64,000 bases of DNA from Gammaproteobacteria bacterium (lineage in GTDB: Bacteria; Pseudomonadota; Gammaproteobacteria; SURF-13): assembly GCA_016195665.1 (NCBI GenBank), contig JACPZD010000011.1:1-64000 (forward strand), given 5' to 3'. Below are positions 1 through 64,000 of this stretch, one piece after another (the stretch's first letter is position 1; every line of letters starts with the position of its first letter). The translations under genes and the position numbers were made by a program. The notes beneath the pieces are model-generated. The model ran no database searches. It had not been told where the DNA came from and saw only the letters and a list, made by a program, of their open reading frames with translations.

Positions 1-171
1 CGCGCCGGTCTCGCCACGCACCAGCACCGTGACGTAACCGCCGCCGACGAACTGGCGCCCGATGAGCCGCACTTCCGCCGCCTTGGTCATGGCGTCGGCG
101 GCTTCTATCGCCGGCACCAGCCCGCGCGTCTCGATCATGCCCAGCGCGATACCCGTTACTTCATTTGCCAT
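1..171 (-). CDS. csoS1: Carboxysome shell protein CsoS1 (BMC-H), partial copy at window edge
   Basis: The first 57 codons of a CsoS1-type BMC-H hexamer protein are present; the rest lies beyond the left edge. The start is the ATG at 169-171, giving an N-terminus [11 protein letters not shown] followed by [20 protein letters not shown], the standard BMC fold opening. From MIETRG onward the DNA is identical to the neighbouring csoS1 copy at 358-500, which implies recent duplication or gene conversion. It would form the flat hexameric facets of the alpha-carboxysome shell. It is the last gene seen in the minus-strand cso operon. Confidence 0.93.
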
Positions 172-203
172 AGCTAATCTCCTGATTAAAAGTATTTAAA
201 ACC

Positions 204-225
204 GGTTATAGCTTTCGCTATAACC
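204..225. terminator. Hairpin between the two csoS1 genes
   Basis: A perfect 9-bp stem (GGTTATAGC / GCTATAACC) with a 4-nt loop lies between two csoS1 genes. There is no strong U-run, so it is more likely an mRNA-stabilising or attenuating hairpin than a terminator. Stem-loops in this position could set the stoichiometry of shell proteins; that role is inferred. Confidence 0.5.
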
Positions 226-236
226 CCACGCGGTTA

Positions 237-509
237 CTAGCTGACACCCGCCGGCAGGATCTGCTCCACCTCGCCATGCACGCGCGCGATGATGTGCGCC
301 GCCACCAGGCCGTCACCCACGCGCTCGCACGCATCCGCGCCAGCACGCACCGCCGCGTTCACCGCGCCGGTCTCGCCACGCACCAGCACCGTGACGTAAC
401 CGCCGCCGACGAACTGGCGCCCGATGAGCCGCACTTCCGCCGCCTTGGTCATGGCGTCGGCGGCTTCTATCGCCGGCACCAGCCCGCGCGTCTCGATCAT
501 GCCACACAC
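237..509 (-). CDS. csoS1: Carboxysome shell protein CsoS1 (BMC-H), N-terminally altered
   Basis: A BMC-domain shell protein of about 90 residues that forms the hexameric tiles of the alpha-carboxysome facet. The core [17 protein letters not shown], the [16 protein letters not shown] segment and the AHIIARVHGEVE helix are all intact. The expected leader [11 protein letters not shown], present in the adjacent copy, is missing. Upstream of MIETRG only the GTG at 507-509 (encoding MCG) or the ATG at 498-500 can start translation. The region just upstream (501-534) matches no csoS1 coding sequence, so the 5' end looks replaced. Part of the first beta strand would be lost, and function in this copy is uncertain. 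Confidence 0.88.
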   Translation of the reverse strand: MCGMIETRGLVPAIEAADAMTKAAEVRLIGRQFVGGGYVTVLVRGETGAVNAAVRAGADACERVGDGLVAAHIIARVHGEVEQILPAGVS

Positions 510-534
510 TACTGCTTACAAAAACACCTGCTTA

Positions 535-828
535 CTACCGTGTTGACGGCTTCTGCGCTATACCTGCTGCTCCGCCAACATCTTTTTCGTCCCAACCATC
601 TATGATGCCGCCGATGGTGAGGTCGGTGAGCACGCGAAAGTCGCCCGCTGCGTAACGCGCCGCCGAGCCGCTCATGGCGAACACCCATTTGCCGGGCGGC
701 ACGCCCACCGGATCCACCGCCACGCTCAACTTGCCCTTGGCGTCGCGCAGTACGCGCAGTGAGGCGCTGTACAGGCCCTCCACGCGCTGCGTGCACACTA
801 GATCACTCATGACTTGGAGGATTTCCAT
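535..828 (-). CDS. csoS4B: Carboxysome vertex protein CsoS4B (BMC-P)
   Basis: A pentameric EutN/CcmL-type protein that caps the vertices of the icosahedral shell. The start chosen is the ATG at 826-828 (MEILQVMSDLVCTQRVEGL) because a GGGGAG Shine-Dalgarno precedes it; a longer reading starting at 858 would add ten unlikely residues. The body carries the family pattern: VDPVGVPPGKWVFAMSGSAAR and LTIGGIIDGWDE. It overlaps the end of csoS4A by 26 bp, so the two are translationally coupled. The C-terminal tail after DGWDE (about 15 residues) is longer than usual. Confidence 0.92.
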   Translation of the reverse strand: MEILQVMSDLVCTQRVEGLYSASLRVLRDAKGKLSVAVDPVGVPPGKWVFAMSGSAARYAAGDFRVLTDLTIGGIIDGWDEKDVGGAAGIAQKPSTR

Positions 829-1072
829 CTTCTCCCCAGTAATCAATGATGCCGACAATGGTGGCGTCAGACGGATAGTCCTTGCTGCCCGCCGCCTCGC
901 GCGCCGCCGAACTGCCCACCACGATCACCCAGTCGCCGGGGCGGCAGCCCACCGCATCCACCGCCACCGAGCGAGCGCCGCCTTTTTCCTTGACCACGCG
1001 CAGCGAGCGGTGGCCGAGGCCGGCGATGCGGTTGGTGGAGACCAGCGTCGTTTCCACTTGGCAGATTTTCAT
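803..1072 (-). CDS. csoS4A: Carboxysome vertex protein CsoS4A (BMC-P)
   Basis: An 89-residue BMC-P pentamer protein, paralogous to CsoS4B. It begins MKICQVETTLVSTNRIAGL and contains VAVDAVGCRPGDWVIVVGSSAAR and TIVGIIDYW, the hallmarks of carboxysome vertex proteins. Its ATG overlaps the csoS3 stop (ATGA, 1069-1072) and its end overlaps csoS4B, placing it firmly in the cso operon. The family is known to close the shell and limit CO2 leakage. Confidence 0.95.
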   Translation of the reverse strand: MKICQVETTLVSTNRIAGLGHRSLRVVKEKGGARSVAVDAVGCRPGDWVIVVGSSAAREAAGSKDYPSDATIVGIIDYWGEDGNPPSHE

Positions 1073-2694
1073 GCGTTACCCTCATGTTCGGCGACGAATT
1101 CGATAGCGCCGGTGTCTTTATCCTGCAAATTTGTAAACACGCTCAACAAACGGGCTTGAGCCAGCTCCGCATAGCGCTGACGGATGGCGTCACCCAGACG
1201 CAGTGCGCGGCATCTCGCGCGCTCACGCGCATTGGGCACCGCCCGGTTGTAACTCACCTGCAGGATGACGGGCGTCGGCAGGCCGTGTACGGCGTTGAGC
1301 TTTTTAAAAATTTTCACGCCCACGTCCAGATCCGCCGCGCCTTCCTCCAATGTGTCCATATGCGCGTAGTAGGCAAGATTGCGCAGTTGTACGTCGGAGT
1401 AGCCGTTGCCCACGCTGATGAAGCGCTCCTGATGACCGATGTCCGGGTAGCGTCCCTGATAATATTTATCCACATAATCCTGCTGCTTGAGGTTGTTCTC
1501 CAGCAGCCGGGCGATAAAGCGCAGCATCCCATCCGCCGGCCGCCCCTCCGCCCTGCCCCAGCCCTGCGCGGCGAGCGCCTGCTCGACGGCCGCCCGCACC
1601 GCGGCGCGCGGCGCGGCGCCTTGCATGACTTGCTGGTACACCGCCTTGTTGTCCACGTAGCGATACACGCTCATCCCGTCATTGCCATCCGGCACGTGCA
1701 CCTTGATGGCGTCGTTGTCGGTGTCCACACCGATAAGCAACGTGGCCACCGAGGCGCCACAGCAATAACTGTTCTCTATCGCCTGGCGAAACTCGGTAAG
1801 CCGGTCCAGAGCCCCCTGCGCCGCCGCACGCGCATCGCTGCCGTGCGCCGCGCAGCCCTGGTGACTGTCCGTGCCGCTCCAGTGGTACACGGCTATCTTC
1901 AGGTACTGCGTAGCGGCATCGGGCAGGCTCGGCACACCCTCGCGGTGGCGGCGCAACTCGGTATCCGCCCAGCGCCGCACGCTTTCTTCAATATCAAACA
2001 GCGCGCCCGCATAAGCCTCGCGGTGTACGGCGCGCGCCGGTAACCGCAGGATATATTTCACCAGGCCCTTCAGGCGTCCATCCGCGCACGGCGAGATATC
2101 CACGCTGTGAAAACCGCCTTCCAGGAAGAAGCGTTGTGCCTCCTCCGCACTGTCCTGCGCCTGCTCTTGCGCCTCGCGCTCGCGCAGGCGCAGGTAGGTC
2201 TGGCACACCGCATGCGCATACAGATCGCGCATGTCCAGGGTCTCCACCCAGGCGTTTTGCAATAGCGCATCGGGCAAGGGAAAGCCCAGTTGTTGCTGCG
2301 CGATCTCTTGGGCGCGCGGCACAAAGTCGTGTTCGTGCTGCAAGGCCGCGATTTCCTTCAAGGCGGGTACGATGCCGTCAAACGCCACACGCACAGCGTG
2401 TTCATCGTCCCACAGGCGCTGATTGGCCTGGCAGTCCGGGAAACGCGGCGGCGCGAGCCCTGCCGCCCAATCGGTCGCTCCCGGCGTCCTGCCTCCCGCG
2501 ACACTAAGCCCTCCCTGGCTGGCGCCGGGGTGCGTGGTTTCAGCGCGTAGCGTGGCCGACACAAGCGGCGCGTCCGCTTCTACCCGGCGCGCTGCAGGCT
2601 CACGCCACTGCTGCGCGCGCGTTAATCCATAGCGGTTGCGCGCCTCCCGAAGAGAGCCTCGCTGCGCGTGACTGCGTGTGATGGTGGCGACCAT
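1069..2694 (-). CDS. csoS3: Carboxysomal carbonic anhydrase CsoS3 (CsoSCA)
   Basis: A 541-residue epsilon-class beta-type carbonic anhydrase attached to the inside of the carboxysome shell, where it converts bicarbonate to CO2 next to Rubisco. The family's metal and catalytic segments are seen: HQGCAAHGSDARAAA followed by ENSYCCGASVATLLIGVDTD. The N-terminal 60 residues are divergent. Residues around 58-74 are encoded by a copy of the 51-bp dispersed element read in its usual frame ([17 protein letters not shown]), inserted just ahead of the conserved helical domain. It starts 34 nt after the csoS2 stop and its TGA overlaps csoS4A. Confidence 0.95.
   Translation of the reverse strand: MVATITRSHAQRGSLREARNRYGLTRAQQWREPAARRVEADAPLVSATLRAETTHPGASQGGLSVAGGRTPGATDWAAGLAPPRFPDCQANQRLWDDEHAVRVAFDGIVPALKEIAALQHEHDFVPRAQEIAQQQLGFPLPDALLQNAWVETLDMRDLYAHAVCQTYLRLREREAQEQAQDSAEEAQRFFLEGGFHSVDISPCADGRLKGLVKYILRLPARAVHREAYAGALFDIEESVRRWADTELRRHREGVPSLPDAATQYLKIAVYHWSGTDSHQGCAAHGSDARAAAQGALDRLTEFRQAIENSYCCGASVATLLIGVDTDNDAIKVHVPDGNDGMSVYRYVDNKAVYQQVMQGAAPRAAVRAAVEQALAAQGWGRAEGRPADGMLRFIARLLENNLKQQDYVDKYYQGRYPDIGHQERFISVGNGYSDVQLRNLAYYAHMDTLEEGAADLDVGVKIFKKLNAVHGLPTPVILQVSYNRAVPNARERARCRALRLGDAIRQRYAELAQARLLSVFTNLQDKDTGAIEFVAEHEGNA
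2473..2523 (-). repeat. 51-bp dispersed element, copy 1 (in csoS3)
   Basis: A 51-bp unit inserted in frame in csoS3, read as [17 protein letters not shown]. The first hairpin has an AGCC/GGCT stem around AGGGAG. Confidence 0.9.
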
Positions 2695-2728
2695 GTCTTT
2701 AGTGCATTCCTGTAATTTTCTCTACACG

Positions 2729-5700
2729 CTACCCGCGTGCGCCGCCCGATACCGTGATAAGCGAACCGCTCATGGCGCTACCGCTGCTGCCGGTAACCTT
2801 GCTGGGTGGCGCTTCCGGATGCTCTACCTCACGGAAGCGACGCGCATTGGCCTGCACCCCACGCGGCTGGCCGCGCTGGGTGAGATTACGCGCGGTGGAG
2901 GAAGTACCCTCGGTGCCCGTGACGCGCTCGTTACGCGCCCAGTCGTCGCCGGTGATGCGGCGCGCCTCGGTGCCTTCGCCGGTAACGCGCGACTTCGTTT
3001 CGGTCGCTCCCGGCATCCCGTCTCCCGCGACACTGGCGCGTCCTGGTGCGTCGGTTTTTTGCACCTGCGCGGCGCCGTGAGCAGGTTGGCGGAACTCCGC
3101 GGTGCCGGTCACCATGCCCGCTGATTTGGCCAATGGCCCGGTAATACTCGTCGCGCCGTCATAGACCGTGCCGGTCACCCTGTGCATGGCCACCGCGTGC
3201 GCGACACGCACGGGAGGGGTGACGCTGAATGCGCCTTTAGCCTTGGCGCTCTGCGCCACCGGTTGCGCACCGTCCGTGACGGTCGCTCCCGGCGTCCTGC
3301 CTCCCGCGACACTAAGCCCTCCCTGGCTGGCGCAGGCCTGGCTATACTGATCGTCGCCCATATACGGCGTGCCGGTGACGCTCAAGCACGCGCCGCGCTC
3401 GTCGCCGGTCATCTTGCCCTTGACGCCGGGCTGGATGCCGGTCATGGCGTGGCCCGCCGGCTTGCGCTCGGCCACCACGCGCGCCGCGCTGGTCTGCACG
3501 TCACGCGTGTCGGTCGCTCCCGGCGTCCTGCCTCCCGCGACACTAGCGCGTCCCTGCGCGTCGGTCGCTACCGGCGTCCTGCCTCCCGCGACACTAGCGC
3601 GTCCCTGCGCGTCGCAAAATTCCTCATAGCGGTCAGGTCCCACGTAGGGCGTGCCGGTGACGCCCTTGCAGGCGCCGTATTCGTCGCCGGTCACTTTCTC
3701 TGAGCGTCCCACCTGGGTGCCGCTCACCGGCTGATCCTGCCAGGTGCGCGCCACGCCGACCTTGGCGGGTGATGCTGCGGGCTCCGTGCCGCAAAGTTGT
3801 TTTTGCAACTCCGCGCCGATGTACTCGGTGCCGGTAATTCCATGGCATGCGCCATACTCGTCACCGGTAATTTTCGCGGACCCGCCCACCAGCGTGCCGG
3901 TGACCGTGCGCCCATGCGTGGTGCGCGATACATTCACCTTGGCCGGGCCGGGCGATTGTGCATCCGCGCATGGCACATCCGCCGCGGCCGGATTGAGGTA
4001 TTCATCGCCGGTAACGTGCTTGCAGGAACCCGGCTCGTCACCCGTCACCTTGGGACTGGTACCGACCTGCGTGCCGGTCACGGCCTTGTTCTTTACCGTG
4101 CGTGTCACACCCGTCTTGGGTGCGGGCGCGCCCGGCGTCGTGTCGGTCGCTCCCGGCGTCCTGCCTCCCGCGACACTAGCACTTCCCTGTGCGTCGCAAA
4201 GCTGCGCGTGGTTTTCCGCACCAAGATATTCAACACCGGTAATACGCTTGCACGTGCCCGGCTCGTCGCCCGTCACCTTGATGCTCGGCCCCACTTCCGT
4301 GCCGGTGACGCGTTGCGCGCCACCCACGGTGTGGGTCGCGCCCACCTTGGCGGGCGGCACATACGGTTCGCCGGCGCACAGCGCCGTATATTGGTCGGGG
4401 CCGATATATTCGGTGCCGGTGACCTTCTTGCAACTGCCCGGTTCGTTGCCGGTAACCTTGGCGCTGCGCTCCACCAGCGTGCCCGTAACGATCTGACCGC
4501 CGGTGGTGCTCGCCTCCTCCACCTTGGGCGGCGCCTCGCACTGGCCGAATTCGCAGCGCCCGTTCACCACCACCGGCTCCGGACGGTTGATCTGCGGCAG
4601 CGGTTGCGGCGTCCTGTCGCGTGCCGCCTTCTTGCGCATATTTGATACACGCCGCACCACCACGCGCGGCGCATGCAATTCACGCGGCACGCCGAAACCG
4701 GTCGCAGCATCAGCCCTGGAGTCTGAGGCCTGCTCGGTCAACGGCATCGGCTTTATATTGGCGGATACGGACGCGCGCTGCCCGGTGTCCTCCTGTTGCG
4801 TCTCGTTTTCGCACTGACCAAACTCGCAACGCCCGTTCACCACTTTGGGCGGCTCGCGCAGCGGTGCCGGGGGCTGAGCGGGCCGCGCAGCGTGTGCGCG
4901 CTTGGTACGCTTCTGCCAACCCGACCCGGACTGTGCGGGCGGTAGGGTATGAGGCATACCGCCGAAACCGGCGTCCGCTGATAGGCTGTTATGCTGGGCC
5001 GATTCATCAGGTTTCATGTTTGTCTGCATAGGACTGTCCTGTATTGCATGATGTGGTTCGCTTGTCGCCTCGCGCCGTGCGTCCGGCGTGCTTGCAACCG
5101 GGTTATCAACTTTCGACGTATACGGATGTACTAGTGTCGCGGGAGGCAGGACGCCGGGAGCGACCCGTGCGTTCTCCAAACTTTTTTTTTCAGTCTCTGC
5201 TTCCTCTTTCAGGCCGTCCGGCTTACCTTCCCGGAACACCCGGCTTACCATGATGTCTTCCGTCTCGAGTGTCATCAGTTGCTCGCGCGTCAGCGCGCCG
5301 CCCTTGGCATACAGGCGATTGGCCTGGCGCAGGCGCGCGCGATCCAGCGCGTTGCGGATGCTCCTGGCGTTGGCAAACTGCGGCATCTTCATGCGCCGCT
5401 GGATGTAGTCGTAAAACGCCTGCTCCGCCTGGGGGCTGAGGCGGTATTGCTGTTGTTGCAGCATCAGGTGCGTGATCTGCATCAGTTCATCCGCCGCAAA
5501 GTCCGGAAAATCCAGATGGTGTGCGACGCGCGAGGCCATGCCCGGATTGCTCTTGAAGAAGGTATCCATGCGATCCTTATAACCGGCCAGGATCACCACC
5601 AGATCGTCGCGCTGATTCTCCATCACCTGTAACAGAATCTCGATGGACTCCTGACCGTAGTCGCGCTCGTTTTCCGGGCGGTACAGGTAATAGGCCTCGT

Positions 5701-6124
5701 CTATGAACAGCACGCCGCCCATCGCCTTTTTCAAGACCTCTTTGGTCTTGGGCGCGGTGTGGCCGATGTACTGGCCGACCAGATCGTCGCGCGTCACCGA
5801 CACCACTTCAGGACGACGGATGTAGCCCAAGCGGTGCAGAATCTCCGCCATACGCATGGCGACCGTGGTCTTGCCGGTGCCGGGGTTGCCGGTAAACGAC
5901 ATGTGCAAACTGGGCGGCCCTGAGCTGAGGCCCATACCCTTGCGCAGCCTGTCCACCATCAGCAACGCCGCGATCTCGCGGATGCGTGTCTTGACCGGCT
6001 TCAAGCCCACCAATTCACGATCCAGCTTGTCGAGAACCTCCTCGACCTCCGAGTCGCGGAAGGCGCCGGCTACGCTGACCTGCGCGTCGCCTGTACTCGT
6101 CTGTTGTCCTGCTGTCGTCGCCAT
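2729..6124 (-). CDS. cbbX-csoS2: CbbX-CsoS2 fusion: red-type Rubisco activase joined to carboxysome scaffold
   Basis: One uninterrupted 1131-codon frame. Residues 1 to about 310 are a complete CbbX AAA+ activase: Walker [10 protein letters not shown] (79-87), pore loop GQYIGHT (117-123), Walker [11 protein letters not shown] (139-148), arginine finger in SNPGMASRV (192-200) and the [18 protein letters not shown] segment. Residues about 320-336 are a copy of the 51-bp element. A disordered linker follows with two copies of [10 protein letters not shown]. Then come six CsoS2 middle repeats (VTGTxxGxSxKVTGDExGxC...C) and the CsoS2 C-terminal region ending [11 protein letters not shown]. The canonical CsoS2 N-terminal Rubisco-binding repeats are not recognisable. 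Five more 51-bp element copies lie between repeats or in the C-terminal part. An internal ATG at 5027-5029 with a good RBS could also give free CsoS2. CbbX remodels inhibited red-type Rubisco; CsoS2 nucleates Rubisco and shell. The fusion product is inferred from the open frame alone. Confidence 0.9.
3002..3052 (-). repeat. 51-bp dispersed element, copy 2 (in csoS2 C-terminal region)
   Basis: A diverged 51-bp unit read as [17 protein letters not shown] in the CsoS2 C-terminal region. Both stems carry mismatches, so this is probably an old copy. Confidence 0.85.
3281..3331 (-). repeat. 51-bp dispersed element, copy 3 (after CsoS2 middle repeat 6)
   Basis: The unit is read as [17 protein letters not shown] directly after the terminal cysteine of the sixth CsoS2 middle repeat. 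It is identical through its 51 bp to the csoS3 copy. Confidence 0.9.
3512..3613 (-). repeat. 51-bp dispersed element, copies 4 and 5 in perfect tandem
   Basis: Two units abut at 3562/3563 with a 51-bp period and one base difference (GGG versus GTA near the end). They are read as two consecutive 17-residue peptides [17 protein letters not shown] after the terminal cysteine of CsoS2 middle repeat 5. The abutment fixes the unit ends as GACG...GCGACC. Confidence 0.92.
4145..4195 (-). repeat. 51-bp dispersed element, copy 6 (after CsoS2 middle repeat 2)
   Basis: The unit is read as [17 protein letters not shown] after the terminal cysteine of CsoS2 middle repeat 2. The first hairpin stem is GCAC/GTGC around AGGGAA. 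Confidence 0.9.
5027..5042 (-). promoter_or_regulatory. Possible internal translation start for free CsoS2
   Basis: Inside the fusion frame an ATG (5027-5029, codon 366, MQTNMKPDE) is preceded by AGGA seven nucleotides upstream, a good Shine-Dalgarno. It lies just after the element copy that bridges CbbX and CsoS2, where a separate csoS2 gene would be expected to begin. If used, the locus would make both the fusion and an independent scaffold. AGGACNGTCCT around the RBS is self-complementary. Confidence 0.45.
5115..5165 (+). repeat. 51-bp dispersed element, copy 7, at the CbbX/CsoS2 joint
   Basis: The element is in the opposite orientation to the csoS2 copies, so the fusion frame reads its other strand ([17 protein letters not shown]). 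It lies exactly where CbbX homology ends, so the insertion may have removed a stop codon and created the fusion. Confidence 0.9.
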
Positions 6125-6152
6125 GCTATTTCTCGTTTATCAGTCAATTAGT

Positions 6153-6232
6153 AGCTGGTAGCGAGTGGCGAGGATAATTGATTTGTGCCATCCTCGCTTT
6201 CTCCTCGCTACCAGCAACTCGTCACTCGCTAC
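6153..6232. repeat. Imperfect inverted repeat of the CTCGCTAC type
   Basis: Two arms built from variants of GTAGCGAGTGGCGAG and CTCGCTACCAGCAACTCG face each other in the cbbS-cbbX spacer. Similar text recurs at 9290-9355 in front of acRAF. It is a short dispersed palindromic repeat with no coding potential. Confidence 0.6.
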
Positions 6233-6236
6233 TGTT

Positions 6237-6293
6237 TTTACTCAGGAGTCACAAAGTAAGGCTACAATGCTTATGATGTGACTCCTGAGTAAA
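6237..6293. terminator. Strong hairpin in the cbbS-cbbX spacer
   Basis: A perfect 16-bp stem (TTTACTCAGGAGTCAC and its complement) encloses a 25-nt loop. The 254-bp gap between cbbS and cbbX is unusually long for this operon. The hairpin could attenuate read-through, giving more Rubisco than activase-scaffold, or it could simply be a mobile palindrome. Confidence 0.5.
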
Positions 6294-6307
6294 TACCCTG
6301 TTTTACC

Positions 6308-6390
6308 TACCCCCACCCTGTCCCGCCCCCTACATAGGGGGCGGGGACGTGACGTGAAGTGTAGCCTTACTTATTGACTTATGAGTAACT
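6308..6390. repeat. GC-rich hairpin repeat (CCGCCCCCTA...TAGGGGGCGG family), copy 1
   Basis: A GC-rich stem (CCGCCCCCTA facing TAGGGGGCGG) is followed by a tail reading as the reverse complement of AGTTACTCATAAGTCA. The same combination occurs in the opposite orientation at 26723-26800, and the stem alone at 41212-41242. It sits immediately downstream of cbbS. Confidence 0.65.
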
Positions 6391-6804
6391 ATAGCGCTCA
6401 CCCTCTGGGTTATCGGTGGCGTAAGAGTGCACGGTGTAACGAATGTTGCGGCCATTGACCTCCTGGCGCGTGAGACCAAAACCCGGCTCGTACGACGGGC
6501 GGTTGACGATGAACGACAGTGTCACGCTTTCGACGCCGCGTTTGTTGTCAAAGGCCAACACCCGGATATAGTGATTGGGGTAGGCTTTGCGGCAGGCGTT
6601 CACCTCCAGCATGATGCCCGCCGGATCCTTGAGATCAAACATCGGCAAATCCCACATCTCCCAGTAGGTATTACGCGGGTGCGGATCGTCGGTAAATTCC
6701 ACGCTGACCGCCCACTTGTTGCTTAAACAGTATTGAATCTGTGCGCGAATCTCATCGTCGCTGAGATCCGGCAAGAACGAAAAGGTGCCTTGTGTGATTT
6801 TCAT
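6379..6804 (-). CDS. cbbS: Rubisco small subunit, red-type form IC
   Basis: A 141-residue small subunit beginning [19 protein letters not shown], with [19 protein letters not shown] and [17 protein letters not shown]. It has the C-terminal extension ([17 protein letters not shown] onward) that in red-type Rubiscos forms the beta hairpins lining the central channel. Carboxysomal form IA small subunits are near 110 residues and lack this tail. The RBS AGGAG lies 8 nt before the ATG, and the gene starts 21 nt after cbbL. It assembles with CbbL into the L8S8 enzyme that fixes CO2 onto ribulose 1,5-bisphosphate. Confidence 0.96.
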
Positions 6805-6825
6805 AACTATCTCCTGTTTGCTATA

Positions 6826-8576
<1,751 letters not shown>

Positions 8577-8696
8577 GACGCACAGGGAAGAGCGGTAGCG
8601 AAGGGTTCTGCTAGTGTCGGTCGCTCCCGGCGTCGTGCCTACCGCGACATTGGTGCATCCATGTACGGCACGGGAGGCACCACGCCGGGAGCGACT
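8577..8696 (+). repeat. 120-bp nested element: 51-bp unit inside a 69-bp variant
   Basis: The outer 69-bp variant (8577-8618 plus 8670-8696, plus orientation) is split by an inverted 51-bp unit (8619-8669). The same arrangement and similar insertion point occur at 53356-53475. It overlaps the 3' end of the duplicated SulP-domain ORF. Confidence 0.85.
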
Positions 8697-9301
8697 TCGG
8701 CGAAAGCGAGCAACAACTCGATCGCCTCGGGTGGTTCCTGCTCGGGGCGGAAGGCGAGCAAAGCGTTGTCGCGGATCTCGACATAGAAGCCCGGGTGATC
8801 GCGTAACAACTGTTCGATCTCCGTCCCGACAAAGGCAAGCGCCCGTGCCGGATCCTGCGCGTAGAGACGGTAGTGCGGGGCGAGCGCCGGGCGGCCTGCC
8901 AGATCCACCTCCTGATACTCGACCAGGTAATGCTCAAGATAACCTCCGGGCGTGATCGCAAGATTGGGCAATGGCGCCTCACCAGCTTCAAGATGGTGGA
9001 TGAGCGTATGACGGTGCTCGGTGTAGTAGTCCGGGGCGGCGGTGTGGCTGTAATCGAATATCTTGATCTCGCAGCCACGGTAGGCGCCGGTCATCACGTT
9101 GCTCTCCTGGCGGTCGGCCCCGCGGCGCAGGTATACGAAGTCGTGGCTGTTGAGCGTGCCCACTGTGGCCGTCGCGAACTGAAAGCCGTGACGCCGCGCC
9201 ACTTCGGCCATCTGCTGTTCGCGCGCCGACCATGGCGTGGCGCTGTTAAGCGGAGTCTGGCCGGAAGCCGGGCTGCATTGAATAGAAGTGGCGAGTGGCA
9301 A
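8639..9301 (-). pseudogene. Duplicated C-terminal domain of the SulP transporter, stand-alone
   Basis: From SAREQQMAEVARRHGFQF (about 9228) to FRPEQEPPEAIELLLAF the protein repeats the last 170 residues of the SulP protein at 11013-13283. Nucleotide identity is very high over the first 150 bp and lower beyond. It lacks the transporter and STAS parts, has no convincing RBS (the open start at 9301 lies in repeat sequence), and its 3' end runs into the 120-bp nested element. It may be a decaying partial duplication, or a small soluble version of the domain. The domain has the pattern RRGADRxxxNVMTGAYRGC then FDYSH; I do not know its function. Confidence 0.6.
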
Positions 9302-9355
9302 GGAAAAGCACGACTGTTTTCATCCCTGCTACTCGCTACTCGCCACTCGCTACTT
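9290..9355. repeat. Short palindromic repeat before acRAF
   Basis: AGTGGCGAGTGGCAAGG at the left faces CTCGCTACTCGCCACTCGC at the right, the same repeat type as at 6153-6232. Confidence 0.55.
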
Positions 9356-9373
9356 AAATACGAGGAACCCTGC

Positions 9374-9647
9374 ATGTCACCATCTGCCGACACAAGCGCC
9401 GCCCCCGGCCGGGAAGCGCGCGACAAACCCCCTCCTGTTTCGCCGTTTCGAGTTTGAAGGCTACTCTGCGACACGCGCCTTTCTCGATGCCCTGGAGGGC
9501 TTGTCGAAGGATCTGGGTTATTACCCGGATTTGGGTTTTGCCTCCAAATACGTCAACGTGACGGTGCAGGCGCGTGACGGCAGCGCGCTGGCGCCGGCCG
9601 ACTACGAATTCGCCGCGCGGGTCACGGCGCTTGCCGGTACGCCATAG
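9374..9647 (+). CDS. acRAF-type Rubisco assembly factor (pterin-dehydratase fold), with 1-nt frameshift
   Basis: The ATG at 9374 follows a GAGGA Shine-Dalgarno and encodes MSPSADTSAAPGREARDK. The conserved part (LLFRRFEFEGYSATRAFL, then GYYPDLGFASKYVNVTV and YEFAARVTALA) lies in the next frame. Skipping one C of the CCCCC run at 9428-9432 joins them into a normal-length protein of about 90 residues. This family of degenerate pterin-4a-carbinolamine dehydratases helps alpha-carboxysomal Rubisco fold. It reads divergently from the cso operon and converges on sbtA. The homopolymer shift may be a sequencing error or a real defect. Confidence 0.8.
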
Positions 9648-9685
9648 CACGCGGCCGGCACTATCCTCTGGCCGGCCCGGATCGA

Positions 9686-10657
9686 TCAACGCGCCATCCA
9701 CAGCGATGCCTCCCAGTAGAGCGGTATCCCGACTATCACATTGAAAGGAAACGTCACACCGAGCGACAGCGTCAGATAAAAGGAGGGATTCGCCTCAGGA
9801 ATCGCGAGCCGCATGGCGGACGGTACCGCGATATAGGATGCACTCGCTGCCAAAATGGCCACCAGCATCGTGCCGCCGGGGCTGAAGCCGAGCAGGTAGT
9901 GACCGGTAACCAGACCAAACGCTGCCCCGATCAGCGGCATGATGATGCCGAAACCCACCAGAAACATCCCCATGCGGCGGAACTCCCCAATGCGTTTGGC
10001 CGCCTCCATGCCCATCTCGAGCAGAAACAGGGACAACACGCCCATGAATATCCCGTCGTAGAACGGCATAATCTTTTGCAGGCCATCGGACAGGGCGAAC
10101 GCGCCCACTGCAATACCGCCAAACAGCAGGATCACGCTGCCATTGGTAACGGCTTCGTGTACCAACTGACCCACCGTCTGGCCGCCATCGGCATCAGACG
10201 TACTGTCACGCGGGCGTGTCAGCTTGGCGAGCAGCAAGCCGATAATGATGGCTGGCGACTCCATGATGGCGAGCATGATCACCGGGTAGGTCTCATGCGT
10301 GATGTTTTGCGTTTCCAGAAAGGCCAGCGTGGTCAAAAATGTGCCGGCGCTCACTGAACCATAGTGCGCGGCAATCGCAGCAGAGTTGAGTGTGTCCATG
10401 TGCCCCAGCCAGCGCAGTATCGCGTAGGCGATGAGCGGCAGCAGGATACCCAAGGCAAAGGCCGCTGCCACGGCTTCGAGTGCCGCTCCTAAATCCGCCT
10501 TGGCCAGCTCCATGCCGCCGTGCAGGCCGATGCCCAGCAGCAGATAAATCGACAGGCCCTTGGCCAGTTCGGGAAACTTCAAGTCCGAACGCACCAGGTG
10601 CGCCACCATACCGAGCGCGAAAAACAATACCGCCGGAATCAGCAGGCCGCCCAACAT
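9686..10657 (-). CDS. sbtA: Sodium-dependent bicarbonate transporter SbtA
   Basis: A 323-residue SbtA/DUF897 membrane protein with two sets of five helices. Family segments include LGIGLHGGMELAKADL, AIAAHYGSVSAGTFLTTLAF, PVIMLAIMESPAIIIGLLLA and SASYIAVPSAMRLAIPEANP. SbtA imports bicarbonate with Na+ across the inner membrane, supplying the carboxysome. It is the last gene of sulP-sbtB-sbtA, with 40 bp separating it from sbtB. Confidence 0.95.
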   Translation of the reverse strand: MLGGLLIPAVLFFALGMVAHLVRSDLKFPELAKGLSIYLLLGIGLHGGMELAKADLGAALEAVAAAFALGILLPLIAYAILRWLGHMDTLNSAAIAAHYGSVSAGTFLTTLAFLETQNITHETYPVIMLAIMESPAIIIGLLLAKLTRPRDSTSDADGGQTVGQLVHEAVTNGSVILLFGGIAVGAFALSDGLQKIMPFYDGIFMGVLSLFLLEMGMEAAKRIGEFRRMGMFLVGFGIIMPLIGAAFGLVTGHYLLGFSPGGTMLVAILAASASYIAVPSAMRLAIPEANPSFYLTLSLGVTFPFNVIVGIPLYWEASLWMAR

Positions 10658-10697
10658 CTCACATACCCCGTAAACGCATGTTCAGTGGGCAACTGCA

Positions 10698-10988
10698 TTA
10701 GTGCTTCACCCACAACGCATCAGACACCAGTGACACACCGCCAAAGCGCTTCAGCACCGGGCGGATCAACTCCACCAGATCATTTACCCGTTCCGCGTCA
10801 CAGACGATGACCAGATAACTGTTATTGAACTCGCCGCTCACCCCGCCCAGACTCTCGCCCCGATCACCTTTGCCATAAGCGCCGGGAATCATGGTGTAGC
10901 TGGGAAAACCGTGCCTCTCGAGCAAAGCCAGCACTTGCGGCACGGCCACCGACTCAACAACCACCTCGACCTTTTTAACTGCCTTCAT
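10698..10988 (-). CDS. sbtB: PII-like SbtA regulator SbtB
   Basis: A 96-residue PII-superfamily protein (MKAVKKVEVVVESVAVPQV) with the T-loop region around GAYGKGDRGESLGG. SbtB trimers bind adenine nucleotides and block SbtA in the dark or at high inorganic carbon in cyanobacteria. Its position directly upstream of sbtA supports the same role here. Confidence 0.92.
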   Translation of the reverse strand: MKAVKKVEVVVESVAVPQVLALLERHGFPSYTMIPGAYGKGDRGESLGGVSGEFNNSYLVIVCDAERVNDLVELIRPVLKRFGGVSLVSDALWVKH

Positions 10989-11012
10989 GGGATATTTCCT
11001 GCGCCTGTTATG

Positions 11013-13283
11013 TCAGCCATGTCCGTCCATTATGTCAGCGAAGGCCAGCAGATGCTCGATGGCCTCCGGCGGCTCAAGTCCCTGATCGGGGCGAAAGGCC
11101 AGCAGGACATTGTCACGGATCTCGACATAGAAGCCCGGTTGCGCGAGCAGCAATTTCGCCAGCCTTGTGCTGGTCAGTGACAGCCCCTGCTCCGGTTCGT
11201 GTGCATAGAGGCGGTAGTGCTGTGAAAGCGCCGGGTGAGATGCGAGATCCACCTCGTGATATTCAATGAGGTAGCGCTCCAGATAACTGCCGGGTGTGAT
11301 TGCGAGATTGGGCCACCTGCCGCCCTCAGCCGGCCCCCGGCTCAGCATGATGATCGTATGACGGTGCCCGGCGTAGTAGTCCGGGGCGGCGGTGTGGCTG
11401 TAATCGAATATCCTGACCTCGCAGCCGCGATAGGCGCCGGTCATCACGTTGCTCTCCTGGCGATCGGCCCCGCGGCGCAGGTATACGAAGTCGTGGCTGT
11501 TGAGCGTGCCCACTGTGGCCGGCGCGAACTGAAAGCCGTGGCGCCGCGCCACCTCGGCCATCTGCTGTTCGCGCGCCGACAGCCGCGCCTTCTCCTTGAC
11601 CAGCTTCGCGTCATGCATGCGCGCCGACAGCGAGTGGCGGGTGAACTGGTAATAGTTGTCGAGGCCCAGTATCTCGAACGGCCGGCCCGCGTGCAGGCAT
11701 GCCTCCTGGAACTGGTGCAGGTATTCCATCGCGGTGTGGTCAATGATGCGGCCGGATTCGGTGACGGCGAGCGTGATGCCCGCCCCCGGCGGAATCGCCT
11801 GCAGCAGCTTGTCGAGCGGCAGCAGATTGAAGCACACGATCGAGCCGAGCGAGATGCGGTAGTGCGGCAGTGAAGCGCCATTTTCCACCTTGACCTTGAT
11901 CACCGGGTTGCGGAACAGCCCGGCGAAGTTGCCCCATAGCAGTTTGAACGACTGGGCGAAGGTGAGCCGCCCGGTCAGCACCGCGCGAAACGACGGCGTG
12001 AGCAGATATACGAGCAGCGCGATCTCCGCCGCGATGCCCAACAGGATGCCGATCAGCAGATCGGTGGCGAGAATCGCCGCGATCGTCGCCACGAAAATGA
12101 TGATCTGGTCGCGCCCGATGGCGAAAGTCTTGCTGAACACGCGGATCTCGCACAGCCGCCAGCCGACGTAGACCAGGATCGCGCCGATGGCCGCGAGCGG
12201 GATGCGCGCGATCAGATCCTTGGCGAGGAACAGAAACACGATCAGGAACACCGCATTGTAGAAGTTGGCCCACAGAGTGCGTCCGCCGGCGTCAATGTTG
12301 GCGCGGCTCTTGACGCCGCCGGGGATGATGGTGAGTCCGCCGAAGATGCTCGACAGCGTGTTCGACACACCCATGGCGCGCAGCGTCACGTTGGGGTGCG
12401 ACTTGCGCTGGTAGGGGTCTATCTTGTCCACTGCGGCGATGGTTGCGAGCGACTCGATGCCGTCAATCAGGGTGAGCGTGATCACCACCAGCAGCACGCT
12501 CCACCACAGTTTGGTGCGGTCCCACACCGCGCCGAAGGCCGGCAACGTGATGCCGCCCTCGATGATGTTATGCGGCATGGCGATCAGATACTTCGCATCG
12601 AGCTGCAGCAGGTAGCCGAACCCGATGCCGACGCCCGCCACGAACAGCGGCGCCGGGATGCGCCGCAGCCGGGCATGGCGCGTACGGTTGAGGTAGAACA
12701 TCAGAAACAGGCAGATGCCGCCGATCACCGCTATCGCCGGATCGATCCTGAGAAAGCTTGTGGGCAAGTTCGAAATCGTCACCAGCATGCTCTTCGCGGG
12801 CGGCACGAAATCGCCCAGCAGCGCCGGGATCTGCTTGATGATGATCATGGCGCCGATCGCCGCCAGCATCCCCTCGACCACCGTCACCGGCAGGAACAGC
12901 GCGAAACGCCCGGCCTTGAATAGGCTCAGCACGATCTGCACCAGGCCGGTGAGGCAGATCGCCACCAGCAGCAGCGGATAACCCGCCGCGAGATCGCCGT
13001 CGCCGAGCATAATCATGCCCGCGAGCAACGCAGGCGCGAGCCCCGCCGCCGGCCCGCTGATGGTGACGTAGGCGCCGCCCAGGAACGGGAAGATCAGCCC
13101 GGCGATGATGGCCGAGATCACGCCCGTGACCGGCGGCGCGCCTGAGGCGATGGCGATGCCGAGCGACAGCGGCAGCGACACCAGCGCCACCTGCAAGCCC
13201 GCCAGCAGGTCATAGCGCCAGTGCTTTAAACCTTTGATCCCGTTTTGCGGTTTTTCCGTCTGGAGCGAAATATTTTTCGGCAT
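11013..13283 (-). CDS. SulP-family bicarbonate transporter (BicA-like) with extra C-terminal domain
   Basis: About 756 residues, longer than the usual 560 of BicA. Residues 10-490 form the SulP transporter core (HWRYDLLAGLQVALVSLPL, GPAAGLAPALLAG, GVKSRANIDAGGRTLWANFY). A STAS-type domain follows (about 495-590). The last 170 residues form an additional domain (RRHGFQFAPATVGTLNSHDF... NVMTGAYRGCEVRIFDYSH) that also exists as a separate duplicate near 9 kb. The start is the ATG at 13281-13283 (MPKNISLQTEKPQ). It heads the operon with sbtB and sbtA and diverges from cbbR, so bicarbonate import rather than sulfate import is inferred. Confidence 0.88.
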   Translation of the reverse strand: MPKNISLQTEKPQNGIKGLKHWRYDLLAGLQVALVSLPLSLGIAIASGAPPVTGVISAIIAGLIFPFLGGAYVTISGPAAGLAPALLAGMIMLGDGDLAAGYPLLLVAICLTGLVQIVLSLFKAGRFALFLPVTVVEGMLAAIGAMIIIKQIPALLGDFVPPAKSMLVTISNLPTSFLRIDPAIAVIGGICLFLMFYLNRTRHARLRRIPAPLFVAGVGIGFGYLLQLDAKYLIAMPHNIIEGGITLPAFGAVWDRTKLWWSVLLVVITLTLIDGIESLATIAAVDKIDPYQRKSHPNVTLRAMGVSNTLSSIFGGLTIIPGGVKSRANIDAGGRTLWANFYNAVFLIVFLFLAKDLIARIPLAAIGAILVYVGWRLCEIRVFSKTFAIGRDQIIIFVATIAAILATDLLIGILLGIAAEIALLVYLLTPSFRAVLTGRLTFAQSFKLLWGNFAGLFRNPVIKVKVENGASLPHYRISLGSIVCFNLLPLDKLLQAIPPGAGITLAVTESGRIIDHTAMEYLHQFQEACLHAGRPFEILGLDNYYQFTRHSLSARMHDAKLVKEKARLSAREQQMAEVARRHGFQFAPATVGTLNSHDFVYLRRGADRQESNVMTGAYRGCEVRIFDYSHTAAPDYYAGHRHTIIMLSRGPAEGGRWPNLAITPGSYLERYLIEYHEVDLASHPALSQHYRLYAHEPEQGLSLTSTRLAKLLLAQPGFYVEIRDNVLLAFRPDQGLEPPEAIEHLLAFADIMDGHG

Positions 13284-13375
13284 AGCCAGGATAATGCCTA
13301 GCCTGTACAATAAATGAAATTAAAGTTTTATGATGACTGTGATAGGCTCCCGTCTATGGATCATCAGGAGCACAC
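13284..13375. promoter_or_regulatory. Divergent promoter region between sulP and cbbR
   Basis: The 92-bp spacer between the divergent transporter operon and the LysR gene is AT-rich (AATTAAAGTTTTATGATGAC) and is the natural site for CbbR autoregulation and transporter control. Boxes were not assigned with certainty. Confidence 0.4.
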
Positions 13376-14314
13376 ATGCGCCACGCCACCTTACGCCAGC
13401 TAAAGGTGTTTGAAGCCATCGCGCGCCACTTGAGCTTTACGCGCGCCGCCGAAGAGCTTCATCTCACCCAGCCCACCGTTTCCATGCAAATCAAACAGCT
13501 CACTGGCACGGTGGGCATGCCGTTGTTCGAGCAAATCGGCAAACGCATCCACCTCACCGGCGCCGGCCAGGCGCTCCATGCCACCTGCCGTGAGATATTC
13601 GACAGTATCGAGCGCTTCGAGATGGATGTCGCGAACCGTAAAGGTTTGAAAAAAGGGCATCTCAAGCTCGCGGCGATCACTACCGCGAAATATTTCGTGC
13701 CGCGTGCGCTGGGACCGTTTTGCCAGCGTTACCCGGGGATCGAGGTGTCGCTCAAGGTTACCAATCGTGAGCGCGTGCTGGAATGGCTGGCCAATAATCT
13801 GGATGACCTGTACATTCTGGGTCAGCCGCCGGACAACCTGGATGTGGTCTACAAGTCATTTCTGGAAAATCCGCTGGTGGTCATCGCGCGTCACGATCAT
13901 CCGCTCGCCGGTAAACGCCGCATTGCGCTGGAACGCATCGCCAAGGAGCCGTTTCTGATGCGTGAACCAGGCTCCGGCACGCGCATGGCCACACAGCGTC
14001 TGTTTGACAAAAACCGTCTCAAAATCAACATCAGCATGGAGATCGGCAGCAACGAGGCGATCAAGCAAGCTATCGCGGGGGGGTTGGGGATATCGGTATT
14101 GTCGCGTCACACCCTCGCGCTGGAGGGAGAAAGCGGCCCGTTTGCGGTGTTGGACGTACAGGGCTTCCCCATAGAGCGCCACTGGTACGCGGTATACCCG
14201 GCCGGTAAACATTTGTCGGTGGTGGCGCGTGCGTTTTACGATTATTTGCTCAGCGAGGGCACGCGCGTCGCCGAGTCGCCGTTTGCCTCCGGTAAAACCC
14301 GGCGCGGCAGCTAA
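13376..14314 (+). CDS. cbbR: LysR-type regulator of CO2 fixation (CbbR/CmpR-like)
   Basis: A 312-residue LTTR: N-terminal winged helix-turn-helix (LRQLKVFEAIARHLSFTRAA... LHLTQPTVSMQIKQL) and a type 2 periplasmic-binding-like effector domain (residues about 90-300). TAKYFVPRALGPFCQRYPGI and NLDDLYILGQPP are typical of CbbR and CmpR proteins. It is divergent from the bicarbonate transporter operon. It probably activates this operon and cbbL in response to metabolites such as RuBP, 2-phosphoglycolate or NADPH. Confidence 0.9.
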   Translation: MRHATLRQLKVFEAIARHLSFTRAAEELHLTQPTVSMQIKQLTGTVGMPLFEQIGKRIHLTGAGQALHATCREIFDSIERFEMDVANRKGLKKGHLKLAAITTAKYFVPRALGPFCQRYPGIEVSLKVTNRERVLEWLANNLDDLYILGQPPDNLDVVYKSFLENPLVVIARHDHPLAGKRRIALERIAKEPFLMREPGSGTRMATQRLFDKNRLKINISMEIGSNEAIKQAIAGGLGISVLSRHTLALEGESGPFAVLDVQGFPIERHWYAVYPAGKHLSVVARAFYDYLLSEGTRVAESPFASGKTRRGS

Positions 14315-14322
14315 ACCTGGCG

Positions 14323-16296
14323 TCAGCCCTTCAACAACATCTCTTCGGCGCGCTCCAACGCATGCGCACTGCCGTAGAGTATCAGAACGTCGCCTGCGCG
14401 CAACTGGGTGTAAGGCTCGGGTTGCGGGCCGCGGATCCCGCCGCGACGCACCGCCGTGACCACCACATCCAGCTTATCCAGGCCCAGTTGCTCCAGAGTG
14501 CGCCCCACCGCATACGCGCCTTCCGGCAGCATGACCGAATGCAGGCGTTCGCTTTGACTTTCGGGCTGACCCAACGCGTAATGATCTTGTCCGGGGAAGA
14601 AACCCCGCAATAAGCGATAACGGTCGCTGCGCACATCGCCCACCCGCCGCACCACACTGGAAACGGGCACCTCGAGCAATAGCAATAATTGCGATGCAAG
14701 CATGAGGCTCGCCTCCAGCGTCTCCGGCACCACCTCGGTGGCGCCGGCCTCCAGCAGCCGTTCCAGCTCGGAATCGTCGCGGGCGCGCACCAGCACGGGC
14801 ATATCCGGACGCAGGCGGCGGATGTGTTCGAGTATCTTAAACGTCGCCGGCATGTCGCCGAAGCTCACCACCAGCGCGCGGGCGCGGCTCAAGCCCGCCC
14901 CTTGCAATATTTCCCGGCGCGCCGAATCGCCGTAGTGAACCGGATCGCCGGCGTCCTGCGCGTCTCGCACCCGTAGCGGATCAAGGTCCAGCGCCACGAA
15001 TTCAAATCCCTCTTGTTCTAAAATGCGGGCGATGTTTTGACCCACCCGTCCATAGCCACAGATAATGACGTGCTGGTTCATGCCTTGCGTGGCTTCACTG
15101 ATCCGCACCTCCGTTTGCAAACGGCCTTGCCCGTAACTCAAGGCGAGAAATCTTTTCGCCAGCTCGCCGTTATAACGTATCAGCAGCGGCGACAGGGTCA
15201 TGCTCAGAATGGCCGACGCGAGAATAATCTGGCTGGCCGGGCCACCCAGTAATTTATAATCGGTAGCCAACGACAACATCACAAAACCGAACTCACCGGC
15301 CTGTGCAAGCGCCAACCCCGCGCGCAGCCCGACGCCCCGCTCCATCTTCGCCAACAAGGCCAGGCCCATAATCAGCAAGATCTTGAAAACCACGATGGCG
15401 GCCACCAGCAGCAGCACCCAATACCAGATCTGCGGCAATGCCGAGATATCGAGCCGCATCCCGATGGTAATGAAGAATAAGCCCAACAACACATCCTGGA
15501 ACGGGCGGATATCCGCTTCCACTTGATGACGGAACTCGGTTTCACTGATGACCATGCCCGCGAGAAACGCCCCCAGAGCCATGGAGAGTCCCATCTGCTG
15601 CGTAAACCAGGCGGCGGTGAGCGTAACCAGCAGCACCGTGAGCATAAACAATTCGGTAGAACGGGCGGCGGCGATGACCCTGAACAACGGGCGCAACATC
15701 CAGCGGCCGGCGGCGAGCAGTAGCGAAACCACCACTATACCTTTGAGCAGCCCCTCGGCCAACGTCAATGCAATGGAGTCGGCGGTGCTGCTTGCCAAGA
15801 CGGGAATCACTACTAAAAAGGGAATAACCGCCAGATCCTGGAACAATAAGATGCCGATGGCGAACCGGCCGTGGCGGGAATTGAGTTCCAATTGTTCGGC
15901 GAGCTGTTTGCCCACTATGGAGGTGGATGACATGGCGAGCACCCCGCCCACCACGAGGGCGCCCGCTGGCGACATACCTAGCAGCCAAGCGGCCACCGCA
16001 GCCAGGACTGTGCTGATGAGCACCTGCGCACCGCCGAGGCCCAACACTGTGCCCTTCATCACTAACAGCTTGGGCAGCGAAAATTCCAGGCCGAGGGCGA
16101 ACATCAGAAACACCACGCCAAACTCGGCCAGAAAGTGGGTATCGGCGGACATAGAAAGCCAGGGTAAGCCAGGGTAGCCGACCAGCACTCCGACAAACAG
16201 ATAGCCCATGATGGGAGGAAGGTTAAAACGCCTGAACAGCGCCACCACCAGCACGGCGGCGGCGAGCAGCATCAATAACTGTTCAAAGATACCCAT
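14323..16296 (-). CDS. Monovalent cation:proton antiporter-2 (KefB/KefC type)
   Basis: A 657-residue CPA2 protein. Residues 1-380 are the Na+/H+ exchanger-like membrane part (GYLFVGVLVGYPGLPWL, LEFSLPKLLVMKG). A TrkA-N Rossmann domain (about 405-525, IICGYGRVGQNIARILE) and a TrkA-C domain at the end (GAYAVGRTLEQLGLDKL) follow. Such proteins expel K+ and take up H+ under electrophile or pH stress. No KefF/KefG ancillary gene is adjacent. The KefB versus KefC assignment is left open. Confidence 0.9.
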   Translation of the reverse strand: MGIFEQLLMLLAAAVLVVALFRRFNLPPIMGYLFVGVLVGYPGLPWLSMSADTHFLAEFGVVFLMFALGLEFSLPKLLVMKGTVLGLGGAQVLISTVLAAVAAWLLGMSPAGALVVGGVLAMSSTSIVGKQLAEQLELNSRHGRFAIGILLFQDLAVIPFLVVIPVLASSTADSIALTLAEGLLKGIVVVSLLLAAGRWMLRPLFRVIAAARSTELFMLTVLLVTLTAAWFTQQMGLSMALGAFLAGMVISETEFRHQVEADIRPFQDVLLGLFFITIGMRLDISALPQIWYWVLLLVAAIVVFKILLIMGLALLAKMERGVGLRAGLALAQAGEFGFVMLSLATDYKLLGGPASQIILASAILSMTLSPLLIRYNGELAKRFLALSYGQGRLQTEVRISEATQGMNQHVIICGYGRVGQNIARILEQEGFEFVALDLDPLRVRDAQDAGDPVHYGDSARREILQGAGLSRARALVVSFGDMPATFKILEHIRRLRPDMPVLVRARDDSELERLLEAGATEVVPETLEASLMLASQLLLLLEVPVSSVVRRVGDVRSDRYRLLRGFFPGQDHYALGQPESQSERLHSVMLPEGAYAVGRTLEQLGLDKLDVVVTAVRRGGIRGPQPEPYTQLRAGDVLILYGSAHALERAEEMLLKG

Positions 16297-16327
16297 GAAT
16301 CATGCAGGCGCCGGTGCTGTGATCTGT

Positions 16328-17071
16328 TTACCCAAGCGCCGCAAGCTCCGGCGGCGCCGCGGGATCGAGTATCAGCAGATGATGCTCGGGTATCGGCTGC
16401 CAAAATGCGGAGGCGGTGAGCGGTGAGGAGGCGATAAGCTGCGCGCCGGGATAATCGTCCACGTCGGTGGTGAAATAGAGCGGCGCGCATCCGGCATTGA
16501 TGGCGTGACGCGCGGCGCACAAGGTCTCGCCGTCGGATAAAATAATGTTAAGCAGCGCGACCTCATTCTCCAGCCAGTCATCCAGCAGTTCAAACATCTG
16601 GCCCAATGCCTGATCCAAGGAGATCTCGTCGTCGTCCTGCAGCAGATGACGCAGCAGGCCAAATAGATATTCCGAAGCCGTTGTGCTGCCGATCCCGGCC
16701 TCGACCTCGGGAGCCATGAACTGTCTCATTAACGGGCTCAGCCGGTCCCGGAAGCCCTCAATGACGCCGCAGTGGCCGAAGATAAACTCGTCGTCGCAGT
16801 AAGGCTGCGGACCCGTTTGATGAGAGACGGCCAGCGCCGCCTCAAGCTGGAGATGCACCAGCCACAGGTTACTCTCCAGGCTGCGCTCCAGGTGCGGCAG
16901 ATTGGTGTCCCATGCGGGTGGCTTGCTGCGGGTATAGACCGCAGGTGAGCCGTCGGGGGCGTACCAGCCCAACCCGAATCCATAGGCGTCGCGCCCCAAT
17001 CCGGACTCCATAAGCCCCGTGACTTCTCCAAGTATCAGTCTCGGACCAAGATAAGCAGCGAGTTCGCACAT
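16328..17071 (-). CDS. Class II glutamine amidotransferase (EgtC/YafJ-like)
   Basis: A 247-residue Ntn-type amidotransferase: the start MCELAAYLGP places the nucleophile Cys2 at the processed N-terminus. GLGRDAYGFGLGWYAPDG, NLWLVHLQLEA and IFGHCGVIEGF form the glutaminase pocket. It resembles EgtC and YafJ proteins. No ergothioneine genes are nearby, so the substrate is unknown. It may be co-transcribed with the antiporter downstream. Confidence 0.82.
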   Translation of the reverse strand: MCELAAYLGPRLILGEVTGLMESGLGRDAYGFGLGWYAPDGSPAVYTRSKPPAWDTNLPHLERSLESNLWLVHLQLEAALAVSHQTGPQPYCDDEFIFGHCGVIEGFRDRLSPLMRQFMAPEVEAGIGSTTASEYLFGLLRHLLQDDDEISLDQALGQMFELLDDWLENEVALLNIILSDGETLCAARHAINAGCAPLYFTTDVDDYPGAQLIASSPLTASAFWQPIPEHHLLILDPAAPPELAALG

Positions 17072-17143
17072 AGTTATTCCCTCACATTGCCCTTGCGCTT
17101 TCCAAATAAGCTGTTAGCGTACTGTACAAGGGGAACTCTGAAA

Positions 17144-17232
17144 AATATACCGCCAACCGCCAAGACGCCACGATCGCCAAGAAAAAAGATTGGATTGTAA
17201 TGAAAAATCTTGGCGTTCTTGGCGGTTCAACA
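17144..17232. repeat. Inverted repeat of the ACCGCCAAGACGCCA type
   Basis: ACCGCCAAGACGCCA at the left faces TGGCGTTCTTGGCGGT at the right around an AT-rich centre. Similar dispersed hairpins occur at 18938-19010, 20978-21062 and 47641-47697. Confidence 0.65.
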
Positions 17233-17286
17233 GGAATAAATCAGGCGTTCCCAAGGTAACATGCAACACGATTCGAATACAGAAAT

Positions 17287-17883
17287 ATGCCGATGCAAAA
17301 AAGTCCTACCCTTATACAACTGGATTGCTCGAACGGGCTGCTGGACGGAGCACAACAAGTCCCCTCGCCGAATTGCGATGCGCGGCCCGCGGACTGCGGC
17401 ATAGACCTGCTGGTCATTCATAACATCAGCCTGCCGCCCGGTGAGTTCGGCGGGCCGCACATCGAGTCATTGTTCCTGAACACCCTCGATCCGAAGGCCC
17501 ACCCGTATTTCGCGGATATCTGCGGGATGAAAGTCTCCACCCACCTGCTCATCCGCCGCAGCGGCGAGATCGTCCAGTTCGTGCCGCTGCACCTGCGCGC
17601 CTGGCACGCGGGGGAATCCCGCTTTGAGGGGCGCACGGCCTGTAATGATTTTTCCATCGGCATCGAACTGGAGGGAACCGACGATCACCCGTATGAACCC
17701 GCGCAGTACACGGCGCTGGCCGAAGTAGCACGCACGCTAATGGCCGCCTACCCCGGGATCACGCCGCAGCGGATCGTGGGGCATAGCGACATCGCGCCCG
17801 GACGCAAGACCGACCCGGGACCGAGTTTTGATTGGGAGCGCTTGCGCAGCTTGCTAATAAATAGTTCCCCCCCAGCCGTCTGA
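17287..17883 (+). CDS. ampD: 1,6-anhydro-N-acetylmuramyl-L-alanine amidase AmpD
   Basis: A 198-residue amidase_2 enzyme. The zinc histidines lie in LLVIHNISLPPGEFG and in VGHSDIAPGRKTDPG, the latter also with the catalytic residues. TACNDFSIGIELEGTDD is the substrate-cleft segment. It cleaves the peptide stem from anhydro-muropeptides in the cytoplasm during wall recycling. It is followed by ampE, the usual pair. Confidence 0.95.
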   Translation: MPMQKSPTLIQLDCSNGLLDGAQQVPSPNCDARPADCGIDLLVIHNISLPPGEFGGPHIESLFLNTLDPKAHPYFADICGMKVSTHLLIRRSGEIVQFVPLHLRAWHAGESRFEGRTACNDFSIGIELEGTDDHPYEPAQYTALAEVARTLMAAYPGITPQRIVGHSDIAPGRKTDPGPSFDWERLRSLLINSSPPAV

Positions 17884-17959
17884 GGTTTACAATCATCTCC
17901 GTGCAACATAGCCCCATTCCCGCTATCATTACATCACTTCGAATAAGGGTGCGCGCGTC

Positions 17960-18883
17960 ATGATATTGATTGCCATTCTGATCAGCCTGGGAATAGACAA
18001 GGCCTTCGCCACCTGGCAGGGCGTGCGCCGCTTTGAGTGGTTCCTGGAGTTCGCCAACTCGATACGCTTCCAGTTGAAGGCGATCGCCAACGGTTCGCTG
18101 GGCGTGCTGTTGACCGTCGCGCTTCCCGTATTTCTTATTGCGCTGGTGGACTATCTGCTGGGCAGGGCGCATCCCCTCCTGGCCTTCCCGTTCGGCGTGG
18201 CCGTGCTGTGGTACTGTCTCGGCCCCAAAAATCTGGACGATCAGGTACAGGCCTATATTGACGCCCGCGAGTCTGGCGATATCGAAGCAGCACAGCACAG
18301 CGCCGCCGACATCCTGCATCAGCAAATCCCGAGTCAGAATTTTCAGTTGAGTCAGGCGGTCACCGAGTCCATCCTGATAGAGGGAAACGAGCGCATCATG
18401 GCCGTGCTGTTCTGGTTCGGCGTGCTCGGGCCGCTCGGTGCGGCGCTCTACCGGCTCTCCGCAACACTCAAAAACTTCACCGGCAAGGAACACCCGGCCT
18501 CTGAGTTCGCCCAGGCCGCCCAGCGCCTGCACGCCATTCTGGATTGGATACCGGCGCGTCTGGTGGCCGTGGGTTATGCGGTCAGCGGCAGCTTTGTGGA
18601 CGCCATAGGCAATTGGCGCGGCTCCGCCGGAAAGGCGGAGAAATGGGAAGAATCAAGCGTGCAGGTACTGCTGGCGAGCGGCATGGGCGCCCTGCATCTC
18701 GACGCCGAAAGCCTGCGCGAAGGCCCTCAGGGCAGCGACGTGCAGGCAGGCAGCCAGCCGGGAGCGGCCGACGTACAGGCTGAGATCGCGCATATCAAGG
18801 CCGCCCAGGCCCTGGTGTGGCGCACCTTAGTCGCCTGGGTAGTGATTATCGCCCTCATGACCTTGGCTGGCCGGGTAGGCTGA
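17960..18883 (+). CDS. ampE: Membrane protein AmpE (regulatory signalling modulator family)
   Basis: A 307-residue CobD/AmpE-like inner-membrane protein (MILIAILISLGIDKAF, then several hydrophobic helices and a C-terminal helix VWRTLVAWVVIIALMTLA). It lies 76 bp downstream of ampD, as in other gammaproteobacteria. Its biochemical role is not settled; a sensory role in cell-wall recycling has been proposed. Confidence 0.88.
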   Translation: MILIAILISLGIDKAFATWQGVRRFEWFLEFANSIRFQLKAIANGSLGVLLTVALPVFLIALVDYLLGRAHPLLAFPFGVAVLWYCLGPKNLDDQVQAYIDARESGDIEAAQHSAADILHQQIPSQNFQLSQAVTESILIEGNERIMAVLFWFGVLGPLGAALYRLSATLKNFTGKEHPASEFAQAAQRLHAILDWIPARLVAVGYAVSGSFVDAIGNWRGSAGKAEKWEESSVQVLLASGMGALHLDAESLREGPQGSDVQAGSQPGAADVQAEIAHIKAAQALVWRTLVAWVVIIALMTLAGRVG

Positions 18884-18937
18884 AAAGCTTATACGATGAC
18901 AGCCAGCGTGAAATGATTTTTTAAGAGTTTCCAACAC

Positions 18938-19010
18938 AAAGCACACCGCAGAGGACGCGGAGGAGAAACAGATTTGATCGTATTCCTCCGCGTCCTCTGC
19001 GGTAAAAGTT
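18938..19010. repeat. Hairpin repeat of the ACCGCAGAGGACGCGGAGGA type
   Basis: A nearly perfect 20-bp inverted repeat (ACCGCAGAGGACGCGGAGGA and complement) lies between convergent ampE and darP. It may serve as a bidirectional terminator, and it belongs to a common dispersed repeat type. Confidence 0.65.
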
Positions 19011-19027
19011 TTATCGGTTAGAGCGTG

Positions 19028-19528
19028 CTACGCTATCAACTCCCGCAGATATTGAAACAACGCCCGCGCCGCCGTGGGTGATTTATTCGCCGCCTTCTCC
19101 TGCTCCGCGGCGCGCAGCCATTGGCGGACACGCTGCCGATCCGTCCCGGAATACTCTTCACAAAGCGCCTGGACGGCGCCGTCACCCTCGTTCAACAGGC
19201 GCTCACGCCAGCGTTCGATCAGGTGAAGTTGCTGAGCGGCGTGGACCTGCCGGTGCTTGATGTCATCCATGGTTTTGCGGATCGGTTCCGCGTCCACCTC
19301 GCGCATCAAACGTCCGATGTATTGCAGTTGGCGTTTGCGCGCCCCGCGGCTGCTCATGCCGCGCGCCGCCCCGATGGCATCGAGCAGGTTCTCCGGCAGA
19401 TCAAATCTCTGCAAGAGCCGGACAGGTAATTCCACCAGCTCCTCACCCAAGTCTTGCAAAGAGGTCATCTCCCGCTTGAGTTGGGATTTGCTCTTTTGTT
19501 CAACATCAAAACCTTCGTCTTCAGCCAT
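19028..19528 (-). CDS. darP: Ribosome-associated protein DarP/YjgA (DUF615)
   Basis: About 166 residues with the DUF615 pattern: KSKSQLKREMTSLQDLGEEL, then SRGARKRQLQYIGRLMREVD and the C-terminal ALFQYLRELI. The start chosen is the ATG at 19526-19528 (MAEDEGFDVEQ); a longer reading from 19579 is not family-like. The protein associates with the pre-50S subunit. It is divergent from pmbA, the same neighbour as in other gammaproteobacteria. Confidence 0.92.
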   Translation of the reverse strand: MAEDEGFDVEQKSKSQLKREMTSLQDLGEELVELPVRLLQRFDLPENLLDAIGAARGMSSRGARKRQLQYIGRLMREVDAEPIRKTMDDIKHRQVHAAQQLHLIERWRERLLNEGDGAVQALCEEYSGTDRQRVRQWLRAAEQEKAANKSPTAARALFQYLRELIA

Positions 19529-19596
19529 GCGCCAGCCCCGCTCCAACCTTATATTTAACCACACGCCCGGCCACGGCATGCTAAAATTCGCAAGTT

Positions 19597-20961
19597 ATGT
19601 CACTTATCTTAAATCCTGCTAATACGCCCTCTGAGACCCTCTGGGATGCCGCCCAGCTTCAGGCTTTGGTTCACGATCTCCTGCTGGAGGCCGCCTCACA
19701 AGGCGCAAGCAGCGCGGAGGCGGGACTCAACATCGAGTCGGGCCTGTCGGTCACGGTGCGCCTGGGCGAGGTGGAGACCATCGAACATAATCGTGACAAG
19801 GCCCTGGGTGTGACCGTTTACTTCGGTCATCGTAAGGGATCGGCCAGCACCTCCGACTTCAGCGCCCAGGCTATTAAGGAAACGGTGCGCGCCGCCTGCA
19901 ACATCGCCCGCTACACCGCCGAGGACGATTGCGCGGGCCTCGCCGACGCCGCACTCATGGCGCGCGAGACCCCCGATCTCGATCTCTATTATCCCTGGCA
20001 GGTCAGCGCCGAACACGCGATTGCGCTTGCCACCGAATGCGAAGATTCCGCGCGTGCGCTGGATAAACGCATCACCAACTCCGAAGGGGCGAGTCTCTCC
20101 AGTCATCAGGGACTGAACATCTACGGCAACAGCCACGGCTTTATCGGCGGCTACCCTACCAGCCGCCACAGCTTGAGCTGCGCCGTCATCGGCCAAAGCG
20201 AGAGCGGCATGCAACGTGACTACTGGTTCAGCGTGGCCCGCGATCACAGCGAATTGGAAACTCCCGGACGAATCGGGGAGCACGCCGCGCAACGCACCTT
20301 GCGCCGTCTGAACGGCAGAAGACTCAGCACCCGCCAGGCGCCTGTGGTGTTCGAAGCCCCGGCGGCCACCAGTCTGTTGTCGCACCTCATGAGCGCCATC
20401 CGCGGCGGCAGCCTCTACCGCAAGGCTTCCTTCTTGCTCGATCACCTGGGCAAACGGATCTTCCCGGCCCACGTGCACATACACGAAAAACCGCACCTCA
20501 AAAAGGCCCTGGGCAGTGCGCCATTCGATAACGAAGGCGTAGCCACCGCCGCGCACGACTTCGTGCGCGGCGGTGTGCTGGAGTCCTACGTGCTCGACAG
20601 TTACTCGGCGCGCAAGCTCGGCATGCAGACCACCGGCAATGCGGGCGGGGTGCACAATCTGTTCATTGACCCGGGCAGCTATGATTTAGACGGGCTGTTG
20701 CGGCTGATGGGAAAGGGCTTGCTGGTCACCGAACTGATCGGTATGGGCGTCAACACCGTCACCGGCGATTATTCGCGCGGCGCGGCCGGCTTCTGGGTGG
20801 AACACGGCGAGATCCAATACCCGGTGGAGGAGATCACCATCGCCGGCAATCTACTCGATATTTTTTTGCAGCTCGCGGAAGTCGGCAATGACGTAGACGT
20901 GCGCGGCAACATCCGCACCGGCTCCATCCTGATCGAAAACATGACTATCGCGGGGGAGTAA
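19597..20961 (+). CDS. pmbA: Metalloprotease-like protein PmbA/TldE
   Basis: A 454-residue TldD/PmbA family protein (SGLSVTVRLGEVETIEHNRD, GVTVYFGHRKGSASTSDFS, LGMQTTGNAGGVHNLFIDPG). With TldD it forms the heterodimeric protease that matures peptides such as microcin B17 and degrades CcdA. As normal for PmbA, the HExxxH zinc motif of TldD is absent. Confidence 0.95.
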   Translation: MSLILNPANTPSETLWDAAQLQALVHDLLLEAASQGASSAEAGLNIESGLSVTVRLGEVETIEHNRDKALGVTVYFGHRKGSASTSDFSAQAIKETVRAACNIARYTAEDDCAGLADAALMARETPDLDLYYPWQVSAEHAIALATECEDSARALDKRITNSEGASLSSHQGLNIYGNSHGFIGGYPTSRHSLSCAVIGQSESGMQRDYWFSVARDHSELETPGRIGEHAAQRTLRRLNGRRLSTRQAPVVFEAPAATSLLSHLMSAIRGGSLYRKASFLLDHLGKRIFPAHVHIHEKPHLKKALGSAPFDNEGVATAAHDFVRGGVLESYVLDSYSARKLGMQTTGNAGGVHNLFIDPGSYDLDGLLRLMGKGLLVTELIGMGVNTVTGDYSRGAAGFWVEHGEIQYPVEEITIAGNLLDIFLQLAEVGNDVDVRGNIRTGSILIENMTIAGE

Positions 20962-20977
20962 CCCCCGTGCTAAAAAC

Positions 20978-21062
20978 TCAACGCCAAGACGCGAAGACGC
21001 CAAGGTTTTATGTGTTTTTATAATAAATCACTTTGCGTTCTCTGCGTCTTTGCGCCTTTGCG
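20978..21062. repeat. Repeat of the ACGCCAAGACGC type between pmbA and the next gene
   Basis: AACGCCAAGACGCGAAGACG faces CGTCTTTGCGCCTTTGCG around an AT-rich centre between convergent genes. Confidence 0.55.
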
Positions 21063-21075
21063 ATGAGTAGTTAAC

Positions 21076-21573
21076 TTATTTAGCCTTGTTCCGGGTGGCC
21101 ACCACCAGGGCTTCCGCCACCTCGCCCAAAAGCCGCTGCTCCAGTTCCATCGAATCATAGAACAACTTGTTGGCGCTTTTTAATACCAAAGGATTCTTTT
21201 TGGGCTGACCGAGCCACTCCTTGCAAGCCGCCTCGCGCAAATCGCGGCTGCGCTGAATCCGCTCATCGAGATCCTTGCGTGCGGCCGGCACCAGGGGTTT
21301 GCGCGTCTTCAGATAAGTTTCATCCCACTCCTTGAGCGCACCCGCGCGCGAGTCTTCCAGCGCCTTGTAAAAATCCTTACGGTTAATCGCGCGCGCCTTG
21401 AGGGCCGCGGTGGCGCTGAGTATAGAATTACCCTGCTCCTTCTGTACGTTCAGATATCGCGCCGCCGCGAACAGATAGGCCATGTCTTCCGACATGGCAG
21501 GTTCGGCCGATGCTGCAAAGCTGACCATCCACAGAGCAAGGATCAAACTAAATTTAATAAGTATCTGTCGCAT
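21076..21573 (-). CDS. Exported protein of unknown function
   Basis: The start chosen is the ATG at 21571-21573, which begins a clear signal peptide (MRQILIKFSLILALWMVSFA, then cleavage near ASA-EP). The mature part is about 140 mostly helical, charged residues (SILSATAALKARAINRKDFY, DLREAACKEWLGQPKKNP) with one cysteine. An upstream extension in the same frame belongs to a decayed zinc-ribbon copy and is excluded. I do not recognise the family. Confidence 0.65.
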   Translation of the reverse strand: MRQILIKFSLILALWMVSFAASAEPAMSEDMAYLFAAARYLNVQKEQGNSILSATAALKARAINRKDFYKALEDSRAGALKEWDETYLKTRKPLVPAARKDLDERIQRSRDLREAACKEWLGQPKKNPLVLKSANKLFYDSMELEQRLLGEVAEALVVATRNKAK

Positions 21574-21659
21574 AAGATCTCTGGTATGTTTGGAATCGAA
21601 TTCACAGTAATGCTTTAGTGTGATAGTTGCATAACGCATCGTCAATAGCGCTAACGCCA

Positions 21660-21775
21660 ATCGGCTGCCTCGATTCTTCGTTGCCTGGCAGCGGCTACAG
21701 CGGAACAGAGTCACCAAATCTGCCCTGCTTCACATCAAACGAGTTTTCTTGCACGCTCTCCCACTGCGGCGATGC
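21660..21775 (-). pseudogene. Decayed copy of the zinc-ribbon-like small protein
   Basis: PQWESVQENSFDVKQG in one frame and VTLFRCSRCQATKN in another match the intact 61-residue protein at 38054-38239 (KWEIVQEKSFDVKQG, VTLYRCARCQATKN). The frame changes in between and there is no start, so this is a fragment. Confidence 0.7.
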
Positions 21776-21780
21776 GGCTT

Positions 21781-24054
21781 TCAAGTAGCTTCGCCCAACG
21801 CCGCGGCGCGGGTGGCGGCGAGCTCGGTGAGGAAGCCCGCGGCCCAACGATAGATGTTGTGCTCCTCGACGATACGGTACATCCGTTCCATGCGCGCGCG
21901 CCGCTCCGCCGGGTCCATTTCCATACCGTAACGGATGGCATCGGCGAACTGCTCCGTGTCGTATGGGTTGATGATGAGCGCATCGGCGAGTTCGCGCGCC
22001 GCGCCTGCGAACTCCGACAAGATCAACACACCCTCGTGCGATTCCTGGGCGGCGACGTACTCTTTGGCTACCAGGTTCATGCCGTCGTGCAAAGAGCTGA
22101 CGATGCACATCGAGGCCATGCGCAAGAACGCATGGACTGTCTTGGCGTCATGGTGGGCCGCCAGGAAGTGAATGGGTTTCCAGCCGTTTGTCTGGTACTT
22201 CCAGTTGATCTCATCCGCGAGCGCTTCGAGCTGCGCAATGTGGTCGCGGTAACGGCGGAGGTGCGTGCGGCTCGGGGCTCCCAGCTCCACGAACGTGAAG
22301 CGCCCGCGATACTGCGGGTATTTTTCCAGGAACCGGCCCACGGCGCGGAAGCGCTCCGGCAAACCCTTGGTGTAGTCAATGCGGTCCACGCCCACCGCGA
22401 TGTAAGCGCCCTCGATCTTGTGCTGCGCCTTGAGCGCGGCGATCTGCTGCGCCAGATCTTCGCCCGCCGGGACCTTGCGCTCGGCCCAGTTCTGCACGCT
22501 GATGGGAAACGGCCGCACCCGCGACACGCGCCCCTTGAGCTCGACGGCGAAGTGGTCCCAGTCGAGACGCGACTCGAGCACGCGATCCACCGTGTCTAGA
22601 AAGTTGTTGCAGTACTGCTGCAGGTGAAAGCCCACCAGGTCGGCGCCGAGCATGCCGGTAAGAAGCTCCGCGCCCCACGGGCAGATGCGAAACGCCTCCG
22701 GGTTCGGCCAGGGGATGTGCCAGAACAGCCCCACGCGCAGGTCCGGGCGCACCGCCTTCAGCATCTGCGGCACCAGAGCAAGCTGATAGTCCTGCACCAG
22801 CACCACGGCCTTGCCGTCGCCGATCTCCTCGATCACGGCGTCGGCGAAGCGCTGATTCGCCTGGCGGTAATATTCCCAGTCCGCGGCGCGGAACACCGGG
22901 CGTTCATGCGCCAGGTGGCACAGCGGCCACAGCCCCTCGTTGGAGAAGCCGTAGTAGTAGCCCTGCTCCTCCTCGCGCGTGAGCCACACGCGCCGGAGCG
23001 TGTAACGGGCGTCATCCGGCGGCACTGTGAGCCGCCCCGACGCGTCCGCGGTCTCGCGGTCGGCGTCGCCTCCGCCGTGCGCGATCCACACGCCGCCGCA
23101 GGCCTGCAGCACTGGATCAAGCGAAGTGACCAGGCCGCCGGCAGGCATAATCATGTACGGCTTACCGTCGCGCAGCTGATGCATGTAGGGCTCGCGGTTG
23201 CTCACCACGATAAGCTGGCGGTCTTCGCCCAGCGCGTGGATCGCATGGGTGCGCAGCCGGTCGAGGGTCCAGACCTGCTCGGCGTGCATCGCCGCCTGCG
23301 ACAGCCTGCGCCCCGTTGATCTCGCGGCACGGAAGGAAGCGGCGAGCCGGTCGGTCTCGCTGCGCAGCAGCGCCGACGGCAAGCCGGGCGGCGGCGCCTC
23401 GGAAACGTTCTCGGTGCGCAGGCGCCGCATCCAGTCCGCCAGCTTGTGCAGCGGGCGCTCGTAGGTAAACCAGGTCATGCCGACCACGAGCATCACCGCG
23501 AGCAGCGTCACGATCAGTATCCAGAATCCGTAGCGTACCAGCCGGTCGGTGGCGCGTTCGTCTATGTATGAAACATCGTGCGCCACCACCAGTACGCCTT
23601 GCGCGGAACCGTCCTTGTCCTTGAGCGGAATTGCGAAGGCAAGGATCGGCACGCCCTGGAAGCGCACGACCTCGATCGTGTCTTTGCCCGTCTGCGCTGT
23701 CAGATCGGCCGCCGACTCGAGCCGGTCCGAAAACTCCGCCACCGCCTTGCCCGCCGCCACCAGCCGGCCATCCGGCCGGAAGACGGCGTAGCCGATCAGG
23801 CGGCTATAGCCCTCGAGCCGCGGCCGCAAGGCTTCGCGCGCCTGCGCGTCGGGCAGCGTCAGGGCCTTTTCCACCGTTCCGGAAAGTTGCTGCGCCAGCA
23901 CGTGGGCGCGGCGGTTCACATCCTCGAGGTCAATCCGGCGCTCATCGTTCGCCTGCCGCCAGGCGAACAGGCCCGTGGCAACCCCTATGGTTGCGGCAAT
24001 CAGAAGTCCCAGGCGCAGGGAGCGCGCAAGCTTCGGTCGCGATGCGGTCGTCAT
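21781..24054 (-). CDS. otsA: Trehalose-6-phosphate synthase with N-terminal membrane sensor module
   Basis: 757 residues. Residues about 12-30 and 173-195 are membrane helices flanking an extracytoplasmic segment of about 140 residues. A HAMP-like linker (ERPLHKLADWMRRLRTENVS) follows. The GT20 synthase begins near 280 (LIVVSNREPYMHQLRDG), with WIPHP-like GLFWHIPWPNPEAF, GADLVGFHLQQYCNNF, AVGVDRIDYTKGLPERF and SLHDGMNLVAKEYVAAQ. It makes trehalose-6-phosphate from UDP-glucose and glucose-6-phosphate. Ordinary OtsA is about 470 residues and soluble, so the sensor part is an addition that could tie synthesis to osmotic or envelope signals. It is last in the otsB-GH15-otsA operon. Confidence 0.93.
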   Translation of the reverse strand: MTTASRPKLARSLRLGLLIAATIGVATGLFAWRQANDERRIDLEDVNRRAHVLAQQLSGTVEKALTLPDAQAREALRPRLEGYSRLIGYAVFRPDGRLVAAGKAVAEFSDRLESAADLTAQTGKDTIEVVRFQGVPILAFAIPLKDKDGSAQGVLVVAHDVSYIDERATDRLVRYGFWILIVTLLAVMLVVGMTWFTYERPLHKLADWMRRLRTENVSEAPPPGLPSALLRSETDRLAASFRAARSTGRRLSQAAMHAEQVWTLDRLRTHAIHALGEDRQLIVVSNREPYMHQLRDGKPYMIMPAGGLVTSLDPVLQACGGVWIAHGGGDADRETADASGRLTVPPDDARYTLRRVWLTREEEQGYYYGFSNEGLWPLCHLAHERPVFRAADWEYYRQANQRFADAVIEEIGDGKAVVLVQDYQLALVPQMLKAVRPDLRVGLFWHIPWPNPEAFRICPWGAELLTGMLGADLVGFHLQQYCNNFLDTVDRVLESRLDWDHFAVELKGRVSRVRPFPISVQNWAERKVPAGEDLAQQIAALKAQHKIEGAYIAVGVDRIDYTKGLPERFRAVGRFLEKYPQYRGRFTFVELGAPSRTHLRRYRDHIAQLEALADEINWKYQTNGWKPIHFLAAHHDAKTVHAFLRMASMCIVSSLHDGMNLVAKEYVAAQESHEGVLILSEFAGAARELADALIINPYDTEQFADAIRYGMEMDPAERRARMERMYRIVEEHNIYRWAAGFLTELAATRAAALGEAT

Positions 24055-24106
24055 GATGCCTCCTGTTGTTTCTACCCTGCCTGGGTGCGGGCAGGAGCGG
24101 GTGTTG

Positions 24107-25888
24107 TCAGAAAACTTCTTCCCAGCTCTTACTCAGACGCATGGCGGAGTTGATGAGCCCCACCATGCTGTAGGTCTGCGGAAAATTCCCCCAGAGTCTG
24201 CGGCTGGCGGGGTCTATGTCTTCCGAGAGCAAGCCCAGCGAATTGCGGCAGGCGAGCAGCGTATCGAATAGCGCGCGCGCCTCCTCGCGGCGACCGAGGG
24301 CCGCGAGGGCGTCAATATACCAGAACGTGCAGACCACGAACGCGGTTTGCGGCTCGCCGAAATCGTCCTTCTGCGTGTAGCGAAAGACGAAATCGCCCCG
24401 CTTGAGGTGCTGCTCGACCGCCGCCACCGTACCGGCGAAGCGCGGATCATCCGCGGCCAGGAATCCGAGTTCATGCAAGAGCAGCAGGCTCGCATCGAGT
24501 TCTTTACCGCCAAAGCTCTCCACGAAGCTCTGTTGCTTCGCATCCCAGGCGTTCTCGCAGACCGCACGGTGAATGATGTCCGCATGCCCGCGCCAGTAGT
24601 GGGCGCGGTCGTTTAGGCCGAGGCGTATGGCGATACGCGTCAGGCGGTCGCAGGCGACCCAGCACATGACGCTGGAGAAGGTGTGAATGCGCGCGGCGTT
24701 GCGCAGTTCCCAAATGCCCGCATCGGGTTGGCTATACACCGCGCGCGCCATCTCTCCCAGCGCCTCGAGACGTCGAAACAGGCCTTCGTTGCCGGGGCGG
24801 TCGAGGCGCTCGTCGAAGAACATGTGGGTTGCGGCAAGCACAACCGCGCCATAGACGTCGTTCTGCACCTGTTGGTACGCTGCATTGCCGGTACGCACCG
24901 GTCCCATGCCCAGATAACCCGGAAGGCCGGATACGATGGATTCCTCCAGATCAGCGTGACCGCTGATGCCGTACACCGGTTGCAGACGTCCGCCCGACAG
25001 GTTCGCGGCGATGTTCACGATATAGCGCAGGTAACGCTCCATGGTGCGCGTCACACTCAGGCGATTGAGCGCCGCGACCACAAAGTAACTGTCGCGCAGC
25101 CAGCAGTAGCGATAATCCCAATTGCGACCGCTGTCCGGCGCTTCGGGTAGCGAGGTGGTCATGGCGGCGACGATGGCGCCGGTGTCATCGAAGGCGGCGA
25201 GCTTGATCGTGATCGCCGCGCGTATCACCGCATCCTGCCACTCGAACGGGATGCCGAGGAAACGCACCCAGTCTTGCCAATAGTTGCGCGTTTCCCCAAA
25301 AAACCGCTGGCCGATCTCGCCCGGGGCCTCCGGGACGGTCTCGTCCGGCCCGATCATCAGGGTGACGTCGCGCTCGAGGACGAACGGTGTCTGCTCCAGC
25401 ACCGCCGTGATCGAGGCGTCGGTGGTGAGGCGCAGCACCATCTGCGGCGAGACATAGCGGATGTGATTGCTGCCGAAGGTCAGCGTCGGGACCCCTGCGC
25501 CGTAGTCGTGGGCAGGCCCGAGGCGGATGCGGATCACCGGGCTACCGGAGAGGGGGCGTACACGGCGCACGATCATCATCGGACAGAACGTGCGCCCGAA
25601 CTGGTTGAAGCGCGGCGCGAAGTCGGTGATCTCCACCACCCCGTCCGTATGGTCGTAGAGCGTCGTCACCAGAATGGCGGTATTGCGTAGATAGCGCTGC
25701 TCGCTACGTGCGAGGTTCTGCAGCTCGATCGCGAACGCGCCGCGAACACCCTGCTCATTTCCGAGCAGGGCGCAAAAGACCGGATCGCCGTCGAAGCGCG
25801 GCATACAGGACCACACGATCCGTCCCCTCGGGTCGACGAGGGCGCTGATGCTGCAATTGCCGATCAGCCCGAGATCCAGGTTGTCCAT
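24107..25888 (-). CDS. Glycoside hydrolase family 15 (glucoamylase/trehalase type)
   Basis: A 593-residue GH15 protein with the N-terminal beta-sandwich (MDNLDLGLIGNCSISALVDP) and an (alpha/alpha)6 barrel carrying NWDYRYCWLRDSYFVVAALN and the PVYGISGHADLEESIV region. Its place between otsB and otsA suggests trehalose or a related glucan as substrate. Members of this subfamily include trehalases, but the substrate cannot be fixed from sequence. It is separated from otsB by 3 bp. Confidence 0.9.
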   Translation of the reverse strand: MDNLDLGLIGNCSISALVDPRGRIVWSCMPRFDGDPVFCALLGNEQGVRGAFAIELQNLARSEQRYLRNTAILVTTLYDHTDGVVEITDFAPRFNQFGRTFCPMMIVRRVRPLSGSPVIRIRLGPAHDYGAGVPTLTFGSNHIRYVSPQMVLRLTTDASITAVLEQTPFVLERDVTLMIGPDETVPEAPGEIGQRFFGETRNYWQDWVRFLGIPFEWQDAVIRAAITIKLAAFDDTGAIVAAMTTSLPEAPDSGRNWDYRYCWLRDSYFVVAALNRLSVTRTMERYLRYIVNIAANLSGGRLQPVYGISGHADLEESIVSGLPGYLGMGPVRTGNAAYQQVQNDVYGAVVLAATHMFFDERLDRPGNEGLFRRLEALGEMARAVYSQPDAGIWELRNAARIHTFSSVMCWVACDRLTRIAIRLGLNDRAHYWRGHADIIHRAVCENAWDAKQQSFVESFGGKELDASLLLLHELGFLAADDPRFAGTVAAVEQHLKRGDFVFRYTQKDDFGEPQTAFVVCTFWYIDALAALGRREEARALFDTLLACRNSLGLLSEDIDPASRRLWGNFPQTYSMVGLINSAMRLSKSWEEVF

Positions 25889-25891
25889 GGT

Positions 25892-26677
25892 CTAACCCCC
25901 GGGTCTCTGCGCTGCAACCCATTGTACGTAGCGGTCAAGCCAGGCCAGCACCTGCATGACATCGGCGAGCCGCCAGCGCGCCGCCGTCGGTCCTGCGCCG
26001 ACCTTGATCGAATGACCGCCCAAGCGGTTGATGACGGCGAAGCCGTCCTCGTCGGTAATATCGTCGCCCACAAAAACCGGCACATGCCCCGCGAACGGCG
26101 GCTCATGCATGAATTCGGTAATCGCGCGCCCCTTGTCCGAGTCGCGCGGGCGGATCTCATAAACCATGCTGCCCGATCCAAACATGAAGCCATCACCGAG
26201 CCACTGGAGTGTTTCGCGCGTTACCCGCGCGGCCTCGGCTTCCAGGTGCGGCGCGCCGCGATAGTGCAGCGCCAGGGTCAGGCCCTTGTCCTCAAGCAAT
26301 ATCCCGGGGTGATCGTGCGCCCACGCCAGAAGATGCGCGCGCGCCCCCCCGAGCGCTGCTTCGGCGACCACGGTGCGGTGCGCCTGCCCGTCCGCGCCAC
26401 AGCGCTCGGCGCCATGCTGACCTGCCGCCGGCAACCTCAGCGGCGCGAACAGCCGGTCGAGGTCGGCGATACGCCGCCCGCTGATGAGCGCCACAGGCGC
26501 CACGCGACGCAGCGCCTTGAGCGTCCGGATCAAACCCGGCCGCAACTCGACCTTTTCCGGCCGCTCTGCCAGATCGAGCAGTGTGCCGTCCACGTCGAGA
26601 AATACCGCCCAAGCAGTGTCGAAGGACGGCAGTGGCGACGCCTCGACCGAGGCTGGATTTTGCTCAAGCATCGTCAA
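25892..26677 (-). CDS. otsB: Trehalose-6-phosphate phosphatase OtsB
   Basis: A 261-residue HAD phosphatase. The nucleophile motif is FLDVDGTLLDLAERPEKVEL, motif II is VALISGRRIADLDRLF, and motif IV is VFVGDDITDEDGFAVINRLG. It dephosphorylates the product of OtsA to trehalose, a compatible solute. It is first gene of the minus-strand trehalose operon. Confidence 0.96.
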   Translation of the reverse strand: MTMLEQNPASVEASPLPSFDTAWAVFLDVDGTLLDLAERPEKVELRPGLIRTLKALRRVAPVALISGRRIADLDRLFAPLRLPAAGQHGAERCGADGQAHRTVVAEAALGGARAHLLAWAHDHPGILLEDKGLTLALHYRGAPHLEAEAARVTRETLQWLGDGFMFGSGSMVYEIRPRDSDKGRAITEFMHEPPFAGHVPVFVGDDITDEDGFAVINRLGGHSIKVGAGPTAARWRLADVMQVLAWLDRYVQWVAAQRPGG

Positions 26678-26722
26678 CTCTTTCGTTGGAACGAAACCAC
26701 CTGCCGGCGTTGGCGCCGGAAG

Positions 26723-26800
26723 TTACTCATAAGTCAGTAAGCAAGACTACACTTCCCGCTACGTCCCCGCCCCCTATGTAGGGGGCGGGACAGAGCATCC
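26723..26800. repeat. GC-rich hairpin repeat, copy 2
   Basis: AGTTACTCATAAGTCAGTAA is followed by the CCGCCCCCTA/TAGGGGGCGG stem, as in the cbbS-cbbX spacer but inverted. It lies upstream of otsB. Confidence 0.65.
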
Positions 26801-26842
26801 GCACCGGTTTGAATCTGATCGAAACCATCGCCGAGAAATATT

Positions 26843-26893
26843 GATCAGCGGGTTTCGCTCTTCGCGGCACGCAGCGGCTACAGGGAACGGCGA
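26843..26893 (-). pseudogene. Fragment of the zinc-ribbon-like gene 3' end
   Basis: About 50 bp beginning TCAGCGGGTTTCG resemble the stop-proximal end of the gene at 38054-38239. There is no coding frame, so it is a third relic of this sequence. Confidence 0.45.
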
Positions 26894-26954
26894 ATGATGA
26901 AAATTCCGTGGTTGTTATCTGCAATCCTTGTAGACTCAAATACACCCTATTTGA

Positions 26955-27396
26955 CTTTAGGGAAGCTCTGAATAAGTCCGTCCAGGACTTATCAGAACAA
27001 GAAAAGCAAAAACGCGGTTTTTGCTTTTCTTCATTTTTCGATTACTTGCGTAATTGAAAAATGGCGATACATCCATGTATCGCAGGAACCTTTGACTTAA
27101 TCAGAGGTTCCTTAGAAACTCTGAAAAAACCATCCATGGATTTTTCAGAGACGGCCGCTCCTGCGCTTTCTTCGCTTCGCATCCTGCTGCGCTCGAAAGA
27201 TCTGGGTGTACGTCCTGTACACCCGTTCGGCAGCTTTGCCGCCTCACCCCTGCGCCCGCGGCATTGGGGCTTCCTGCCCGGCAAAAAATAAAAAATATGA
27301 TTTTTGTTTTTCGCCCTATCTCAAACACTTACATATTTGAGATAGGGCGGTGCACCCCCTGTACCGCACGGAACCTCTGATATATCAGAGGTTCTT
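26955..27396. repeat. Array of nested hairpins in a 720-bp gene-free region
   Basis: At least seven stem-loops follow one another. They include a 15-bp stem at 26999-27031, GCGATACA/TGTATCGC at 27064-27083, GGGTGTAC/GTACACCC near 27204-27224, GCCCTATCTCAAA and its complement near 27313-27348, and the 24-bp palindrome GAACCTCTGATATATC... at 27371-27394. GGAACCTCTGATTAA-like termini at 26959, 27105 and 27371 suggest nested MITEs. Read on the minus strand, several loops expose GGA. The ORFs here (80 aa and similar) have no family resemblance and are not called. Confidence 0.6.
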
Positions 27397-27401
27397 TTAG
27401 A

Positions 27402-27839
27402 CTACTTGCAGTATATCCCCGCATCTTCCTTGTACTCCGCGAGCTTGCGCCTGAGCTTTTCCGCGCGCTTCGCCTTGTAGCCCTGCCACAACTCCTCCTC
27501 GACCTCCGCGATATGCCGCTTTGCACTGCGGCATAATTTCGCATCCTGCTTTGCACTGCGCAGCGCGGCCTTCTGTTCCGCCTCACGCCGCTGGTTCTCC
27601 TTCCGCTCAGCGGCCTCCCTGTCCTTGATATCGCGCAACCATTGCTCCTCCCCCGGCCGCAATCCGCCGGCCGACGCATCCGTAGCGGACGGCTTCACCA
27701 GCGGCCCCACCTGCCCGCAATGACTGTCGCTGTACACGACGTTGCCCTTGCCGTCCTGGCATTTATACACCTCATACACCTCGCCCGACGCCGGCCCCGC
27801 AATCCAACACAGCGCTATTACAACCAGTTTTTTTATCAT
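27402..27839 (-). CDS. Exported DUF4124-type protein
   Basis: 145 residues: a signal peptide (MIKKLVVIALCWIAGPASG) and then a DUF4124-like start VYKCQDGKGNVVYSDSHCG, in which two cysteines probably pair. A long charged coiled-coil segment follows (REAAERKENQRREAEQKAAL). Proteins of this type are common periplasmic proteins of unknown function in proteobacteria. Confidence 0.8.
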   Translation of the reverse strand: MIKKLVVIALCWIAGPASGEVYEVYKCQDGKGNVVYSDSHCGQVGPLVKPSATDASAGGLRPGEEQWLRDIKDREAAERKENQRREAEQKAALRSAKQDAKLCRSAKRHIAEVEEELWQGYKAKRAEKLRRKLAEYKEDAGIYCK

Positions 27840-27849
27840 AGCTCGAACC

Positions 27850-28107
27850 TCACCCGCCGCTCAATGCTTGCACGATCAGCACCTCATCATGCGGCGATAG
27901 CGAATGCGTCATACCGAACACCTGTTCGCCGTTGACGAAGAATCGCATGTGCGGCCGCATCCGGCCCTGCTCATCAATCACGCGGAAACGCAGGCCGGGA
28001 TATTGACGGTCGAGGCCGGCAAGCAGTTCAGTGATGGTCGCGCCGGTGGCTTCAACCTCCCGCTCGTTGGTGTAGGAGAGTAGCGGAGTGGGAATCAACA
28101 CCTTCAT
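27850..28107 (-). CDS. MoaD/ThiS-family sulfur-carrier-like protein
   Basis: An 85-residue ubiquitin-like protein (MKVLIPTPLLSYTNEREVEA) ending VLIVQALSGG, with the diglycine tail that is adenylated and thiocarboxylated in MoaD and ThiS. RMRPHMRFFVNGEQV is the central strand region. It follows the BNR-repeat gene by about 50 bp, a pairing I recall from other bacteria. No moa or thi genes are near, so the sulfur acceptor is unknown. Confidence 0.85.
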   Translation of the reverse strand: MKVLIPTPLLSYTNEREVEATGATITELLAGLDRQYPGLRFRVIDEQGRMRPHMRFFVNGEQVFGMTHSLSPHDEVLIVQALSGG

Positions 28108-28158
28108 GAACCTAACCTCAACTCGATGGCATTCGCCATTACAGAGACGGCAGAGTAA

Positions 28159-29361
28159 TCATACCTCGGCGGTCTCTACGGCGTAAATTTCGGGAAGATG
28201 CCGAGCGATGCAGGACCATCGCTTGCCTTCGTCGCGGCTCATCCACAGCTCTCCGCTCGTCGTCCCGAAGTACAGCCCCACGGGATCCTGCGCGTCCGCT
28301 GTCATGGCCTGGCGCTTCACCGTCCACCATGCCTGACTCGCGGGCAGGCCGGAATCGAGACGCTGCCAGCGCTTGCCGCCATTACGCGTGGCATAGACCG
28401 AGGGCTTCCCGTCGGGGCTCGTACGCGGCCACACGGTCGTACCATCCATCGGGAACACCCACGCGGTGTCCGCATCACGCGGGTGCACCACCATCGGAAA
28501 ACCGATGTCGCCGACCCGCCTTGGCATGTTCTTGCCGATGCGCACCCACTGTTTGGACGGCCGGTCCAGCCGGTAAATGCCGCAGTGGTTCTGTTGATAC
28601 AAGCGGTCCGGATTGCTGGGACAGAGCCGGACGCAATGCGGGTCGTGGAAGGCGATATTACCCGCGTCGAAACCCTCGACCACTTCCATCCCGTTCACGA
28701 TCGGCGCAAAGGTTCGGCCGCCGTCCACCGATTCGTGCACGCCGCCGCCCGACATGGCGAAGTAAAGGTGCTTGGGGTCGCGCGGATCAACGATGATGGA
28801 GTGTAGCTTCGGGCCATCCGGCGTGCCGTCCTGCACGCTGCCCATCCACGTCCGGTACCGCGGATCGTCGTTGATGACGGAGAACGGTTCCCACGTGACG
28901 CCTCCGTCGTCGGAGCGGAAGAGTCCCTGCGGCGACGTTCCCGCGTACCACACGTCCGGCTGGTTCGCGTGACACGGCGTGAGCCAAAACGTGTGATCCA
29001 CAGCGCGGCCCTTCCCATCCGGCGTCTTGGCGAAAGCGGGCGGCTTTGCGGCTTCCTTCCAGCTACGGCCAAAATCCGTAGAGCGAAAGATGGTCGGACC
29101 GAGGTGACCGGTTTTTGCCGCCGCCAGGAGCGTTCGCCCGTCGCGCGGGTCGAGCACGAGGTGATTGACGATGTGGCCGAGAAAGTGCGGTCCATCGGCC
29201 CGCCACGTCTTTCGCGTCGCATCGCCGTGATACAGCCACGCACCCTTGCGCGTGGCGACGAGCACCCGCACCCCGCGCGCCGGACGTCGGCGTGGGACAG
29301 GTGTTGCACGCACGGCTGACCCCTGCTTTCGAGTTGCCGACTTCTTGGTCGTGCGCGGCAT
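28159..29361 (-). CDS. BNR/sialidase-like beta-propeller protein
   Basis: About 400 residues starting at the ATG 29359-29361 (MPRTTKKSATRKQG), which follows a GGAGGG RBS. After a basic N-terminus, repeated Asp-box motifs are visible: STDFGRSWKEA, SDDGGVTWEPF, SVDGGRTFAPI, TRNGGKRWQRL and SRDEGKRWSCI, the signature of a six-bladed or similar propeller. No signal peptide is seen. Although often annotated as exo-alpha-sialidase, the catalytic arginine triad cannot be confirmed. It is paired with a MoaD-like gene. Confidence 0.85.
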   Translation of the reverse strand: MPRTTKKSATRKQGSAVRATPVPRRRPARGVRVLVATRKGAWLYHGDATRKTWRADGPHFLGHIVNHLVLDPRDGRTLLAAAKTGHLGPTIFRSTDFGRSWKEAAKPPAFAKTPDGKGRAVDHTFWLTPCHANQPDVWYAGTSPQGLFRSDDGGVTWEPFSVINDDPRYRTWMGSVQDGTPDGPKLHSIIVDPRDPKHLYFAMSGGGVHESVDGGRTFAPIVNGMEVVEGFDAGNIAFHDPHCVRLCPSNPDRLYQQNHCGIYRLDRPSKQWVRIGKNMPRRVGDIGFPMVVHPRDADTAWVFPMDGTTVWPRTSPDGKPSVYATRNGGKRWQRLDSGLPASQAWWTVKRQAMTADAQDPVGLYFGTTSGELWMSRDEGKRWSCIARHLPEIYAVETAEV

Positions 29362-29534
29362 GATCACCCTCCCTCTACAACATGTTTCGCCATACGCCAT
29401 AAGAATATCTGAACGATACCCTCAAATCAAAAGTAGTGAGACATCAAGCTACCCGGGGTGCGCTTGTAAGCGAATCCACCTCTGTTTGCGACAAGAAAAC
29501 AGACCTGGCACTATAGTTTGCGCGAAGTGGACGT

Positions 29535-29999
29535 TCAACGCTCCGGTTGCAGCGGCGGCGGTACGCCGTCCGCGGCCTGGGTGCTGAAGAAGACGTTGCC
29601 GTTGGGGTGGGCGGTCTCGTTGCGGTCATCCACCAGCTTGGCGTAGGCGCCGATCTTGCCGTTGTCGCAGGCGATGAGCTTGAGCAGGCGCAGGATGCTG
29701 CGTTCGTTCACGGCGCTGAAGACCAAGGGCGAGGTCGCGCCCAGCAGGCTCTTTTCGATGTCCTTGCCGAAACCGATGAGGCCCTTCTCGAAATCCTCCG
29801 GCCGGGCCTGCCGAATCCGCCAGATGTTGAAGTAGACGCAGCTCATGGTAAGCATGTGGCAGGCGAGGAAGGCGAACTGGCGCTTGCCGTGGGTGTAGTT
29901 GGTCTCGAACGCATCCCACAGGAAGGCGATGTAGTCCTGCTCGCTGCGGGTCTTGAAGGAGAGTGGCAAGTAGTTGGCGAGTTCGAGCGCTTCGCCCAT
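29535..29999 (-). CDS. Hypothetical protein of the restriction island, possibly truncated
   Basis: 154 residues, mostly helical (MGEALELANYLPLSFKTRSE, HGKRQFAFLACHMLTMSCVY, LVDDRNETAHPNGNVFF). I associate this protein type with type I restriction loci. The abrupt C-terminus after FFSTQAADG reads as low-complexity PPPLQPER, which suggests loss of the original 3' end. It starts 44 bp after vapC. Function unknown. Confidence 0.6.
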   Translation of the reverse strand: MGEALELANYLPLSFKTRSEQDYIAFLWDAFETNYTHGKRQFAFLACHMLTMSCVYFNIWRIRQARPEDFEKGLIGFGKDIEKSLLGATSPLVFSAVNERSILRLLKLIACDNGKIGAYAKLVDDRNETAHPNGNVFFSTQAADGVPPPLQPER

Positions 30000-30042
30000 C
30001 AGGGACGTATAGGGACGGAAAGTCCTCTGTAGCTACGATCGG

Positions 30043-30453
30043 TCACGTTCCTCCTGCCGTGATGACCTCTAGCGACGTGATACCCTCGAAGTCCTTTGCG
30101 TTATGCGTAACAAGTGGAACAGCATGGCGTGCGGCACAAGCGGCAATCCAGGCGTCATTGGGAGCGATAGGCTGCCCGTTGCGCTTTCGCTCCGCCGTCA
30201 GACGCCCGTAGCAACGGGCGATTTCATGATCGTAAGGAATCACGACAAAATTGCGGAGTCTCGTTTCGAGATCCTTCCGCTTCTTCTCGCCCCAGTTCTT
30301 GTTCTCCGCGCCGAAGTACATCTCGCCTACTGTGATAAAGGCAATGGCGAGCAACTTTCCCTGGACATGCGGCTCATAGGCTTCGGCCAGCGGGCCGCCC
30401 TTCATCAGGTAAGAGACGATGTTCGTGTCGAGGATGATCTTGGCGTCGCTCAT
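30043..30453 (-). CDS. vapC: PIN-domain ribonuclease toxin (VapC-like)
   Basis: A 136-residue PIN protein: ILDTNIVSYLMKGG with the first acidic residue, FITVGEMYFGAENKNWG with the second, and APNDAWIAACAARH plus THNAKDFEGI with the others. VapC toxins cleave tRNA or rRNA. The ATG overlaps the stop of the upstream gene by 4 bp, the arrangement of a toxin behind its antitoxin, although that gene is far larger than VapB. Confidence 0.9.
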   Translation of the reverse strand: MSDAKIILDTNIVSYLMKGGPLAEAYEPHVQGKLLAIAFITVGEMYFGAENKNWGEKKRKDLETRLRNFVVIPYDHEIARCYGRLTAERKRNGQPIAPNDAWIAACAARHAVPLVTHNAKDFEGITSLEVITAGGT

Positions 30454-31439
30454 CGCAATCCGCCTTTTCCCATATGCGAATGCCGCAATTCGTCAATGGT
30501 CTCCTCGAAGCCGTCGTTCATCTCACCCGGCCATGTGCCGAAGAGCGTCCTCACGTCCGTCATCGGTCTCACGTTCTGGGCCTGCGCCAATTCGTCCAAC
30601 GTTGGTGATTCCCAGAAACCGCGGGAGATCGGAGTGCCCTGCGGGAGCAAATCGGCGGCCTCGCCCTCGCGATCCTCCAACCGCTCAATGTCGTGAATCT
30701 TAATACTGGCGATTCTGCCGGTCAGGGGGTCCTCTTTCGCCTCGCCCACGATACGAACGTAGCGCAGGATGTCTTCAAGGACTTCGTCCTTCTGGGCTTC
30801 GTCGAAGAGGCAAAGCACCGGTTCGCCAACGGATGGATGCACACGGCAGCGCGTTCCATGTTCCTTGAAATCCGCCATTAACAAACGGCCTTCGATGGTG
30901 CGGATATTTGCCTGCGGACCCTTGATGCGTTCCTGTATTCGCGTGAAGCCCTCCGGCGTGAAGGTCGTTGTCAGCGGCGTTTCCCCATGATTTAGGGTGA
31001 AATCGATCTTGGTGATTCCCTTACCGAAGAGTATTCCTGCATCGCGCCAAGCCATCAGAACGCCAGCGTCGTAGCCAGCGGGAAGTTTATCGTCCGCCTC
31101 CTGTACGGTGGACAGCCCGCTCAGCGCCTTCTCCAGAATCTCAAGGCCCAGGTCCATTCCCGGCAACGCCGCTTCCGACTGCCGCCGCTCGAAGCCCAGC
31201 ACCGCCGCCGGACTGCCGTGCGTCAACAACACCAGGTCGAGGGCCACTTCCTCCTTGATACTGCGTGGCTGCGGTCCCCGGCGCACGCTTTCGGCCTCGC
31301 CCATCAGGACACGTCCCGTCCGCTGAAGCGCCTTATTCATATTCGTTAGAAAACGCAACAAGTGTGTCACCGGTATCTTGCCCGGCCCAACGGCTTCGCC
31401 GTCGAAACGAATCTTCAGCAACGGATCGTTTCTATTCAT
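30450..31439 (-). CDS. Large protein upstream of VapC; possible fused antitoxin
   Basis: 329 residues. The N-terminal 280 residues (KIRFDGEAVGPGKIPVTHLL, ILFGKGITKIDFTLNHGETP, FKEHGTRCRVHPSVGEPVL) match no family I can name. The last 35 residues (DVRTLFGTWPGEMNDGF then EETIDELRH) resemble the toxin-wrapping tail of antitoxins that neutralise PIN toxins. The 4-bp overlap with vapC supports an antitoxin role, which is inferred. Confidence 0.6.
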   Translation of the reverse strand: MNRNDPLLKIRFDGEAVGPGKIPVTHLLRFLTNMNKALQRTGRVLMGEAESVRRGPQPRSIKEEVALDLVLLTHGSPAAVLGFERRQSEAALPGMDLGLEILEKALSGLSTVQEADDKLPAGYDAGVLMAWRDAGILFGKGITKIDFTLNHGETPLTTTFTPEGFTRIQERIKGPQANIRTIEGRLLMADFKEHGTRCRVHPSVGEPVLCLFDEAQKDEVLEDILRYVRIVGEAKEDPLTGRIASIKIHDIERLEDREGEAADLLPQGTPISRGFWESPTLDELAQAQNVRPMTDVRTLFGTWPGEMNDGFEETIDELRHSHMGKGGLR

Positions 31440-31532
31440 GGGTTAACCTCCTGTTCCGCCAGTCTTGAGCGGCAAGTGTACACAAACCGATTACTGGTGC
31501 AAACCATGTTAACAATCTTACTGCTGGCATCT

Positions 31533-34079
31533 CTATTTTGTACATGCGCCTGGTTCTTCCCCCCACACCCGCGCGAGAGTGGCCTGAATCTTTTTCTCGA
31601 AGCGCTCGATCAACTCGCGGTTGGCGGCGACCAGAGCTTGCTCGGCTTCGATCTCGGCGACGATGGCTTGCTGTGTGGCGACATCGTCTGGGAGTGGAAT
31701 CGGAATTCTGTTCAAAGCCTCTTGGTTCAGCTTCGGCTGCGCTGCTCCGGTAACGAACTCCTCGATGGAAATTGAGTTGAGATAGACCTCCACGAATTTC
31801 TGTGTGGCTGGATGCGCGAAATTCAACACGTGAGCATGGTTGTTGACCCAACACTTTCCCGCGACCGAGAACGCGATAGGCGTTGAGCGAGCAAGCAGAT
31901 TCGCCCCATCTTCCGAGATGAGTAGAATGTCTTCGTCGAATATGTAATTGGCGACACGATCGACGATGCCAGATGCGCCGTAGTACGGGAACGGGCCTGC
32001 CTTGCGATCGCCCTTGGTGATAGGAACGCGCTGTGAATCCAGATTCTCCGCCAGGCCGCCAAGTTCTCGTATAGGCCAGTCGGGGTGGATGGGGATGTGG
32101 GGGCGGTAGCTGTCGAGGACGGCGCGGGCGCCGTTGATGACTTTCTGGTAGCCCTCGATCTCCGCCACGATCTCCTTCTGTACTTCCAGCGGCGGCAGGG
32201 GAATTTGGAACGCGTAGAAGCCATCTGATTGGAGATGTTTGACGTTTGCTCCGTGCGAATATGTGACGATGTATTCTCGGTAATGGTTTGAACGCAGCAG
32301 GTGATAGAGGAATTGCGGTTGAACCGTCGCGACCTTGAAGACCAATTTTCCCAAGTCAGCGGAATACGCGGCTTTGGTCGGGTCGGTGATGAGCTTTGGT
32401 GAGCCAATGAGTTCTGAAGTGGGCGTCAGATCAGTCAGGGCAATGAGTACGTCTCCCGGTTCCACCAAGTGCCGATCTTTGACTTCGCCAGTGAAGTATT
32501 TGAAGTCATTCCGCTGTGGCACGCCTTGCCGCTTGATTGACTTCAGGTTGTAGAAAGGGACGCCATTCCCTTTATCGCCGATTTCCGCTGTGGAATAAGA
32601 GAGGCCGCGTTGAAGCGAGCAAACATCGCTCAACGGAACTGTCGGCCATCGTCGGCCGGAGCGGACGACGCCCTCCCGATACCGCTCGCCGCTCAGGTTG
32701 TAGTCGCCATTCGCGGCAATCTTTTCTTTCGGCACTATCTGGGCGGTGGACGTGAGGGCGAGGATGATCTCGGTGGGCGCTTTGGAGCGCAGGGCGTGCA
32801 GGTAGGCGGCGAGTTCGGCTTGGACTTGCGGGAGGTCGTTCTTCTCGATGGCACGGCGCTGGGCGCCGAGGCCGTAGCCGTCGTTCTCGACCTTGAAGAA
32901 GGCGATGGTGTCGCTCTGCCGGGCGAGAGATTTGTCGAGGATAAGGATGCTGGTCTTCACGCCGGAGTAGGGATTGAAGCAGCCCGCCGGCAGTGACACC
33001 ACGGCGACGAGGGAGTTTTCGACGAGCATCTTGCGCAGTTGTTTGTAGGCGGTTTGGCTCTGGAAGATGATGCCTTCGGGCACGATGATGCCAGCACGAC
33101 CAGTGGACGTGAGGTGCTCGGCCATGTAGTCCACGAAGAGGACTTCGCTGCGCTTGGACTGCACCGAAAAGCGGTTGTGCGGCTTGATCCCCCCCTTCGG
33201 CGACATGAAGGGCGGATTGGCGAGGATCACGTCGGCGTACTCGTTCCAGCGGTCCTGGCTGGTCAGCGTGTCGTACTCGGCGATGTGCGGGTCGGCGAAG
33301 CCGTGCAGGTACAGATTAACCAGCGACAGGCGCACCATGTCGGGCGAGATGTCGTAGCCCTTGAAGTTCTGCGCGAGGCGGGCTTTTTCGTCGGGGGTGA
33401 GAGAAGAGACAAACATGGATGGACAGGATTCACAGGATTGTTCGTTTTCATCCTGTCCATCTTGTTTATCCATGTTCAATTTGTTGGCGCCAAGAATGTG
33501 CTTGTAGGACGAGATCAGGAACCCGGCGGTGCCGCACGCGGGGTCGAGCACGGTCTCGGTCTTCTTCGGGTCGATGATCGCGACGATGAAGTCGATGATG
33601 TGGCGCGGCGTGCGGAACTGCCCGGCGTCGCCCTGCGAGCCGAGCACGGAGAGCAGATACTCGAAGGCGTCGCCGAGACGTTCGCTGTGGTCGTAGTTGA
33701 ACTCGTCGATGATCTTGAGGAATGCGCGCAGGGTCTCCGGGTCGCGGTAGGGCAGATAGGCGTTCTTGAAGATGTCGCGGAACAGCGGCGGGATGCCGGG
33801 GTTCTCCGGCATCTTGGCGATCGCTTCGGCGTAGAGGTTCAGAGTCTCGTGGCCGCCCAGCCGGGAGCGCATGAGTTTGGCCCAGCCGTAGCGGGCGAAC
33901 TCACCGGCGAAGAACTTGCGTTTACCGCCGAACTCCTCGCTCTCGGCGTCCATGTCGTCCATAAACTTGTAGATCAGGGCGATGGTGATCTGCTCTACCT
34001 GGGACTTGGGATCGGGCACTTTGCCGACGAGGATGTCGCGGGCGGTGTCGATGCGGCGTTTGGTGTCGGTGTCGAGCAT
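31533..34079 (-). CDS. hsdM-hsdS: Type I restriction-modification HsdM-HsdS fusion
   Basis: 848 residues. Residues 1-480 are an N6-adenine methyltransferase with the SAM motif VLDPACGTAGFLISSY and catalytic ILANPPFMSPKGG. The remainder is an HsdS with two target-recognition domains, each opened by WPTVPLSDVCSLQRG and WPIRELGGLAENLDS and followed by coiled-coil segments (PLPPLEVQKEIVAEIEGYQ). A short foreign repeat (NMDKQDGQDENEQSCESC) lies in frame ahead of SLTPDEKARLAQNFKGYD. It shares its ATG with the stop of the KilA-N gene. It sets recognition and methylation for HsdR. Confidence 0.93.
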   Translation of the reverse strand: MLDTDTKRRIDTARDILVGKVPDPKSQVEQITIALIYKFMDDMDAESEEFGGKRKFFAGEFARYGWAKLMRSRLGGHETLNLYAEAIAKMPENPGIPPLFRDIFKNAYLPYRDPETLRAFLKIIDEFNYDHSERLGDAFEYLLSVLGSQGDAGQFRTPRHIIDFIVAIIDPKKTETVLDPACGTAGFLISSYKHILGANKLNMDKQDGQDENEQSCESCPSMFVSSLTPDEKARLAQNFKGYDISPDMVRLSLVNLYLHGFADPHIAEYDTLTSQDRWNEYADVILANPPFMSPKGGIKPHNRFSVQSKRSEVLFVDYMAEHLTSTGRAGIIVPEGIIFQSQTAYKQLRKMLVENSLVAVVSLPAGCFNPYSGVKTSILILDKSLARQSDTIAFFKVENDGYGLGAQRRAIEKNDLPQVQAELAAYLHALRSKAPTEIILALTSTAQIVPKEKIAANGDYNLSGERYREGVVRSGRRWPTVPLSDVCSLQRGLSYSTAEIGDKGNGVPFYNLKSIKRQGVPQRNDFKYFTGEVKDRHLVEPGDVLIALTDLTPTSELIGSPKLITDPTKAAYSADLGKLVFKVATVQPQFLYHLLRSNHYREYIVTYSHGANVKHLQSDGFYAFQIPLPPLEVQKEIVAEIEGYQKVINGARAVLDSYRPHIPIHPDWPIRELGGLAENLDSQRVPITKGDRKAGPFPYYGASGIVDRVANYIFDEDILLISEDGANLLARSTPIAFSVAGKCWVNNHAHVLNFAHPATQKFVEVYLNSISIEEFVTGAAQPKLNQEALNRIPIPLPDDVATQQAIVAEIEAEQALVAANRELIERFEKKIQATLARVWGEEPGACTK
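33415..33480. repeat. In-frame palindromic repeat inserted in hsdM
   Basis: CATGGATGGACAGGATTCAC at one end faces ATCCTGTCCATCTTGTTTAT near the other. The roughly 60-bp imperfect palindrome is read in frame as part of HsdM. It is unrelated to the 51-bp family. Confidence 0.7.
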
Positions 34080-34903
34080 TACTTGAGACGTTTCACGTTG
34101 GTGTCGGCCAGGAGGGTGCGCATCTGGGAGATGGCGATTTCGTTTAGCTTGCGCAAGCGCTCAGGCTGGGGCAGACCCTGGCGGATGAGGACAGAATTGA
34201 GGCTTTCCAGATTCGTCAGGACGACCAGTTGCTCCAGCGGCGCGTGGTCTCGGATATTGCCCTCGGCGTCGGGATGGGTATCGCGCCATTCCTTGGCGGT
34301 CTGCCCGAAGAGGGCGACATTGAGCAGGTCGGCCTCGTTAGCATAGACCAGCGATGCCCGCTTCTTGGTGATGGCGGGCGGGATAAGCGTCTCGCGGATG
34401 GCGTCGGTGTGGATGCGGTAATTGATCTTGGACAGGGTGCGCTGGAGATTCCACCCGAGCTTGAGCCGGTCGTTTTCTTCATCCTTGAGGCGCTGGAATT
34501 CCTTGATGAGGTAGAGCTTGAATTCCGGGCTGAGCCAGGAACCGAACTCGAAGGCGATGTCCTTGTGGGCGTAGGTTCCGCCGCCGTAACGTCCAGCCCG
34601 CGATTGAAATCCAATAGCATCCGTGGCTTCGATCCACTTCCTGGGGGTCAGAGAGAAGCTGTTGAGGCCGGCTTGCTTTCTAAAGGTCTCGAATTCGAGA
34701 CCTTTAAAATCCGGATTATGGATTTGCTCCCAAATACCAATGAGTTCAAGGGTGTTGCGATTGCGCATCCAGTTGTAGATCAGCGAATCATCGCCAAATT
34801 TTTTCGCCATGTCGGTTAGGGATATGAAATCGTGATCGCTGCTCGAAACGATCGCGATGGCGGTTCCTTGAACCTCGATGGTGCTTTTCTTCGTTTTGCT
34901 CAT
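34079..34903 (-). CDS. KilA-N domain protein in the restriction island
   Basis: A 274-residue protein with an N-terminal KilA-N domain (FISLTDMAKKFGDDSLIYNW, TPRKWIEATDAIGFQSRAGR, GTYAHKDIAFEFGSWLSPEF). A helical C-terminus follows (ASLVYANEADLLNVALFGQT). KilA-N is a DNA-binding fold of phage origin that often sits between type I hsd genes; its role there is not known. It lies between hsdR and hsdMS. Confidence 0.88.
   Translation of the reverse strand: MSKTKKSTIEVQGTAIAIVSSSDHDFISLTDMAKKFGDDSLIYNWMRNRNTLELIGIWEQIHNPDFKGLEFETFRKQAGLNSFSLTPRKWIEATDAIGFQSRAGRYGGGTYAHKDIAFEFGSWLSPEFKLYLIKEFQRLKDEENDRLKLGWNLQRTLSKINYRIHTDAIRETLIPPAITKKRASLVYANEADLLNVALFGQTAKEWRDTHPDAEGNIRDHAPLEQLVVLTNLESLNSVLIRQGLPQPERLRKLNEIAISQMRTLLADTNVKRLK
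34681..34706. repeat. Perfect 26-bp palindrome centred on GAATTC, inside the KilA-N gene
   Basis: AAAGGTCTCGAATTCGAGAC and the remaining bases form a perfect palindrome, translated in frame as KGLEFETF. It is one of three GAATTC-centred palindromes within 300 bp. Confidence 0.7.
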
Positions 34904-34932
34904 GGGATCTGCCTTTGGGGTGGGGTAGCGCC

Positions 34933-34983
34933 AAACCCGTCGAATTCGACGGGTTTAAATATGGCGAATTCGCCATATTTAAA
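34933..34983. repeat. Two overlapping GAATTC-centred palindromes upstream of the KilA-N gene
   Basis: 34933-34956 (AAACCCGTCGAATTCGACGG...) and 34954-34983 (TTTAAATATGGCGAATTCGC...) are each perfect palindromes of 24 and 30 bp in the spacer between hsdR and the KilA-N gene. They could be operator sites or small palindromic insertions. Confidence 0.7.
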
Positions 34984-35007
34984 CCGATAAGAGGATGGAT
35001 TCATGAT

Positions 35008-37575
35008 TCAAGGCGCGAATTGGTTCAGGGACACGTAGTCCTTGATGTAATTGGGAATGAGCGTGCGGTACTTCGGCGGTACGGCCTTGAAAGCACGGCT
35101 GTCGAAAAAGGGATTGGTCGCCAGATCGGTGAAGTGCCTGCTCTCGATAATGTGGCGCACTTGGTCGCTGATGACGTAAGCCTTGAAGTAGTTCTTGATG
35201 GCCGGGATGGCCTCGGCCTCTGTGGGTTTGGCGTCGGCAACAAACTTGGCGAACTCTTCTTCCAGCAATTCGTCCTTGAACTTGAAGCGCGGGATGAGGC
35301 CGAAGATCTTTTCGAGGATTTCGCGCAGGGTGAGGCGCCGATCCACGGCGGCGGCTTTGCGCAACTTGTCGAGGGTGTAGAACTCCTCGGGCTTGTCGAA
35401 GACCTCGCGGTTGACATAGTCGATGACGCGATCCCATTGTCCGGCCTCCACCGCAGCGGCTATGGTGGCATCGTCGCGCACGGTGTCCTCGAATCTCTCG
35501 AAGAACATGCGGTCGATCTTCATGCCCTCGTGGCCGATGACCTCTTCCCTGATCCCCGCAAGAATGTCCATTCCAAGATGTTCGCAGGTTCCTGCGTAAG
35601 TGACCGGGCCTTCACCGCCGCCCTTTTGAACGCCCGGCCTCGGCTTTGGTAGCTTCAGCACCTCGTCGTAGTTAAACTCCTCCTCGAAGTATTCGCAGTT
35701 GGCGAAAAAGTCGAAGAGTTTGTAGGCAGTCTTTTGCGGCTGCGCCATGCCTGCTTTGATGCTGTCGTCGAAGAGCTGTTCGAGGAAGTTGTGCTTACGG
35801 GTGCCACGCCCCTTGATCTGGATGAAGTCGGTCGGCGAGAAAATCGGTCGAAATAGACCGAGATTGAGGATGTCGGTGCAATCGTAGCCGGTGGTCATCA
35901 TGCCGACGGTCACGCAGACACGCGCCTTGCTGGTTTTGTAAGCGGGGATAAAGTTGGCCGAACCGAGCAGATTGTTGTTGCTGAAGTTGATGGTGAACTG
36001 CTGGGCATCGGGAATCTGCGAGGTGACCTGCACGGCGAAGTCGGACTGGTACTTGCCGGGGAACATGCGGTCGGCCATCCGGTTGAGTATCTGCGCCAGC
36101 TTGGCGGCGTGATTCTGGCTGACCGTGAAGATGATGGACTTGCCGATCTCGCCGCTGACCGGATCGCGCAGGGCGTTTTCCAGAAAGGTTTTGCAGAAAA
36201 GCTGGTTGGTGGCGTCGGCGAAGAAGCGCTTCTCGAACTCGCGCTGCTTGAAGGCCTCCTGTTGGTCTTCGCCGGCATCGTCGGTGAAGGAGACGACGAA
36301 GCCCTCTTCGGAGAGCAGTTCGGTGGTGATCTCGGTGCGGGCATCCACCACAGTGGGGTTGATCAGGTAGCCTTCCTTAACGCCGTCGAGCAGCGAATAG
36401 CGGAAGGTTGGTTGGCTGTTCTCGCAACCGAAGGTGCGGTAGGTGTCCAGCAGCAAGCGACGCTCGGCCTCGCGCGGGTCGCGGGTGCCAGGATTCGAAC
36501 TGTCGAATCTGCGGAGGTAGTCGCGCGGCGTGGCGGTAAGGCCGAGCTTGTAGCCGATGAAGTAGTCGAAGACGGCGCGGGCGTTGCCGCCGATGGAGTG
36601 GTGGGCTTCGTCGGAAATGACCAGGTCGAAATCGGTCGGCGAGAAGAGCCGCTGGTACTTGTTGTTGAAGAGCAGCGACTGCACCGTGGTGACAACGATT
36701 TCCGCCCGTCGCCAGTCGTCGCGGTTCTCCTTATAGATCACCGTCTGGAAATCGGCGGAGAGCTGTGCGACGAAAGCCTTCCTGGCCTGCTCCTCCAGTT
36801 CGAGGCGATCCACCAGAAAGAGGACGCGGCGGGCATTGCCGGAACGGAGGAAGAGCTTGATGACGGCGGCGGCAGTGAGTGTCTTGCCGGTGCCGGTGGC
36901 CATCTCGAACAGGAAGCGGTCTGTGCCGTCCTTCACGGCTCGTTGCAGGGCGTGAATGGCCTTCAACTGATAGGGCCGCAAGAAACGCAGTTTGTTGGCC
37001 TGGATGTAGCCGGGACGCTCGGCCTCGTTGCGCCACGCCGCTTCGGATTGGTAGTTCGGGCGTTGGGTCAGCACGATGTAGTCGTCGCCGACCTGATCCT
37101 CGACGAGGCGTTGCGGGTTGGGCATAACCTGCTGGTAGCCGATCACCGAGTCCGGCGTAGGAAAGGACGTAATGAGGCAGGGGTTACCGCGCTCCAGGTC
37201 CCAGAAGTAGTGCAGGTTGCTGTTGGAGAGGATGACGAAGCGGCAGCTCTGGGACTTGGCGTATTTGCGGGCCTGCTCCTTGCCGACGAGCGGATTCTTG
37301 GCCTCCGACTTGGCCTCCAGGACGATGAGCGGGAAGCCCTTGGCGTCGAGCAGCAGGAAGTCGATGAAGCCCTTGTTGGTCTTCTCGAAGTTGTCGCCGA
37401 GGGCATCCAGATCTGATGATTTGACGGTGACGCTGGGTTCTAGGCGGATGTTGGCGGGTTTGCTTCCGTCCGCAAAGAAGCGCCAGCCAGCCGCTTCAAG
37501 CAACTTGTTGATCTTGATTCGGGCTGTGGCTTCTTTATCGGACACTCGCGTTCCTGTCTCAGCGTAGGTGGTCAA
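35008..37575 (-). CDS. hsdR: Type I restriction endonuclease subunit R (EcoEI-like)
   Basis: 855 residues. An N-terminal nuclease domain (FIDFLLLDAKGFPLIVLEAKSEAK gives the PD-ExK residues) comes first. A DEAD helicase follows (FEMATGTGKTLTAAAVIKLF Walker A, LVISDEAHHSIGG motif II, KLGLTATPRDYLRRF motif III, FIQIKGRGTRKHN motif VI). The C-terminal EcoEI_R_C region is at the end. It cuts DNA lacking the HsdM methyl mark after ATP-driven translocation. It is the first gene of the island's minus-strand run. Confidence 0.94.
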   Translation of the reverse strand: MTTYAETGTRVSDKEATARIKINKLLEAAGWRFFADGSKPANIRLEPSVTVKSSDLDALGDNFEKTNKGFIDFLLLDAKGFPLIVLEAKSEAKNPLVGKEQARKYAKSQSCRFVILSNSNLHYFWDLERGNPCLITSFPTPDSVIGYQQVMPNPQRLVEDQVGDDYIVLTQRPNYQSEAAWRNEAERPGYIQANKLRFLRPYQLKAIHALQRAVKDGTDRFLFEMATGTGKTLTAAAVIKLFLRSGNARRVLFLVDRLELEEQARKAFVAQLSADFQTVIYKENRDDWRRAEIVVTTVQSLLFNNKYQRLFSPTDFDLVISDEAHHSIGGNARAVFDYFIGYKLGLTATPRDYLRRFDSSNPGTRDPREAERRLLLDTYRTFGCENSQPTFRYSLLDGVKEGYLINPTVVDARTEITTELLSEEGFVVSFTDDAGEDQQEAFKQREFEKRFFADATNQLFCKTFLENALRDPVSGEIGKSIIFTVSQNHAAKLAQILNRMADRMFPGKYQSDFAVQVTSQIPDAQQFTINFSNNNLLGSANFIPAYKTSKARVCVTVGMMTTGYDCTDILNLGLFRPIFSPTDFIQIKGRGTRKHNFLEQLFDDSIKAGMAQPQKTAYKLFDFFANCEYFEEEFNYDEVLKLPKPRPGVQKGGGEGPVTYAGTCEHLGMDILAGIREEVIGHEGMKIDRMFFERFEDTVRDDATIAAAVEAGQWDRVIDYVNREVFDKPEEFYTLDKLRKAAAVDRRLTLREILEKIFGLIPRFKFKDELLEEEFAKFVADAKPTEAEAIPAIKNYFKAYVISDQVRHIIESRHFTDLATNPFFDSRAFKAVPPKYRTLIPNYIKDYVSLNQFAP

Positions 37576-37593
37576 GCGTTATAACGTACAAGC

Positions 37594-37860
37594 TCAGGCG
37601 CGCGCGGCTTCAACGGTTTCAGTGCCCAAAACGAGCGGCAATTCAGGCATGTACCTCTACTTAGAACGAAGTGACCAGGGGTTGGCCTGGTGTGGTGATG
37701 GGGAACTCCTCAAGGTAAAGCTCGGTGGCTTCACGCAGATTTGCAAGAGCTTCCTCGACAGACTCGCCCTGAGTGGTTGTTCCTGTTTCGGGATTGAGTG
37801 CGGTGAAGCCACCTTTCGGGACTGGAATAAGTACTGCGGTGAAATCATGTAATGTCTTCC
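37594..37860 (-). pseudogene. Remnant of a HicB-HicA toxin-antitoxin pair
   Basis: From about 37847 to 37661 one frame reads DFTAVLIPVPKGGFTALNPE and then GESVEEALANLREATELYLE, a HicB-type antitoxin. The upstream ATG (MEDIT) is in another frame, so its start is broken by 1 nt. Just after its stop, MPELPLVLGTETVEAARA (37650-37594) matches a HicA start but ends after 18 residues. Both genes therefore look inactivated. The ORF on the plus strand here is a shadow. Confidence 0.6.
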
Positions 37861-37866
37861 ATACTA

Positions 37867-38053
37867 AACATCCGCTAAGTTATAACTCTCGGAACTAAAA
37901 AACTCTAACGAAAGCATAAGATTTCTCACCCTATTTCAACAAGTTTGAATATAAAATGCCGCTAACGAATCGGCAAATTGCTCCCGCATGCCTTTACCAA
38001 GGATTCATCATTGGCTAATTCCGTCACGGGTGACGATCGCCTGCAAGCAAGGC
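37867..38053. other. Gene-free spacer
   Basis: AT-rich spacer between the hic remnant and the zinc-ribbon gene. I see no gene, clear hairpin or repeat copy in it. Confidence 0.5.
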
Positions 38054-38239
38054 TCAGCGGGTTTCGTTCTTGGTGGCCTGGCAGCGGGCGCAGCGGTATA
38101 AGGTAACCAGCTTGCCCTGTTTCACGTCGAACGATTTTTCCTGCACGATCTCCCATTTGTGGAAGCCGCTGCCGCACAGGGTTTTCCCGCGGTGGCGTTC
38201 GGCGAGGCTGGGGCGTTTGAATGGAACCACTTCACCCAT
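38054..38239 (-). CDS. Small zinc-ribbon-like protein
   Basis: 61 residues: MGEVVPFKRPSLAERHRGKT, then CGSGFHKWEIV and a C-terminal YRCARCQATKN knuckle. The CxxC with an upstream Cys/His could bind one metal ion. Decayed copies occur at 21660-21775 and 26843-26893, so the sequence has been duplicated. Function unknown. Confidence 0.65.
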   Translation of the reverse strand: MGEVVPFKRPSLAERHRGKTLCGSGFHKWEIVQEKSFDVKQGKLVTLYRCARCQATKNETR

Positions 38240-38298
38240 GGCAAATGTCGGATCCGCTATGCTTGATCCGACCTACCCCTGACACCGCGCATGCCCTC

Positions 38299-38679
38299 TT
38301 AAGCCACCTGCACAGGGATGGCGTTGCGGCAGTGGGTGATGCGGTTGTATGGGTCGAGATAGACCAGGGTGGGGTGGAAGTTGGCGAGTTCGTGGGCGTT
38401 GAGTACCGCGTAGGCGGCGATGATGATGCGGTCACCGGGGCTGGCCTTGTGGGCGGCGGCGCCGTTGACGGAGATGATGCCGGAATTGTCCGCGGCGCGG
38501 ATGGCGTAGGTGGTAAAGCGTTCGCCGTTGTTGAGATTGTAGATGTGGATCTGCTCATACTCGCGGATGCCGGCCACGTCCAGGAGTTTGCCGTCTATCG
38601 CGCACGAGCCTTCGTATTCCAGTTCGGAATGGGTGACACGGGCGTGATGAAGCTTGGCTTTGAGCAGGGTGTACTGCAT
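38299..38679 (-). CDS. panD: Aspartate 1-decarboxylase PanD
   Basis: A 126-residue pyruvoyl enzyme precursor. Self-cleavage occurs at Gly24-Ser25 in [16 protein letters not shown], creating the cofactor. Catalytic-site segments are [16 protein letters not shown] and [20 protein letters not shown]. It makes beta-alanine for pantothenate (CoA) synthesis. It follows panC in the dNK-panB-panC-panD run. Confidence 0.96.
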
Positions 38680-38708
38680 GGCGGGACCTCCTGATAGAAT
38701 CGTATTAT

Positions 38709-39578
38709 CTAACTTTGGGGGTCGCCCTGCAACGTCACCTGGAGATTGTCTATCAGGCGCGTAGTGCCCAGCCAGGCGGCGGCGAGGATTACCACATTCC
38801 GGTCATCCGCACCGGCGGGGCCGAGATCCTGCGCCCGGCGCACGCTGAGGTAATCGGGCCGCAGACCGGCATTACGCAGCCATACCAGTCCTACTTCCTC
38901 GGCAGCGGCTAAGTCGCATCCCTTGCCTTTCATGAGCTGATAACGCACGGCGCAGAGGGCCTGATAGAGTTGGGGGGCCTGCCGCCGCTCCTCCGCCGAC
39001 AAATAACCGTTGCGCGAGCTCAGGGCGAGTCCGTCCGGCTCGCGTACCGTGGGTACGCCCACGATCTCGACCGGCATGGCGAGGTCTTTGACCATGCGCC
39101 GGATAATCAGCAGTTGCTGATAGTCCTTTTCGCCGAACACGGCCAGATCAGGCTGCACGATGTTGAACAGCTTGTTAACTACCATGGCGACTCCCCTGAA
39201 ATGACCCGGACGGGAAGCTCCGCAAAGAATATCCGACAGCCCAGGCACCTCCACTCTAGTCAGGGTAGCCAGACTCTCTGGATAGATCTCTTCGGGCTCC
39301 GGGGCAAATAGTACATCTACGCTATTTTCTGATAAAATGCTGCTATCTTCTTCAAATGTGCGTGAATATGACGCGAAATCCTCCTTTTGCCCGAATTGCA
39401 AAGGGTTCACAAAAATGCTCACCACGACCCGTTTGGCCTGTTTTTTGGCGATCTCCACCAGCTTGAGGTGACCGGCGTGCAGGTTGCCCATAGTCGGGAC
39501 AAAGGCAATACGTTCACCTTTCACGCGCCAAGGCGCAAGCTCCGCGCGCAGGGCGCTGATGGTTTTTACAGTCTGCAT
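38709..39578 (-). CDS. panC: Pantothenate synthetase PanC
   Basis: 289 residues starting at the ATG 39576-39578 ([17 protein letters not shown]). The nucleotidyl-transferase motifs are [20 protein letters not shown] (HIGH-like), [16 protein letters not shown] and [20 protein letters not shown], followed by LSSRNGYL. It joins pantoate and beta-alanine using ATP. A 142-bp MITE fills the space to panB. Confidence 0.96.
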
Positions 39579-39580
39579 TA

Positions 39581-39722
39581 GGGCACCTCTAAAAATAGTG
39601 GATTTTGTCTTTAGGCAAGGCGAAATTCTGCGAGGAAGCGGAGTGTACACGACAGTACATGAGCATTCCGAGCAGAATTTTAACGCCGCATAAAGACAAA
39701 AGACGCATTTTTAGAGGTGCCC
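39581..39722. mobile_element. MITE-like element between panB and panC
   Basis: 142 bp with perfect 16-bp terminal inverted repeats GGGCACCTCTAAAAAT, and further inner symmetry (TTTTGTCTTTA facing TAAAGACAAAA). It fills the intergenic space from the panC start to the panB stop and contains no ORF. No clear target-site duplication could be read. Confidence 0.8.
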
Positions 39723-39723
39723 G

Positions 39724-40527
39724 TTAGCTGAAGGTATGTTCCGCGGCAGGGAACGCGCCTAATTTTACGGCCTTGATGTAGGCTTGTACCGCCTCTTGAA
39801 TACCGGCCTCGCCCGCCAGGAAATCTTTGGAAAACTTGGGGCGTTTCTCCGTGATGCCCAACAGATCATAGAGCACCAGTATCTGGCCGTCGGTCTGCGG
39901 CCCAGCCCCGATACCGATTACCGGGGCCGTGGCGTGACGGGTGATGTCGGCGGCCAGGGCAGCAGGCACCGATTCCAGCAGCAACAGACTGGCGCCGGCC
40001 TCCTCCAGACTCTTGGCGTCATCGAGCAGGGTCTGGGCGCTTAACGGGTCGCGCCCCTGCACGCGATAACCGCCGAGTTGGTGCACCGATTGCGGCAGCA
40101 GGCCAAGGTGCGCACATACGGGTATGCCGCGCACGCTGAGCTCCCGCACGGTCTCGGCCAGCCATGCGCCGCCCTCCAGTTTGACCATTTGCGCCCCGCC
40201 CTCCTGCAGGATGCGCGCCGCGTTGCCGACGGCCTGCGCCGGACTCGCGTAGCTCATAAACGGCATGTCGGTGACCACGAAGGCGCGCCGGGCGCCGCGC
40301 CGCACGTTGCGGGTGTGGTAGATCATGTCCGCGACCGTGACAGGCAATGTGCTGTCGTGACCTTGTATGACCATGCCCAAGGAGTCACCCACCATAAGCA
40401 GATCCATACCCGCCTCGTCAAGCAGCCGGGCGAAACTCGCGTCATAGGCGGTGAGACAGGCGATCTTTTCACCTGTGCGCTTCATCTCGCGCAGGGTGGT
40501 GAGCGTCACCGGTTTGAGGGAAGTCAT
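39724..40527 (-). CDS. panB: 3-methyl-2-oxobutanoate hydroxymethyltransferase PanB
   Basis: A 267-residue TIM-barrel enzyme: KIACLTAYDASFARLLDEAG, MVGDSLGMVIQGHDSTLPVT, VKLEGGAWLAETVRELS and VIGIGAGPQTDGQILVLYDL. It forms ketopantoate from alpha-ketoisovalerate and methylene-THF. Its start overlaps the end of the deoxynucleoside kinase gene by 4 bp. Confidence 0.96.
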   Translation of the reverse strand: MTSLKPVTLTTLREMKRTGEKIACLTAYDASFARLLDEAGMDLLMVGDSLGMVIQGHDSTLPVTVADMIYHTRNVRRGARRAFVVTDMPFMSYASPAQAVGNAARILQEGGAQMVKLEGGAWLAETVRELSVRGIPVCAHLGLLPQSVHQLGGYRVQGRDPLSAQTLLDDAKSLEEAGASLLLLESVPAALAADITRHATAPVIGIGAGPQTDGQILVLYDLLGITEKRPKFSKDFLAGEAGIQEAVQAYIKAVKLGAFPAAEHTFS

Positions 40528-41189
40528 AAGGCGATAGGCAACGGATTGAAGTAATGTCGCCCACGCTGGACGGCACGGGCCCGCTCCAGTAATTGCTGAT
40601 AATCCTGCTCGTTGTTGACGGGGTCTATCTCGGCGGCATTGACGATCAACAAGGGTGCGGCGGCATAGTGATAGAAAAAGTCCGTGTAGGCATCCACCAG
40701 GCGTTGCAGATACGCCGTCTCGATGAGCCGCTCGTGACTCAAGCCGCGCTTGTGGATACGCGCCAGCAATACTTCCACCGGGGCCTGCAGATAGATGACG
40801 AGATCCGGCGCCGGGGCATCAAGGATGAGCTGGCCATACACCTGCTGATACAGGCGTAACTCGTCATCATCGAGAGTCAGCTCCGCGAACAGGCGATCCT
40901 TCTCCATCAGGAAATCGGACACCCGCGCCGGCCGGAACAAGTCCCTCTGGCGTAGCGCCTTGATCTGACGGGCGCGCTGGAACAGGAAATATAGTTGCGT
41001 CGGCAGGGCCGCCTGGCGCGGATTTTGATAGAAGCGCTCAAGAAACGGGTTATCTTGCGCCTCTTCCAGCAACAGCGAGGCTCCCAACGAATCGGCGAGC
41101 CGTCCGGCGAGGCTGGTCTTGCCTACCCCTATCGGGCCTTCCACAACGATATAACGATGTTGCTCGGAGGTAGTTACTAAAGAGTCCAT
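40524..41189 (-). CDS. Deoxynucleoside kinase (deoxyadenosine/deoxyguanosine kinase-like)
   Basis: A 221-residue dNK-family P-loop kinase: YIVVEGPIGVGKTSLAGRLA, SDFLMEKDRLFAELTLDDDE and LARIHKRGLSHERLIETAYL. It lies directly upstream of panB with overlap, a common gammaproteobacterial arrangement (folK-dNK-panB). It probably salvages deoxynucleosides; substrate preference is not predicted. Confidence 0.9.
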   Translation of the reverse strand: MDSLVTTSEQHRYIVVEGPIGVGKTSLAGRLADSLGASLLLEEAQDNPFLERFYQNPRQAALPTQLYFLFQRARQIKALRQRDLFRPARVSDFLMEKDRLFAELTLDDDELRLYQQVYGQLILDAPAPDLVIYLQAPVEVLLARIHKRGLSHERLIETAYLQRLVDAYTDFFYHYAAAPLLIVNAAEIDPVNNEQDYQQLLERARAVQRGRHYFNPLPIAL

Positions 41190-41211
41190 TATTAAGATGA
41201 CACTCCGGTCT

Positions 41212-41324
41212 ACGTCCCCGCCCCCTGTTTAGGGGGCGGGACAGGGTGGGGGTAGAGTAAAAGTTAAGTTTTACTAAAAAGAAACAAAGTAAGCGGATAT
41301 CCGCTTACTTTGTTTCTTTTTAGT
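41212..41324. repeat. GC-rich hairpin repeat copy 3 plus a 52-bp perfect palindrome
   Basis: 41212-41242 is the third CCGCCCCCT/AGGGGGCGG hairpin. 41273-41324 is a perfect 52-bp palindrome (ACTAAAAAGAAACAAAGTAA and on) centred on GGATATCC, with A/T-rich outer arms. It can act as a bidirectional terminator downstream of folK. Confidence 0.75.
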
Positions 41325-41334
41325 ATGCTGGTCA

Positions 41335-41832
41335 TTAGAGCGAAATAGGCAGCGGCGTCAGTTTCTGTTTGGGACAATGTTTGAACAGTTCTTGCAGGGC
41401 GCCCTTACCGGGTATGTGCAACTCCGGATCAAGCTCGGCCAGAGGATACAGGACAAAGGCGCGCTCATGTAACCGCGGGTGGGGCACCGTCAAGCTCGGG
41501 TCCGCATAGCGCAGGTCGCCATACAAAAGAAGATCGAGGTCCAACGTGCGCGGGCCCCACTGTTTACCCGTACGTATTCTCCCATGCCGGTGTTCAATCT
41601 CCAACAATTGCTTGAGTAATTCCTTGGCGGATAAAGCGGTCTCCAGAAGCGCCACGGCGTTCACATAATCCGGTTGGCCCGCGGGACCCAGCGGCGCGCT
41701 CAGATACAGGCTGGAGTGTTTGATGAACCGCGTGTGCGGCAGCTTGGTAAGTTCGGTAAGGGCGCGGGTAATCTGCCGTTCCGGGTCGTCCAGATTACTA
41801 CCCAGGCCCACATAGGCGCGTACCGCCGGCAT
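41335..41832 (-). CDS. folK: 2-amino-4-hydroxy-6-hydroxymethyldihydropteridine pyrophosphokinase FolK
   Basis: 165 residues: AYVGLGSNLDDPERQI, LGPAGQPDYVNAVALLET and GPRTLDLDLLLYGDLRY, followed by PHPRLHERAFVLYPLAEL. It transfers pyrophosphate from ATP to the pterin in folate synthesis. It follows pcnB by 13 bp. Confidence 0.95.
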   Translation of the reverse strand: MPAVRAYVGLGSNLDDPERQITRALTELTKLPHTRFIKHSSLYLSAPLGPAGQPDYVNAVALLETALSAKELLKQLLEIEHRHGRIRTGKQWGPRTLDLDLLLYGDLRYADPSLTVPHPRLHERAFVLYPLAELDPELHIPGKGALQELFKHCPKQKLTPLPISL

Positions 41833-41845
41833 GGAAGAGGGATGG

Positions 41846-43231
41846 CTATCGGCGCCGGCGGCGCTTGCGGGGGGCCGGCGCCTTGGTACGGCTGATCATC
41901 GTCTCCTGAGCGGGGCCTTGTGCGGTTTGCAGCTCGGTCCACCAGTCGCACAGTTCCTGTAACGGCTCACCCGCCGCATTGCGCAACAGGAGAAAATCAT
42001 AAGCGGCGCGGAAGCGGGGATGGGCAAGCAGCCGCAACGGCCGCTTTCCGGAGCGCTGCGCAAACCGGGGCTGCATGGCCCATATCTCGCGCATGGGTAC
42101 GGTAAAACGCTTCGGCACGGCAACCCGGCGGATCTGGCGCGAGATCACCCTATCGGCGGCCGCCTCCATCGCCTGGATCTCGCCGGTCGCTCCCGGCGTC
42201 CTGCCTCCCGCGACACTAGTACGTCCCTGTACGTCGCTATCGGCGCCGCGCAACTGCTCGGCCAACAGCCGCATCGGCCCCCACAACAGGGCCGCGAATA
42301 GAAATGCCGGGGTGACCGGTTTATCCTCCGCGATGCGCACATCGGTATTGGTCAGCGCTTGGGTGAGCAAACCGATGTGGGGACCGGGATGTTCCAGGCT
42401 CGCCTCGGTCTGGGGAAACAGGTGGCGGAACAACTGGTAGTGGCGCATCAGTTCAAAGGTCTGCGCCGCGCAACCGCCCATGAAGAGCTTGAGCACCTCT
42501 TCGAACAGGCGTGCGGAGGGAATATCCTCGAGCAGATAGCCCAGCTCGAACAGCGGCGCCTCGCTGTCGGGGTGAATACGAAACCCCAGCTTGGCGGCAA
42601 AGCGCACGGCACGCAACATGCGGACCGGGTCTTCACGGTAACGGAGCTGAGGGTTGCCCACCAGGCGCATAAAACCCAGCCGAAGATCGGCGAGACCGCC
42701 GGTGTAATCTATGACGCTGCCGTCGCCGCTGTCGTAGAACAAGGCGTTGACCGTGAAGTCGCGCCGCAAGGCATCCTCTTCGAGGGTCGTTCCATAGACG
42801 TTATCCCGGACAATTCTGCCACTGTCACTCTGATCGGCCGCTCCCGGCATCCTGCCCCCCGCGACACCAATGCTTTCCTGTGTGTCGGAGGCTTCGGAAT
42901 CAACTCGTCCGCCGCGAAAGGTGGCGACCTCCACGATCTCGCGGCCAAAGCGCACGTGGGCCAGGCGAAAACGCCGCCCGATCAGGCGGCAGTTGCGGAA
43001 CAAATGCTCCACCTGTTCGGGATGGGCATTGGTCGCGACATCGAAGTCCTTGGGTTCGCGGCCGAGCAATAGATCGCGCACGCAGCCCCCTACCAGATAG
43101 GCCTCGTAGCCCGCTCCCTTGAGCCGGCTCACCACCCGCATAGCGTTCTCGCTGATCAGACTGGCTGCGATGATGTGATCGGTATGACGCAGAGGGCTTG
43201 ATATAACTGTGTCTTTTTTTATGGCGGGCAC
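41846..43231 (-). CDS. pcnB: Poly(A) polymerase I PcnB with two in-frame repeat insertions
   Basis: 461 residues. The nucleotidyltransferase core AYLVGGCVRDLLLGREPKDF, followed by DVATNAHPEQV, RRDFTVNALFYD and the RNA-binding LRYREDPVRMLRAVRFAAKLG, is intact. The C-terminus is very basic (PRKRRRRR). It adds 3' poly(A) tails to RNA, promoting decay. Two 51-bp element copies add 17 residues each: one in the catalytic-domain loop after EVATFRGGR, one in the C-terminal half. The frame is kept in both. It is first in pcnB-folK. Confidence 0.93.
   Translation of the reverse strand: MPAIKKDTVISSPLRHTDHIIAASLISENAMRVVSRLKGAGYEAYLVGGCVRDLLLGREPKDFDVATNAHPEQVEHLFRNCRLIGRRFRLAHVRFGREIVEVATFRGGRVDSEASDTQESIGVAGGRMPGAADQSDSGRIVRDNVYGTTLEEDALRRDFTVNALFYDSGDGSVIDYTGGLADLRLGFMRLVGNPQLRYREDPVRMLRAVRFAAKLGFRIHPDSEAPLFELGYLLEDIPSARLFEEVLKLFMGGCAAQTFELMRHYQLFRHLFPQTEASLEHPGPHIGLLTQALTNTDVRIAEDKPVTPAFLFAALLWGPMRLLAEQLRGADSDVQGRTSVAGGRTPGATGEIQAMEAAADRVISRQIRRVAVPKRFTVPMREIWAMQPRFAQRSGKRPLRLLAHPRFRAAYDFLLLRNAAGEPLQELCDWWTELQTAQGPAQETMISRTKAPAPRKRRRRR
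42185..42235 (-). repeat. 51-bp dispersed element, copy in pcnB (C-terminal part)
   Basis: The unit is read in frame as [17 protein letters not shown] in poly(A) polymerase. The first hairpin is a perfect GTAC/GTAC stem around AGGGAC. Confidence 0.9.
42836..42886 (-). repeat. 51-bp dispersed element, diverged copy in pcnB (catalytic domain)
   Basis: A diverged unit read as [17 protein letters not shown] in the loop between EVATFRGGR and the VRDNVYGT segment of the nucleotidyltransferase core. Frame is kept despite many substitutions. Confidence 0.82.
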
Positions 43232-43321
43232 CTTATTGTGCTGCTAACCGGCTTGAGTAGCGCAGTCGTTCGCGTATAATAACATTTTTCCCGCGCAGAG
43301 CCCCACAACCCCACTTCTATT

Positions 43322-43397
43322 GCTCCCTTCGTCTAGTGGCCTAGGACATCGCCCTCTCACGGCGATAACAGGGGTTCGAGTCCCCTAGGGAGCGCCA
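43322..43397 (+). tRNA. tRNA-Glu (CTC)
   Basis: A 76-nt cloverleaf with a GCTCCCT/AGGGAGC acceptor stem, anticodon loop CCCTCTCACGG (anticodon CTC), GGGGTTCGAGTCCCC T arm and encoded CCA. It stands alone between the divergent-facing pcnB and lptG genes. Confidence 0.95.
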
Positions 43398-43403
43398 TTA
43401 GGT

Positions 43404-44468
43404 TCACTGTACCCGGCGCATCAGCACCACGGCAACCATAAAAAACAGCAACGCGGGCAGCGCGGCGGTAAGCAGCGGGTTCAAGTTATAGATAACCCCT
43501 GCTTGCGTAAAGGTTTGGTTGAATAGATGGAATCCGATGCCTACCATGCTGCCGATCAACAGCCTCTGCCCCATGCCCGCGGTGCGCAGCGCGCCAAACG
43601 TAAAGGGCACCGCCAGGAACATCATGACCGCGGTGACGACCGGCGCGACGAGTTTGCCCCAGAAGGCCTGCTCGTAACGCACGGCGCTTTGTCCGTTGTC
43701 GCGCAAATAGCCGATGTACCTGTAAAGATCCCAGACCGAGAGCTTGTCGGGTTTGATGGCCACCAGATTGATGATTTCGGGGCTCAACAACGACTCCCAC
43801 GCCGCGCTCTCGATCTTGCGTGTGGTGACACCGTTATCGCCGATATAACTTTGCACGATGCCTTCCAGGCGCCACGTGTTGTTTTCATAGTGGGCCCGTT
43901 CGGCGTGGGTCGTCACCCGCAGGTTGTAGTGCTTGTCGAATTCATGGATGGAGATGTCGCCCAGGCGGTCACCGGGAAGAATGGTGCGGATATTGATAAA
44001 GCTCTGACCGTCACGGGTCCAGAATCCGTAGTTGGTCTTGAGGGTGATGCGGTCGCTCAAGGCGATCGAACGCTGGCTTTGCGCATATTGCTCGCTCAGC
44101 GGGGCGAGCAGTTCGCCGACGGCCATTGCAGCGAGTATCATCACGGCGCCCAACTTCATGACCGATAGGGTGATCTGCGCCAACGACACACCGGCGCTGC
44201 GGATGACAATCAGTTCATTGTTGCTCGCGAGCCATCCCAGGCCCAGCAAAGTACCCAGCAACGCCGCCACCGGAAAAAGTTCGTAAAAGTGGCGGGCCTG
44301 AATCAGTAAGGCATACTGTAAGGCCTGCGCCAAGCCATAATTGCCTTTACCGACGTCGCCCAGTTGCTCGGCCAAGTCAATAAAGAAAAACAAGGCGAGC
44401 AAGACTAGCGTGACCAGCAGCGTGCTGAGCGCGACGGTGTTGCCGAGATAGCGATCCAGAATACGCAT
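43404..44468 (-). CDS. lptG: LPS export permease LptG
   Basis: A 354-residue YjgP/YjgQ permease: MRILDRYLGNTVALSTLLVT, SAGVSLAQITLSVMKLG, a periplasmic beta-jellyroll and three C-terminal helices (LNPLLTAALPALLFFMVAVV). With LptF and LptB it extracts lipopolysaccharide from the inner membrane. It lies 4 bp after lptF. Confidence 0.94.
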   Translation of the reverse strand: MRILDRYLGNTVALSTLLVTLVLLALFFFIDLAEQLGDVGKGNYGLAQALQYALLIQARHFYELFPVAALLGTLLGLGWLASNNELIVIRSAGVSLAQITLSVMKLGAVMILAAMAVGELLAPLSEQYAQSQRSIALSDRITLKTNYGFWTRDGQSFINIRTILPGDRLGDISIHEFDKHYNLRVTTHAERAHYENNTWRLEGIVQSYIGDNGVTTRKIESAAWESLLSPEIINLVAIKPDKLSVWDLYRYIGYLRDNGQSAVRYEQAFWGKLVAPVVTAVMMFLAVPFTFGALRTAGMGQRLLIGSMVGIGFHLFNQTFTQAGVIYNLNPLLTAALPALLFFMVAVVLMRRVQ

Positions 44469-44472
44469 GCCG

Positions 44473-45585
44473 TCAATCTGCTCGTGGCGGCGTTTGCAAT
44501 GCGGAGAAATCAGGTCGCAACACCTTCAACCCCATTTGCTGCGCGAACAGCGCGACCACCCCCATCAGCACCACCCCATGCACCCACCACATGCCGAGCA
44601 AGGAAGGCGTTGCGGCTTGTTCCACCCATGAACGCGCCACCGTCATCAGATTCACATAGATTACATACACCAGTACTGCGATAAACAGCTTGCCGTAACG
44701 GCCCTGGCGGGGCGTAGTGCGCGCCAGCAGCGCTCCCAGCACGGCGAGCAACACCATCGAAATCGGCAGGGAAAGCCGCCACTGCAACTCTGCCCTCGCG
44801 CCCTCTCCCAACGCGCGCAGCAAGGGGTCCACTCCTGTGACTTCGCGGAGTGTGTGTTGAACGGGTACATCCTTCTGTTCGATGCGCACCGTGTATTTCA
44901 TGTATTTGATGATCTTGAAATCGCTGCCGCCCGGCGTCCATTCATAGCGGTTGCCGTTTTCCAGTACGACGAATTGATCGCCGGTCTTTTTATCCACGTA
45001 TTGGTAACCGTTTTCCGAGGAGAGGATGTTGATGACATCGCCCTGCCTGCTCTGAATGAAGATGTTATGCATCTTTTCCATATCCGGCGAGAGCCGTTCG
45101 ACATACAGGATATGATCGCCCTGGCGTGACTCCTTGAAACGCCCCGGCGTGATGATCTTGATCTCGGAGGTCGCCTCGGCGCGCTTCCTGATCTCATTGG
45201 TCTGGCCGTTCGCCCAGGGTTCGATATAAAAGGTCAGCGCAGCCACCAGCAGCGCCATCACCACCCCCGCCGCACCTATGGTTTGCACGATGCGCAGCGG
45301 ACTTACGCCGCACGCGGCCAGCACCGTCATTTCACTGTCCTTATACAGACGTCCGAGCGCCAGGACCACGGAGAGGAAAAACGCGAGCGGTAACAACAGG
45401 GAAAGCACGCTGATGGAACGGAATGCCAACAAGGCCCACAGCACATCGGAAGGAAGTTTGCCCGCCGCCGCTTCGGCCAGGTATTGCACAAACCGGTTGC
45501 TTAAAAAAATGAGCAACAAGACGGGCATGACGGCCAGCAGGGTGAGCGTCACTTCTTTAATGAGATAGCGGTCTATGATAGGCAT
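44473..45585 (-). CDS. lptF: LPS export permease LptF
   Basis: 370 residues: MPIIDRYLIKEVTLTLLAVM, AALTFYIEPWANGQTNEIRK and TPRQGRYGKLFIAVLVYVIY. It is the partner of LptG in the LptB2FG transporter. It is divergent from pepA, the usual gammaproteobacterial order. Confidence 0.94.
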   Translation of the reverse strand: MPIIDRYLIKEVTLTLLAVMPVLLLIFLSNRFVQYLAEAAAGKLPSDVLWALLAFRSISVLSLLLPLAFFLSVVLALGRLYKDSEMTVLAACGVSPLRIVQTIGAAGVVMALLVAALTFYIEPWANGQTNEIRKRAEATSEIKIITPGRFKESRQGDHILYVERLSPDMEKMHNIFIQSRQGDVINILSSENGYQYVDKKTGDQFVVLENGNRYEWTPGGSDFKIIKYMKYTVRIEQKDVPVQHTLREVTGVDPLLRALGEGARAELQWRLSLPISMVLLAVLGALLARTTPRQGRYGKLFIAVLVYVIYVNLMTVARSWVEQAATPSLLGMWWVHGVVLMGVVALFAQQMGLKVLRPDFSALQTPPRAD

Positions 45586-45653
45586 CGCCGGCGGCTACAA
45601 ATGAGGCTTTTTGAGGTAAACTAGTTTGAATTATGGCACAACCGGGAGAACAC

Positions 45654-47159
45654 ATGGAATTCAGCATCAAAATCGGCCCCGCCGAAAAACAACGCAGCGC
45701 CTGCCTGGTGGTAGGGGTCTTCGAGGGACGTCGTCTCACGCCCTCCGCCAAGGCCCTGGATCAAGTGAGCGGCGGTTTCCTTACCCAGGTACTGAAGCGC
45801 GGCGATCTGGAGGGGAAGATTGGACAGACCTTGGTGCTGCATCATGTCCCGGGTACGCTCTGCGAGCGCATCCTGTTGGTGGGCTGCGGCAAAGAGCGCG
45901 AGCTTGACGAAGCGCATTATCGCAAACTGCTCGACAAGGCGGGCAACGCCCTCAAGGCCACCGGCGCAGCGGAAGCCATCGCCTATCTCGCCGAGTTGGA
46001 TATCAAGGCGCGCGACTTCCACTGGAAGATCCGCCAGGCTGTGGAAGTTGCCGATCATGCCCTCTATGAGTTTGATCGTCTCAAGAGCAAGAAAGAGAAT
46101 ACTCCCACCCATCTAAAGAAAATAATCTGGGGCCTGACCCAAGCCAACGCGCGCGCGCAGGCCGAGCAAGGTTTGCGAGAAGGTTTGGCCATCGCAACAA
46201 GCGTAAAACTGGCGCGGGACTTGGGCAACCTGCCCGCTAACATCTGCACGCCTTCGTACCTCGCGGAACAGGCGAAATCGCTGGGCAAGCGCCACAAAAA
46301 GCTCAAGGTCACGGTGCTTGAAAAAGCGGACATGGAGCGGCTCGGCATGGGCGCGCTGCTCGCCGTGGCGCGCGGCTCGCGCGAGCCCGCCAAGCTGATT
46401 ACCCTGGAATACCAAGGCGCCGGCAAGGCTCATAAACCGGTTGCGCTGGTCGGCAAGGGCGTCACCTTCGACACGGGTGGCATCTCCATCAAGCCCGCCG
46501 ACAAGATGGATGAGATGAAATATGACATGTCGGGCGCAGGCAGCGTACTCGCCGCACTGTCCGCCTGCGCCGAGCTGCAGTTGCCGATCAACGTGGTCGG
46601 CATTATTCCGGCCACCGAAAATATGCCGAGCGGCAATGCCATCAAACCCGGCGACATCGTGACCAGCCTCTCGGGTCAGACCATCGAGATCCTCAACACG
46701 GATGCCGAAGGCCGCCTGATTCTGTGCGACGCACTCACCTACAGCGAACACTACAAGCCGGAGGTGGTCATTGACATTGCCACGCTCACCGGCGCGTGCG
46801 TAATCGCCCTGGGCCGCCACGCCAGCGGCTTGTTGAGCAACCACCGGCCGCTCGCCGACGAATTGCAAAAGGCGAGTGATGACAGCGGCGACCGCGTGTG
46901 GGAATTACCCCTCTGGGAAGACTACCAGGATCAGCTCAAGAGCAATTTTGCCGACATGTCCAACGTCGGCGGCCGCGAGGCGGGCGCCATCACCGCCGCC
47001 TGTTTCCTGTGGCGCTTCACCAAAAAATTCCATTGGGCGCATTTGGATATCGCCGGCACCGCCTGGACGGGCGGTGACCGTAAAGGCTCCACGGGCCGGC
47101 CGGCGCCGCTGTTGATGCAATTTCTGCTCAATCGCATACCCAAAAAGGGAAGGATGTGA
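45654..47159 (+). CDS. pepA: Leucyl aminopeptidase PepA
   Basis: About 501 residues from the ATG at 45654 (MEFSIKIGPAEKQ), preceded by GGGAGAA; a start 21 nt upstream is less likely. The M17 dimetal motifs are ALVGKGVTFDTGGISIKPAD, KYDMSGAGSVLAAL and NTDAEGRLILCDALTYSE. It removes N-terminal residues from peptides and can bind DNA in E. coli. Its stop codon overlaps the first bases of a 51-bp element. Confidence 0.95.
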   Translation: MEFSIKIGPAEKQRSACLVVGVFEGRRLTPSAKALDQVSGGFLTQVLKRGDLEGKIGQTLVLHHVPGTLCERILLVGCGKERELDEAHYRKLLDKAGNALKATGAAEAIAYLAELDIKARDFHWKIRQAVEVADHALYEFDRLKSKKENTPTHLKKIIWGLTQANARAQAEQGLREGLAIATSVKLARDLGNLPANICTPSYLAEQAKSLGKRHKKLKVTVLEKADMERLGMGALLAVARGSREPAKLITLEYQGAGKAHKPVALVGKGVTFDTGGISIKPADKMDEMKYDMSGAGSVLAALSACAELQLPINVVGIIPATENMPSGNAIKPGDIVTSLSGQTIEILNTDAEGRLILCDALTYSEHYKPEVVIDIATLTGACVIALGRHASGLLSNHRPLADELQKASDDSGDRVWELPLWEDYQDQLKSNFADMSNVGGREAGAITAACFLWRFTKKFHWAHLDIAGTAWTGGDRKGSTGRPAPLLMQFLLNRIPKKGRM

Positions 47160-47208
47160 CGTACACGGATGTACTAATGTCGCGGGAGGCAGGACGCCGG
47201 GAGCGACC
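47158..47208 (+). repeat. 51-bp dispersed element between pepA and holC
   Basis: The only clearly intergenic copy. Its first bases form part of the pepA stop codon, and its 3' GGGAG lies about 8 nt before the holC GTG start, where it can act as the ribosome binding site. Confidence 0.9.
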
Positions 47209-47211
47209 CGC

Positions 47212-47631
47212 GTGACGCGGATTGATTTTTATATCCTTGAGGACAATCATCTTCTCTTCACCTGCCGTCTCGCCGAGAAGATTTATACACAAGGGCAGCG
47301 CTTGTACATCCATTGCAGTTCCGAACAGCAAGCGGCGAAACTCGATGACCTGTTGTGGAGCTTCAGGCAAGGCAGCTTTATCCCTCACGCTCTCTACAAG
47401 AGTGGGCAGCAAACAGATTTGCCGATACACATCGGTCATGATGCAGAGCCCGAGGCAGGGCTCGATGTCCTTATCAACCTCTGCCAGGAAGTCCCGGCTT
47501 TTTTCAGCCAGTTCCTTCGCATCGCGGAAATCGTTGAACCGGGTGAACCCCGCAGACAGGCTGCGCGCGAACGCTTTCGATTTTATCGGGACCGCGGTTA
47601 CCCGCTAGAATCCCATACTATTTCAACATAG
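47212..47631 (+). CDS. holC: DNA polymerase III chi subunit HolC
   Basis: 139 residues starting at GTG (VTRIDFYILEDNHLLFTCRL), with SEQQAAKLDDLLWSFRQGSF and PHALYKSGQQ. Chi links SSB to the clamp loader. The gene lies in the conserved pepA-holC-valS order. Its RBS (GGGAG) comes from the 51-bp element that separates it from pepA. Confidence 0.92.
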   Translation: MTRIDFYILEDNHLLFTCRLAEKIYTQGQRLYIHCSSEQQAAKLDDLLWSFRQGSFIPHALYKSGQQTDLPIHIGHDAEPEAGLDVLINLCQEVPAFFSQFLRIAEIVEPGEPRRQAARERFRFYRDRGYPLESHTIST

Positions 47632-47640
47632 CCTCACATC

Positions 47641-47697
47641 ATTACTCTGCGTCCTCCGTGGTGAAGTAGCGTATTTACCGCAGAGAACGCAGAGGGA
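47641..47697. repeat. Hairpin repeat of the CTCTGCGTCCTC type before valS
   Basis: CTCTGCGTCCTCCGTGGT faces ACCGCAGAGAACGCAGAG in the holC-valS spacer. It belongs to the same dispersed type as 18938-19010. Confidence 0.6.
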
Positions 47698-47708
47698 AAA
47701 TTTACTAA

Positions 47709-50600
47709 ATGGATAAAACCTACAACCCCCAGTCCATCGAAAAGCAATGGTATGAGACGTGGGAAAAAAATAATCATTTCTCGCCACGCGGGACGGGAAC
47801 GCCTTATTGCATCATGATCCCGCCGCCCAACGTCACCGGCAGTCTGCACATGGGCCACGCCTTTCAGGACACGCTGATGGATGCGCTCGTCCGCTATCAC
47901 CGCATGAAGGGCGATAACACCCTGTGGCAGGTCGGCAGCGACCACGCCGGTATCGCGACCCAAATGGTGGTGGAGCGCCAGCTCGCCGCACAGGGCAAGA
48001 CGCGGCACGATCTCGGGCGCGAGGCGTTCGTCAATGAAATCTGGAAATGGAAACAGGAATCGGGCGGCCACATCACCCGCCAGTTGCGGCGCATGGGCGC
48101 CTCGGTGGATTGGTCGCGCGAACGTTTCACATTGGACGAAGGTTTATCGAAGGCGGTAACGGAAGTATTCGTGCGGCTGTACGAAGAGGATCTGATCTAC
48201 CGCGGCAAGCGCCTGGTCAACTGGGATCCGGTGCTGCACACCGCGGTGTCCGATCTGGAAGTGGTTTCCCAAGAAGAAGACGGTTTTCTCTGGCACATCC
48301 GTTATCCGCTCGCCGACGGCGGCGGACATTTGACCGTCGCCACCACGCGCCCGGAAACCATGCTGGGCGACGCGGCCGTCGCCGTGCATCCCGATGATGA
48401 ACGTTACAAAATGCTGATCGGCAAGCAAGTGAAGCTGCCGCTCACCGGGCGCGAAATACCTATCATTGCCGACGACTACGTGGACCCTGCCTTCGGCTCC
48501 GGATGTGTGAAGATCACTCCCGCGCATGACTTTAACGACTACGAGGTGGGGGCGCGCCATGACCTGCCGTTAATTAATATTTTCACCCGCGATGCGCGTA
48601 TCCTGTTGCCGGATTCAAAATATAACTTCCTGGATCGCTACGAGGCGCGCAAACAGGTTGTCGCGGATTTAGAGGCGCTTGACCTCATAGCAGAGATTAA
48701 ACCCCATAAGCTTATGGTGCCGCGCGGCGATCGCACCCATGCGGTAATCGAGCCCTATCTCACCGATCAGTGGTATGTCAAAGTCGCACCGCTGGCCGAG
48801 CCGGCCATCAAGGCGGTTGAGGACGGGCGCATCCGTTTCGTGCCGGAGAACTGGAGCAAGACTTATTTCGAATGGATGCGCAACATTCAAGACTGGTGCA
48901 TCTCGCGCCAAATCTGGTGGGGTCATCGCATCCCGGCGTGGTACGACGATACGGGTAACATTTACGTGGGCCGCAGCGAAGCCGAGGTACGGCAGAAGTA
49001 CGCCTCACGCCTCGCGCCTCACGCCTCACTCCGGCAGGACGAGGACGTGCTCGACACCTGGTTTTCCTCCGCACTGTGGCCATTCTCCACCTTAGGCTGG
49101 CCGGATGAGGCGCCGGTCGCTCCCGGCGTCGTGCCTCCCGCGACATTAGTAGGACCCTTCGCTGGCGCTCTTCCCTATACGTCAGAACTAAAAACCTTTT
49201 ACCCCACCAGCGTGCTGGTCACCGGCTTCGACATCATCTTCTTCTGGGTCGCGCGCATGATTATGATGGGCCTCAAGTTCACCGGCGAGGTTCCTTTTCG
49301 CGAGGTGTACATCACCGGTTTGGTGCGCGATGCCGAAGGGCAGAAGATGTCGAAATCCAAGGGCAATGTACTCGACCCCATTGATCTCATTGATGGTATC
49401 GGGTTGGAGGAATTGGTCGCCAAACGCACCACCGGTTTGATGCAACCGGAGATGGCGCGGAAAATCGAGAAGGCCACACGCAAACATTTTCCGGAGGGCA
49501 TACCCGCTTACGGCACCGATGCGCTGCGCTTCACCCTGGCCTCGCTCGCCACGCAGGGGCGCGACATTAAATTCGACACTGGCCGCATCGAGGGCTATCG
49601 CAACTTCTGCAATAAATTATGGAACGCGGCGCGCTATGTGCTGATGAACACCGAGGGGCAAGACTGCGACGCACAGGGACGTGCCAGTGTCGCGGGAGGC
49701 AGGATGCCGGGAGCGACTGGTCAAGACGGTGGCGAGGCAACACTAAGCCTTGCCGACCGCTGGATTATTTCGCGGCTGCAACTCGCCGAGCAACAGGTCA
49801 CCGAGGCCATCGCCGGTTACCGCTTTGACCTCGCCTCCCAGGCCATCTATGAATTCACCTGGAATGAATACTGCGATTGGTATCTGGAACTTTCCAAGAC
49901 GATACTGACATCCGAACAGAGCAGTGCGTCCAGCCTGCGCGGCACGCGCCGCACCTTGGCGCGCGTGCTGGAAACATTATTGCGGCTCGCCCACCCGATC
50001 ATGCCGCTTATCACCGAAGAAATCTGGCAGCGTGTGGCTCCGCTTGCGGGCAAACAAGGTTCAACCATTATGTTGCAGCCCTACCCTGTTCCGCAGCCGG
50101 ACAAGATAGACGAGGCCGCCGTCACCGAAATGAATTGGGTGATGAGTTTCATCCTCGGTGTACGCAGCATCCGCAGCGGCATGAATATCGCGCCCGCCAA
50201 ACCGCTGCCCGTCTTGCTGCAAAACGGTTCAGAACAGGATCGCGCGTGGCTAGACAGCAATCGTTCGTATCTTATAAATCTGGCACGCCTGGAGAGCATC
50301 ACCTGGCTGGAAGCCGGTCAGCCCGCCCCTGAATCGGCGACCGCCTTGGTCGGCGCCATGAAGGTACTCATTCCCCTCGCGGGCCTGATAGACAAACAGG
50401 CCGAACTCGCGCGACTTACCAAGGAGATCGAGAAAATCCGCAAGGACCTGGACCGCAGTGAGACCAAACTTGCCAACTCAGACTACGTGAATCGCGCCCC
50501 TGCCGCAGTGGTCGCGGAGGAACAGCAGCGAGTGGCCGGCTTCCATGCCGCGCTTGAAAAGCTCATCGAGCAGCAGGCGCGGATGCAGCAGTTGGGTTAA
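47709..50600 (+). CDS. valS: Valyl-tRNA synthetase ValS with two in-frame repeat insertions
   Basis: 963 residues. The class I signatures [20 protein letters not shown] (HIGH) and [14 protein letters not shown] (KMSKS) are present, as are the editing domain ([20 protein letters not shown]) and the C-terminal coiled coil. A 69-bp element copy adds 23 residues between GWPDEAP and ELKTFYPTS in the catalytic fold. A 51-bp copy adds 17 residues before [13 protein letters not shown]. The gene is presumably essential, so both insertions must be tolerated. It converges on prfC with overlapping stops. Confidence 0.95.
49115..49183 (-). repeat. 69-bp long variant of the element in valS
   Basis: The 69-bp form (51 plus 18 bp in the first hairpin) is inserted in valS between GWPDEAP and ELKTFYPTS. 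It is read on its opposite strand as [20 protein letters not shown] and then YTS. Confidence 0.9.
49668..49718 (+). repeat. 51-bp dispersed element, second copy in valS
   Basis: The unit is read in frame as [17 protein letters not shown] just before [13 protein letters not shown]. The first hairpin stem is GCAC/GTGC around AGGGAC. Confidence 0.9.
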
Positions 50601-52177
50601 TGCTCGCGCGTGGCCCGGAACTGTATGTCCGGCCAGCGCTCCCGGGTCAATTCCAGATTGATCCGGGTGGGGGCGATGTAGGCCAAATCGCCCGCGTTGT
50701 CGAGCGCCAGATGATCGGCCAGTTTGAGGCGAAATTCCTCCAGCTTTTTCGCGTTGTCGCTGCTCACCCAGCGCGCGGTCACCACCGGCACACTCTCGAA
50801 GCTGCACTCGACGCCATATTCGTGTTGCAGGCGGTAGGTCACCACATCAAATTGCAGCGTCCCGACCGCACCCAGGATCAGGTCATTGCTGCTCAGCGGC
50901 TTAAACAATTGTGTCGCGCCCTCTTCGCAAAGCTGATCCAGACCTTTCTGCAGCGCCTTCATGCGCAGCGGATCGCGCAGCCGCGCACGGCGAAACAGCT
51001 CCGGCGCGAAGTGCGGGATGCCGGTGAATTTCAGATCCTCGCCTTGAGTAAAGGTGTCGCCGATCTGGATGGTGCCGTGGTTGTGCAAGCCGATAATATC
51101 GCCGGGGTACGCCTCATCAATGTGTTCCCGCTCGCCGGCCATGAAGGTGATGGCGTTGGAGATCTGCACCTCGCGCTTGAGCCGCACTTGATGCAGCTTC
51201 ATGCCCTTGGTATAGCTCCCCGAACACACGCGCATGAAGGCGATACGATCACGATGCGCGGGGTCCATGTTGGCTTGAATCTTAAACACAAAGCCGGTGA
51301 ATTTATCTTCCTCGGGCGACACCGTGCGGGTCGTGGTCGCGCGGGGCAGCGGCGACGGTGCGTATTCCACAAAGGCTTCCAGCAATTCCCGCACGCCGAA
51401 ATTATTCATCGCCGAGCCGAAAAACACCGGCGTCAACTCGCCTGCGCGAAACGCCTCGAAGTCAAAGGCATGGCTCGCGCCTTTCACCAACTCGATTTCC
51501 TCACGCAGCTCGCCGGCCTGTGTGCCAAACAGTTCATCAAGCCTGGGATTGTTCAACCCCTGTACTGTCTCACCCTGTTGAATCTTACCCCCGTGACTGG
51601 GGCTGTATAAATGCACGCTGTCGTTATGCAAGTGAAAAATGCCCTTAAAGCCCTTGCCCATGCCAATCGGCCAGGTGACCGGCGCGCAGCGTATCTTCAA
51701 AACCGTTTCAATTTCATCGAGCAACTCGATGGGCGGACGGCCCTCACGATCGAGCTTATTGATAAAGCTGATGATGGGCGTATCGCGCAACCGGCACACC
51801 TCCAGCAGCTTGATAGTGCGCTCCTCCACGCCCTTGGCGGAATCAATCACCATGAGCGCGGAGTCCACGGCGGTGAGGGTGCGGTAGGTGTCTTCGGAAA
51901 AATCCTCGTGGCCGGGAGTGTCGAGCAGATTGATAATCTTGTCGCGGTAGGGAAACTGCATCACCGACGAGGTCACCGAAATGCCACGCTGCTTCTCCAG
52001 CTCCATCCAGTCGGATGTTACATGGCGCGCAGCCTTACGCCCCTTCACCGTGCCGGCAAGCTGGATCGCGCCCCCGAACAGCAACAGCTTCTCGGTGAGC
52101 GTGGTCTTACCGGCATCGGGGTGTGAGATAATGGCGAAGGTGCGGCGGCGCGCCGCTTCATGGACAATTGCGGACAT
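50597..52177 (-). CDS. prfC: Peptide chain release factor 3
   Basis: A 526-residue translational GTPase: [20 protein letters not shown] (G1), [15 protein letters not shown] (G3) and [11 protein letters not shown] (G4), followed by the RF3-specific C-terminal domain ([20 protein letters not shown]). RF3-GDP recycles RF1 and RF2 after peptide release. No insertions were seen. Confidence 0.96.
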
Positions 52178-52249
52178 ACTGGACGGTACTACTTGGTAAA
52201 ACGATTAATTATACCGTACTAAAGTCCCATCACCAAATCAGGGCGCCCT

Positions 52250-52720
52250 TCAGAGCATGAGACTCCGCGCCAGGATGATAGCGTCTTCTTTGCCGTTGGG
52301 CGCAGGGTAGTAACCCATACGTAAGCCCACCTCATTGAACCCCATGCTCCGATAAAGCCCGATTGCGGCCAGGTTCGACGCGCGCACCTCCAGCAATGCC
52401 ATGTCGGAGTTGTGTTGCTGCGCCAAATCCAGCATGTGATCGAGCAGGCGGCGGCCGAGACCCTGGCGGCGGAATTCGGGGCTCACGCAAATGTTGAGCA
52501 GGTGCGCCTCGCCTCCGCCGACCGACATCACGGCATAGCCCACAATCGCTTCACCGTTGGTACAGACCCAGCAGCAATACCCTACCCGGAGGCAATCGAG
52601 GAAGACACCCTCGCTCCAAGGGTAATCGTAGGCACGATGCTCGATGGCCATGATCGCAGACAGGTCTGACGGGTCCATGGGCCGCAAACTGACGGCGGGC
52701 TGCTTCAGTACGGCGCTCAT
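52250..52720 (-). CDS. rimI: Ribosomal-protein-alanine N-acetyltransferase RimI
   Basis: A 156-residue GNAT enzyme from the ATG at 52718-52720 (MSAVLKQPAVSLRPMDPSD). YDYPWSEGVFLDCLRVGYCC, LNICVSPEFRRQGLGRRLLD (acetyl-CoA loop) and NEVGLRMGYYPAP are RimI-typical. It acetylates the N-terminus of S18. The start lies 1 nt beyond the udg stop, so the two are coupled. Confidence 0.92.
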   Translation of the reverse strand: MSAVLKQPAVSLRPMDPSDLSAIMAIEHRAYDYPWSEGVFLDCLRVGYCCWVCTNGEAIVGYAVMSVGGGEAHLLNICVSPEFRRQGLGRRLLDHMLDLAQQHNSDMALLEVRASNLAAIGLYRSMGFNEVGLRMGYYPAPNGKEDAIILARSLML

Positions 52721-52721
52721 G

Positions 52722-53720
52722 TCACGTCTCGCCCTTGAACACACGGGATGCAAACCGCAGATCTTCCCACGCCTTGCGCTTTTCCTGCGGCGAGCGCAAC
52801 AGATAGGCCGGATGATAGGTCACGGCGACGGGGATGTCGCTCCCCGGATAAACATGACGTTTGCCGCGCAAGGCGCCGATCTTGGTGTCGGTCTTGAGCA
52901 GGTTTTGCGCGGCGATGCGTCCAACGGCCAGAATGATCTTGGGCTTTATCAACGCTATTTGGCGTTTGAGATAGGGCTCACAGGCCGCCGCCTCCTCAGG
53001 TAAAGGTTCGCGGTTGCTTGGGGGCCGGCACTTGACGATGTTTGTGATGTAAACCTCTTCACGCGCAAGACCGATAGCCCTCAGCATGGCGTTCAGCAAT
53101 TGTCCGGCGCGCCCCACAAACGGCTCGCCTTGACGGTCTTCGTCCGCGCCCGGAGCTTCGCCGATCACCAGCCACTCGGCCCGGCGGTTGCCTACGCCGG
53201 GCACGGCGTGGGTACGGGTCTTATGCAGTGCGCAGCGCGTGCAAGCGAGCACCGCTTGCTCCAATGTGGGCCAATCCATGCTCATAATGGTGGACTGTGC
53301 CGACTCGGCCGCGTCACAGGCCGGTTGAGCATGGCCTTGCAAAATCTTGGCCTCCGACGCACAGGGAAGAGCGCTGGCGAAGGGTTCTACTAGTGTCGCG
53401 GGTCGCTCCCGGCGTCCTGCCTCCCGCGACATTAGTTCTTCCCTGTACGTCAGAGGCAGGACGACGGGAGCGACCGAAGACGATTCGAGGGGTGATTCAT
53501 CAGCGACCGCCGTACGCCCGCCCAAAACCTTGCGGCCGGAAGGCCGCACTGACTCTCCTTCTCCCGCCTGTGGGAGAAGGTGGCCCGCAGGGCCGGATGA
53601 GGGAGAGACCGTCTGATGCATGGTCGCAATTGGCGACAATGGGCGATCAGACGGTCTCTCCCAGAGATCTATGCCCATCGCCTGTAGATACTGCCTACGC
53701 CGAGTCTCAATGCTGTCCAT
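52722..53720 (-). CDS. Family 4-type uracil-DNA glycosylase with repeat-filled linker
   Basis: 332 residues. The N-terminal METSIETRRR-like start (MDSIETRRRQYLQAMGIDLW) and the catalytic domain from about residue 155 are conserved. CTRCALHKTRTHAVPGVG and CRPPSN plus the later cysteine supply the 4Fe-4S ligands; GEAPGADEDRQGEPFVGRAG and VAVTYHPAYLLRSP are the active-site motifs. Between them, residues about 30-125 are translated repeats: a ZTR-like hairpin and the 120-bp nested element. It removes uracil from DNA. Confidence 0.9.
   Translation of the reverse strand: MDSIETRRRQYLQAMGIDLWERPSDRPLSPIATMHQTVSPSSGPAGHLLPQAGEGESVRPSGRKVLGGRTAVADESPLESSSVAPVVLPLTYREELMSREAGRRERPATLVEPFASALPCASEAKILQGHAQPACDAAESAQSTIMSMDWPTLEQAVLACTRCALHKTRTHAVPGVGNRRAEWLVIGEAPGADEDRQGEPFVGRAGQLLNAMLRAIGLAREEVYITNIVKCRPPSNREPLPEEAAACEPYLKRQIALIKPKIILAVGRIAAQNLLKTDTKIGALRGKRHVYPGSDIPVAVTYHPAYLLRSPQEKRKAWEDLRFASRVFKGET
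53356..53475 (+). repeat. 120-bp nested element in udg
   Basis: A 69-bp variant (53356-53400 plus 53452-53475) contains an inverted 51-bp unit (53401-53451). The 120 bp stay open in the udg frame, contributing [11 protein letters not shown] and ATLVEPFASALP to the linker of the glycosylase. Confidence 0.88.
53563..53665. repeat. Hairpin repeats inside udg
   Basis: A CTTCTCCCGCCTGTGGGAGAAG hairpin with a GCCCGCAGGGC arm is followed by a perfect 17-bp inverted pair (GGGAGAGACCGTCTGAT at 53610 and its complement ending 53661). All are read in frame by udg. Confidence 0.65.
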
Positions 53721-53758
53721 GGGCTTAGCATAGCGCCTACTTACCCGTCACATCAAAC

Positions 53759-53983
53759 TTGTCCCCGCTTAATAATAAGGAGGCGTTCGATCTTGCCGAA
53801 GTCATGCGTATCATGCACTCGAAGAGCGGGACGCATTTCGACCCACACCTGTTGAATATCTTTAACGGCATTGCAGAATCCTTATATGCCGAGATCGGCC
53901 ACGCCGGAGAGGAAAGGCTGACTGGGCTATTAAATGGGCTGATCAGGCGCTACTTTTCGGGTCCCTCTCCTTACCTGCCATGA
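53759..53983 (+). pseudogene. 3' remnant of an HD-GYP-type phosphodiesterase gene
   Basis: About 74 residues. AFDLAEVMRIMHSKSGTHFD followed by PHLLNIF resembles the segment after the HD-GYP core of c-di-GMP phosphodiesterases. The catalytic HD and GYP motifs are missing and no RBS is evident, so it is likely a fragment. The rest (GLLNGLIRRYF) is unassigned. Confidence 0.45.
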
Positions 53984-54126
53984 CGTAAGGGCGTCCAAGA
54001 TACGCCTCAAAAATGCGCAACCTACCAACTTGTACCGACACGCCCCCGCCTTAGCCCATTCTCGCTCTAAAAAATAATATATTGATATTCAATAAGTTAT
54101 ATAAATAATCTCGGAATACACTGAAC

Positions 54127-54316
54127 TTGGCATAAATTATGCTGTCTTCTGATTACAGTGCCGTGCCGCCGGGCCCCCGCCCGACCGGGCACGGGATTGA
54201 TGAAGTGTGGAATGTCTTTCCCCACTCAAGTAGAGTAATGCGGCGACAGTGTTACGCTAAGCGAGTGCAAGGTAGACATGTTGGGGGGTAGCCTAAAAAA
54301 CTACCCCCATTTTTTT
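54127..54316 (+). ncRNA. Candidate sigma-54-dependent small RNA with terminator
   Basis: TTGGCATAAATTATGCT at 54127-54143 fits a -24/-12 promoter (GG and GC 10 nt apart). About 15 nt downstream, CCGTGCC/GGCACGG with inner GGGC/GCCC forms a hairpin (54161-54194). At 54284-54316 an 8-bp stem GGGGGTAG/CTACCCCC is followed by ATTTTTTT, a good rho-independent terminator on the plus strand. No ORF or RBS lies between. The remaining gap to 54371 shows nothing else. Confidence 0.4.
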
Positions 54317-54371
54317 GCCGATCAGCGAGGGCTTCACATCTAAATGAAGACTGATCTCGCTCAACTTGGGC

Positions 54372-55151
54372 TTATTGCAGTTTAGTCGCGCTAATGCCTC
54401 CACTGCTCTGACAGGTCTCGCCCGCGGTGTATTTCAGGTTTAAGTTGCTCGCAACAAAGGCATCGTCCAGCAGCAGTATCTCCTTAGAAGACCAGGTACC
54501 ACCAATCCCGCCTGTGCAGGAGAATAATCCTGAGGCCGAGATTCTCGAGCCGTTTTGCGTATAGGTACCTGCATAGCTGCAGGTACCGCCTCCTACGACG
54601 GCCTCCTGGATGTTCAGGCTATTATTATTGGTAGTGATCCCATACGCTGCGCTGTAGATGATCTGGCCATTATTAGCAGAGAGCGTACAACCGCTGTTGT
54701 TATTCGTAGCGCCGCCCAAATAAGCACCCACTGGATTAAGCGGAGCAAACGTAAAGCGCGTGAGCGTGAGAGTGCCGCTGATGCCGTTCACAGTAGATTG
54801 CAGCGTGGCGTTGTTGGCGTCGCTGAAGGTCAAGGTGGCCGTCCCTACTACCGTGCGCACCACTAGATCAGGATTAAAGGGGGTGCCGAGCGCGGGGCCG
54901 ACAGTACGAATGAGATCGCCTGTGACTTTATTATTGATCAGGTTGCCGGCCAAGGTGAGAAACGTGCCCGCGCCGGCTTGATCGTAGGTGAACCAACTCG
55001 CAAACAGGGTGTTGCCCTGCTGGCCGATATTCACGCCTTGTCCCGACTGCGCAGAGTTCCACCACCAGTCTTGATAGTTGGTGGCTGCCCACAGGGGACT
55101 GGCTGTTAAAACCAACAAACCAGCCAGAATAAGACTGCGTGGTTTTGGCAT
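54372..55151 (-). CDS. Secreted protein of unknown function
   Basis: 259 residues with a signal peptide (MPKPRSLILAGLLVLTASPL, cleavage near WAA-TN). The mature protein opens YQDWWWNSAQSGQGVNIG and FASWFTYDQAGAGTFLTLAG, a Trp-rich pattern I recognise from uncharacterised proteobacterial exported proteins. It is rich in Thr, Asn and Gly and predicted to be beta-structured. Four cysteines may form disulfides. No function can be given. Confidence 0.75.
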   Translation of the reverse strand: MPKPRSLILAGLLVLTASPLWAATNYQDWWWNSAQSGQGVNIGQQGNTLFASWFTYDQAGAGTFLTLAGNLINNKVTGDLIRTVGPALGTPFNPDLVVRTVVGTATLTFSDANNATLQSTVNGISGTLTLTRFTFAPLNPVGAYLGGATNNNSGCTLSANNGQIIYSAAYGITTNNNSLNIQEAVVGGGTCSYAGTYTQNGSRISASGLFSCTGGIGGTWSSKEILLLDDAFVASNLNLKYTAGETCQSSGGISATKLQ

Positions 55152-55170
55152 GGAACCCTCCCTTGAGAAT

Positions 55171-55246
55171 TGGTGGGCCGTGTAGGGGTCGAACCTACGA
55201 CCTACTGATTAAGAGTCAGCTGCTCTACCAACTGAGCTAACGGCCC
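55171..55246 (-). tRNA. tRNA-Lys (CTT)
   Basis: Acceptor GGGCCGT/ACGGCCC, anticodon loop in CTGACTCTTAATCAG (anticodon CTT), T arm GTAGGTTCGACCCCTAC and encoded CCA. First from the left of a four-tRNA cluster. Confidence 0.93.
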
Positions 55247-55270
55247 AAATATATTTAGCGCGCACCGCGC

Positions 55271-55340
55271 CTCGGCCCGCCCCCTGCACCCTTTGCTTCG
55301 CTCTTCCCTCCGGGAGAAGGGGTGGGGATGAGGGCGAAAC
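55271..55340. repeat. CCCTCCGGGAGAAGG repeat in the tRNA cluster
   Basis: CTTCCCTCCGGGAGAAGG followed by GGTGGGGATGAGGG lies between tRNA-Lys and tRNA-His. A second copy is at 55595-55643, and a related hairpin is within udg. This is a common intergenic repeat of proteobacteria. Confidence 0.6.
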
Positions 55341-55356
55341 GCCCTTATCTGTAAAC

Positions 55357-55432
55357 TGGGGTGAGCGATGGGGATCGAACCCACGACAACCGGAATCACA
55401 ATCCGGGGCTCTACCAACTGAGCTACGCCCAC
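55357..55432 (-). tRNA. tRNA-His (GTG)
   Basis: Begins GTGGGCGTAGCTCAGTTGG, with anticodon loop CGGATTGTGATTCCG (GTG) and T arm GTGGGTTCGATCCCCAT, ending in encoded CCA. Family-E repeat text (CTCCGGGAGAAGG) lies on its left. Confidence 0.95.
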
Positions 55433-55494
55433 CATCAAACCGGCTAAAACGAACATTATACCGGGACTCAAAGCGGGAGTCTCTAGTTTCAACG

Positions 55495-55571
55495 TGGCGC
55501 GCCCGGCAGGACTCGAACCTGCTACCCCCGGCTTAGAAGGCCGGTGCTCTATCCGGATGAGCTACGGGCGC
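55495..55571 (-). tRNA. tRNA-Arg (TCT)
   Basis: Begins GCGCCCGTAGCTCATCCGG, with anticodon loop GGCCTTCTAAGCC (TCT) and T arm GCAGGTTCGAGTCCTGC, ending in encoded CCA. Confidence 0.95.
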
Positions 55572-55594
55572 CAATCATACAAAGCGCGCGAGCG

Positions 55595-55643
55595 CCTCGG
55601 CTCGCCCTCTTCTCCCTCCGGGAGAAGGGATGGGGATGAGGGA
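55595..55643. repeat. CCCTCCGGGAGAAGG repeat, second copy
   Basis: The same text as 55271-55340, placed between tRNA-Arg and tRNA-Pro. Confidence 0.6.
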
Positions 55644-55720
<77 letters not shown>

Positions 55721-55905
55721 AGTATTGTTCTGTTCAGACCCTTACCTAGTCGGCCATTAGAAACCGCCGCTGGTGTGGAGGGTTAATTGGCAATTTTAAC
55801 AGAACCTCGCACGGCCCGTCGTGGATAATTCTGTTTTGAGTCTTGGTGAAATGACCAAGGCATGCGATGATTAGCCCCACAAATCCATCATAATCAATAC
55901 CTCCC

Positions 55906-56763
55906 ATGAGCGCCCAGATCATTGACGGCAAGGCCATTGCCGCGGGGATACGTCTTAAACTTAAACAGCGCGTCAGCGAGCGGGGCCGCATGGGGCAGCG
56001 CAGCCCGGGGCTGGCGGTCATCTTGGTTGGCGACAACCCTGCCTCCGAGGTCTATGTGGCAAGCAAGCGCAAGGCCTGCGCGGAGGTCGGAATCGTCTCG
56101 CTTGCCCACGACCTTCCCGCTAACTTCACCCAAGAACGTCTGCTCGCGCTGATTGATGACCTTAATCGCAACGCCGCCGTGGACGGCATCCTGGTGCAGC
56201 TCCCCCTGCCCGCGCACATTGACACCGAGACGGTGATCGAGCGGATTTTGCCCGACAAAGATGTGGACGGGTTTCATCCTTACAACATCGGGCGGCTAGC
56301 GCTGCGGCTGCCTTTATTACGGCCCTGCACACCGTACGGCGTGATGATGCTGCTGGAAAACACCGGACTGGCTATCCAGGGCAAACATGCTGTCGTGGTC
56401 GGCGCTTCGAATATTGTCGGACGTCCTATGGCGTTAGAGCTTTTGCTCGCCGGTTGCACCGTCACAGTGTGTCACCGCTTTACCATGGACCTTGCGGCGC
56501 AGGTCGCGCGTGCCGACATCGTGGTCTCCGCGGTTGGTAAACCGGGACTCATCAAGGGCGCCTGGATTAAACCAGGGAGTATCGTAATAGATGTCGGCAT
56601 GAGCCGTTTGGAAAGTGGAGCATTGACCGGCGATGTGGAATTCGACGAAGCCAAACAACGCGCCGCCTGGATCACGCCCGTGCCGGGCGGTGTAGGGCCG
56701 ATGACCGTGGCGACGCTGTTGCAGAACACCCTTTATGCCGCGGAGCAATTTCATACTAATTAG
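55906..56763 (+). CDS. folD: Methylenetetrahydrofolate dehydrogenase/cyclohydrolase FolD
   Basis: 285 residues. [20 protein letters not shown] with the catalytic lysine in [36 protein letters not shown] and the NADP-binding [18 protein letters not shown] are all present, ending in [19 protein letters not shown]. It interconverts methylene-, methenyl- and formyl-THF. Confidence 0.97.
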
Positions 56764-56859
56764 CAGGCCGGCTCAAGCCGTTAGGCGGAGCCGACGTACC
56801 AGTGTTAGTCGGATCCGCTACGCTTGATCCGACCTGCATGCCGCTTCCATAGTTGCCAG

Positions 56860-57138
56860 ATGACCGCCAAACACCGCGTTGAAATCGAATACTGCACGCA
56901 GTGCCGCTGGCTGTTGCGCGCCGCCTGGCTGGCGCAAGAACTCCTCACCACCTTCGAGCAGGAATTGGGCGAAGTCGCGTTGATTCCAGGCACAGGCGGC
57001 ATCTTTGAAGTCCGCGTAAACGGCGAGACACTGTTTTCGCGCAAACAACAGAACCGCTTTCCCGAAGCGAAAGAAATCAAACAACTGCTGCGCGATACAA
57101 TCGCCCCTGATAAAGACCTCGGTCATAGCGATCGTTAA
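56860..57138 (+). CDS. SelT/SelW/SelH-family (Rdx) protein
   Basis: 92 residues from the ATG at 56860 (MTAKHRVEIEYCTQCRWLLR). The CTQC redox motif replaces the CxxU of selenoprotein W, and GGIFEVRVNGETLFSRKQQ and FPEAKEIKQLLRD complete the thioredoxin-like Rdx fold. Proposed roles are in thiol redox control. It is separate from folD. Confidence 0.9.
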   Translation: MTAKHRVEIEYCTQCRWLLRAAWLAQELLTTFEQELGEVALIPGTGGIFEVRVNGETLFSRKQQNRFPEAKEIKQLLRDTIAPDKDLGHSDR

Positions 57139-57257
57139 TAGATGGTCACCCCTTGAATTTTCCTTCAGCCTTGCTAAAGCAACCTCAATAACGGCCCCTC
57201 TCTCCACAGATAAAACAGGGTGAGCCCACGACTCCTCTTAATTCCGTGGTGGCCAAT

Positions 57258-57713
57258 TTAAAGCCGTGTGGAGCTGGAGTAATTTTCTCGAATCGACTTC
57301 AGCACTTTCTGCAATTTTTGGAAATTGGATTCCGTGCCGGCCTTATCCTTGGCGTCACCGCTGGCATCCAGGCGTTCCGCCAAAGTCGCTACGAACTGAC
57401 TGTTGGTTTTAACTTTTGCCAGCTTGTCGGCAGGTAAGGCGCCGGAACGGGCCGGTAACGCCGCTACGAGATCACGGATGGCGAAGGCGTGATGGTGTAC
57501 TTCATCCAGCTTGCCGGTTTCGATAACCCTGGCTAACTCCTCGGTCCGTTTATCTATTGACTGCCAAATAGCCTCAGCGGTGGTTGGAATCTCCACTTTG
57601 GCCTCTGTTTTTTCTACCGCTTGCGCGGACGGATTAAACAACGTGCTGCCGGCCAACATCGCGCCGAGTAGAACGGTCTGGGGTTTAACAATGTTCATCA
57701 ATATCATCTTCAT
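57258..57713 (-). CDS. Exported protein linked to the RND efflux operon
   Basis: 151 residues: a signal peptide (MKMILMNIVKPQTVLLGAML, cleavage near AQA-VE), then a helical domain with EEVHHHAFAIRDLV-like LDEVHHHAFAIRDLVAAL, whose three histidines could bind metal. Its start overlaps the RND permease stop by 4 bp, so it is the last gene of the efflux operon. I have seen such proteins next to CusA/CzcA genes; function unknown. Confidence 0.75.
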   Translation of the reverse strand: MKMILMNIVKPQTVLLGAMLAGSTLFNPSAQAVEKTEAKVEIPTTAEAIWQSIDKRTEELARVIETGKLDEVHHHAFAIRDLVAALPARSGALPADKLAKVKTNSQFVATLAERLDASGDAKDKAGTESNFQKLQKVLKSIRENYSSSTRL

Positions 57714-60700
57714 GCTACGGTCTCCTCTGGGTTAAGTTGTGGATTCAATTGCTGTGGGGTTTTAACTTGCTGCGCGGTAAGCCTGGCCTCACGACGCTCA
57801 CGCCATTGCTCGATGCGGTTATAGACGGTAGGCACCACAACCATATTCAATAAGGTGGCCGTCACCAGCCCGCCCAGCACCACCTGCGCCAGGGGACGCT
57901 CGAGTTCTTTGCCGACCGGCGAACCCCACAGCAAGGGGATGAGGCCCAGTGCGGCGGTGGCCGCCGTCATCAGCACCGGCACCAGACGATCCAGGGTGCC
58001 CTGCACCACCACCTCGTGTAGCGGCTTGCCCTCTTCACGCAACTGGTTGTAGTGGCTGACTAGGATGATGCCGTTACGGGTGGCGATGCCAAATAAGGTG
58101 ATGAAGCCGATGATCGCGGCCACGCTCATGTCGGCGCCCGCCAGATACAGGGCCACGATGCCGCCGATCATCGCGAGCGGCAGGTTGAACATCACCAACA
58201 GCGCCTCGCGGAAGGTGCCGAAGGCTTTGTAAAGAAGCAGCAAGGCGCCGAAGATGGCCAGGATGCCGAAGCTGAGCAGGATGCGATTGGCCGCTTGCTG
58301 AGATTCGAATTGTCCGCCGTATTCGATGTAGTAGCCGGGCGGCAATTTGATTTCCTTGTTGATCGCCGCTTGGGTGTCGGCGATGACGCTGCCGAGATCG
58401 CGGCCCTGCACGTTGAAGCCCACGACCAGGAGGCGCTGGACGCTCTCGCGGCTGATGGCGTAAGGCTCATCCTGCACGTTCACATCGGCGACCTGGCGCA
58501 AGGGAATCTTACCGTTGCCCTCGGCCAGGGCAGGCGCGTCAACCAGTATGTTGCGGATGTCCTCCACGCTGTTACGCTGCGAACTCTGCAAGCGCACGTT
58601 GAGGTCGAAGGTGCGGCGCCCTTCCAGAATGCTGGAGACGTTTTCGCCGTTCAGGAACAACTGGATGTCCTGCGCCACATTCCCTACGTTGATGCCGTAG
58701 CGGGCGGCCTTTTCGCGATCGATCTTGATGCTCACCTGGGGCACGTTGATCTGCTGCTCGACGTTAACGTCCACCGCGCCCGGCACGTTCTCGAGAATGC
58801 CGCGCACCTGTTGGCCGAGTTGGTACAACTGCGAAAGCTGCTCCCCGAAGATCTTGATGGCCACCTGCGCGCGCACCCCGGATTCCACCTCGTCGAAACG
58901 GTGTGCGATAAACTGGCCGATGTTGAACACCGCGCCCGGTATATCGCCAAGATCCTTGCGGATATTTTCCAGCAGAACGTCCGCGGGCATGCTGGAATTC
59001 TTTTCAAAATCCAGCCGCACGTCGAATTCGCTGAAATTGGGCGGCTGGGCGTCTTCGTCCAGCTCACTGCGGCCTGCGCGCTGCGATATGGACACAGCCT
59101 GCGGATACTTGAGCACACCTTCGCGCACCAGCTTGCCGAGCCGCATGGACTCCTCTAAGGAGGTTCCGGGCAACGTCACCATGGCGATAATAAAGTTGCC
59201 TTCCTGAAACTCCGGCAAAAACGAACGGCCGAAGAAGGGTAATAAGGACAGCGCGAACGCGAGCGCCAGTATGGACATCCCGATTACCCACCAGAACCGG
59301 CGCAACGCCACGTTCAGCACGCGCTCGAACTGGCGCTTCAGTCCCATCACGAAACGCGTTTCCTTTTCGTGTCCGTCACCGCCGCCGTGGCCCGCAGCAT
59401 CTGCGGCGAGCTCCTGGCGATCCAGGGCGCGCAGCTTCACGCCCCGATCCAAGCGTTTCTCGTCCTTGCGCACCAAAAGGAAGTAGCACAGCGCCGGCAC
59501 CGTGGTCACCGCCACGCCCAGCGATACGGTCACCGAGGCGATATAGGCGATGCCCAACGGACTGAAGATGCGCCCCGCCAGATCCTCCAGGAAGAAGATC
59601 GGCAGGAAGATCAGGATGATGATGAGCGTGGCATACACGACCGAATTGAGAATTTCCTGCACCGCGTCGAACACCACCTCCATCGTTGGCAACGGACGCT
59701 CGGCGTTGCGGTTCAGGCGTAGCCGGCGCACCACGTTCTCCACAGTGATGATGCCGTTGTCCACCACCTCGCCGATGGCGATGGCGAGTCCTCCGAGTGT
59801 CATGGCGTTGATGCCGATGCCGAAGGCGTACATCACCAGGATGCCACCCACAAAGGATGCCGGCATGGACAAAAAGGTGATGAAAGAGGCGCGCCAGTTC
59901 GCCAGGAATATGAACAACACGGCGATGACGATCAGCGCGCCTTCCAGGAGCGCAACATTCAGGTTGTGCACCGCCGCCTCTATGAAATTTGCCTGGCGGA
60001 AGACTTCCGTTTCCATTTCAACGCCGGGTGGTAGCTTCTCTTTGATGTCGGCGAGCGCCTTTTCCACTTTCGCGGTGGTGGTGACGGTATCGGCCCCGTA
60101 GGCCTTGGACACCGTGCCGATCACCGCGTCTTTCAAGCCATAGGCGCCATCGCCGCGCTTGATCTCGCCGCCGAAGGCCACCTCGGCCACGTTGCCGACG
60201 GTGATGGGTATCTGGTTGCGGATGGTGATCAGCGTGTTTTTGATATCCTCGAGTGAGGTGACCCGCCCTATGCCGCTGACGATGAATTCCTGCCCGGGTT
60301 GCTGCAGGAAGGCGCCCGGCACATTGACATTAGAGTTCCGCAGAGCCTCGCGCACTTGCTCGACGCTAATCTGGTAGGCCAGCATGCGCTGCGGATCCAA
60401 ACGAACTTGGTACTGCTTGACCTCGCCGCCGATGGAAACGACCGAGGCGATGCCGCCCAATGACAAAATACGCGGCCGGATATCCCAATCGGAGAGCGTG
60501 CGCAATTCCTCGGGTGACAGACTATTGCTGGTGAGGGCGTACTTCACCAGCCAGCCCACGGCCGAGGTGACCGGCAACATGACAGGCTCGCTGCCCGGAG
60601 GCAGACGGCCAAGCACATTCCGGATACGCTCATTGACGAGTTGCCGGTCGAGGTAAACGTCGGTGCCTGCATCAAAGACGACGACAATGGTGGACAAACC

Positions 60701-60964
60701 GACGGAGGTCTTGGAGCGAACGGCGGTCACACCGGGCGTGCCGTTGATGGCGCTCTCCAGTGGATAGGTGATGAGCGACTCCACGTCCTGCGGCGCCATG
60801 CCCGGCGCCTCGGTCTGCACCACCACCTGCGGCGGCGCGAATTCAGGAAAGACGTCCAAGGCCATGCGCTGCAAGGTCAATCCGCCGACGACGAACAAAA
60901 CAAGGGTCATTGCCAGCACGATGAGTCGATTGTGCAGCGACCAGGCGATCAAGGTGTTAAACAT
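57710..60964 (-). CDS. Heavy-metal efflux RND permease (CusA/CzcA-like)
   Basis: A 1084-residue RND pump. It has the standard 12-helix plan with two periplasmic loops: FNTLIAWSLHNRLIVLAMTL at the start, VETEVFRQANFIEAAVHNL, AIGEVVDNGIITVENVVRRL in TM4 and FITLFGIATRNGIILVSHYN in TM10/11. It drives proton-linked efflux of metal ions or other substrates. The TM4 segment differs from the usual CzcA DFGxxVDGAV pattern, so substrate is not assigned. It is followed by the exported protein and preceded by its adaptor and outer-membrane channel. Confidence 0.92.
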   Translation of the reverse strand: MFNTLIAWSLHNRLIVLAMTLVLFVVGGLTLQRMALDVFPEFAPPQVVVQTEAPGMAPQDVESLITYPLESAINGTPGVTAVRSKTSVGLSTIVVVFDAGTDVYLDRQLVNERIRNVLGRLPPGSEPVMLPVTSAVGWLVKYALTSNSLSPEELRTLSDWDIRPRILSLGGIASVVSIGGEVKQYQVRLDPQRMLAYQISVEQVREALRNSNVNVPGAFLQQPGQEFIVSGIGRVTSLEDIKNTLITIRNQIPITVGNVAEVAFGGEIKRGDGAYGLKDAVIGTVSKAYGADTVTTTAKVEKALADIKEKLPPGVEMETEVFRQANFIEAAVHNLNVALLEGALIVIAVLFIFLANWRASFITFLSMPASFVGGILVMYAFGIGINAMTLGGLAIAIGEVVDNGIITVENVVRRLRLNRNAERPLPTMEVVFDAVQEILNSVVYATLIIILIFLPIFFLEDLAGRIFSPLGIAYIASVTVSLGVAVTTVPALCYFLLVRKDEKRLDRGVKLRALDRQELAADAAGHGGGDGHEKETRFVMGLKRQFERVLNVALRRFWWVIGMSILALAFALSLLPFFGRSFLPEFQEGNFIIAMVTLPGTSLEESMRLGKLVREGVLKYPQAVSISQRAGRSELDEDAQPPNFSEFDVRLDFEKNSSMPADVLLENIRKDLGDIPGAVFNIGQFIAHRFDEVESGVRAQVAIKIFGEQLSQLYQLGQQVRGILENVPGAVDVNVEQQINVPQVSIKIDREKAARYGINVGNVAQDIQLFLNGENVSSILEGRRTFDLNVRLQSSQRNSVEDIRNILVDAPALAEGNGKIPLRQVADVNVQDEPYAISRESVQRLLVVGFNVQGRDLGSVIADTQAAINKEIKLPPGYYIEYGGQFESQQAANRILLSFGILAIFGALLLLYKAFGTFREALLVMFNLPLAMIGGIVALYLAGADMSVAAIIGFITLFGIATRNGIILVSHYNQLREEGKPLHEVVVQGTLDRLVPVLMTAATAALGLIPLLWGSPVGKELERPLAQVVLGGLVTATLLNMVVVPTVYNRIEQWRERREARLTAQQVKTPQQLNPQLNPEETVA

Positions 60965-60966
60965 GA

Positions 60967-62025
60967 TTAGTGTTTCTCCAGCTTCGTTTGCTTATCCGCC
61001 TTCGGCTGCGTATCCGCCGTCGCGGGTTTCTCCTCTTTCGCCTGTTTACCGCCGCCGGTCAGCCAGAGCGTGTATACCTGGCGATTACCCTGTGTCACCA
61101 CCTCGTCCCCAGGCACCAGGCCCTCGGTGATTTGGCTGTACTCGTCATTGCGGGCACCAACGGTCACCTCCACGCGCCGGTAGGTATTACCTTCGCCGAC
61201 AAACACGAATCGTTCACCGTTGGCCTCGATGATGGCGCCGTTGGGCACCGCGAGCGCCGCGTCATTCCGCTCTAAAATTACGCTAGCGCGGGCGAACATA
61301 TTAGGCTTGAGCACGTCTTTTTCATTAGTCAACTCTATCCATACATTGACGGTACGGCTCAGCGGATCGAGGTTGGGGTCTATCAGCGTGACCTTGCCGG
61401 CAAAGACCTGGTCGGGATAGCTCAGCACATGGACGCGAGCCTCCTGCCCCACCTTGACCTTGCCGAGGTCTTCTTCATACACCTTCGCCACGACAATAAG
61501 CTGCGAGCGGTCGCTGATATGAAAGAGTGTCGTGTTGGGCTCCACCGCCTGGCCGATATTCACATTGCGCGCATCAATGACACCGCTCATGGGGGCGGTG
61601 ATGGTGACGCTGGGGGGCGGGTCGCCGCTTAGGCGTGACTCCACCTTGGCCAGGTTCTGTCCGGCCTTTACCGTATCGCCCAGATTGGCGTACAGCGCCT
61701 TCACCTGGCCGCTGATGCGCAGGTCCACATCGGCTTGGCGATTCGGCAGTAGTTGCACCTGGCCGTTGATGTTCAGTTCCTTATGGATCTCCCGTACATC
61801 TGCCGGGGCTGATTGCAAGGCAATAGCCTGCTTTTGCTGATCTGTCAGTTGCACCGGACCGCGCGCGCCGCCACCGACCTCGATTTGCTCACCATGTGCG
61901 AAGGCCTGGGGCAGCGTGAACAGCATGCACAACAATAGGAAAATCAGTCTTCTGATAAAACCGGGAAATGCCGTGTGCCTACGATTTGCGGGTGTGTACA
62001 TATTCAATGCTTTAATTCCTTTCAT
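60967..62025 (-). CDS. RND efflux periplasmic adaptor (CusB/CzcB-like)
   Basis: 352 residues: a signal-like hydrophobic start (LIFLLLCMLFTLPQAFAHGE) and the HlyD-type lipoyl/hairpin region (DLRISGQVKALYANLGDTVK), followed by a beta-barrel and membrane-proximal domain. ADVREIHKELNINGQVQLLP is adaptor-typical. The C-terminus is Lys-rich. It joins the permease to the outer-membrane channel. It ends 2 bp before the permease start. Confidence 0.9.
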   Translation of the reverse strand: MKGIKALNMYTPANRRHTAFPGFIRRLIFLLLCMLFTLPQAFAHGEQIEVGGGARGPVQLTDQQKQAIALQSAPADVREIHKELNINGQVQLLPNRQADVDLRISGQVKALYANLGDTVKAGQNLAKVESRLSGDPPPSVTITAPMSGVIDARNVNIGQAVEPNTTLFHISDRSQLIVVAKVYEEDLGKVKVGQEARVHVLSYPDQVFAGKVTLIDPNLDPLSRTVNVWIELTNEKDVLKPNMFARASVILERNDAALAVPNGAIIEANGERFVFVGEGNTYRRVEVTVGARNDEYSQITEGLVPGDEVVTQGNRQVYTLWLTGGGKQAKEEKPATADTQPKADKQTKLEKH

Positions 62026-62029
62026 AGGG

Positions 62030-63421
62030 CTAAGGGGTCAGTTGGCCAGGCGCCGGCTGAGCTGGCGCTGTGGCGGGCTGTTGGCCCTGCGTTACGCCTG
62101 TCTGCTGGTCAGGCGTAATAGAGGGGCCTAGCGTCGTATCTCCGAGAGAACCGCCGACCCCGTAACGCAAGCTCACCAGCACTTGCAGGTATTGATCGAG
62201 GGTGTTGAGATAGGCAACGTGCGCATCGGTATGCTGGCGCTGCGCCTGGACGACAGAAAAGATAGGGATTTGACCTAAACCATAGGCCTGTTGCGAAAGG
62301 CTGACGTTACGGTCGGCGACCGGCAAGATGCCGTGTTCATACTCCTGCAAGGCCGCCTTCAGACGTTCGCTTTCGCCGTAGGCGCTGGCCACTGCGTTGC
62401 TGATACTAAGCGTCAACGCCTCCATGCGCGCCGTAGCCTGCGTGCCGGCGGCAATCGCCTCGGCAATGCGGCCCTGGTTTTGATTGCGCCAAGGCAGCGG
62501 GATGGACAGAGTGACGCCCAAGGCGCGCTCGGTGTCTTGTGACGGCGCACCGGTGATGGATAGACGGCTTTGCTCTACACCCACGCCGACTGTCCAGTCC
62601 TCCCAGCGCTGTGCGCGGGCCAACTCTTTATCCGCACGGGCGCGCTCCAGGCTCAACGACTCGATGCGCAAGTCGGGACGCAAGCTGAGTGCCTGTTGTT
62701 GCAGCTCCGCCAAGCCCGGCAAGGGCTGCGCTCTGGCCAATGAATCGTCCAGCTCCAAGGGCTGTGCCGCGGATCTGCCGAGCAACTGATTCAAGAGAGC
62801 CAGTTGTGTCGCCTGCTGGCTTTGCAGCAGGGTGCGTTCCTGTTGCAAGCGTGCAAGCTCTATGCGAGCGGTGGACACGTCAAGCTCGGACACTTCGGCT
62901 GCCTTGAGGCGGTTGCGTGTCAACTTAACGAGCTTTTTGTCCACGCCGATTAAGCTCTCCCGTTCCTGAATTTGCTTATCCAGTACCACTAGGCGGTAAA
63001 AGGTTGCCGCTACCTCGCCGGCCAGCTTGCGCTCGGCCACCTTGATCTCGGCTGAGGCCAGATCCACATCGACCTGCGCCACATCTTTCTGGCGAGCAAT
63101 GCGTCCCGCCACGGGGAACTGCTGACTGAAGCCCACGCTGATGGAATACTCGCCATTATTATTGAAAAGAAAGCCGCTGCGCGCCGCCAGCTCCAAGCGC
63201 GGATTCGCTGGCAGGCCGGCTTGCAACAGACGGGCGCGGGCCGTATCCACGACATAGCGGGCCGCTTGTAAATCTTTATTGTTCCGCATGGCAATCTTGA
63301 TGACTTCATCAAGCGCCAGCCCGGCAGCATCAGCTGCAGGACTGACACTGCCTAGCAATACGGTGCCGGCAAGGATAACGACCAGGGGCCACGCGGCCCG
63401 GCTGAAACAAGGTAATGACAT
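62030..63421 (-). CDS. Outer-membrane efflux protein (CzcC/TolC family)
   Basis: About 463 residues from the ATG at 63419-63421, which begins a signal peptide (MSLPCFSRAAWPLVVILAGT). A reading from 63541 adds 40 unlikely residues. LALDEVIKIAMRNNKDLQAA and the duplicated helical repeats (ELDVSTARIELARLQQERTL) are OEP-family. It is first in the tripartite operon oriented to the minus strand. Confidence 0.9.
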   Translation of the reverse strand: MSLPCFSRAAWPLVVILAGTVLLGSVSPAADAAGLALDEVIKIAMRNNKDLQAARYVVDTARARLLQAGLPANPRLELAARSGFLFNNNGEYSISVGFSQQFPVAGRIARQKDVAQVDVDLASAEIKVAERKLAGEVAATFYRLVVLDKQIQERESLIGVDKKLVKLTRNRLKAAEVSELDVSTARIELARLQQERTLLQSQQATQLALLNQLLGRSAAQPLELDDSLARAQPLPGLAELQQQALSLRPDLRIESLSLERARADKELARAQRWEDWTVGVGVEQSRLSITGAPSQDTERALGVTLSIPLPWRNQNQGRIAEAIAAGTQATARMEALTLSISNAVASAYGESERLKAALQEYEHGILPVADRNVSLSQQAYGLGQIPIFSVVQAQRQHTDAHVAYLNTLDQYLQVLVSLRYGVGGSLGDTTLGPSITPDQQTGVTQGQQPATAPAQPAPGQLTP

Positions 63422-63552
63422 GGAGCGTATTCCCAATAATAAAGGCACAGCACGAAACAGCAGACGAGCCGGAAATACAGGTTGAGGAGGAAACGAAGGA
63501 GCTTGGGAGCACCCCAACACAGTACTACCCGGCCCGGACAAGGCAGGGTAGA

Positions 63553-63981
63553 TTAACGCGGGGGGGCGTTAGGCCAGAGGGAGTTGGCGATTAAGGCGTG
63601 GTTAGATTTGCCGGGCGGATCAGTGCCGAAATACCGGACGACAGTAGGTGCAAAGAGAACAGCACAGACAACGGCAATATACGGCAGCAAAATATAGGCG
63701 AGACTGTGCAGCAGCATCTGGGAATTAGTTGCTTGAGAAGCAGACGGCAGATTTTGCAGTACCCTACAACAAGCCTCTTCTTGCTGCCCGCCATTCCTAG
63801 AGTGGTCATCCAAGCCCAAAGGCGTGGCAGACCCCGAATGATGCGTCGGCGTCTCACCAAATTCAATGGCACTTACCGAGCACACCACCAGGGAAAACAA
63901 CCAGCTTGCTAAAGCTACCCACGCGATGCCACGTAAACTGACACCCCCGAACCGCCGGGGGGCAGAGTATTGCTCCATCAC
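63553..63981 (-). CDS. Small membrane protein upstream of the efflux operon
   Basis: 142 residues with two hydrophobic segments (GIAWVALASWLFSLVVCSVS and LAYILLPYIAVVCAVLFAPT) and a periplasmic-looking loop containing HHSGS, DDHSR and EACCRVL, which could bind metal ions. Similar small proteins precede metal-efflux operons. Family not recognised with certainty. Confidence 0.6.
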   Translation of the reverse strand: MMEQYSAPRRFGGVSLRGIAWVALASWLFSLVVCSVSAIEFGETPTHHSGSATPLGLDDHSRNGGQQEEACCRVLQNLPSASQATNSQMLLHSLAYILLPYIAVVCAVLFAPTVVRYFGTDPPGKSNHALIANSLWPNAPPR

Positions 63982-64000
63982 TTGGTACGGGACGGCTGAA

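Follow-up and report, generated by a model that had tools for sequence, protein, structure and literature searches.

Conserved GGA-loop hairpins matching the CsrA/RsmA consensus in a family of nested, dispersed, IS5-type MITE-like elements

A small number of sponge sRNAs are regarded as the main control on CsrA activity. As described in PMC7652899 and PMC7705225, CsrB/CsrC and RsmX/Y/Z display A(N)GGA or CAGGA(U/A/C)G loops in multiple hairpins of a single strand, a layout and consensus shared by the element family reported here. In contrast to these sRNAs, the family is dispersed, mobile-looking and present in many copies, usually with two GGA sites per copy, and shows no promoter and terminator dedicated to it at one locus, its promoter-like sites occurring at about chance level. 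Like IS5-family MITEs, its members are short, lack a transposase, have GGAACCTCTGA/TCAGAGCTTCC ends and 4-bp YTAR-type duplications, and occur as dispersed copies; unlike these MITEs, they have a parent-like IS without hairpins and a structurally constrained interior. A likeness to REP/BIME and other intergenic repeats lies in the interspersed palindromic intergenic DNA, from which the fixed five-hairpin order, the target duplications, and the GGA loops set the family apart.

Within the analysed stretch of a gammaproteobacterial contig (JACPZD010000011.1, 64,000 nucleotides, hereafter the window), GGA-exposing stem-loops follow one another on the minus strand of positions 26955-27396, as a sequence-only reading of this DNA had claimed. 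Both hairpins named there are present, about seven GGA loops lie on one strand within 440 nt, and the minus-strand RNA fold of the array reaches -206.7 kcal/mol vs. -124.7 +/- 5.8 kcal/mol for 100 shuffles (z = -14.2). The region had also been called gene-free, and it indeed contains no family-assigned gene; it is flanked by two minus-strand genes, one of DUF4124 type (27402-27839) and one for a trehalose-phosphatase (25892-26677). The GGA strand is the sense strand for both of these family-assigned neighbours, the former of which lies upstream and the latter downstream. Downstream of the array, trehalose-phosphate synthase-type, GH15-type, and trehalose-phosphatase genes are consecutive on the same strand (21781-26677). 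The array consists of two nested copies of a small repeat, element E and the longer element L, with the following features:

26957..26960, no strand: TTAG target-site duplication on the outer side of E (sequence; 4-bp YTAR-type rule)
26961..27111, minus: element E, a MITE-like copy of 151 bp that contains the five hairpins H1-H5 (sequence and genome matches; covariance model R1, 132 bits at 26960-27086)
26965..26998, minus: H5 of E, GGA loop, AAGUCC-UGGAC-GGACUU within the right-end inverted repeat (fold)
26999..27031, minus: H4 of E, AAGAAAAGCAAAAACC...GTTTTTGCTTTTCTT, without GGA (fold; covariation alignment)
27032..27063, minus: H3 of E, A/T-rich, without GGA (fold; covariation alignment)
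27064..27083, minus: H2 of E, GGA-loop hairpin GCGATACATGGATGTATCGC (CANGGAUG), read as GCGATACA-TGGA-TGTATCGC (sequence and fold; loop conserved in the family)
27085..27111, minus: H1 of E, palindromic left end GGAACCTCTGATTAAGTCAAAGGTTCC (sequence and fold)
27112..27115, no strand: TTAG, presumably common to E and L (sequence)
27116..27396, minus: element L, a longer copy with an extra GGA module M, split by module C (genome matches; copy comparison)
27130..27139, minus: H5 of L, CCATGGATGG, loop UGGA (sequence and fold)
27167..27250, minus: module C, a separate dispersed repeat with the GGA hairpin 27204-27224, inside L (genome matches; copy comparison)
27204-27224, minus: hairpin GGGTGTAC-AGGAC-GTACACCC (sequence and fold)
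27267..27279, minus: module M of L, hairpin GGGC-AGGAA-GCCC (sequence; copy comparison)
26972-26992, ~27130-27139, ~27153-27166, ~27179-27192 and ~27267-27279, minus: other GGA-loop hairpins (sequence and folds)
27397..27400, no strand: TTAG target duplication of L, beside the upstream gene's TAG stop codon (27402-27404) (sequence)

A gap of 1-2 bp separates the end of the minus-strand DUF4124 gene from the duplication of L, and E appears to have inserted into L's target duplication. The expected H2 site of L (~27348-27368) has lost its GGA. In loci L014 and L018, both parts of L (query 1-152 and 231-282) join directly, which places module C inside L; it has dispersed copies of its own elsewhere, which follow the pattern GTGAG[stem]GAA[stem]CGAACG[stem CA-NGGA-TG stem]CTGG and keep the spacer words and the GGA loop while their stems are replaced. 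Members of this module C family are L027, L028, L029, L032, L035, L036, L026:4085-4200, L091:8111, L081:11370, L075:10636, and L077:805.

An exact GGAACCTCTGATTAA is found at 27097-27111 on the minus strand and, with two to three mismatches, at four more sites in the array; the window contains six matches compared to 0.6 expected, a number reached by none of 100 shuffles. The sequence-only reading had offered nested MITEs with common GGAACCTCTGATTAA ends as its second interpretation, and the genome matches, the ends and duplications, and the covariance-model sites bear this out. The genome search that it had proposed returned many scattered copies of the modules (52 matches, window included), an outcome of the kind that it had named as refuting; the full 442 bases occur nowhere else. 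It is well supported that the segment consists of nested members of a dispersed, IS5-type MITE-like family in which GGA hairpins are conserved.

Copies of the family are non-coding, about 150-205 bp long, and keep the constant order H1-H2-H3-H4-(optional M)-H5 in the genome under study and in related genomes. H1 forms the palindromic end, H2 has a GGA loop, H3 (CATTTTTCAAACAC...) and H4 (AAAAGCAAAAACC...) follow, H5 places its GGA loop in the right-end repeat, and the optional module M contributes further GGA hairpins. IS5-type target-site duplications follow the sequence YTAR. Inverted ends are found on family copies, and 22 of the 30 copies with CTCTGA ends recognisable by a simple pattern (of 56 extracted) have identical 4-bp flanks, mostly TTAA, CTAA, and TTAG. 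IS5-family transposases (NF033581) with matching GGAACCTCTGA ends are encoded in other genomes (in L099, CTAA precedes the GGAACCTCTGAACAA ends); the own genome has three PF01609 matches, none with both matching ends. Derivation of a MITE interior from its parent IS by deletion is common, but not obligatory. We did not find element-like GGA hairpins in the non-coding IS ends of L098, L099, and L100, and the H2-H5 core also occurs with unrelated GTTGAAAAACAGCC-type ends. The interior of the family is not a deleted IS and is under structural constraint.

The covariance model R1, built from 37 copies, scores above 46 bits at ~32 non-overlapping places in the own genome, a hand count over 59 rows that include opposite-strand shadows. 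Among sampled genomes, it also matches 77 of 369 in the class and 51 of 398 in the phylum, 46 of the latter in another class and mostly in one family. A scan with the H4 pattern gave at least 120 stretches, 80 of which were tested; carriers among the matches listed include MAGs labelled Thiohalocapsa sp., Rudaea sp., Candidatus Muproteobacteria, and several Gammaproteobacteria. The element was not found in plasmids, phages, or E. coli genomes by BLAST with the low-complexity filter on, and searches of open-licence papers listed no description of the family. Clostridia matches to the H4 pattern were rejected as members, most of them covering only model positions 58-87 at ~25 bits; a few span the full model (e.g. 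L150 at 45 bits). H4-like hairpins of the AAAGCAAAAATCACACTTTTTGCTTT type recur in Clostridia/Firmicutes without the remaining element (L148, L155, L157, and others). A Deltaproteobacteria MAG, Gx481_bin32 (L158, L199, L170, L225), contains an apparently different dispersed multi-hairpin element with an H4-like hairpin and without GGA loops.

Conservation of structure is evident from an alignment of 37 of the 56 copies, which excludes copies with module M, a 24-nt insert, or a truncation and a few others by choice. In this alignment, 32 of the 49 pairs show two-sided changes (six of eight in H2) and 89.1% of the cells form pairs; on each of the five covariation measures, all 500 shuffles fall short of the alignment. 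Among 191 distinct copies, GGA lies in the loop of H2 in 174 of the 186 measurable copies and of H5 in 175 of 191, compared to 8 of 186 for H3 and 1 of 186 for H4. In a second set of 23 copies, mainly from the second class, the stems are different and the GGA loop is present in H2 (22/23) and H5 (20/23). Stems are swapped by compensatory changes while the H2 and H5 loops, both on the same strand, hold A(N)GGA in nearly all copies. An earlier loop table covered 64 of 83 matches, and its H5 count (63/64) overstates the conservation because GGA within the stem was accepted and L204 and L224 have no GGA in the H5 loop. These two loci belong to the Proteobacteria MAG SZUA-204, which retains the five-hairpin order without GGA in either the H2 or H5 loops and so counts against the CsrA reading. 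A survey of GGA/TCC-loop hairpins covering 464 kb of the 2.38-Mb genome led us to reject GGA loops as a general hairpin habit of this genome (41 of 313 perfect hairpins vs. 25 of 212 in one Markov simulation); CA-NGGA-TG is the sole loop class that stands out (n = 16, next loop n = 7). The GGA loops of the family are not accidental.

If the GGA strand were selected as a folded RNA, G-U intermediates should exceed A-C intermediates. Summed over four helices, the unique hairpins of 191 cores give a G-U:A-C ratio of 143:56, or 126:55 when events are counted once per family; in the anchor-free count, the register was chosen by Watson-Crick pairs only. The second-class set yields 20:7, with 4 of its 27 rows being opposite-strand shadows, and the BLAST-found set alone yields 14:7, which is not significant. 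This approximately twofold excess of G-U on the GGA strand suggests that the family folds as RNA. A first count over all pairs of a MAFFT alignment of 110 cores had given no excess (221 G-U, 203 A-C), and the well-aligned pairs of that alignment give 52:32. H1 is also rich in G-U (48:21), so the excess may reflect a strand-biased mutation process. Because of the even alignment count and the excess in H1, we consider the G-U result suggestive rather than decisive.

The conserved motif matches the published CsrA/RsmA consensus. The E. coli CsrA SELEX consensus is given as RUACARGGAUGU and the CsrB repeat as CAGGA(U/A/C)G, with an ANGGAN hexaloop contacted by RsmE (PMC7652899), and the preference of RsmA is given as CANGGAYG (PMC7705225). 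In H2 of the family, 128 of 191 copies contain CANGGAYG, and 46 of 191 match the SELEX core ACARGGAUGU exactly. A point against the CsrA reading is the length of the H2 stems (7-8 bp), as most SELEX ligands are described as having stems of 4 bp or fewer (PMC7652899). We strongly infer from this motif match that transcripts of the element would bind CsrA; that predicted CsrA binding is the reason for the loop conservation is plausible but unproven.

The genomic context of the copies shows no orientation bias relative to neighbouring genes (n = 54). Of these copies, 15 have a sense gene terminating at their left end and 14 an antisense gene terminating at their right end (within 20 bp, hand-counted, with ORFs from a simple script). 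No orientation selection is needed for this pattern, since YTAR insertion sites contain TAA/TAG stop codons. We also rejected the idea that GGA hairpins close to genes obey a rule of orientation, as the 14 sites considered lie in ORFs in antisense (n = 6) or sense (n = 2) or are intergenic (n = 6). The own genome has one copy of csrA, and the gene is present in 313 of the 369 class genomes at equal frequency in carriers (67/77) and non-carriers (246/292) of the element, tallied by hand from two lists. Of the 46 second-class carriers, 40 were tested and 39 have csrA; G127, a 95%-complete genome, has GGA-bearing elements and no csrA match, which also counts against the CsrA reading. The lack of an orientation bias and of an association with csrA is evidence against a host function.

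With moderate confidence, we interpret the family as a widespread non-autonomous element whose transcript would present two or more predicted CsrA sites. Read-through from a gene beside the element (here the DUF4124 gene on the minus strand) may transcribe the GGA strand, which would then fold into a five-hairpin RNA with two CsrA/RsmA sites, or up to five with module M, of which a CsrA dimer could bind one or bridge both. Each copy might thereby give its host transcript a docking site for CsrA, in the 3' end or the leader, and the copies might jointly act as a distributed CsrA sink, benefiting either the element or the host. A broader version of this reading is tentative and rather doubtful: that this is a new phylum-wide mobile RNA family which keeps paired high-affinity CsrA/RsmA sites by selection, and whose dozens of copies per genome would form docking sites in many transcripts and a genome-wide CsrA sink, serving the element (transcript protection or mobilisation control) or domesticated by the host. 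If true, there would be a large evolving pool of CsrA sites and a route for new genes into CsrA control, as well as a MITE family with an interior constrained as structured RNA rather than left over as DNA.

The same elements could also be plain MITE debris, spread by an IS5-type transposase without any RNA role; template switching during replication would keep or perfect the palindromes, and the GGA loops would simply be inherited. The IS5-type ends and duplications are in line with this, as are the absence of orientation bias and csrA association and an IS partner that has the ends and none of the GGA hairpins. We nevertheless consider debris somewhat unlikely, as GGA in H2 and H5 survives complete stem replacement in two classes while the H3 and H4 loops vary, and an excess of G-U over A-C is not expected from template switching. 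Recognition of the GGA hairpins by another factor, either a different RNA-binding protein or one recognising single-stranded DNA during mobilisation, would account for the strand asymmetry, which fits any single-strand ligand, and for the position of H2 and H5 next to the two ends. Yet the motif agrees with the CsrA/RsmA consensus down to its details, and both GGA hairpins lie on one strand and are not mirrored, unlike DDE transposase sites at both ends, making such a factor quite unlikely.

Finally, the sequence-only reading had proposed a CsrB/RsmZ-type sponge layout. The layout stands insofar as the loops are conserved family-wide while the stems change; the idea of a dedicated sRNA gene unique to 26955-27396 does not, and we regard it as very improbable. 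It would be favoured by the seven or so GGA loops on one strand and by a weak minus-strand promoter-like match (27324-27297), and terminator-like hairpins are present in the element. However, promoter-like matches are near chance level (2 vs. 0.9 +/- 1.0), the modules are dispersed repeats, and among Rfam covariance models run on the window only tRNAs reach the gathering score, with nothing relevant at relaxed E-values. A single CsrB-like gene was thus rejected on the dispersed copies and the missing Rfam match, and the non-autonomous element with predicted CsrA sites is the reading that we prefer.

Further GGA hairpins and nesting events were observed beyond the array. Another dispersed unit, AATGTCGCGG[..CAGGAC..]GAGCGACC preceded by a GGA hairpin, is found in the window at 47160-47215, at L076:4608 and L076:9739, and in L038 and L040-L042 near 1050-1120. 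This unit, related to module M, is probably the 51-bp element in which similar GGA hairpins had been pointed out before. At L019:860-1010, another large hairpin element apparently lies inside H1 of one copy, representing a further nesting event.
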